DNA of 29,739 bases from an uncultured Fidelibacterota bacterium (lineage in GTDB: Bacteria > Marinisomatota > Marinisomatia > Marinisomatales > UBA1611). Below, piece after piece: positions 1 through 29,739 of the stretch (within the stretch, counting starts at the first letter, position 1; each line of letters starts with the position of its first letter). A program made the position numbers and the translations under genes. Location: contig CAJWHU010000005.1 of the NCBI GenBank assembly GCA_913041325.1, forward strand, positions 1-29,739, read 5' to 3'. A model generated the notes under the pieces. That model was not told the origin of the DNA, searched no databases, and was given only the letters and a program-made list of their open reading frames with translations.

Positions 1-1
1 T

Positions 2-1000
2 ATTGTAGGCCATGGAAGTATTGGAAAGCGTCATCTGACAATACTTCGTCAACTTCTTCCAAAAGCAGAAATTGCTATATTAAGGCACAAGAAAGATCTT
101 GAAATACCTGAGGGGGCAGATCGTGTTTATTCAAAGATGGATGAAGTAATAGAATTTTCACCTCAGATGGCTGTTATTGCAAACCCAGCAACTTTTCACG
201 TATCTACAGCAATGCCTTTAGCTGAAGCAGGAATTCATCTTTTAATAGAAAAGCCACTCTCTACCTCGTCCTATGGAGTAGATAAACTTATTGAAATATG
301 TAATCGGAGGAAGACGGTTTTAGCAATTGGCTATAACCTTCGTCATCTAGAATCTTTACAAAAATTTAAATCCTTTATTGATAAAAAATTAATTGGGGAT
401 ATTTGGTCTGTCCGAAGTGAAATTGGTCAATATCTTCCATCTTGGCGCCCAGATAATGACTATACTTTAAGTGTTTCAGCTAGAAAGAAGCATGGTGGCG
501 GTTCTTTATTAGAGCTTAGTCATGAAATTGATTATTTGAGGTGGATATTTGGTGAAATAGATTGGATTCAGGCAACCCTTTCCAAGCAAAGCGATTTATT
601 AATTGATGTAGAAGATACAGCACATCTAATTTTAGGTTTTGCAGCCAATAACGATGGAAAACAGCTTATTGCTTCAGTTAATCTAGATTTTATAAGACAA
701 GATACTACCAGGGTCTGTATAGCTGTAGGTAAATCTGGAAGTCTTCGATGGAATGCCTTAACTGGAACAGTTGAGATATGGAAATTAGGCATGCAAGGTT
801 GGGAGGAAATTTATAAACAAAAAACTTCAATGCACAGCAGTTATATAGATGAATGCAAAGACTTTATTGAAAGCATTGAAAAAGGGTCCGAGCCTAAAAC
901 TAGAGGTGAAGATGGTTTAAGGGTGTTGCAGGTTATAGATGCTGCAAGAAAAGCAAATGAAACTAGGTCTCAAGTAAAAATAAATAAACACTATGGATGA
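2..1000 (+). CDS. Gfo/Idh/MocA-family oxidoreductase, 5' end cut by window edge
   Basis: The reading frame is open from base 2, so the gene starts before the window; the first in-frame ATG at 137 is internal. The visible protein is about 332 residues and opens directly with the NAD(P)-binding motif GHGSIGKRH, so only a few N-terminal residues are missing. The Gfo/Idh EKP motif (IEKPLS) and a later LSHEIDYLRWI segment, typical of the substrate-binding half, are present. Family members oxidise or reduce sugars or nucleotide sugars in the cytoplasm. The stop overlaps the next start by 8 bases, indicating one operon with the CMP-nonulosonate synthetase and SDR that follow. Oxidoreductases of this type sit beside ptmB/ptmA-like genes in legionaminic-acid clusters. 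The exact substrate cannot be read from sequence. Confidence 0.85.
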   Translation: MVGHGSIGKRHLTILRQLLPKAEIAILRHKKDLEIPEGADRVYSKMDEVIEFSPQMAVIANPATFHVSTAMPLAEAGIHLLIEKPLSTSSYGVDKLIEICNRRKTVLAIGYNLRHLESLQKFKSFIDKKLIGDIWSVRSEIGQYLPSWRPDNDYTLSVSARKKHGGGSLLELSHEIDYLRWIFGEIDWIQATLSKQSDLLIDVEDTAHLILGFAANNDGKQLIASVNLDFIRQDTTRVCIAVGKSGSLRWNALTGTVEIWKLGMQGWEEIYKQKTSMHSSYIDECKDFIESIEKGSEPKTRGEDGLRVLQVIDAARKANETRSQVKINKHYG

Positions 1001-1706
1001 TAAAAATTTAGCCTTTATTTTTGCAAGAGGTGGCTCCAAAGGCTTGCCAAAAAAAAATATAAAACTCCTCGGAAATAAGCCGCTCATAGCATGGTCAATT
1101 GAAAGTGCTTTGGCTGTAGAGTCAATTCTTTCTGTATATGTATCAACTGACTGTGGAGAAATTGCAGAAATTGCAACCAAATATGGCGCAAAAGTCCCTT
1201 TCATTAGACCAGAACATCTTGCAAGTGATGAGAGCTCTGAATTGCTATCTTGGAAACATGCATTAGAATTTTATCAAGAAAACAATGATGGTAGTCTCCC
1301 AAATAAAATAATCTCGATACCGGCTACCGCTCCATTAAGGAGTCCCTTAGATATCCAAAATTGTATTGAAAAATTTGAAAAAGAAGAAGTAGATGCGGTA
1401 ATCACTGTAACTGAATCTTCAAGAAATCCATATTTTAATATGGTCAAAGAAAATTCTAATGGAAATATTGACTTATTAATGCAGCCTTCTAATAATTTAA
1501 CTAGACGACAAGATGCACCCGTTGTGTTCGATGTCGCAACAGTCGCATATGTAGCAAGACCAGAATTTATAATGAAATGCAAATCCATTTTTGAGGGCAG
1601 AGTTCGTGCTGTACATGTGCCGCTGGAGCGTGCGATTGATATAGATACGTTAATGGACTTTAAAAGAGCTGAATTTTATTTATCACAGCGTGAAAGTGAA
1701 AGATGA
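993..1706 (+). CDS. neuA: CMP-nonulosonate synthetase (acylneuraminate cytidylyltransferase family)
   Basis: At 237 residues this is normal for single-domain NeuA/LegF/PtmB enzymes, which activate a nine-carbon sialic-type acid with CTP to give the CMP sugar and pyrophosphate. The N-terminal CTP-binding signature is intact (FARGGSKGLPKKNIK, about residues 10-24), followed by the conserved LIAWSIESA and STDCGEIAEIA stretches. It overlaps the preceding oxidoreductase by 8 bases and the following SDR by 4 (ATGA), so all three are probably co-transcribed. Whether the acid is neuraminate, legionaminate or pseudaminate is undecided, because the synthase and upstream sugar enzymes are outside the window. 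An unrelated CMP-activating domain occurs in the phosphonate gene at 3704; this one clearly belongs to the NeuA fold. Confidence 0.88.
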   Translation: MDDKNLAFIFARGGSKGLPKKNIKLLGNKPLIAWSIESALAVESILSVYVSTDCGEIAEIATKYGAKVPFIRPEHLASDESSELLSWKHALEFYQENNDGSLPNKIISIPATAPLRSPLDIQNCIEKFEKEEVDAVITVTESSRNPYFNMVKENSNGNIDLLMQPSNNLTRRQDAPVVFDVATVAYVARPEFIMKCKSIFEGRVRAVHVPLERAIDIDTLMDFKRAEFYLSQRESER

Positions 1707-2506
1707 TGACAGTTCAAAAATTAATGAATTTAAAAGGGCGAAGGGCATTGCTAACTGGAGCAACTGGAGGCCTTGGTTGTGTAATGGCGGAGACACTTGC
1801 AGAGCTTGGAGCAGATCTTATTTTAGTAGATCTTCCAGGAACTGATTTTTCTTCTTTAAAAAAATCGTTAGAGAATAATTGGTCAATAAAAGTTTGGAGC
1901 TATCATTGTGATCTTGAGCAAAATAATCAACGTCAAGAACTAATAGATTTAGTGAAAGACGAACACGATATTTTAAATATTTTAATTAATAACGCTGCTT
2001 TTGTCGGCACATCAGAGCTTTTAGGCTGGAGCACAGATTTTGAAAATCAAACTGTAGAGACATGGCGTAGAGCATTAGATGTTAATCTCACAGCACCATT
2101 TCACCTTTGCCAGGCCTTTACGCCTTTATTAAATAAGTCAGACAAGTCGAGTATCATAAATATAGGTTCAATATACGGTCAATATGGACCAGATTGGCGT
2201 TTATATGATGAAACCATTATGGCCAATCCTGCAGCATATGGCGCTGCTAAGGGCGGACTTCTTCAATTCACTCGTTGGCTCTCAACAACATTGGCACCAA
2301 GCATCAGAGTTAATGCCATTTCTCCTGGTGGTATTTTTAGAAATCAACCAGATTTATTTGTAAAAAGATACGAAACAAGGACTCCACTCCAAAGAATGGC
2401 TAAAGAAGATGACTTTAAAGGTATCACTGCTTATCTGGCTAGTGATATGTCATCATATGTAACTGGACAAGTATTCTCTGTTGATGGTGGCTGGGGCGTA
2501 TGGTAG
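1703..2506 (+). CDS. Short-chain dehydrogenase/reductase (PtmA-like)
   Basis: A 267-residue classical SDR. It shows the cofactor motif TGATGGLG near the N terminus, the NNAA motif (LINNAAF), a catalytic Ser after IINIG, the YxxxK pair (YGAAK) and the SPGGIF loop. The start overlaps the NeuA-like stop as ATGA, with a second ATG three bases later. Its position directly after a CMP-nonulosonate synthetase matches ptmA after ptmB in flagellin-glycosylation and legionaminate loci, so a role in modifying the nonulosonate or its precursor is inferred from context. The family assignment is secure; the substrate is not known. Confidence 0.85.
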   Translation: MMTVQKLMNLKGRRALLTGATGGLGCVMAETLAELGADLILVDLPGTDFSSLKKSLENNWSIKVWSYHCDLEQNNQRQELIDLVKDEHDILNILINNAAFVGTSELLGWSTDFENQTVETWRRALDVNLTAPFHLCQAFTPLLNKSDKSSIINIGSIYGQYGPDWRLYDETIMANPAAYGAAKGGLLQFTRWLSTTLAPSIRVNAISPGGIFRNQPDLFVKRYETRTPLQRMAKEDDFKGITAYLASDMSSYVTGQVFSVDGGWGVW

Positions 2507-2550
2507 ATCTATTAATTTAACTTCATCATACGAAGGCTTAAATTTATTTA

Positions 2551-2555
2551 AAGGA
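2551..2555 (+). promoter_or_regulatory. Ribosome binding site fixing the start at 2562
   Basis: AAGGA lies six bases before the ATG at 2562. No comparable site precedes the upstream in-frame ATG at 2481, which lies inside the SDR gene. The downstream start is therefore preferred. Confidence 0.6.
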
Positions 2556-2561
2556 AATAAT

Positions 2562-3584
2562 ATGAAGATTGGAGGTACTTATGGTCACGATGTTGAACTG
2601 CAGCGTGGAGCTAATTTTGGTAATGAAGTGGTCATTGTTGATGGGCAAGGGCGTTCAGGAAAAAACTTGATTGCTGTTTTACTTTCTACCATGAATCGCG
2701 TTGAAAAGATGCGATTGGATAGCCAAATTGACTATCTTGCAAGATATTATTTTCTTGGAAAGATGAGCCTCGATGCTGCTGTGACTGCCCTTCAGTTAGA
2801 ATTTGATGAGAAATATTACTATCAGGCAATATCTCGTGACACAAATTTCCGTATCGCTGATTACACTGGTGTTTTAAAACAAGGCAAAAGGTTAGAGTAC
2901 TTTCGTAGATTATTTTTACCTGCTGATGAGGCTGCCGTTATAAGAATGCAGAAGGAAAAAGGAATTTTTCAAGAAATGACCCATGATGGTTTACATGCTG
3001 CTTCTCTATATTTTGCAGCTCTGGGGGAGCGGTTAAAGATGGTACACATTTTCCGAGATCCGGTAGGTAATATATACGAGCAAAATCAAAGAGATATTGG
3101 CAATAGAGTTGGGAGTGATCCCCGCGAATTACAGTTAACACATCTCTGGAATGGGCAACATGTTCCAATCAAGGTAATTGGCAAGGAAGAGGCCTGGTTA
3201 GAAGGCAATGCTACCGAGAAACTAGTTCTTATGGTCGACGCGATGTTCCGGCTTAACTTCCAAGGATATCTTGATATCAGCTCAGATGATAGAAAGAAGA
3301 TTCTATTTTTGGAGTTTGAAGATTTCGTTGTAAATCCGTATCCACATATGGAACGTTTAGAAGCTTTTATTGGTGAAAAGTTTGGTAAAGAGAAAACGCG
3401 TATTCTGAAGCGAGAACGGAGTCCTAGAGTCCTCGATCCTTTAGAACGGGAGCGTAGAATCGATATGATCCGTCAAAATCTTGGTAATTTCTATGACAAA
3501 ATATTTTTAAAATTGATAGAGGATTATGATATTAAGCCATGGCTTGCATGGGATGAGGCAACTGAACTAAATCATAAATTGTAG
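2562..3584 (+). CDS. Sulfotransferase-like protein
   Basis: A 340-residue protein when started at the ATG with a good Shine-Dalgarno; an upstream ATG at 2481 would add 27 residues read from within the SDR gene and is less likely. Residues about 24-38 form a P-loop-like PAPS-binding segment (IVDGQGRSGKNLI). A later HIFRDPVGNIYEQNQR segment resembles the Arg-containing 3'-phosphate-binding motif of sulfotransferases. The family moves sulfate from PAPS to hydroxyl or amino groups of glycans and small molecules. It sits between the nonulosonate genes and the phosphonate module and is separated from the latter by 119 bp. A role in sulfating the polysaccharide is inferred. No PAPS synthesis genes are present in the window. 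The match is at superfamily level, so another use of the fold is possible. Confidence 0.65.
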   Translation: MKIGGTYGHDVELQRGANFGNEVVIVDGQGRSGKNLIAVLLSTMNRVEKMRLDSQIDYLARYYFLGKMSLDAAVTALQLEFDEKYYYQAISRDTNFRIADYTGVLKQGKRLEYFRRLFLPADEAAVIRMQKEKGIFQEMTHDGLHAASLYFAALGERLKMVHIFRDPVGNIYEQNQRDIGNRVGSDPRELQLTHLWNGQHVPIKVIGKEEAWLEGNATEKLVLMVDAMFRLNFQGYLDISSDDRKKILFLEFEDFVVNPYPHMERLEAFIGEKFGKEKTRILKRERSPRVLDPLERERRIDMIRQNLGNFYDKIFLKLIEDYDIKPWLAWDEATELNHKL

Positions 3585-3703
3585 TACAAACTATAGTTCC
3601 TCAAAAATTACTGCGCTACGAGAGTTTCTAATTGTACAACTATAAGGCAGGAACAATAAGTCAGTCTGCCACAGAATAATTTTAATAAAATAGAGAGACA
3701 AAT

Positions 3704-5002
3704 ATGAAAAAAGTTTATGTGGGCATGAGTGCGGATTTGATTCATCCAGGGCACTTGAATGTACTGAAAGCAGCTGCTGAGTTGGGGCAAGTAATAGTTG
3801 GTGTTTTAACTGATTCTGCGATTGCAAGCTATAAAAGACTGCCCTACATGAATTACGAGCAGCGCGCTGAAATAGTCAGTAATTTGAAATCAGTTTACGA
3901 AGTTATTCCTCAAAATACCTTGGACTATACAGAGAATTTAAAAGCCTTAAAACCTGATTATGTGGTTCATGGAGATGACTGGAAAGATGGTGTGCAGCAA
4001 AAAACTCGCCAAACAGTTATAGACACTATATCTGAGTGGGGTGGTGAGTTGGTCGAGGTACCTTATACACAGGGTGTTTCTTCAACGGCCTTGAATATGG
4101 CTGTAAAAGAGTTAGGCACTACACCGCAAATTCGCCTTGCCAGTTTGCGCCGGTTATTAAAAGCAAAGCCTTTGATTCGATTTTTAGATATCCATAATGC
4201 CTTGAGTGGACTGATCATTGAGCACACTCAAGTAGAGATTGATGGCGAATCTCGTCAATTTGATGGTATGTGGGGAAGTAGTCTCACTGATTCAACAGCT
4301 AAAGGAAAACCTGATATTGAGGCTGTAGACGTAAGTTCTCGAATGTCAACTTTGAGCGAGGTTCTTGAGGTCACTACAAAGCCAATTATTTATGATGCCG
4401 ATACCGGAGGGCAAATTGAGCATTTTAAATTCACAGTAAGAACTTTGGAGCGTCTGGGTGTCTCAGCGGTTATTATTGAAGACAAAACAGGATTAAAGAA
4501 AAATTCTCTTTTTGGAAATGAAGTTCCTCAAACCCAGGATAGTATTGATAATTTCTCTAACAAAATTTCGGCAGCTAAAAGTGCTCAAGTAACAGATGAC
4601 TTCATGGTGATAGCTCGTATAGAAAGTCTCATTTTGGAGGCAGGGATGGAAGATGCAATTCTACGAGCTAAGGCATTCCTAGAGGCTGGAGCGGATGGAA
4701 TTATGATTCACAGCAGGCAAAAAGATCCTGCCGAAATATTGGAGTTTTGTCGACAATATGCTCAAATTCCCAGTCGAAAGACATTAGTGGTTGTGCCCTC
4801 AAGCTTTAATTCCATTACTGAAGATGAGTTAGAGAAAGCAGGTGTCAATATAGTTATCTACGCAAATCAACTTCTGCGTAGCGCTTTTCCTGCGATGCAG
4901 GCCACAGCAGAGTCTATTTTAAGACATAGCCGATCATTGGAATGTGAGGAGAAAATGCTATCCATCAAACAAATTTTGGAACTTATACCTGGGACAAAAT
5001 AA
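3704..5002 (+). CDS. pepM: Fused cytidylyltransferase / phosphoenolpyruvate mutase
   Basis: This 432-residue fusion starts the phosphonate pathway. Residues 1-135 are a glycerol-3-phosphate-cytidylyltransferase-type domain with HPGH at 14-17, the VVHGDDW segment at 87-93 and a GVSST variant of the RTxGIST motif at 124-128. Residues about 150-430 are PEP mutase, converting PEP to phosphonopyruvate: DADTGG at 231-236, the diagnostic [10 protein letters not shown] at 259-268 and IARIES at 303-308. That signature separates true mutases from isocitrate-lyase relatives. Fusion of the two activities suggests the final phosphonate is activated as a CMP ester for transfer to a macromolecule. The stop overlaps the decarboxylase start by one base (TAATG). 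Mutase identity is very firm; the cytidylyltransferase substrate is inferred. Confidence 0.95.
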
Positions 5003-6123
5003 TGATCAATGTAAAACAATTTTTTGATGCATTAAGAGATCAGGGTGTTAGTAATTTTTCTGGTGTTCCGGATTCATTGCTAAAAAATATATGTGCATAT
5101 ATTTCGGATAATACTACCCCAATCCAACATTTGATTACAGCAAATGAGGGCTCTGCAGTAGCCCTAGCGGTTGGTCAGTATATTACGACAGGACAGCCAT
5201 CTTTGGTTTATATGCAAAATTCGGGATTTGGTAACGCTATAAACCCCTTACTTTCACTCGCAGATGCTGAAGTTTATAGTGTACCTATGATTGTTATGAT
5301 TGGTTGGCGTGGTGAGCCTGGGATTAAGGATGAACCTCAGCATGTTAAACAAGGTGCAATCATGGAGCAGTTATTAGAGGCTTGTGATCTTCCTACGATA
5401 ATCATTGATGCTGATACTGACTGCATTGACGAGGTTTTGAGATCAGCTGTAGGGCAAGCAATTAATAGAAGTCGGCCAGTTATTTTGCTGGTCAGGAAAG
5501 GAACCTTTGAGCCTTATAAGCTAAAAAATACTTCGCCGGATATTTCTAAAGAATCTCGAGAAGATGCTATTAAAATGGTTGTGGAAGCTTCTGGATCAGA
5601 GGATATTTTCGTATCTACCACAGGCATGGCATCAAGAGAATTATTTGAAAATCGAGTTCAAAATAAACAATCTCATGGTAAAGACTTTTTGACTGTAGGC
5701 TCAATGGGGCATGCTAATATGATTGCTTTAGGCGTCGCACAAAATACTGATAGACACGTATTTTGCATCGATGGAGATGGCGCTAGCCTTATGCACCTTG
5801 GGAATCTTACTTCGACAGGTCAATCCGGAGCTAAAAATCTAATTCATATATTATTGAATAATGCGGCACATGATTCCGTAGGTGGTCAGCCAACATGTGC
5901 CAATAAGGTTGACATACCCTTAATCGCTAAAGCTTGTGGATATGTCTCCGCTTCAAGTATTTCTAATATTCAAGAAATACAAAAATATATTGAGCAATTT
6001 AAGCTAGAGCCCGGACCCCATTTACTTGAAGTGAAGATAAAAAAAGGATCACGAAGTGATTTAGGTCGACCTACCTCTACCCCTCTTGAGAATAAAGAAG
6101 CGCTAATGAAAGTTTTCAGGTAA
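5002..6123 (+). CDS. ppd: Phosphonopyruvate decarboxylase
   Basis: A 373-residue thiamine-diphosphate enzyme that decarboxylates phosphonopyruvate to phosphonoacetaldehyde, the irreversible step that pulls the unfavourable PEP mutase reaction forward. Visible features are GVPDSLLKNI near the N terminus, the cofactor-activating Glu at about residue 49 (TANEGSA), the ThDP/Mg motif opening with GDG at 258-260 and closing with NN at 286-287, and the following AHDSVGGQPT, which is characteristic of this decarboxylase family. The length is normal. The gene is translationally coupled to pepM by a one-base overlap and is followed 4 bp later by the iron alcohol dehydrogenase. This is one of the most secure calls in the window. 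Confidence 0.95.
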   Translation: MINVKQFFDALRDQGVSNFSGVPDSLLKNICAYISDNTTPIQHLITANEGSAVALAVGQYITTGQPSLVYMQNSGFGNAINPLLSLADAEVYSVPMIVMIGWRGEPGIKDEPQHVKQGAIMEQLLEACDLPTIIIDADTDCIDEVLRSAVGQAINRSRPVILLVRKGTFEPYKLKNTSPDISKESREDAIKMVVEASGSEDIFVSTTGMASRELFENRVQNKQSHGKDFLTVGSMGHANMIALGVAQNTDRHVFCIDGDGASLMHLGNLTSTGQSGAKNLIHILLNNAAHDSVGGQPTCANKVDIPLIAKACGYVSASSISNIQEIQKYIEQFKLEPGPHLLEVKIKKGSRSDLGRPTSTPLENKEALMKVFR

Positions 6124-6127
6124 CCCT

Positions 6128-7267
6128 ATGGAATACTATAATCCGGTTAGGCTCATACTAGGCAGTGGAGCAAGGGTAAAAATTTCAGAGGAGTGCACCG
6201 ACAGAAGAGTACTTATTTTTTGTACGGAAACAGCTTTAGCTCGGCACAAACAAGATCAAGCTTTAAATTCACTTATATCCCTACCTAATGTAATTTTTGA
6301 ACATGCTTTTGGTAGCAATCCATCAATTACAGATGTTTCTGCAATTAGTCGAAAATATCAAAAAACCAATATAGATCTTGTTATTGGCCTTGGGGGAGGA
6401 AGTGCTATGGATGTAGCAAAAATAGCATGTGTTTCAATTCCTGCTTATCAAGAAGGTCTAGAGATTAATGATCTTTTGACTAACTCAAAGCTATTTTGCC
6501 GTTTTAAAGCAATAGATTGTGTGCAGGTTCCTACAACCGCTGGAACTGGCAGCGAAGTAACGCCTTTTGCTACCGTTTGGGATTATGAAAACCAGCAAAA
6601 AAAATCATTAAGCGATCCATCAATGTTTGCTAAAAAGGCTATTATAGATCCGGATTTTTTATGTGGTACTCCACTAAATATATCTATCTCAACTGGGCTT
6701 GATGCTTTAAACCAAGCTTTCGAATCAATTTGGAATGTCAATGCAAATGAGTATACTCGCTCTTTTTCGAGAATGGCAGCAGTGATTGCTCTACAGACTT
6801 TGCCATTAGTCGATGACATCTCTAAGAGTTCTCAACTGAGAGAGAAACTTACCAAGGCAAGTTTGTTTGCTGGCATAGCTATAAGCCAAACTAGAACCTC
6901 AATTTGTCATTCAATATCATACCCTCTTACTTTGAAATATGGGATGTCTCACGGAATTGCATGTGCATTTTCAATGCTTGAAGTATATAAATTTAATGAA
7001 GCTTTTATAAAGAATGATATAGAGACAATAGCGTTTAATTTAAAGCAAGACCCTTATGGAGTTTTGGAAAACATCTTTAGTCAATACGGTTTAAATGCCC
7101 TATTTGCTAAAGCTCTGCCAAATAAGTCAATTTTTACTGATTCTATTGATGATTTTATTACTGCAGGGAGATTTGAAAACAATATAAAAAACTGTAATCA
7201 CTCAGATCTCATTAATATAATCACAGCTAGCTATAATAGGGCAGTGAACTCGACCTATACCCAATAG
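6128..7267 (+). CDS. Iron-type alcohol dehydrogenase, probable phosphonoacetaldehyde reductase
   Basis: At 379 residues this is a normal group-III alcohol dehydrogenase. It has the NAD(P) motif GGGSAMDVAK (89-98), PTTAGTGSE (135-143) and the C-terminal CHSISYP and SHGIACA segments. By analogy with PhpC and FomC, and placed 4 bp after ppd, it should reduce phosphonoacetaldehyde to 2-hydroxyethylphosphonate. No aminotransferase for aminoethylphosphonate adjoins the module. Expected metal ligands are Asp192, His261 and His275. The position that is usually the second ligand (His in DALxHAxE) is Gln196 here (LDALNQAFES); I cannot tell whether that is a subfamily trait or a change in metal binding. 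Fold and pathway context are secure; the precise reaction is inferred. Confidence 0.85.
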   Translation: MEYYNPVRLILGSGARVKISEECTDRRVLIFCTETALARHKQDQALNSLISLPNVIFEHAFGSNPSITDVSAISRKYQKTNIDLVIGLGGGSAMDVAKIACVSIPAYQEGLEINDLLTNSKLFCRFKAIDCVQVPTTAGTGSEVTPFATVWDYENQQKKSLSDPSMFAKKAIIDPDFLCGTPLNISISTGLDALNQAFESIWNVNANEYTRSFSRMAAVIALQTLPLVDDISKSSQLREKLTKASLFAGIAISQTRTSICHSISYPLTLKYGMSHGIACAFSMLEVYKFNEAFIKNDIETIAFNLKQDPYGVLENIFSQYGLNALFAKALPNKSIFTDSIDDFITAGRFENNIKNCNHSDLINIITASYNRAVNSTYTQ

Positions 7268-7271
7268 AACC

Positions 7272-7358
7272 ATGACCACGATGCAATTTCCAGGTAAAGT
7301 TTCTCAATATAGATTTCAGGATGAACAAGAAGCGTCACATCGAATAATAGTTGATTAA
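7272..7358 (+). other. 28-codon intergenic open frame, possible gene remnant
   Basis: A complete small frame (ATG at 7272, TAA at 7356) fills most of the gap between the phosphonate module and the AT-rich block. Its translation, starting MTTMQFPGKVSQYRF, has a balanced residue composition, but no convincing ribosome binding site precedes it. It could be the N-terminal stub of a lost gene or chance. I do not recognise it. Confidence 0.2.
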
Positions 7359-7365
7359 AGCGATC

Positions 7366-7371
7366 AAGGAG
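7366..7371 (+). promoter_or_regulatory. AAGGAG ribosome binding site; suggests TTG start at 7379
   Basis: A full AAGGAG ends only one base before the ATG at 7373 but seven bases before an in-frame TTG at 7379 (third codon of the long frame). The spacing favours initiation at the TTG. The two choices differ by only two residues. Confidence 0.5.
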
Positions 7372-7372
7372 T

Positions 7373-8647
7373 ATGCTTTTGAGAGATATTAATTCAATAA
7401 AAAAATATCTTTTTTATGATGTTTTTAGCTATTTCATTGATGCAGGAATTAAGAATGAAAAAGATAGATATTTACAAAAAAAAGGGATAGCTAGAAGCAG
7501 GTTTGTTTATTCATTCTCAAAAATTTTTCTTTATTTACTTAATCTCATTTATAAAATTAAGTTAAAGAAAAACAAACCACATGAGCAAAGTATTTATTTT
7601 TATGCCGACCCATTGACCTATTCAGATATCGTTTTTGAACTGTCAAAAAATTACAATTTGTTTTTTAACAATCCTCTCAGGGTGGATAAAAGAATAAGAT
7701 TTAAAAGTAATATATTTTATTTTCCTTTTGTTAAACAAGCTACAGACTTAACAAACGGGTTCTTGAATAAAAAAGATAATCAAATTCTTGAAAGCATAAA
7801 TCAAATAAAAAGTATTTTAGAAACAACTAAACCAAAAATAATTGTTTTATATGACTCTACTTTTCCTATCAACAGAGCGATTATCCAAGTTTCAAAAGAA
7901 CTTGGTATTCGTACAATTGAAATTCAGCATGCTACCTATCCTATCAAATCCAAACTTTTACCGGGATTAGGTGCAGATTTTTTATACGTATGGGGAGAAT
8001 ATTTCAAAGAAATGTACGAGAAGCAAAAAATTAGAAATGATGATTCAATTAAAATATTAGGCTATCCCTTTGAATCTAATTTAAAAAATAACTTACTCCA
8101 AAATAGAAAATTAACTCTTTATTATCTGGCACAAGGGTTTCAATATGAAGATATCAAGAATTTAGATAGACTTTTAGAAAATGCACTTTACTTAAAAAAT
8201 TTATCAAATACTTTAAATATCACTTTTAAGTGCAAGTTGCATCCAAATAGCCCGAAAGTTTTATTAGACAAAGTTTTACCTCACTTAGAGTGTAATCCAT
8301 TAGATCAAACTATGGAAAATGCAATAAATGACGGGGATATATTTGTTTCATTTAATTCAACTGCTTTAATTAAAGCTGCATTTCAAGGTAAGAAATGCTT
8401 TCAACTTATGAATTTGCCCGTTGAGTGTGATAATTTCGAAGAACTAGGTATTTGCAAGACATTTTTGGATTTGAATGAATTAAATGCTTATCTCACAAAT
8501 CTACTTAAATCAGATAAAGACAACATTTTAAATGAAGGAAATTCAATCAATGATAAATACATTAAGACTTTTAATTGTGGGCCAGGCATGAGGTTTGCAA
8601 ATTTAATAGAAGAGATTGAGAGCAATAATCATTATGAAAAAAATTAA
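7373..8647 (+). CDS. Putative GT-B-like transferase, unknown donor (candidate phosphonate or nonulosonate transferase)
   Basis: I do not recognise a named family in this 424-residue protein. The C-terminal half contains KCKLHPNS (about residues 285-292) and, after an acidic stretch, VSFNSTALIKAAF. An HP motif followed by a Ser/Thr motif is seen in GT-B enzymes that use CMP- or CDP-linked donors, such as poly/sialyltransferases, KpsC/KpsS and CDP-glycerol glycerophosphotransferases. An upstream EIQHATYPI segment also resembles capsule-type GT-B proteins. No signal peptide or clear membrane segment is evident. It lies just after the phosphonate genes and overlaps the next gene by 14 bases. Two CMP-activated donors are predicted in this locus (nonulosonate and hydroxyethylphosphonate), so either could be its substrate; this is inference. 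The start may be TTG 7379 rather than ATG 7373. Confidence 0.6.
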   Translation: MLLRDINSIKKYLFYDVFSYFIDAGIKNEKDRYLQKKGIARSRFVYSFSKIFLYLLNLIYKIKLKKNKPHEQSIYFYADPLTYSDIVFELSKNYNLFFNNPLRVDKRIRFKSNIFYFPFVKQATDLTNGFLNKKDNQILESINQIKSILETTKPKIIVLYDSTFPINRAIIQVSKELGIRTIEIQHATYPIKSKLLPGLGADFLYVWGEYFKEMYEKQKIRNDDSIKILGYPFESNLKNNLLQNRKLTLYYLAQGFQYEDIKNLDRLLENALYLKNLSNTLNITFKCKLHPNSPKVLLDKVLPHLECNPLDQTMENAINDGDIFVSFNSTALIKAAFQGKKCFQLMNLPVECDNFEELGICKTFLDLNELNAYLTNLLKSDKDNILNEGNSINDKYIKTFNCGPGMRFANLIEEIESNNHYEKN

Positions 8648-9653
8648 AGTAGCGGTAGTAGGATTTGGATATTGGGGCCCGAATATTGTTAGAAATTTCG
8701 ATTCTCAGCTAAATTGTGAAGTGGAATATATTGTAGATTCAAGCGATGAAAGATTGGCTGTTGTTAATAAAAATTATCCTCATACTAAAACAACTAAAGA
8801 CCTGGAGGATGTAATTAAGGACTCAAACATTGATGCGGTTATTATTGCAACGCCTGTTTTTACACATTACGAGATTGCAAAAAAGGCTTTATCTAACGGC
8901 AAGCATGTCTTGATAGAAAAACCAATGACATCATCAGTTAAAGAAGCTGATGATTTAATAAATCTTTCTATTAAGTTTAATAAAGTTTTGATGGTAGATC
9001 ACACTTTTCTATACACTGGTTCTGTACAAAAAATTAGTTCAATTATAAAGGATGATTTTATTGGGAAAGTTCAGTACATTGATTCAACAAGAATTAATCT
9101 GGGTTTATTTCAGCCCGACGTAAATGTTCTATGGGATTTAGCTCCCCATGATATTTCAATTGTAAATTACATTGTTGATGATAGGCCTTATAGCGTTCAG
9201 GCTGTCGGCGTTTCTCATACCAATAATGAGATTGAAAATATTGCCTATTTGACATTAAATTATAGTAGCAACATGATTGTTCATTTTCACTGTTCATGGA
9301 CTTCGCCAGTAAAAATTAGAAAATTTTTAATTGGTGGCGAAAGAAAAATGATTTTGTGGGATGATATGGAGCCTACAGAAAAAATTAAAGTTTATGATAC
9401 TAGTTATTCTCATTCCTCTAATGAAGACAAAAGAAGAGTTTTAGTTGATTATAGAGTTGGAGATATATACGTACCTAAAGTTTCTAATAATGAAGCTCTT
9501 TCTGAGTTAGCAAAAGATTTTTTGACTTCAGTTTCTGAAGGAACCAAACCTATTGCAAATTATATTTCAGGTATAAATGTAATTAAAGTATTAGAAGCTT
9601 CTCAAATTTCTATAAAACAAGGCGGAAAAGAGGTTAAAGTAAATTATTCTTAA
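8634..9653 (+). CDS. Gfo/Idh/MocA oxidoreductase, probable nucleotide-sugar 3-dehydrogenase
   Basis: A 339-residue protein. The ATG at 8634 is chosen because it places the Rossmann motif GFGYWG at residues 10-15; the TTG six codons earlier lies deeper inside the preceding gene. EKP follows near residue 95 and LWDLAPHDIS in the catalytic half. Members with this GYWGPN signature commonly sit in operons with a hexapeptide acyltransferase and a DegT aminotransferase, as here, and GnnA is a family member that oxidises UDP-GlcNAc at C3. The predicted role is therefore to generate a 3-keto nucleotide sugar for the aminotransferase at 10147. No UDP-GlcNAc 6-dehydrogenase (WbpA type) is in the window, so a 2,3-diamino-uronic acid is less supported than a neutral 3-amino sugar. 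Confidence 0.78.
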   Translation: MKKIKVAVVGFGYWGPNIVRNFDSQLNCEVEYIVDSSDERLAVVNKNYPHTKTTKDLEDVIKDSNIDAVIIATPVFTHYEIAKKALSNGKHVLIEKPMTSSVKEADDLINLSIKFNKVLMVDHTFLYTGSVQKISSIIKDDFIGKVQYIDSTRINLGLFQPDVNVLWDLAPHDISIVNYIVDDRPYSVQAVGVSHTNNEIENIAYLTLNYSSNMIVHFHCSWTSPVKIRKFLIGGERKMILWDDMEPTEKIKVYDTSYSHSSNEDKRRVLVDYRVGDIYVPKVSNNEALSELAKDFLTSVSEGTKPIANYISGINVIKVLEASQISIKQGGKEVKVNYS

Positions 9654-10144
9654 TGATGAAAATCATAAACGAAATAAGCGAAAAAAAATCAATTAACAAC
9701 GTTAAAGTTGGAACGAACGTAAAGATCTTTGATTTCGTAAATGCTTACGGCTGTCAAATTGATGACAATAGCAAGATCGGAGCTTTTGTTGAAATTCAGA
9801 AGGGCGCGTTTATTGGTAAAAATTGTAAAATTTCAAGTCATTCATTTATATGTGAAGGTGTTCATATTGAAGATAATTGTTTTATTGGCCATGGAGTAAT
9901 GTTTACAAATGATTTATTGCCTAGGGCCACTAATTTAGATGGAAGCGCTCAAAATGAAGATGATTGGACTTTAGTTGAAACTTTTGTAAAAAAAGGAGCG
10001 TCTATAGGAAGTAATGCAACAATTCTGTGCGGTATTACATTGGGTGAGAATTCATTAATTGGAGCTGGAGCAGTGGTTGTTAATGATGTACCAGAAAATT
10101 CTGTTGTTGTTGGCAATCCGGCACGCGTTATTAAAAAATTTTAA
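9653..10144 (+). CDS. Left-handed beta-helix N-acyltransferase (WbpD/WlbB-like)
   Basis: A 163-residue protein built almost entirely of hexapeptide repeats (for example IGAFVE, IGKNCK, IGSNAT, IGAGAV), with the usual C-terminal GNPARVI. Related enzymes acetylate the 3-amino group of UDP-2-acetamido-3-amino sugars or dTDP-3-amino sugars with acetyl-CoA. The start codon shares one base with the preceding stop (TAATG), and the DegT aminotransferase begins 2 bp after its stop. The dehydrogenase, acyltransferase and aminotransferase thus form a tight three-gene cassette. The acyl group and acceptor are inferred from this arrangement. Confidence 0.82.
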   Translation: MMKIINEISEKKSINNVKVGTNVKIFDFVNAYGCQIDDNSKIGAFVEIQKGAFIGKNCKISSHSFICEGVHIEDNCFIGHGVMFTNDLLPRATNLDGSAQNEDDWTLVETFVKKGASIGSNATILCGITLGENSLIGAGAVVVNDVPENSVVVGNPARVIKKF

Positions 10145-10146
10145 TT

Positions 10147-11250
10147 ATGATAAAAAATCCTAAAATTTCTTGTTTGGATTTGAAAGGTCAACATCAACAA
10201 GTGAAAAAAGAAATATTTCAAGCTTTTGAAAGAGTTTATGAAGAAACTGCTTTTTCAGGAGGTCCTTTTGTACAAGAGTTTGAAGAAAAATTTAGTCAGT
10301 ATGTTGGATCAAAGTATGCAATTGGAGTAGGTAATGGGACTGAATCTCTTCACTTAGCTATGCTTGCGTTGGATATTGGTCCTGGTGATGAAGTTATAAT
10401 CCCGGCAAATACATTTATTGCAACAGCATGGGGTGTTTCGCATGCTGGAGCTAAGCCTGTTTTTGTAGATTGTGACGATACTTGGGAAATAGATCCTTTA
10501 AAAATTGAAGCAGCTATTACTAAGAAAACAAAAGCAATTATTGGTGTTCATCTTTACGGGCAACCTTTTGACATAGACACAGTAAAAGACATCTGTGATC
10601 AAAATAACTTATTTTTAGTTGAAGATGCTGCCCAAGCTCATGGGGCTAGATACAAAGGAAAAACAGTAGGAGTTTTTGGAGAGATGGCCTGTTATAGCTT
10701 TTATCCTGGCAAAAATTTAGGGGCTTGCGGAGAAGGTGGTGGAATTACAACGAATAATAAAAAATATGTAGAAAGGATACATTCATTACGTAATCATGGT
10801 TCTAAAGAAAGATATTTTCATGATGAAATAGGATTCAATTATCGAATGGGAGGATTGGAAGGAGCCTCTCTTACCGTTAAATTAGATTATATTGAATCTT
10901 GGAATAACAAAAGAAGATCTATTGCTAAAAAATATCACGAACAAATAGTTAACTCTAAGGTTAAACTGCAAGTTGTTCCCGATTATGCAGATGGAGTTCA
11001 CCATCTTTTTGTAGTGACAGTTGAGGATAAGCAAGCTTTTGTTGACCACCTAGCTAAAAATGATATAAACGCTGCTTATCATTACCCGATACCATGTCAT
11101 TTGCAAAAAGCATATTCTTATTTAGGTCATAAAAAAGGAGATTTCCCCAAATCAGAGTATCTAGCCCTTCATTGCATCAGCCTGCCAATGTATCCAGAAC
11201 TTTCTGATTCTCAAGTTGAGAAGGTTATTAGTATTGTTAATCTTTATTAG
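10147..11250 (+). CDS. DegT/DnrJ/EryC1 aminotransferase (WbpE/GnnB-like)
   Basis: A 367-residue PLP-dependent sugar aminotransferase. It has the family layout: GNGTESLHLAM cofactor-binding loop, the VEDAAQAHG aspartate motif around residues 158-166, and the Schiff-base lysine Lys189 in SFYPGKNLGACGEGG. In this cassette it should transaminate the 3-keto sugar made by the oxidoreductase at 8634, and the product would be acylated by the hexapeptide protein at 9653. It is in the same reading frame as the next gene (11263), separated only by its TAG stop and four codons. Confidence 0.87.
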   Translation: MIKNPKISCLDLKGQHQQVKKEIFQAFERVYEETAFSGGPFVQEFEEKFSQYVGSKYAIGVGNGTESLHLAMLALDIGPGDEVIIPANTFIATAWGVSHAGAKPVFVDCDDTWEIDPLKIEAAITKKTKAIIGVHLYGQPFDIDTVKDICDQNNLFLVEDAAQAHGARYKGKTVGVFGEMACYSFYPGKNLGACGEGGGITTNNKKYVERIHSLRNHGSKERYFHDEIGFNYRMGGLEGASLTVKLDYIESWNNKRRSIAKKYHEQIVNSKVKLQVVPDYADGVHHLFVVTVEDKQAFVDHLAKNDINAAYHYPIPCHLQKAYSYLGHKKGDFPKSEYLALHCISLPMYPELSDSQVEKVISIVNLY

Positions 11251-11262
11251 TTATATCAAATT

Positions 11263-11913
11263 TTGAAAAAGATAATAATTTTAGGTACGGGAGGAAATAG
11301 CATTGATATTTTAGATGCTATTAATGAAATAAATTTAATAAGAAAAAAATATGATTGTATCGGTTTTTTAGACGACGATATTTCTAAAAAAGGGAATAAT
11401 ATTTTTGGAGTAGAGGTTTTAGGCTCTATAAATGATGCAAATAAATATTCAGATAGCTATTTTATAAATGGTATAGGTAATTCTGGAAACTTTATCAGCA
11501 AACAAAAAATTATTAAAAGAAGTTTGGTCGAACCCAACAGGTTTGAAACAATAATTCATCCTTCATCGAGTGTTTCAAGTTTTAGTAAAATTGGGAAAGG
11601 TTCTGTTATTTTTCAGAACGTGACTGTCTGCTCAAATGCTGATATTGGTGCGCATGTTGCTGTTTTACCAAACTCCATTATTAGCCACGATGTTAAAATA
11701 AAAGATTATTCAACTATTGCTGGTGGAGTATGTATTTCGGGAAATTCAATCATCGGAGAATCAAGTTATATAGGAACAAATTCCTCTATAAGAGAAAATT
11801 TATCTATTGGAAATAAGTGTTTAATTGGGATGGGTAGTAACATTCTAAGCAATGTTGATGACAATACAGTATATTTTGGAAACCCAGCAATGCTTAAAAA
11901 GAGAATGAAATAA
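11263..11913 (+). CDS. NeuD/PglD-family acyltransferase
   Basis: A 216-residue protein with a short N-terminal Rossmann-like nucleotide-sugar-binding domain (ILGTGGNSIDI, residues 6-16) and a C-terminal left-handed beta-helix ending in a GNPAM element. This two-domain build is typical of PglD, NeuD and related sugar O- or N-acetyltransferases. The start must be TTG at 11263: the frame is closed by the preceding gene's TAG at 11248 and holds no ATG before the motif. No Shine-Dalgarno is visible, so translation may depend on coupling to the upstream gene. It precedes an epimerase/dehydratase and an aminotransferase, so it may acylate the amino sugar they make. Function within the family is inferred. 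Confidence 0.8.
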   Translation: MKKIIILGTGGNSIDILDAINEINLIRKKYDCIGFLDDDISKKGNNIFGVEVLGSINDANKYSDSYFINGIGNSGNFISKQKIIKRSLVEPNRFETIIHPSSSVSSFSKIGKGSVIFQNVTVCSNADIGAHVAVLPNSIISHDVKIKDYSTIAGGVCISGNSIIGESSYIGTNSSIRENLSIGNKCLIGMGSNILSNVDDNTVYFGNPAMLKKRMK

Positions 11914-11918
11914 GGTTT

Positions 11919-12911
11919 ATGGAAAATAATCTTAAAATAATGGTAACTGGCGCAGCTGGTTTTATCGGTTCGCATTTGGTTGATTACTTGTTAAGTAAAG
12001 ATAATACAGTTATTGGACTAGATAATTTAAGTAATGGAACTATGCGTAATTTGAAAAACGCTTCAGATTACAAAACTTTTAGTTTTATTAAATCGGATAT
12101 TCTGAATTTAGAGGATTGTATAAATGCATGCAAAAATGTTGATATTGTTTATCATTTAGCCTGTCTTGGTGTAAGACATTCTCTGCATAGTCCAATAGAA
12201 AATCATAAAGTTAATGCCGAAGGTACTTTGAATATGCTTGAAGCATCAAGAAAAAACTCTGTCAAACAGTTTTTTTATATCTCAACATCTGAAGTTTACG
12301 GTAAAGTTGAACAATTCCCAATCAGTGAAACGGCCGTTCCTGTCCCTATTACTGTTTATGGTTCTAGTAAGTTAGTGGGTGAACATTACACAAAATCATA
12401 CGGAGAATGTTTCGGATTAAATTCTACAATAATTAGAATATTCAATAACTATGGTCCTAGAGCTCATTTTGAGGGAGATTCTGGTGAAGTCATCCCAAGA
12501 ACTATCGTTAATTTCATAAAGGGTAATAAGGCGACACTCTTTGGAGACGGTAATATTACTCGAGATTTTTATTACGTAAAAGATACAGCAAGAATTCTTG
12601 GAAATATGATTGGAAATGAAAAAATAATGGGTAATCTATTTAACTTGGGGACCTCCAGTGAAATAAAAATTGGAGATGTAATAAAAATTATCTCAGATTA
12701 CATGATAGACGATAATCCTCAAATAGAAAGCCTTCCAGCCAGACCTGCTGATGTCCCAAGACTATGGGTTGATAATAGTAAAATCTCTCAGTTAATCGAC
12801 ATAAGTTCAGAGATTTCCTTTTCTAAGGGAATCCTAAACACTATTTCTTATTATAGAAAATTACATGAAAATGGTGATTTAGTTGAAAATGTACCCAAAA
12901 TAAATTGGTAA
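11919..12911 (+). CDS. NAD-dependent nucleotide-sugar epimerase/dehydratase
   Basis: A 330-residue extended SDR with GAAGFIG at residues 11-17, the ISTSEVYG catalytic Ser/Thr region (about 121-128) and the YxxxK pair at Tyr147/Lys151 (YGSSK). AAGG (11912-11915) precedes the ATG. The family covers UDP-hexose 4-epimerases, 4,6-dehydratases and decarboxylases of uronic acids. Residues IRIFNNYGPRA and TRDFYYVKDTA are standard substrate-binding stretches. It is followed 15 bp later by a DegT aminotransferase, so a 4,6-dehydratase feeding a 4-amino sugar is plausible, as is a C4 epimerase; sequence alone does not separate these. Confidence 0.8.
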   Translation: MENNLKIMVTGAAGFIGSHLVDYLLSKDNTVIGLDNLSNGTMRNLKNASDYKTFSFIKSDILNLEDCINACKNVDIVYHLACLGVRHSLHSPIENHKVNAEGTLNMLEASRKNSVKQFFYISTSEVYGKVEQFPISETAVPVPITVYGSSKLVGEHYTKSYGECFGLNSTIIRIFNNYGPRAHFEGDSGEVIPRTIVNFIKGNKATLFGDGNITRDFYYVKDTARILGNMIGNEKIMGNLFNLGTSSEIKIGDVIKIISDYMIDDNPQIESLPARPADVPRLWVDNSKISQLIDISSEISFSKGILNTISYYRKLHENGDLVENVPKINW

Positions 12912-12926
12912 TTTAGACACATAAAT

Positions 12927-14054
12927 ATGATTCCTATCTCTAAACCCTTTCTTACAAAAGAGGAAGCTCAATCAGCCTTTGACACAATTTTAAGTGGTTG
13001 GGTGACACAGGGCCCAAGGGTTGAAGAATTTGAAAAAGAATTTGCTAAGTTAACAGGAGCTAAACATGCTGTTGCGGTTTCTAATTGCACGACAGCACTG
13101 CATCTATCCCTTATAGTCGCCGGTGTCGGAAAGGGTGATGAAGTTATATGTCCTTCACTAAGCTATATAGCAACAGCAAATTCAATCAGGTATGTTGGAG
13201 CTAAACCAGTTTTTGCTGAAGTTGGAGATGATTACAATTTAGACATTAAAGACGTTGAAGGCAGGATCACTAAAAATACTAAAGCCATATTACTTGTCCA
13301 TCAAATGGGCATGCCAGCCAATATAGAAGCTATCAAAAATATTTGTGAAAAATACTCATTAGAATTAATTGAAGACGCTGCTTGTGCTATTGGATCTTCA
13401 TACAAGAAGAAAATGATTGGTAGTCATTCTGACTTAGTTTGTTTTTCTTTTCATCCTAGAAAAGTCATTACTACAGGTGATGGAGGAATGATTACAACGA
13501 GTAGATTGGATTATTGCGAAAGATTAAAGAAACTACGTCAACATGGAATGTCAGTTAATGATAGAGTCAGGCACGTATCAAAAAAAGTAATTTTCGAAAA
13601 ACATGAGGAATTAGGGTACAACTATCGTCTTACAGATATTCAAGCATCAGTTGGAATTCAGCAGCTAAAAAAACTTAATGAAATTGTTCAAAAAAGAAGA
13701 GAAATAGCATCTATATACAATGATGCTTTTAACGATATTCAATGTATAGGTTTACCAAAAGACAATAAGCATTCAATAAGTAATTTTCAATCATACAGTG
13801 TGCTCTTGAAAAAAAATTGCCCAATTAGAAGAAATGATTTAATGCAGAGAATGTTGGACCATGGAATCGCTACAAGGAAAGGAATTATGTTAGCTCATGA
13901 GGAAGAAGCTTATACTGATTTTGATTTCAACAATTTAGAACGCTCAGAATTTTTATCACATAATAGTATTATTTTGCCACTTTATGTTCCCATGAGTAAA
14001 AATGACATAGATTTTGTAATAAAAACTTTTATTAATATTATTAATTCAAATTAA
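12927..14054 (+). CDS. DegT/DnrJ/EryC1 aminotransferase (second copy)
   Basis: A 375-residue PLP aminotransferase with SNCTTALHLSL in the cofactor loop, LIEDAACAIG (about 147-156) and Lys179 in SFHPRKVITTGDGG. It differs clearly from the other DegT enzymes here (10147 and 17694), including an insertion-like VNDRVRH stretch after the active site. Together with the epimerase/dehydratase at 11919 and the acyltransferase at 11263 it could make a 4-acylamino-4-deoxy sugar, by analogy with the PglF-PglE-PglD type of pathway. Its stop codon lies inside the perfect inverted repeat at 14031-14064. Confidence 0.85.
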   Translation: MIPISKPFLTKEEAQSAFDTILSGWVTQGPRVEEFEKEFAKLTGAKHAVAVSNCTTALHLSLIVAGVGKGDEVICPSLSYIATANSIRYVGAKPVFAEVGDDYNLDIKDVEGRITKNTKAILLVHQMGMPANIEAIKNICEKYSLELIEDAACAIGSSYKKKMIGSHSDLVCFSFHPRKVITTGDGGMITTSRLDYCERLKKLRQHGMSVNDRVRHVSKKVIFEKHEELGYNYRLTDIQASVGIQQLKKLNEIVQKRREIASIYNDAFNDIQCIGLPKDNKHSISNFQSYSVLLKKNCPIRRNDLMQRMLDHGIATRKGIMLAHEEEAYTDFDFNNLERSEFLSHNSIILPLYVPMSKNDIDFVIKTFINIINSN

Positions 14055-14064
14055 TAATATTAAT
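14031..14064 (+). repeat. Perfect 16-bp AT-only inverted repeat over a gene junction
   Basis: Arms 14031-14046 and 14049-14064 are exact reverse complements with a 2-base CA spacer. The palindrome contains the end of the aminotransferase gene, including its TAA, and ends 6 bases before the ATG at 14071, where a Shine-Dalgarno would be expected but none is visible. There is no T-run after it, so a classic terminator is unlikely. A regulatory or processing hairpin is possible. Confidence 0.75.
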
Positions 14065-14070
14065 CGTAAA

Positions 14071-15336
14071 ATGAACCTCACTTTTTTTTTCCCTTATCCG
14101 CATGTAAGCGGTATTCCTGTACTTTTTGCAAATCTTACTAATTATTTATTAAAAGATAATAAACACGAAATTAACATCATTGATTATAAAAACGGCGCTT
14201 TAATCAGAAGTTGTAAGCCAAATTCAAAGTTGAATTTTATTGAATTTAGGGACTTTGAAAATTGTATTATAGATTTTGAAACTCATTTAATTATCCAAGC
14301 GGGTTTACCTTATAAGTTAAGGCAAGAATTGAAGATATCTGACAAAGTAAAGATATTGCAATGGGCTGCTCACGAATCAAATTTAGTTCCATATTTATCC
14401 AGGTTTAACTTTATTTTAAAATTTCAACACTCTAGTTTGATTATTCATAAAATATTTAAACTTATTAGAAATAGAACTTACACAATTCTTTCAAAGTGGG
14501 TCAGTAAGATGATAGACAGAGGCTCTATTGTTTTTATGACCCACGAAATATACAACAACACAGCTAGATATCTTTTTTTAGATAATACCCATTCTGTAAC
14601 ATATCTTCCAAATTTTAGCTTTGGAGAAAATGACTTTAGTGAACGGGCTATTTTACATAAATCAAAAAAAATACATCAAGAACTGGATTTATCTTGGGTG
14701 GGCAGGATAGCTGATTTCAAAATTCATATTTTAAATTACAGTATTTCTAAATTGAGTAATTATGCAGCCAAAACTCAAACTAAAATAAAATTTCATATTA
14801 TTGGTTCCGGAGAATCAGAAAAACTTTTGAAATTAGATTGTCAAAATCAATTTTTCGAAATCATAAAAGTTGGTACATTGGAAAAAGATGAAGTAGATAA
14901 ATATTTGGAAAAAAATATTGACGCTATGTTTAGCATGGGGACATCTGCTTTAGATGGAGCAAGACTTGGTCTTCCGGTTGTGTTGCTAGATCAATCAAAT
15001 ACTGAAATAGAAGAAGGTTATATTTTTAAATTTTTATTCGATTCTAAAGGTTTTGATTTAGGTCATCCGGTAAGTAATTCAGATTTTGAAATTGGAAATG
15101 ATACTTTGGAAACTATCATCAGAGATTTAATTTTGGATTATAGAAGTTTATCAAAAAGAACATTAGACTATTATTATGAAAACCATTCCATTGAGACGGT
15201 ATCATTAAAATTATTGAATCTGCTTAATAATAATTCTTATAGCTTCCAAGAAATAGATAAGTCGATTTTAAATCCAGGTTTGCTTAGAAAGATTTATTTG
15301 TTCTATATAAAAGAAATAAAAAAAACTTATTATTAA
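14071..15336 (+). CDS. GT-B glycosyltransferase
   Basis: A 421-residue protein with a two-lobed GT-B layout. The N-terminal half opens with MNLTFFFPYPHVSGIPVLFA, which resembles the GT4-type acceptor-side strand and glycine loop. The C-terminal half has LSWVGRIADFK, FHIIGSGES and GTLEKDEVDKYL, the nucleotide-sugar lobe. A closing GTSALDGARLGLPVVLLDQ segment followed by acidic residues corresponds to the donor-binding EX7E region, although the motif is not canonical. It follows the second aminotransferase by 16 bp, with a perfect hairpin in the junction, and ends the AT-rich block. It probably transfers one of the amino sugars made by the neighbouring genes to the lipid-linked repeat unit; the specificity is unknown. 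Confidence 0.72.
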   Translation: MNLTFFFPYPHVSGIPVLFANLTNYLLKDNKHEINIIDYKNGALIRSCKPNSKLNFIEFRDFENCIIDFETHLIIQAGLPYKLRQELKISDKVKILQWAAHESNLVPYLSRFNFILKFQHSSLIIHKIFKLIRNRTYTILSKWVSKMIDRGSIVFMTHEIYNNTARYLFLDNTHSVTYLPNFSFGENDFSERAILHKSKKIHQELDLSWVGRIADFKIHILNYSISKLSNYAAKTQTKIKFHIIGSGESEKLLKLDCQNQFFEIIKVGTLEKDEVDKYLEKNIDAMFSMGTSALDGARLGLPVVLLDQSNTEIEEGYIFKFLFDSKGFDLGHPVSNSDFEIGNDTLETIIRDLILDYRSLSKRTLDYYYENHSIETVSLKLLNLLNNNSYSFQEIDKSILNPGLLRKIYLFYIKEIKKTYY

Positions 15337-15355
15337 AAAAAGAGGTTATCAAAAG

Positions 15356-16132
15356 ATGAAGGTTGTTATTTTGGCAGGTGGTTTTGGAACTAGGTTAAGC
15401 GAGGTCACAGATTTAACTCCAAAACCTATGGTAGAAATCGATGGCAAGCCTATCTTGTGGCATATCATGAAGATATATTCAGCATATGGATATAATGATT
15501 TCGTTATTTTGCTAGGTTACAAGGGTTACACAATAAAGGAATACTTCGCAAACTATTTTTTACATCAAAGCGACGTAAGAATTAACCTGGAAGAAAATAG
15601 TATTGAGGTACTAAATACCTCAAGTGAACCTTGGAAGGTTTCACTAATTGATACAGGTTTAAATACTATGACCGGTGGAAGGATCAAGCGTGTTGAAAAA
15701 ATAATCGGTAATGAGCCTTTCTTCTTAACTTACGGTGATGGAGTTTCTGATATAAATATCGAAGAACTTGCAAAGGCTCACAAAAATAATGGCGGTAAAA
15801 TTACAATGACAGCAGTTCAGCCTGATGGTAGGTTTGGTACATTTGAAAGCGGCTCAGAAGGGAGGGTAAATAAGTTCCTAGAGAAACCTCGTGGGGATGG
15901 TTCGTGGATAAATGGTGGGTTTTTTGTCTGCGAGCCCGAGGTCTTTGATTATATAAACAATGGTGATTCAACTGTCTTTGAGCAAGAACCTCTTCAGGAT
16001 ATGGCTTCAGCTGGAGTATTATATCGATATGAACATACAGGCTTCTGGAAATGTATGGACACCCTGAAAGACAAAAATGATTTAAATAAAATGTGTCGAG
16101 AAAATTTAGCACCCTGGGTTAGTTGGTCCTAA
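15356..16132 (+). CDS. rfbF: Glucose-1-phosphate cytidylyltransferase
   Basis: A 258-residue enzyme that makes CDP-glucose from CTP and glucose-1-phosphate. It carries the nucleotidyltransferase signature LAGGFGTRLSEVT near the N terminus, the TPKPMVEIDGKPILWHIMK stretch specific to RfbF/DdhA, YGDGVSD at the metal site and FLEKPRGDGSWINGGFF at the sugar site. AGAGG at 15341-15345 lies 10 bases before the ATG. It heads a CDP-sugar branch with RfbG 13 bp downstream, and base composition rises sharply in GC relative to the preceding block. Highly confident. Confidence 0.94.
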   Translation: MKVVILAGGFGTRLSEVTDLTPKPMVEIDGKPILWHIMKIYSAYGYNDFVILLGYKGYTIKEYFANYFLHQSDVRINLEENSIEVLNTSSEPWKVSLIDTGLNTMTGGRIKRVEKIIGNEPFFLTYGDGVSDINIEELAKAHKNNGGKITMTAVQPDGRFGTFESGSEGRVNKFLEKPRGDGSWINGGFFVCEPEVFDYINNGDSTVFEQEPLQDMASAGVLYRYEHTGFWKCMDTLKDKNDLNKMCRENLAPWVSWS

Positions 16133-16145
16133 TCCAACCAATATT

Positions 16146-17273
16146 ATGCATATCGATAGTAAGGTTATAACTTTGTTTGGTGATATTTATCGCGGCAAAA
16201 AGGTTCTGATAACAGGCCATACTGGTTTTAAAGGTAGTTGGCTTACTTGCTGGTTAATAAAGTTAGGCGCAGAGGTTGTAGGCCTTTCCAAAGATGTCCC
16301 AACCCAGCCATCGATGTTTGAAGATCTCGAACTAGAATCGATGATTAAACATCACGTATGTGACATTCGAGATTTTGAAAGTCTATCTGAAATAATCAAT
16401 GCCGAACGGCCTGATGTTATATTTCATCTAGCTGCTCAGGCAATTGTCTCTACTTCTTATGACGAGCCTACTGAAACTATCAGCACCAATGCAATTGGGA
16501 CCACGAACATATTGGAGGTGTTGCGTAAAGTGTCATGGCCCTGCAGCGCTGTCCTTATTACTAGCGATAAAAGTTATGATAACGTCGAGTGGGTATGGGG
16601 ATATAAAGAAACTGATTCGTTAGGTGGCAAAGATGTTTATAGTGGGTCAAAAGGAGCGGCGGAGCTTATCATAAAATCTTATTATCATTCATTTTTTCAA
16701 AACAAAAAGCATCCAGTAAAATTGGCTGTTGGGCGTGCAGGTAATGTTATAGGCGGCGGTGACTGGGCAAGAGATCGTATTATTGTTGATACGGTTAAAG
16801 CGTGGTCCAAGAAACAAAGTGTTGAAATTCGCTGTCCTGATGCTACACGACCCTGGCAGCACGTTTTAGAGCCTATCTCAGGTTATCTTGCGCTTGGCAA
16901 AGAGCTTCTTAAAACAGGGCAAACAGATGGAGAGGCTTTTAATTTTGGTCCAAGAGCTGAGCAAAATAGAACAGTTATTGAGCTTTTAACTACTATGGCT
17001 GATAAATGGACGGCTGATATTCCTGCTAAGCCATACACTGTGACCGACAATATTCCTTTTAAAGAAGCTGGATTATTAAAACTGAATTGTGACAAAGCAT
17101 TGTTCTTCTTAAAGTGGGATGCAACCCTAAATTATTCTCAGACCGTCAAGATGACTGCTGAATGGTATTCTGCATACTTGGCTGATGAGGCATCTTTATT
17201 TGACGTGACGGCAAATCAAATAGAAGAGTATCAGTCTATAGCTCAGGAGCGAAAGTCTTCATGGGTGGATTAA
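16146..17273 (+). CDS. rfbG: CDP-glucose 4,6-dehydratase
   Basis: A 375-residue extended SDR that converts CDP-glucose to CDP-4-keto-6-deoxyglucose. It has GHTGFKG at residues 24-30, FHLAAQAIVS, the catalytic ITSDKSYDN segment (about 138-146) and Tyr165/Lys169 in YSGSK. RPWQHVLEPISGYL near residue 245 is a hallmark of RfbG/DdhB. The length is normal. It follows rfbF directly. The next gene starts before its stop, so the CDP branch continues into the RmlC-like protein and the DegT aminotransferase. Confidence 0.94.
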   Translation: MHIDSKVITLFGDIYRGKKVLITGHTGFKGSWLTCWLIKLGAEVVGLSKDVPTQPSMFEDLELESMIKHHVCDIRDFESLSEIINAERPDVIFHLAAQAIVSTSYDEPTETISTNAIGTTNILEVLRKVSWPCSAVLITSDKSYDNVEWVWGYKETDSLGGKDVYSGSKGAAELIIKSYYHSFFQNKKHPVKLAVGRAGNVIGGGDWARDRIIVDTVKAWSKKQSVEIRCPDATRPWQHVLEPISGYLALGKELLKTGQTDGEAFNFGPRAEQNRTVIELLTTMADKWTADIPAKPYTVTDNIPFKEAGLLKLNCDKALFFLKWDATLNYSQTVKMTAEWYSAYLADEASLFDVTANQIEEYQSIAQERKSSWVD

Positions 17274-17722
17274 TGGATTCAAAACCATATCTGACTGAGT
17301 TAAAGATAATAGAACAATCTCAAGGTTGTGTTATGCATGGGATTAAGGTTTCTGACTCTAGCTATGTTGGATTTGGTGAAGCCTACTTTTCAACTGTACA
17401 CAAAGGACACATTAAGGGCTGGAAATTGCATAGAGAAATGACTTTGAATTTAGTTGTTCCCTTTGGCGATATTAGGTTTATTGTTCATGACGGTAACCGT
17501 GATAAAAAGGAAATACCCATAGAGCCGTTAATTGACGTTGTGTTGGGTGATACTAATTACTGCAGATTAACTGTTCCACCTAATTTTTGGTTTGCATTTC
17601 AAGGCATTGGTGCGAATACTAATATTTTAATGAATGTCGCCAATATAGAGCATGACCCCAATGAATCACTCAACAAAAGTTTAGATTTTTTTGATGTTAA
17701 AGGATGTAAAGATTTTGAGTGA
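17261..17722 (+). CDS. RmlC-like cupin, probable CDP-4-keto-6-deoxyhexose epimerase
   Basis: A 153-residue cupin of the dTDP-4-dehydrorhamnose 3,5-epimerase family. The conserved KGHIKGWKLHREMTLNLVV carries the family His-containing strand, followed by GDIRFIVHDGN and the PPNFWFAFQ closing strand. The ATG at 17261 has AGGAG 11 bases upstream; an alternative ATG at 17273 forms TAATG with the rfbG stop. Between RfbG and an aminotransferase it should epimerise C3 and/or C5 of CDP-4-keto-6-deoxyglucose before amination. A 3,4-ketoisomerase role (FdtA-like) is a less likely alternative, and would yield a 3-amino instead of a 4-amino sugar. Confidence 0.78.
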   Translation: MGGLMDSKPYLTELKIIEQSQGCVMHGIKVSDSSYVGFGEAYFSTVHKGHIKGWKLHREMTLNLVVPFGDIRFIVHDGNRDKKEIPIEPLIDVVLGDTNYCRLTVPPNFWFAFQGIGANTNILMNVANIEHDPNESLNKSLDFFDVKGCKDFE

Positions 17723-18854
17723 TTTACGATTATCTAAGTCTTGTATTGGGGACGCTGAAAAACTTGCTGTAAAGCGCGTTCTCGACCGTGGATTTTTTGG
17801 TATGGGGCAAGAGGTGAATGCTTTTGAGCAGGCCTTATCGCAGTTCTTTGGTCGCCCAACAGTATGTGTGGTGAATGGGACTGCCGCTCTCCATTTAGCA
17901 CTCCAAGCCGCTGGAGTGGGTAAAGGCGATGAAGTGCTTGTTCAGTCACTAACATATGTTGCTAGCTTTCAGGCTATAACTGCTACTGGAGCTAAGCCTG
18001 TAGCTTGTGATATTTTGCCCTCAACTGCCTGTATAGACTTAAGTGATGCGGCAGTGAAAATCACTCCTAATACTAAAGCCATCATGCCCGTTCATTATGC
18101 TGGCGGTGTTGGTCATCTTGATGATCTTTATAATTTTGCTAGTGACCATGGCTTAAGAGTAATAGAAGATGCTGCACACGCATTTGGAACTATATATCAA
18201 GGTCAGAAAGTTGGAGCTTTCGGTGATATTGCTTGTTTTAGTTTTGATGGTATCAAGAATATTACATCTGGCGAAGGTGGATGCATTGTCACAGATGATA
18301 AAATGGTTCTTGAACGCATTAAAGATGCTCGACTACTTGGTGTTGAAGGTGATACTGATAAGCGATTCTCAGGTGGTCGAAGCTGGGATCCTGATGTGCA
18401 CCATCAGGGTTGGCGATATCATATGAGCGATATTATGGCTGCTATTGGAATAACACAACTCAAAAATTTTGAGTATCATAAAAATCGCAGACAAGAACTT
18501 GCGAAGTGTTATGCAGAGCATTTGAGCTCAGTTCCAATGATCTCCATTTTTGATCATGATTATGACAACGTAGTACCGCATATATTCGTTATAGTTCTTG
18601 ATGAGGATATAGATAGAGAGGCCTTGATCAGTTTGTTAAAAGACCATGGCATACCAGTAGGTATTCACTACAAGCCTAATCATTTACTTAGTTATTTTTC
18701 CGGTAACATAAAAGAAAATCTTCCTACTACTGACATTTTATATCCAAGGCTATTAACCTTACCTCTGCATCCTGAGCTATCTTTTGAAGATATAGCAAGT
18801 ATAGTGAAATTGTTAAAACAAGGTATAGAGCATGTCAAAACAGCCTCTCGTTAG
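17694..18854 (+). CDS. DegT/DnrJ/EryC1 aminotransferase of the CDP-sugar branch
   Basis: A 386-residue PLP enzyme from the ATG at 17694. A TTG at 17715 with AAAGGA ten bases upstream is a good alternative start, giving the shorter N terminus usual for the family. It shows VVNGTAALHLAL, VIEDAAHAFG (about 156-165) and the Schiff-base Lys188 in SFDGIKNITSGEGG. The lysine is important: RfbH/DdhC, the usual third enzyme after RfbF-RfbG, has His there and an iron-sulfur cluster. This is therefore an ordinary aminotransferase, suggesting a CDP-amino-dideoxyhexose instead of a 3,6-dideoxyhexose. It overlaps the next gene by 23 bases. Confidence 0.87.
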   Translation: MLKDVKILSDLRLSKSCIGDAEKLAVKRVLDRGFFGMGQEVNAFEQALSQFFGRPTVCVVNGTAALHLALQAAGVGKGDEVLVQSLTYVASFQAITATGAKPVACDILPSTACIDLSDAAVKITPNTKAIMPVHYAGGVGHLDDLYNFASDHGLRVIEDAAHAFGTIYQGQKVGAFGDIACFSFDGIKNITSGEGGCIVTDDKMVLERIKDARLLGVEGDTDKRFSGGRSWDPDVHHQGWRYHMSDIMAAIGITQLKNFEYHKNRRQELAKCYAEHLSSVPMISIFDHDYDNVVPHIFVIVLDEDIDREALISLLKDHGIPVGIHYKPNHLLSYFSGNIKENLPTTDILYPRLLTLPLHPELSFEDIASIVKLLKQGIEHVKTASR

Positions 18855-19764
18855 CATTATTATGAATTGCTTCAATGGGGAGCAATATATAAAGGAAGCG
18901 ATCAACTCTGTTTATGCTCAAACATACTCAAATTGGGAAATTATTTTTTGGGATAACGCTTCATCCGATAATAGTTACGAAATTGCGGAGTCATATGATG
19001 CCAGAATAAAGTTATTTAAGTCTGAAGAGACTACGTCTCTTGGCGAGGCCCGAAGTAGGGCTATTAAAAATGCTAAAGGAGATTGGCTTGCTTTTTTAGA
19101 TGTTGATGATATTTGGCTTCCAGAAAAACTAGAACGCCAAATGTTAGGCCTTATCGGCAGCAATCATATTTTGAGCTATGGTGGTATCACTGAAGTTGAT
19201 AAAAACCTTAATATTATTAGGAATTTACATCCTCGGTGGGTAAGTGGTGAACAACTATCATCACAGTTACGATATTTTGAAATAAATTTAGTTACTGCTG
19301 TTGTTAATCGCCAGAAGCTTCATGAACTTGGCATTAATTTTGATGAAAAAATGGAGGCGTCCGAGGAATATAACCTTTTTCTTAAATTATTGCCTCATGG
19401 TACGGTCTTTGTATGCGAAGAGATTTTAGCTTTATACCGCGTATATCAAGAATCATTAACCTTCAAAAAAATGGAACGTTGGTCTATTGAAAGACGAATT
19501 ACGTTAGAAGAATTAGCAGCTAACGTACCTGACCTTAAGGAAAGCGAGTCATTCAATGCAGCCTTGCAACAAGCGGACTACTATGAAGCTTGTTTTCTAA
19601 TGAGTCAAAGAAGTCATGCTAGGGCGCGAAATTTACTTACTCAGTATAAGAGGCAGAAAGTATTTAGAATTTTGGCTTATGTCACTTACGTACCATGGCT
19701 GTGGAAAATTTTACATAATCCCTTTTTGAAAAAAAGGTTAACTTCTATTTTCAAAATTTTCTAA
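18832..19764 (+). CDS. GT2-family glycosyltransferase
   Basis: A 310-residue GT-A enzyme. It opens with VSIIMNCFNGEQYIKEAINS, continues with EIIFWDNASSDNS (nucleotide-binding DN) and has the DxD-type metal site LDVDDIW about 90 residues in. A later SEEYNLFLKL corresponds to the ED-type catalytic-base region. The C-terminal 60 residues are basic and hydrophobic and probably associate with the membrane. It starts within the aminotransferase gene and shares one base with the polymerase gene that follows. By proximity it may transfer the CDP-linked amino sugar, though GT2 specificity cannot be read from sequence. Confidence 0.87.
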   Translation: MSKQPLVSIIMNCFNGEQYIKEAINSVYAQTYSNWEIIFWDNASSDNSYEIAESYDARIKLFKSEETTSLGEARSRAIKNAKGDWLAFLDVDDIWLPEKLERQMLGLIGSNHILSYGGITEVDKNLNIIRNLHPRWVSGEQLSSQLRYFEINLVTAVVNRQKLHELGINFDEKMEASEEYNLFLKLLPHGTVFVCEEILALYRVYQESLTFKKMERWSIERRITLEELAANVPDLKESESFNAALQQADYYEACFLMSQRSHARARNLLTQYKRQKVFRILAYVTYVPWLWKILHNPFLKKRLTSIFKIF

Positions 19765-20900
19765 TGCGACCATTCTACCTATATTTGTTGGTGTGGATAC
19801 TCCCGCTAACTACCTCTTTTTGGTTCATATCTGACTTTAATATTGGGATATCAACTTTCTCATTAAACTACTTAGCAGCCCTTTTACTTACCTTTTTTTG
19901 TGTGAGTTTGTTGTTTTCTTTTATGTTTCCAAATAAAAGGGCAAGAGTAGATGTGGTAAAAAAATTTAATTCAAAAAAATCAATAAAACTTCAATCTCAG
20001 CTAGTCATTTCATGGTATTTATTGTTCTTTCTAGAAGTTCTATATTCTGGTGGACTGCCTGTTCTTTGGGGTGGGCAGCAAGGCTATGCTGAGTTCGGGA
20101 TTCCTACAATACACGGATTTTCAAATATGTTGCGAGCTCTCATCTTTTCCAATATCGTCCTCCTACATTTATTAGGTATGCGGGTTCCAGCGTGGGTGAC
20201 AGGTATGAGTGTTTTCACGTTATTTAGTGCATTAGTCTTGGAACAATCCAGAGGAGCTTTCGTAATGACACTGCTATTTGCTCTCGGCCCGATGGCTATC
20301 TTTATGAAAATATCAATATTTAGAGTATTGAAGTACAGTGTTTTTTTAATAATATTTTTAGCGCTTTTATCTACCTTTCAGTTCATAAGATATTCCGATT
20401 CACCGATGGAAGAAATTCTCCTTGTTATTAACTTAGCTATTGATGGTGATGTTTACAAATATTTAATTGAGCCTGTAGCTAATTATATTGCAACTCCTAT
20501 ACTTAATGCTGGCTTGAATATAGATATTGCCGATAATTTTGGTTTTGTCCCAATAGATACAATGTCAACTCTAGTTCCCTCTATCTTTGGAGAAATTTTA
20601 TTTTCAGGCATTGAAACAGATTATGGAGCTTTATTTAACGAAGCTTTTAATACGACTACTTACGTTGTTCCTTTCGTTCGGGATTTTGGATTGGTTGGTG
20701 GTTTTATAGTTATTAGCTCATTCTTTACTTATTCTACTTATGTTTTTTTCAAGGCAAGAAATGGAAGTGTTGAACATATTATAAAGTTGTCACCTCTCAT
20801 GATGTGTTTGGGTTTATCGTTTTTCACTTCATACCTAACTAGCTTAATAACTATTGTGTATATTTTGATATCGCGTGCGGTAGCTAGGCGGATGGTGTAA
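19764..20900 (+). CDS. wzy: Wzy-like O-antigen / oligosaccharide repeat-unit polymerase
   Basis: A 378-residue integral membrane protein with about nine or ten hydrophobic segments, starting at residues 4-22 and 34-55. A long polar stretch of about 90 residues (roughly 215-305) before the last membrane pair is typical of Wzy periplasmic loops. The YSGGLPVLWGG segment after the third helix recalls the oligosaccharide repeat-unit polymerase family. Wzy joins lipid-linked repeat units at the outer face of the inner membrane. It is the only polytopic protein of this kind here, so no Wzx flippase is in the window. Wzy proteins diverge strongly, so topology and context carry the call. Confidence 0.75.
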   Translation: MRPFYLYLLVWILPLTTSFWFISDFNIGISTFSLNYLAALLLTFFCVSLLFSFMFPNKRARVDVVKKFNSKKSIKLQSQLVISWYLLFFLEVLYSGGLPVLWGGQQGYAEFGIPTIHGFSNMLRALIFSNIVLLHLLGMRVPAWVTGMSVFTLFSALVLEQSRGAFVMTLLFALGPMAIFMKISIFRVLKYSVFLIIFLALLSTFQFIRYSDSPMEEILLVINLAIDGDVYKYLIEPVANYIATPILNAGLNIDIADNFGFVPIDTMSTLVPSIFGEILFSGIETDYGALFNEAFNTTTYVVPFVRDFGLVGGFIVISSFFTYSTYVFFKARNGSVEHIIKLSPLMMCLGLSFFTSYLTSLITIVYILISRAVARRMV

Positions 20901-20906
20901 TTTTGT

Positions 20907-20972
20907 TTTGAGCTTAGGTGATATCACCTTGGAGCTTCATACAAAAAATATTCTAAGATGATTTGAGCTTAG
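20907..20972 (+). repeat. Intergenic direct repeat and palindrome, candidate operator
   Basis: The 11-base sequence TTTGAGCTTAG occurs at 20907-20917 and again at 20962-20972. A perfect 14-bp palindrome, AGGTGATATCACCT, lies at 20916-20929, overlapping the first copy. It has no loop and no T-tract, so it resembles a dimeric protein-binding site more than a terminator. It occupies the largest gap of the window (133 bp). Confidence 0.4.
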
Positions 20973-20979
20973 CTATACT
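20951..20979 (+). promoter_or_regulatory. Candidate promoter for the gene group at 21034
   Basis: TATACT at 20974-20979 is a good -10 hexamer, with a poor -35 (TTCTAA, 20951-20956) 17 bases before it. A start near 20986 would leave a leader of about 48 bases before the ATG at 21034, which has AGGGA eight to nine bases upstream. The direct repeat at 20962-20972 falls within this promoter. Confidence 0.35.
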
Positions 20980-21033
20980 GAATATTTGGTTTGATAAACA
21001 TCTTTATTTTATGTTTTGTAGGGAATTTTTTTT

Positions 21034-21915
21034 ATGACCAATATTTTGATTCTTGGCGCTTCAGGAATGCTCGGTAGCACCCTGATGAAGTATTTCTTTG
21101 GGCAACCGAACTTTAATGTGCATGGTACCATCCGCTCTATTGACAGTATGGCTAATTTTGCCCCGGAATTTAGTTCAAAGCTCCTACTTGATATTAACGT
21201 GGATTCAGTTGACAGTTTGATATCAGCATTCAATACAGCGAAACCTCAGATAGTGGTGAACTGTGTCGGATTGGTTAAACAGCTTCCTTCGTCAGAGGAT
21301 CCCCTAAGGGCCTTGCCCATAAACTCTATTCTGCCTCATCAGCTTGCAAAAATCTGTAGCGATACAAATTCTCGTTTGATTCATTTAAGTACTGATTGCG
21401 TATTTTCTGGAAAAAAAGGTATGTATTCTGAAAAAGATACTCCAGATGCATCTGATTTGTATGGCCTAAGTAAAAGGCTAGGTGAGGTTACTTACAACAA
21501 TGCTATTACCCTTCGTACCTCAATAATAGGTCATGAACTCAGTGGCCAAAGAAGCCTCATTAACTGGTTCTTATCCCAAGAAGGAATGGTTAACGGGTTT
21601 AGTAAGGCTATTTTTTCTGGATTACCTACTGTTGAAATAGCGAAAATCATCGAGCAATATATCATCCCATATCCAGATTTGACTGGTTTGTATCATGTAT
21701 CTGCTGATCCTATTGATAAATACAGATTACTTAACTTAGTAGCAGAAACTTATGATAAAAAGATTCAAATCCGAGATGACAGTAGTCTGAAGATTGATAG
21801 GTCGCTTGACTCTACACTTTTTCGAACAGCAACAGGTTATACTCCGCCTAGCTGGAATGACTTGATAAGTGAGATGCATAAATTTCAACAACAAAACACT
21901 ATAGAGACAAAATAA
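21034..21915 (+). CDS. RmlD-like SDR reductase, probable UDP-L-RhaNAc-type 4-reductase (WbvR/QnlA-like)
   Basis: A 293-residue extended SDR of the dTDP-4-dehydrorhamnose-reductase type: GASGMLGS near residues 8-15, NCVGLVKQ, the LSTDCVFSG strand and the YxxxK pair in YGLSKRLGE. It sits 2 bp before an FnlA-type dehydratase/epimerase and a 2-epimerase. In the UDP-L-FucNAc pathway the middle enzyme (WbjC/FnlB/CapF) is about 370 residues with a C-terminal cupin; that domain is absent here. The short RmlD-like form matches WbvR/QnlA of the UDP-L-QuiNAc pathway, which reduces the 4-keto intermediate to UDP-L-RhaNAc. This makes L-QuiNAc the better prediction, though stereochemistry at C4 is inferred. 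Confidence 0.75.
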   Translation: MTNILILGASGMLGSTLMKYFFGQPNFNVHGTIRSIDSMANFAPEFSSKLLLDINVDSVDSLISAFNTAKPQIVVNCVGLVKQLPSSEDPLRALPINSILPHQLAKICSDTNSRLIHLSTDCVFSGKKGMYSEKDTPDASDLYGLSKRLGEVTYNNAITLRTSIIGHELSGQRSLINWFLSQEGMVNGFSKAIFSGLPTVEIAKIIEQYIIPYPDLTGLYHVSADPIDKYRLLNLVAETYDKKIQIRDDSSLKIDRSLDSTLFRTATGYTPPSWNDLISEMHKFQQQNTIETK

Positions 21916-21917
21916 CT

Positions 21918-22928
21918 ATGTTCAAAGATAAAAAGTTACTTATCACTGGCGGAACTGGCTCATTTGGCAATGCCGTTTTGAAAAGATTCTTAAATTCCGA
22001 ATTTTCTGAAATTAGGATATTTAGCCGTGATGAGTTAAAACAAGAAGATATGAGAGTTGCACTTAATAATGAAAAAATTAAGTTTTATATTGGCGATGTA
22101 AGAAATTATGATAGCGTTTATGAAGCGATGAATGGGGTCGATTTTGTATTCCATGCGGCAGCACTTAAACAAGTACCTACCTGCGAATTTTATCCTATGG
22201 AGGCTGTACAAACTAATGTATTGGGAGCCGATAATGTAATGTCGGCGGCTATAGCGCGTGATGTTAAGCGGGTCGTGGTTTTAAGTACAGATAAGGCTGT
22301 TTACCCAATAAATGCCATGGGAATCTCTAAGGCAATGATGGAAAGGTTAATGGTTGCTAAAGCTCGGATGCGGCTTTCTGATGAGACTGTTTTTTGTGCA
22401 ACTCGGTATGGAAATGTAATGGCATCAAGAGGGTCTGTGATCCCCTTATTTATAAACCAAATCAAACAGGGCAAAGATTTAACAGTTACTGATCCTACTA
22501 TGACTAGATTTCTTATGTCACTGGAAGATTCTGTAGATCTTGTGCTTCATGCATTCGAGCATGCTGAGCAAGGTGACATTTTTGTTCAAAAGGCACCGGC
22601 CTCTACAGTTCAAGATTTAGCTATGGCCCTAAAGGAATTATTTCAGTCTGATGCAGCAGTGAAAATAATCGGTACTCGGCATGGAGAAAAGTTATATGAG
22701 TCGCTACTTTCTCGAGAAGAAATGGCGAGGGCAGAGAGTATGGACCGTTATTATCGTGTACCTATGGACGGCAGGGATTTAAATTATGATAAATTTTTTG
22801 TCGAAGGAGAAACGCACGTATCCGATTTAGAGGACTATACATCGCATAATACAAAAAGACTCGATGTTACACAGGTCAAAGAGCTTTTAATGAAGTTACA
22901 GTTTATAAGGAGTTCTCTAGATGCTTAA
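21918..22928 (+). CDS. fnlA: UDP-GlcNAc 4,6-dehydratase / C5 (C3) epimerase (FnlA/WbjB/CapE type)
   Basis: A 336-residue cytosolic SDR with TGGTGSFGN at residues 10-18, FHAAALKQVPTCE (79-90) and LSTDKAVYPINAMGISK at 122-138. The canonical SDR tyrosine is Met134, with Lys138 retained, as known for the CapE/FnlA group. RYGNVMASRGSVIP and RHGEKLYE are further family signatures. It converts UDP-GlcNAc to 4-keto-6-deoxy-L-hexose forms, the first step to both UDP-L-FucNAc and UDP-L-QuiNAc. It lies between the RmlD-like reductase and the 2-epimerase, and its end overlaps the latter by 8 bases. Confidence 0.92.
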   Translation: MFKDKKLLITGGTGSFGNAVLKRFLNSEFSEIRIFSRDELKQEDMRVALNNEKIKFYIGDVRNYDSVYEAMNGVDFVFHAAALKQVPTCEFYPMEAVQTNVLGADNVMSAAIARDVKRVVVLSTDKAVYPINAMGISKAMMERLMVAKARMRLSDETVFCATRYGNVMASRGSVIPLFINQIKQGKDLTVTDPTMTRFLMSLEDSVDLVLHAFEHAEQGDIFVQKAPASTVQDLAMALKELFQSDAAVKIIGTRHGEKLYESLLSREEMARAESMDRYYRVPMDGRDLNYDKFFVEGETHVSDLEDYTSHNTKRLDVTQVKELLMKLQFIRSSLDA

Positions 22929-24051
22929 AGTAATGACTATTGTGGGCACTCGGCCGGAGATTATTCGTTTATCTAGAACAATTGCCAAGCTCGATGAATT
23001 TACCGAGCACATTTTGGTTCATACGGGCCAAAACTTCGATTATGAATTAAACGAGGTCTTCTTTAATGATTTAGGTATTCGAAAGCCGAATGAGTTTTTA
23101 GAAGCTGCCGGAGAGAATCCTGCAAAGACTATTGGAGAGGTTATAATTAAGTCTCATGAAGTTATGGAACAGTATAAGCCGGATGCAATACTGTTTTTAG
23201 GGGATACTAATAGCAGTTTGGCCTCTATATCTGCTAAGCGCCTTAAAATACCCATATTCCACATGGAAGCAGGTAATAGATGTTTTGACTTCCGCGTTCC
23301 AGAGGAAATTAATCGTCGTATAGTTGATCATATTTCTGATATCAATTTGACCTATAGCTCAATAGCTCGTGATTATTTATTACGGGAGGGATTACCACCT
23401 GACCAGGTTATAAAAACGGGCAGTCCAATGCGAGAAGTTCTCGAATTCTACAAGAAGAATATAGATTCCTCGAGAATTATTCAAAAACTGTCTCTAGTCC
23501 CAGGACAATATTTCCTAGTAAGCTCTCATCGTGAAGAAAATGTTGATTCACCCAAAAATCTTCAGAAAATAATCAGTATATTGAACAACTTGGCACTTCG
23601 TTTCCAAAGTCCTATCATCTTTACTACTCATCCACGCACTCGTAAGCGACTTGAAGTCTTAGGCGTAGAAACTAATCCACTTATCCAGTTTTCAAAACCA
23701 TTTGGTTTTTTTGACTACATTAAATTACAAATGGAGTCTAGATGTGTAATATCTGATAGCGGAACTATTACCGAAGAATCATCAATACTTAATATTCCGG
23801 CGTTAAATATGAGAGAGATACATGAGCGTCCAGAAGGTTTTGAGGAGGCCTCCGTTATCATGGTGGGATTAAATTCGGAGTTGATTAATCGATCCATAGA
23901 AGTATTAGATTTGCAACCTAAAGGTTCAACTCGATTACTACGTCTAGTTGATGATTATTCCCCTAGTAATGTCTCGGATAAAGTGCTTAGGATAATTCTT
24001 AGCTACACAGATTTCGTTAATAGAAAGGTGTGGCGGAAAAATGATTCTTGA
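22921..24051 (+). CDS. fnlC: UDP-N-acetylglucosamine 2-epimerase family (FnlC/WbjD/QnlB-like)
   Basis: A 376-residue GT-B-fold epimerase with GTRPEIIRLSR near the N terminus, HTGQNFDYELNEVFF, the MEAGNRCFDFRVPEEINRR stretch and SSHREENVD with the conserved catalytic-region His. AAGGAG at 22907-22912 lies eight bases before the ATG. HTGQNFDYEL and EAGNRCFD are characteristic of the L-FucNAc/L-QuiNAc 2-epimerases. This should be the last step, inverting C2 of UDP-L-RhaNAc (or L-PneNAc) to give UDP-L-QuiNAc (or L-FucNAc). Confidence 0.92.
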   Translation: MLKVMTIVGTRPEIIRLSRTIAKLDEFTEHILVHTGQNFDYELNEVFFNDLGIRKPNEFLEAAGENPAKTIGEVIIKSHEVMEQYKPDAILFLGDTNSSLASISAKRLKIPIFHMEAGNRCFDFRVPEEINRRIVDHISDINLTYSSIARDYLLREGLPPDQVIKTGSPMREVLEFYKKNIDSSRIIQKLSLVPGQYFLVSSHREENVDSPKNLQKIISILNNLALRFQSPIIFTTHPRTRKRLEVLGVETNPLIQFSKPFGFFDYIKLQMESRCVISDSGTITEESSILNIPALNMREIHERPEGFEEASVIMVGLNSELINRSIEVLDLQPKGSTRLLRLVDDYSPSNVSDKVLRIILSYTDFVNRKVWRKNDS

Positions 24052-24081
24052 TTTGCATCCGCTAGCACTCTAATCAGTGTA

Positions 24082-25245
24082 ATGGAAAAAAAATATAATT
24101 GTTCTGATGAAGTCGTATTGATCGCTCAGCACTGTGATAGTCGAGAGAACTCAACTGGACTATATTGGCAACAGATTGTTCAGTCATTATCCGTCGACAT
24201 AGACGTAACATTAGTCGCAGTAGAAATACATCCAAAACTATTTGACACTGGATGTGAAGTCATTCACGTTTCTTTAAAAAATTCTTTGTTTCGTAAGTTA
24301 ATGCCTGAAAAACTTTATGTATTCTATAGAATGATGTTTTCAATGATTGGGCTTTCTCTAAAAGGAAAGCACCTTGTTATTGGAACTAATCCTCTATTTT
24401 TACCTTTAGCAGTACCCTATTTCAAGATTTTAGGTACTAAGAGTTTAACTCTGCTTTGTTATGATTTATTCCCTCAAAATTTAATGGCGCAGGTTGGTCC
24501 GGTTTTTCGTACTCTACTAAGAAGCTTATCTCTGCTTTACCGTGCATCATATAAACTTTGCGATAACATAATAGTTGTTGGAAGAGATATGAAAGAAGAG
24601 TTTATTAAAAATGGATTCTCTGAAACTAGCCTTCATTATATTCCCAACTGGGGACAGAGGGTTTCAAATGATTATAAGGCTTGTCAATTTGGCACAGATA
24701 GTAAACTTAAGCTCCTGTTCTTTGGCAATTTAGGACAATTTCAAGGAATTCCTGAATTACTAGATCAGATTTGTCACGTTAAGCGGAAAGATGTTGACTT
24801 CTTATTTGTTGGAGCGGGAGAAAATCAGAATTTAATTCAGAAGTACGCTAAACAAGACAGGCGGATTAAGTATTTAGGGCAGGTTCCCATGTCTGAAAGA
24901 GATGAAGTATACAAAAAAGCTCACCTTTCTATAATTAGTGTTCGTCCAGGGATGAAGGGACTTTGTGTTCCCAGTAAATGTTATTTTGCTCTTGCAAACC
25001 AACACCCAATTATAGCCATGGTTGAGAAAAATAGCGAAATTGATCTTTTGTGTTCAGATTTGGATTGTGGTTGGTTAATTGATTACGAAGATTGCTTCTC
25101 CATGAGTAATATATTGGATGCGATCGATGAAGATGTATTTAAGGATAAATTAAATAAAGTCCAGCAGATTTCAACCAAGTTAATTGATGGTACTCAGAGT
25201 TTACATTTGATTAAAAACATCATGATGAAAAATCTACGGAGTTAG
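24082..25245 (+). CDS. GT4-family glycosyltransferase (WbuB-like)
   Basis: A 387-residue GT-B glycosyltransferase. The N-terminal half has QHCDSRENSTGLYWQQIVQS and LLCYDLFPQNLMAQVG, resembling L-FucNAc transferases of the WbuB type, which also follow fnlA-B-C genes. The donor lobe carries LKLLFFGNLGQFQGIPELLD, FLFVGAGENQ and a terminal SIISVRPGMKGLCVPSK ending the catalytic domain. It starts 30 bp after the 2-epimerase, so it probably transfers the 6-deoxy-L-hexosamine made by the preceding genes. No clear Shine-Dalgarno precedes its ATG. Confidence 0.85.
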   Translation: MEKKYNCSDEVVLIAQHCDSRENSTGLYWQQIVQSLSVDIDVTLVAVEIHPKLFDTGCEVIHVSLKNSLFRKLMPEKLYVFYRMMFSMIGLSLKGKHLVIGTNPLFLPLAVPYFKILGTKSLTLLCYDLFPQNLMAQVGPVFRTLLRSLSLLYRASYKLCDNIIVVGRDMKEEFIKNGFSETSLHYIPNWGQRVSNDYKACQFGTDSKLKLLFFGNLGQFQGIPELLDQICHVKRKDVDFLFVGAGENQNLIQKYAKQDRRIKYLGQVPMSERDEVYKKAHLSIISVRPGMKGLCVPSKCYFALANQHPIIAMVEKNSEIDLLCSDLDCGWLIDYEDCFSMSNILDAIDEDVFKDKLNKVQQISTKLIDGTQSLHLIKNIMMKNLRS

Positions 25246-25260
25246 TTTTCAAGGTTAACA

Positions 25261-25289
25261 TTGCTTCTCCCAGAGGCTATATTTATATT
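25261..25289 (+). promoter_or_regulatory. Candidate promoter before the QuiNAc-initiation genes
   Basis: TTGCTT (25261-25266) and TATATT (25284-25289) are separated by 17 bases, placing a start about 40 bases before the GTG at 25336. The -10 is good and the -35 is weak. The site sits in the 90-bp gap after the GT4 gene. Confidence 0.3.
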
Positions 25290-25335
25290 AATTAGATCAA
25301 CAGCTAGATCGCTCGAATAGGACAATTTAGATAAT

Positions 25336-26277
25336 GTGAAGAAAAATCCTCATAAAATTTTAGTTACTGGATCAAATGGGTTTGTTGGGTCGGAGTTATG
25401 CCAGGGACTGCGTGCTACTGATTATGCTTGTACAGGCTCTATTCGTGATAGCAAAAAAGCAATAACTGGACAAGAGCATGTTGTTGTAGAAACTCTAGAT
25501 TCAAGCACTGACTGGAGAGCAGCATTGGCAGGATGTGATACGGTAATTCATTTGGCGGGACGTGCTCACGTACTCACCGAAAATGTTTCCGACCCGTCGT
25601 CCATATTTAGGGAGATTAATACCCTGGGTACATTAAATCTCGCCGAACAAGCAGCAGAACTTGGTATTTCTCGGTTTATATTCTTGAGTTCCATAGCTGT
25701 CAATGGTGCATTTACATCAGGGCTACCATTTACCCCTAATGATCCACCATTTCCTCATTCCCCCTATGCGATGTCCAAGCTGGAGGCCGAAATTGGTCTA
25801 CGTAAGTTAAGCAAAAGGTCAAATCTGGAGGTAGTAATTATTCGTGCCCCAGCCGTCTACGGCAAAAATGCGCCCGGGAATTTTAGGCTTTTAGCGCAAT
25901 TCATTAGGTACGGTATACCGCTTCCTGTTGGGTCTATTTGCAATCGCCGTAGTTTAGTGTCTATTAAAAATTTAGTGAGTTTTATCGTATTGTGTATTGA
26001 GCACCAAAAGGTGGAAAATAAGTTATTTATTGTTAGTGATAATGAAGACTTATCGACAGTAGAAGTTGTTAAATTAATGGGTAAGTTTGTTGGTAAGAAG
26101 CCAAGGATTATAAAGTTTTCGTTGATATTACTACGCTTTATCTTTAAGTGTTTAGGTAAGCAAAAAGTTGGTCAGAGTTTGATGGAAGATCTTCAAGTGG
26201 ACAGTGATCTTTGCGAGGAATTGCTGGGATGGTCTCCACCTTTCAGCCCTAAGGCATTCATTAAAAGTCTCGATTAA
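25336..26277 (+). CDS. wbpV: NAD(P)-dependent 4-keto reductase, probable UDP-D-QuiNAc synthesis (WbpV-like)
   Basis: A 313-residue extended SDR with TGSNGFVGSE at residues 11-20, VIHLAGRAHVL (70-80), LSSIAVNG and Tyr144/Lys148 in YAMSK. The VIHLAGRAHV and RAPAVYGKNAPGNF stretches are typical of the WbpV group, which reduces UDP-4-keto-6-deoxy-GlcNAc to UDP-QuiNAc. Placement next to a small initiating transferase and a WbpM-type dehydratase, as in many O-antigen loci, supports this; a 4-epimerase (Gne-like) function is the main alternative. Translation starts at GTG 25336, which overlaps an out-of-frame ATG immediately followed by TGA (25334-25339). Confidence 0.8.
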   Translation: MKKNPHKILVTGSNGFVGSELCQGLRATDYACTGSIRDSKKAITGQEHVVVETLDSSTDWRAALAGCDTVIHLAGRAHVLTENVSDPSSIFREINTLGTLNLAEQAAELGISRFIFLSSIAVNGAFTSGLPFTPNDPPFPHSPYAMSKLEAEIGLRKLSKRSNLEVVIIRAPAVYGKNAPGNFRLLAQFIRYGIPLPVGSICNRRSLVSIKNLVSFIVLCIEHQKVENKLFIVSDNEDLSTVEVVKLMGKFVGKKPRIIKFSLILLRFIFKCLGKQKVGQSLMEDLQVDSDLCEELLGWSPPFSPKAFIKSLD

Positions 26278-26387
26278 TCATTTTAAAAGAAAGCAAAGTA
26301 CTTGGACCATGGAAATATTTCCAATGATGGATAGTTTGAGTCAAAATGTCTCGATGGCAAGTCTTGTAAGTGTAGCCTTTTATCAAA

Positions 26388-26948
26388 ATGATTAGATTTA
26401 TAAGTTTAATATTTAGTTTATTAATTGCCTTTTTTCTTGTGCTGCCAATTATTCTGATATCAATTATTATTTTCTTAAAAGATAGAGAGTACCCACTTTA
26501 TTTTTCTTCTAGAATCGGAAAGAATAATAAAATCTTTCTGATGCCAAAGTTTAGAACCATGCGTTCAAATACTCCTCAAGAAGCTACTCATTTACTAACA
26601 AATCCAGATGATTATCTTCTTTCTACAGGAAGTTTTTTAAGGAAATATAGTTTAGATGAATTGCCTCAGATAATATCGATTATCAAAGGTGACATGGCAT
26701 TTGTTGGCCCCAGACCTGCTTTATTCAATCAAGATGATTTAATTAATCAAAGGGACCTGAAAGAGATAAGTCAACTAAAACCGGGAATTACGGGCTGGGC
26801 TCAAGTTAATGGAAGAGATAATCTGTCTATAGAAGAAAAAGTTCAATATGATGAAGAGTATTTGAGAAGGGCTTCCATGAGTTTTGACATTTATATAATT
26901 TGGCTAACTATTATTAAGGTGATAAAAAAAGATGGAATTTCTCATTAA
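26388..26948 (+). CDS. PglC-like initiating phosphoglycosyltransferase
   Basis: A 186-residue monotopic sugar-phosphate transferase of the short PglC type (no N-terminal WbaP/WcaJ membrane domain). Residues 3-30 form the re-entrant membrane helix. KFRTMR (54-59) is followed by the catalytic Asp90-Glu91 dyad in SLDELPQ, GDMAFVGPRPAL (101-112) and PGITGWAQVNGRD. It would transfer a sugar-1-phosphate from a UDP sugar, here probably UDP-D-QuiNAc, to undecaprenyl phosphate at the inner membrane, starting the repeat unit. The 110 bp before it holds no recognised gene and no strong ribosome binding site; an in-frame TAG at 26373 rules out a longer N terminus. Confidence 0.9.
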   Translation: MIRFISLIFSLLIAFFLVLPIILISIIIFLKDREYPLYFSSRIGKNNKIFLMPKFRTMRSNTPQEATHLLTNPDDYLLSTGSFLRKYSLDELPQIISIIKGDMAFVGPRPALFNQDDLINQRDLKEISQLKPGITGWAQVNGRDNLSIEEKVQYDEEYLRRASMSFDIYIIWLTIIKVIKKDGISH

Positions 26949-26969
26949 ATATTCCATCTACACTGGTTT

Positions 26970-28874
26970 ATGAATATAAAAAAATCTTTATTATCAACCT
27001 CAAGACTCAATAAAAAGCTTTTAGCTTTGTTTTGCGATTTCTTTTCAATGTTTTCCGCTTTGCTTTTAGCACTTATTGTTAGCGATGTTGAAATTGACTC
27101 CTTAAATTTTGAAAAATTCTTGCGGCTATTGTGGATGCCCTTACTCTGCTTAATCGCATTCCGGTATTTTGGCGTTTACAATTCTGTAGTTAGATATATA
27201 AATTTAACTGTAATTTTTGATCTGTCTAAGGCTATTTCTCTTGCTTTTGCTTTAGGCCTGATTGGAAAATATCTCTATAGTTTCTTATTAAATTATTTCA
27301 GCCCTGGCACTTACAATTCTTTGTTTAGCTTTGAAGGCTGGCTAGTGGGTTTTATTACTTTTTCCTTTTTAGTTGTTAGCTCAAGATTAATGGCGCATTT
27401 TTATTTATCAGACAGGGTATCTGAAAAAAGAGTAGTAATTTACGGAGCTGGTGATGCTGGAATACAATTGGCAAGTGCGCTTAGAGTTAGCAAGGAAATG
27501 CAACCCATCGCATTTGTTGATAGTAATTCCTCTTTGCATGGAACTTATTTGGGTAGTATAAAAGTCTTACACCCAAAGAAGCTTGAGCGACTTGCATTGA
27601 GAGGACAAGTAGACGAAGTTCTGATTGCTATGCCATCTGCTTCTAAATCAACTTTAAGAAGTCTTCTTAAAGAAATAGAAAATTATTCAGTTAAAGTAAG
27701 AATTCTGCCGGGTCTTGCGGAGCTGGCTGAAGGAAAGGTCTTGGTTTCAGAATTAAAAGAAGTTGATGTTTCAAATTTGCTTGGGAGATTAGAAGTTGAA
27801 GCAAATCAAGATTTGATTGATAAAAATATAGCTCAAAAAGTAGTCCTAATTACAGGAGCTGGAGGTTCAATAGGGTCAGAGATCTCAAGACAAGTATCAA
27901 AAAATAAAGCGTCTAAGATTATTCTTTTAGATGCAAATGAATATGCTTTATATTCTATAAAACAAGAAATAGAGGGATTTGGAGGAGAAGCTGAGATTTT
28001 CTCTGTCCTTGCAAGTGTTATTAATAAAAAAAGAATCAAAGAGGTATGCAAAGCATTTAATGTAGACACAATTTATCATGCAGCGGCTTATAAACATGTT
28101 TCTTTGGTTGAAGAAAATCCTTTCGAGGCTGTTTTAAATAATATATTTGGAACAAAACTCTGCGCTGAAGCAGCGATAGAGGCTGAAGTAGAAACTTTTG
28201 TTTTAATCTCTACCGATAAAGCTGTTCGACCTACTAATATTATGGGCGCAACCAAAAGATTTTCGGAATTAATACTTCAATCTCTTGCTGTGAATGCTTC
28301 AACTAGAATGACAATGGTTCGGTTTGGTAACGTAATAGGCTCTTCAGGTTCTGCAATACCCTTATTTCAAGAACAAATAAAAGAAGGAGGCCCTGTAACT
28401 GTAACTCATCCTGAAGTAATACGATATTTTATGTCTATACCCGAAGCTGCTGAATTAGTCATACAAGCAGGAGCTATGGGAAAAGGAGGTGATGTATTTG
28501 TTTTAGATATGGGTGAACCGGTAAAGATTTTTGAGCTAGCAAAGAGATTGATTAATCTTAGCGGGATGGAAGTTATGGATGATGATAATCCTGAAGGTGA
28601 TATAGAAATCATTTTTACTGGTTTAAAACCTGGAGAAAAGCTTTATGAAGAATTATTAATTGGGGATAAAGTCAGTACAACTGAACATAAGCAAATACTT
28701 AGAGCTGAAGAAGACTTTATAGACGCTAGTAAGTTAGAACATTATCTGAACTTAATACAGCAAGCTGAAAATAGCGGTGATGTAAAAGCATTAAAAGATA
28801 TATTAGGGCAAGCTGTTTCAGGTTTTAAGCCTTCTGAAGATATTGTTGATGTTGTTTATCAGCAAAAAATTTAA
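26970..28874 (+). CDS. wbpM: Membrane-bound UDP-GlcNAc 4,6-dehydratase (WbpM/PglF type)
   Basis: A 634-residue protein with the full WbpM plan. About four hydrophobic segments span residues 18-38, 54-66, 84-108 and 123-140. A first Rossmann fold begins with VVIYGAGDAGIQL (155-167), a DVSNLLGR linker motif follows (266-273), and the catalytic SDR domain starts at VVLITGAGGSIGSE (291-304). The active-site region LISTDKAVRPTNIMGATK has Met425 and Lys429 where classical SDRs have Tyr and Lys, the usual state for this group. It makes UDP-4-keto-6-deoxy-GlcNAc, the substrate for the reductase at 25336. It lies at the locus end, a common position for wbpM-type genes. Confidence 0.93.
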   Translation: MNIKKSLLSTSRLNKKLLALFCDFFSMFSALLLALIVSDVEIDSLNFEKFLRLLWMPLLCLIAFRYFGVYNSVVRYINLTVIFDLSKAISLAFALGLIGKYLYSFLLNYFSPGTYNSLFSFEGWLVGFITFSFLVVSSRLMAHFYLSDRVSEKRVVIYGAGDAGIQLASALRVSKEMQPIAFVDSNSSLHGTYLGSIKVLHPKKLERLALRGQVDEVLIAMPSASKSTLRSLLKEIENYSVKVRILPGLAELAEGKVLVSELKEVDVSNLLGRLEVEANQDLIDKNIAQKVVLITGAGGSIGSEISRQVSKNKASKIILLDANEYALYSIKQEIEGFGGEAEIFSVLASVINKKRIKEVCKAFNVDTIYHAAAYKHVSLVEENPFEAVLNNIFGTKLCAEAAIEAEVETFVLISTDKAVRPTNIMGATKRFSELILQSLAVNASTRMTMVRFGNVIGSSGSAIPLFQEQIKEGGPVTVTHPEVIRYFMSIPEAAELVIQAGAMGKGGDVFVLDMGEPVKIFELAKRLINLSGMEVMDDDNPEGDIEIIFTGLKPGEKLYEELLIGDKVSTTEHKQILRAEEDFIDASKLEHYLNLIQQAENSGDVKALKDILGQAVSGFKPSEDIVDVVYQQKI

Positions 28875-28889
28875 TTTACATAGATTATC

Positions 28890-29714
28890 TTGTTTACTTT
28901 TATAGACTCCATTGAAGACTTAGCCTATCTGAATGAAGAGCTATCTCAAAAAAGTTATTTGGGCGTAGATACAGAGTTTAGGAGAACTACTAAAGATAAT
29001 ATGAGATTAGCCTTACTTCAGGTGAATGATGGCGATGAAACTTACCTTATTGACACTATCCTTATTGAAGATCCTGGTAGTAATGCAGATTTCTTATTTT
29101 CTCCAACGGTCATCAAGATATTTCATTCCTGCAAAGAAGATCTAGAAGCTGTTTTTTCTTGGACAAAAAAAGAAATGGTAAACATTTTTGATACACAGAT
29201 AGCAAATTCTCTTTTAGATGGGGATTTTTCGATAGGATATCAAGGCTTAGTAGAACAAGAGATGGATATTGTTTTAAATAAAAATGAAACTAGATCGAAT
29301 TGGATTCGAAGACCTTTATCTGATTCGCAACTAAAATACGCAGCATTAGATGTGGAGTATTTAATTCATCTATATAAAGTTCAATTGGAAGAATTAATTA
29401 ATACGGCTAAACTTGAATGGCATGATCAAGAAATTAAAAGATTAACAGAAGTCACATTCAATCCCTTACTTCATAACGAGCTAGAAAGAACGATAACTAA
29501 AGCAGAAGAAGCGGATCTTTTGCTAAGATTCAATAAAGTTGTTCAAATAATATCAAAAAAAGAAAAGATTAATCCAACCTTATTCTTTTCTAAGAAGGCT
29601 CAAAAAGATTTTCTGAGGTTGGTTTTTAAAGTAGGCATAGAAAACGCTTGCAATGAAATTACACCATGGAGAAGTCAACTAATTAAAGAAGATACTCTTA
29701 ATCTTTTGAGATAA
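28890..29714 (+). CDS. rnd: Ribonuclease D, short form with one HRDC-like domain
   Basis: A 274-residue 3'-5' exoribonuclease of the DEDDy class, acting on tRNA and other structured RNA 3' ends. Exo I is LGVDTEF, Exo II includes IFHSCKEDLEAVF with NIFDTQIANSLL, and Exo III is KYAALDVEYLIHLY with the catalytic Tyr and Asp. Typical RNase D is about 370 residues with two HRDC domains; here only about 70 C-terminal residues follow, and their end (TPWRSQLIKEDTLNLL) resembles the end of the second HRDC domain. The first appears to be missing. The only usual start is TTG 28890, since TAG at 28881 closes the frame. It is unrelated to polysaccharide synthesis and probably marks the chromosomal border of the locus. 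Confidence 0.88.
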   Translation: MFTFIDSIEDLAYLNEELSQKSYLGVDTEFRRTTKDNMRLALLQVNDGDETYLIDTILIEDPGSNADFLFSPTVIKIFHSCKEDLEAVFSWTKKEMVNIFDTQIANSLLDGDFSIGYQGLVEQEMDIVLNKNETRSNWIRRPLSDSQLKYAALDVEYLIHLYKVQLEELINTAKLEWHDQEIKRLTEVTFNPLLHNELERTITKAEEADLLLRFNKVVQIISKKEKINPTLFFSKKAQKDFLRLVFKVGIENACNEITPWRSQLIKEDTLNLLR

Positions 29715-29739
29715 CTTTATGTATTGGTTTATTTACATA

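Follow-up and report, generated by a model that had tools for sequence, protein, structure and literature searches.

The window (the whole stretch of 29,739 nucleotides that was analyzed, from an uncultured Fidelibacterota bacterium) carries a three-gene module at positions 3704-7267. The open reading frames and family scores confirm the claim of an earlier note that these genes are intact, consecutive, and coupled. All features given here with coordinates lie on the plus strand. The first gene (3704-5002, 432 aa) encodes a cytidylyltransferase-PEP mutase fusion, the second (5002-6123, 373 aa) a phosphonopyruvate decarboxylase (Ppd/AepY), and the third (6128-7267, 379 aa) a metal-dependent reductase of the Fe-ADH family. 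The fusion and Ppd frames overlap by 1 base, and the Ppd and reductase frames are 4 bases apart. Directly upstream of the fusion is a sulfotransferase-fold P-loop protein (2481-3584), and the slot after the cassette is occupied by a GT-B fold protein (7373-8647), which is a candidate CMP-HEP (or CMP-sugar) transferase, where HEP is 2-hydroxyethylphosphonate.

The O-antigen-type setting proposed earlier is borne out by a Wzy-type oligosaccharide repeat-unit polymerase (19764-20900; TIGR04370, 60.9 bits, cut-off 40), an initiating sugar-phosphate transferase (26388-26948; PF02397), WecB (213.2 vs a cut-off of 210.15), and CDP-glucose enzymes that score over their cut-offs. The locus also holds a PF02719 protein, an FnlA-like protein that scores below its own cut-off, and three DegT-type aminotransferases, all of which begin at least about 2.9 kb past the end of the module. 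The window begins with a Gfo/Idh/MocA oxidoreductase (2-1000), whose 5′ end is cut by the window, followed by a cytidylyltransferase of the CMP-sugar synthetase type (993-1706; CTP_transf_3, PF02348), which may supply a second CMP donor, and an SDR oxidoreductase (1703-2506). No Wzx flippase family was matched by Pfam among the 29 window ORFs; the locus may extend past the window.

The fusion protein and its cassette partners

The N-terminal HxGH cytidylyltransferase of the fusion spans residues ∼1-135 (PF01467 at 9-129), and the C-terminal PEP mutase spans residues 148-431 (PF13714 at 148-406). The latter scores 407.2 bits with TIGR02320 against a cut-off of 319.55. The five named residues of the PEP mutase motif EDKXXXXXNS (Rice 2019) are conserved in 88/88 sequences, and the narrower EDKxGxKxNS pointed out in the earlier note is present as a ten-residue stretch that fits both patterns. 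The cytidylyltransferase has all of its motifs, namely HPGH (HxGH), YKRLP (K44-R45), and SST, and 89 of 134 residues (66%) are identical to structure 5X3D. The entry is labeled PEP phosphomutase; we take it to be the structure of the Fom1 CyTase. Thus, a PF01467 domain close to the Fom1 CyTase lies N-terminal to PepM, and Fom1 makes CMP-HEP (Rice 2019). The assignment of the window fusion as a Fom1-type HEP cytidylyltransferase-PepM, predicted from its sequence to turn CTP and HEP into CMP-HEP, is well supported.

The Ppd frame scores 470.8 bits with TIGR03297 (cut-off 312.5). For the third protein, the earlier description as an iron alcohol dehydrogenase stands at the family level (PF00465, 118.4 bits vs a cut-off of 31.3), but the best NCBIfam model, the phosphonate Fe-ADH equivalog TIGR03405 (PsrA), gives 255.1, far under its cut-off of 423.7. 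The metal site is formed by D192, Q196, H261, and H275. Residues D192, T257, H261, Y265, and H275 are identical in 66/66 sequences, and position 196 is Gln in 40 and His in 26 of these. In the alignment, T257 and Y265 are found as well in 9jx4, labeled aldehyde-alcohol dehydrogenase, and so they are no proof of the substrate of the reductase. The sulfoacetaldehyde reductase BkTauF (PMC6616044) has D192, Q196, H261, H275, and T257 at equivalent positions; its F265 and F252 are Tyr and Ile in the window protein, and its substrate is a sulfonate, unlike the phosphonate route proposed here. From its position in the cassette, the third protein is predicted to be a phosphonoacetaldehyde reductase of the PhpC/FomC type.

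Related loci and the Lys44 association

We ranked 158 related loci by similarity to the window and surveyed the best 80, 67 of which have enough sequence. Ppd is present in 66 of the 67, and the reductase is present in 61 and absent from 6; because the sample was selected for similarity, 61/67 is not a general rate for the reductase. The notion that PF01467 fusions accompany a reductase as a rule was dropped after a Bacteroidota sample, in which an aminotransferase replaces the reductase after Ppd in 4/7 fusion loci (centre genome counted). Across all 99 fusions, 5 adjoin an aminotransferase, and Lys44 of the cytidylyltransferase separates the two groups: it is kept in 94/94 fusions with no aminotransferase found near (the window and 12 viral rows counted) and in 0/5 with one near. 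The PhnW model is over its cut-off in 2 of the 48 genomes searched among those that hold a fusion. Cultured bacteria among the carriers of the cassette include Marinospirillum insulare and Rheinheimera riviphila. Fusions occur on 12 viral contigs, 10 of which have a miniature Ppd and reductase. Plasmid records gave one full-length match (54%), and unannotated 'Bacteriophage sp.' records gave two (55-57%).

These counts bear on two arguments made earlier. The inference from the absence of a neighboring aminotransferase withstood the comparison, as all five fusions that adjoin one lack Lys44. The inference from gene kinds to HEP is supported for this module, but a cytidylyltransferase-PepM fusion by itself is an insufficient sign of HEP because an aminotransferase lies close to 5/99 related fusions. 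Lys44 may serve as a simple sequence marker to tell HEP-type from AEP-type fusions, where AEP is 2-aminoethylphosphonate. The first proposal, that the module makes CMP-HEP, is supported by the Fom1 CyTase match, the reductase partner, the intact active-site residues, and the Lys44 association. This reading of the module is not new, since the enzyme kind has been published (PMC6697681) and database relatives are already so named.

Proposed pathway, transfer step, and alternative products

Given the domains, residues, cassette, and neighbors observed, we consider it highly probable that the locus holds a Fom1-type CMP-HEP module within a surface-polysaccharide locus, for which we infer the reactions, acceptor, and transferase as follows. 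The PEP mutase would convert PEP to phosphonopyruvate, Ppd would decarboxylate this to phosphonoacetaldehyde, and the metal-dependent dehydrogenase would reduce the aldehyde to HEP, which the N-terminal domain of the fusion would combine with CTP to give CMP-HEP. A CMP-releasing enzyme, for which the GT-B protein encoded at 7373-8647 is the likeliest choice, would then place HEP onto a repeat-unit sugar, and the proposed end product is a phosphonate ester on the O-antigen. That the phosphonate decorates the polysaccharide is probable and gains weight because transferases adjoin related cassettes: in 58 related loci, the gene after the cassette is PF04464 in 14, LicD in 7, and CDP-OH_P_transf in 6 (up to 27/58).

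In the window, Pfam finds no PF04464, LicD, or PF01066 match among the 29 ORFs, and ORF 7373-8647 itself has no Pfam family at E 0.001 or 0.1. Its likeness to PF04464 is that of a remote profile rather than membership: hhalign against a PF04464-type set gives a probability of 87.8 over 212 columns (controls: WecB, 30.7 over 52 columns; GT4, 0.1), and two narrower PF04464-type sets match weakly, with probabilities of 9.7 and 40.2. The AF2 model has a mean pLDDT of 87.1, and its fold matches are headed by UDP-GlcNAc 2-epimerases, not CMP enzymes. We regard this remotely PF04464-like GT-B protein as the most likely candidate for the HEP transferase. A serious competitor for the transfer step, to which we give somewhat less than an even chance, is that the protein is a CMP-nonulosonate (sialic-acid-like) transferase or other glycosyltransferase and that HEP is moved by another protein, perhaps encoded outside the window. 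Many GT-B folds align with it about equally, the CMP-sugar synthetase gene at 993-1706 could feed such an enzyme, and 11/48 of its aligned relatives weakly match the polysialyltransferase family PF07388 (E limit 0.1, best 0.00087), although the window protein itself does not. Against this, it occupies the slot of CDP-alcohol-type transferases in those up to 27/58 related loci, and the lack of PF04464, LicD, and PF01066 matches extends to all 29 window ORFs scanned.

A wider five-gene unit (2481-8647) was also considered, in which ORF 7373, as a phosphonotransferase of a new kind, would transfer HEP from CMP-HEP onto a sugar of the O-antigen. The upstream ORF 2481 would then sulfate the product, for example at the free hydroxyl of HEP. 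The upstream protein does not reach the Pfam cut-off for the PAPS sulfotransferase family PF00685. A relative precedes the fusion in one surveyed locus (L063), and the families of ORFs 2481 and 7373 share contigs, as judged from equal record sizes and source labels in the match tables, so that the two appear to be linked in other contigs. Class-wide counts say little about this linkage: relatives of ORF 7373 gave one distant match (112 bits) across the class to which HTCC2148 belongs (369 genomes), and relatives of ORF 2481 occur in 1/274 genomes of that class (27%), in 1/395 of the class of the L063 genome, which is that centre genome itself, and in 0/14 genomes around G429. We hold the five-gene unit to be doubtful. 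If true, its product would be a sulfated phosphonate ester, and we know of no description of such a compound.

Other end products are much less probable, although the window is cut upstream and the rest of the genome may encode MpnS, HepD, or PhnW. HEP might be an intermediate on the way to methylphosphonate or hydroxymethylphosphonate through the action of MpnS or HepD from a gene beyond the window, and PMC8931226 and PMC9381506 describe MpnS pathways that likewise use PepM, Ppd, and a reductase. We judge this improbable, as a Pfam scan recognized no such gene in the 29.7 kb, and the fused CyTase would lack an obvious function if it did not activate the end product. Slightly less probable again is AEP as the activated phosphonate, made from phosphonoacetaldehyde by an aminotransferase encoded elsewhere, in which case the dehydrogenase would serve a different aldehyde. 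AEP is the example of bacterial surface phosphonates given in Rice 2019, and the Bacteroidota loci with an aminotransferase after Ppd show that such cassettes occur; however, the window has a reductase in that slot and Lys44, like the other fusions with no aminotransferase found near. Its three PLP enzymes match the DegT sugar-aminotransferase family (342-392 bits) and class V weakly, and the PhnW model is not listed for them. Least probable, and very unlikely in our estimate, is a diffusible natural product of the fosfomycin kind: Fom1, the closest characterized relative, works in fosfomycin biosynthesis, but the window's Pfam matches include no radical-SAM or cupin domain (the Fom3 and Fom4 types), and most of the recognized neighbors are nucleotide-sugar, glycosyltransferase, and polymerase genes.

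Comparison with known systems

To our knowledge, no enzyme that attaches HEP to a sugar has been described. The proposed synthesis of CMP-HEP beside a single candidate transferase makes this attachment step testable. According to PMC9381506, up to 20% of the phosphorus in high-molecular-weight marine dissolved organic matter belongs to methylphosphonate together with HEP, its precursor, both of which occur there as polysaccharide esters, and the breakdown of methylphosphonate leads to methane in aerobic water.

In the fosfomycin pathway of Streptomyces wedmorensis, Fom1 has the same arrangement as the window fusion, with an N-terminal cytidylyltransferase and a C-terminal PEP mutase. Its CyTase acts on HEP, and the window domain is related to it through the 5X3D match. 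Unlike Fom1, the window fusion belongs to an O-antigen-type locus, and no gene for fosfomycin tailoring was recognized there. The phosphonoglycan producer Glycomyces sp. NRRL B-16210, an actinobacterium, unlike the window source, has a fusion that is 64% identical, followed by Ppd and reductase, with a PF04464-type protein directly upstream (local profile). Its glycan reportedly carries HEP. The paper on this phosphonoglycan is cited in PMC8931226. The PntC/Pnt pathways of oral bacteria (PMC6697681) resemble the proposed route in the nucleotidyl activation of a phosphonate for surface tailoring, with LicD-like transferases nearby, but PntC is a PF12804 enzyme that prefers AEP, whereas the window enzyme belongs to PF01467.

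The phosphonate module and its polysaccharide setting

Three consecutive genes, in frame and coupled, lie on the + strand at 3704-7267 of the window, and their domain scores bear out the earlier note, which had described a coupled cytidylyltransferase-PEP mutase fusion, phosphonopyruvate decarboxylase and iron alcohol dehydrogenase. The fusion of a cytidylyltransferase-like (CyTase) domain to PEP mutase (PepM; 3704-5002) is recognized by Pfam and by NCBIfam TIGR02320 (407.2 bits, cut-off 319.55), the decarboxylase (Ppd; 5002-6123) by TIGR03297 (470.8, cut-off 312.5), and the Fe-ADH family dehydrogenase (6128-7267), here the reductase, by PF00465 (118.4, cut-off 31.3); with NCBIfam TIGR03405 the dehydrogenase scores 255.1, short of the 423.7 cut-off. 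The best solved-structure match to the fusion is 5X3D (89 of 134 residues identical), which we take to be the CyTase domain of Fom1. According to excerpts of Rice et al. (2019, PMC6697681), Fom1 moves CMP from CTP onto 2-hydroxyethylphosphonate (HEP), and a PF01467 fusion occurs in 23.6% of PepM proteins. Several relatives at 86-89% identity, among the at least 120 listed, bear the database name "phosphoenolpyruvate phosphomutase / 2-hydroxyethylphosphonate cytidylyltransferase". The Fom1 likeness, the statement in PMC6697681 and these names therefore indicate that the note's central reading, a module yielding CMP-HEP, is right and already known. The genes make up a well-formed HEP module of known kind, which probably works.

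The top solved-structure match to the window reductase, 6jko, is labelled a methanol dehydrogenase; we take it to be BkTauF, because the alignment shows the BkTauF site residues, each shifted by 5. In the excerpted text of PMC6616044, the zinc ligands of this sulfoacetaldehyde reductase are Asp192, Gln196, His261 and His275, and the T257A and F265A mutations almost abolish activity. Across 66 reductases, window included, D192, T257, H261, Y265 and H275 are invariant, position 196 is Gln (40) or His (26), and position 252 is Ile (53), Phe (12) or Met (1). Such a site suits a reductase acting on small aldehydes that bear a sulfonate or phosphonate, but T257 and Y265 are present too in 9jx4, labelled an aldehyde-alcohol dehydrogenase.

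The O-antigen-type setting proposed for the module is likewise supported by its neighbors: a repeat-unit polymerase, an initiating sugar transferase and glycosyltransferases surround it, and the same locus holds CDP-glucose, FnlA-like and WecB enzymes and three DegT-type aminotransferases. At 15356-18854, a glucose-1-phosphate cytidylyltransferase and a CDP-glucose 4,6-dehydratase (both above cut-offs) are followed by a DegT aminotransferase and, before it, an FdtA-like protein that scores below cut-off; together they probably form a branch for a CDP-linked amino sugar within the locus of the HEP module. Upstream of the fusion, ORF 2481-3584 has a predicted sulfotransferase fold and an unusual P-loop, DGQGRSGKN; its family comprises 134 proteins at E 0.001, largely from metagenomes and mostly unnamed or "hypothetical".

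Hydroxyethyl- versus aminoethylphosphonate

A genome scan confirmed 158 relatives, and the 80 best-scoring loci, spread over many phyla, were retained; they were picked by similarity to the window and lean towards it. Thirteen were too short to count; in the other 67, where the sequence runs on for 2.5 kb or more beyond the fusion, Ppd lies near the fusion in 66 and the reductase in 61. A search of 293 genomes from the order that includes HTCC2148 turned up the fusion in 5. For 50 of the 80 loci, 48 genomes were searched with the PhnW aminotransferase model, and 2 scored above its cut-off. One of the two is that of the Gammaproteobacterium UBA1119 (L079:6201-7592), where fusion and Ppd lie beside a PhnW-type aminotransferase, the PhnW gene adjoining Ppd on the opposite strand.

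To offset the bias of the 80 loci towards the window, we surveyed PepM in the phylum of one of them, L063 (Bacteroidota), where 10 of 395 genomes match at the limit set, 9 above cut-off. Nine fetched regions plus L063 gave 10 loci; aminotransferases in them were recognized by their resemblance to the L079 enzyme (30-36% identity). Seven are fusions, three with a reductase and four with an aminotransferase after Ppd; of the three lacking the fusion, two have an aminotransferase and one has neither enzyme. The fusion by itself therefore cannot tell HEP from 2-aminoethylphosphonate (AEP).

All 94 fusions with no aminotransferase found near, among them that of the window and 12 viral ones, have Lys at CyTase position 44 (window codon 3833-3835); none of the five aminotransferase-linked fusions does (Ser in four, Gln in L079). 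These 99 full fusions comprise 76 with reductase, five with aminotransferase and 18 with neither seen, most of the latter close to a contig end; eight short or duplicate loci (L083-L089, L100) and the fusion-less L107-L109 are left out. A quick tree requires two changes of the aminotransferase label, and the aminotransferase-linked fusions may have a single origin, so the pattern represents at most two independent events. The L079 CyTase has TPGH in place of HPGH, with Gln44 and Arg90; since the first His of HxGH is lost, this half may be decaying rather than respecialized. Residue 44 is a possible specificity sign for HEP versus AEP. The note's argument from the missing aminotransferase survives this test: the window CyTase has HPGH and Lys44, matching reductase-linked fusions.

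The gene after the cassette

An ORF in the slot after the last gene of the fusion-Ppd-reductase cassette was found in 61 loci, and the 58 scanned (all but L005, L012 and L029) gave PF04464 in 14, LicD in 7 and CDP-alcohol phosphatidyltransferase in 6. All three classes use CDP-alcohols as substrates and release CMP. In the window the slot holds ORF 7373-8647, which matched no Pfam family; PF07388 is weakly matched by 11 of 48 members of its family. An AlphaFold2 model from 48 sequences (mean pLDDT 87.1) matches GT-B proteins. The family profile aligned over 212 columns with an 11-member PF04464-type set (probability 87.8), five members of which were Pfam-checked and the others added by similarity and position; two narrower sets gave 9.7 and 40.2, and the controls WecB and GT4 gave 30.7 (52 columns) and 0.1. 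The corresponding slot of L063 is occupied by a distant relative (probability 55.7). We read ORF 7373 as a candidate transferase with a CMP leaving group. Its donor is somewhat likelier than even to be CMP-HEP; a CMP-sugar made by the CMP-sugar synthetase-type ORF 993-1706 has a substantial, though below-even, chance. Among the matches listed from open-licence literature, titles and abstract openings pointed to no paper that names a CMP-HEP transferase.

Viral cassettes and comparison with known systems

Twelve IMG/VR viral contigs of up to 189 kb (L081, L082, L090-L099) carry a fusion of the Fom1 type, identical in L093 and L094. A short Fe-ADH lies beside it in 11 (258 aa in L081 versus 379 in the window), ten of which have a small, split Ppd (131 + 152 aa in L081 versus 373); in L097 the Fe-ADH is present and no Ppd match was found, and L091, which stops 980 bases past the fusion, has neither. 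Flanking ORFs were scanned from four loci (40 ORFs) and from L081/L082 (10 ORFs). Phage exonuclease, dUTPase, Holliday resolvase and sugar-gene families are among their matches; capsid and terminase are absent from the family matches listed (25 of 26 for one set). Excerpts of PMC13188868 describe virus-encoded phosphonate degradation genes, and neither these nor the literature matches listed report phage-encoded phosphonate synthesis. In the phage collection, MT836947.1 and MT837901.1, human-stool sequences labelled "Bacteriophage sp." and lacking annotation, hold full-length fusions at 55-57% identity; both are short and may be bacterial DNA.

The surface-polysaccharide setting of the HEP module is as the literature would suggest. 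Among the 80 loci, L042 is Glycomyces sp. NRRL B-16210, for whose phosphonoglycans excerpts of PMC8931226 cite Yu et al. (2014). What this analysis adds is the candidate transferase, the neighbor with a sulfotransferase fold, the possible Lys44 sign and the viral cassettes. In excerpts of PMC9381506, the phpC reductase gene occurs in just over 20% of phosphonate-capable genomes; the association of fusion and reductase is tighter in our loci, but their likeness to the window was the basis for selecting them.
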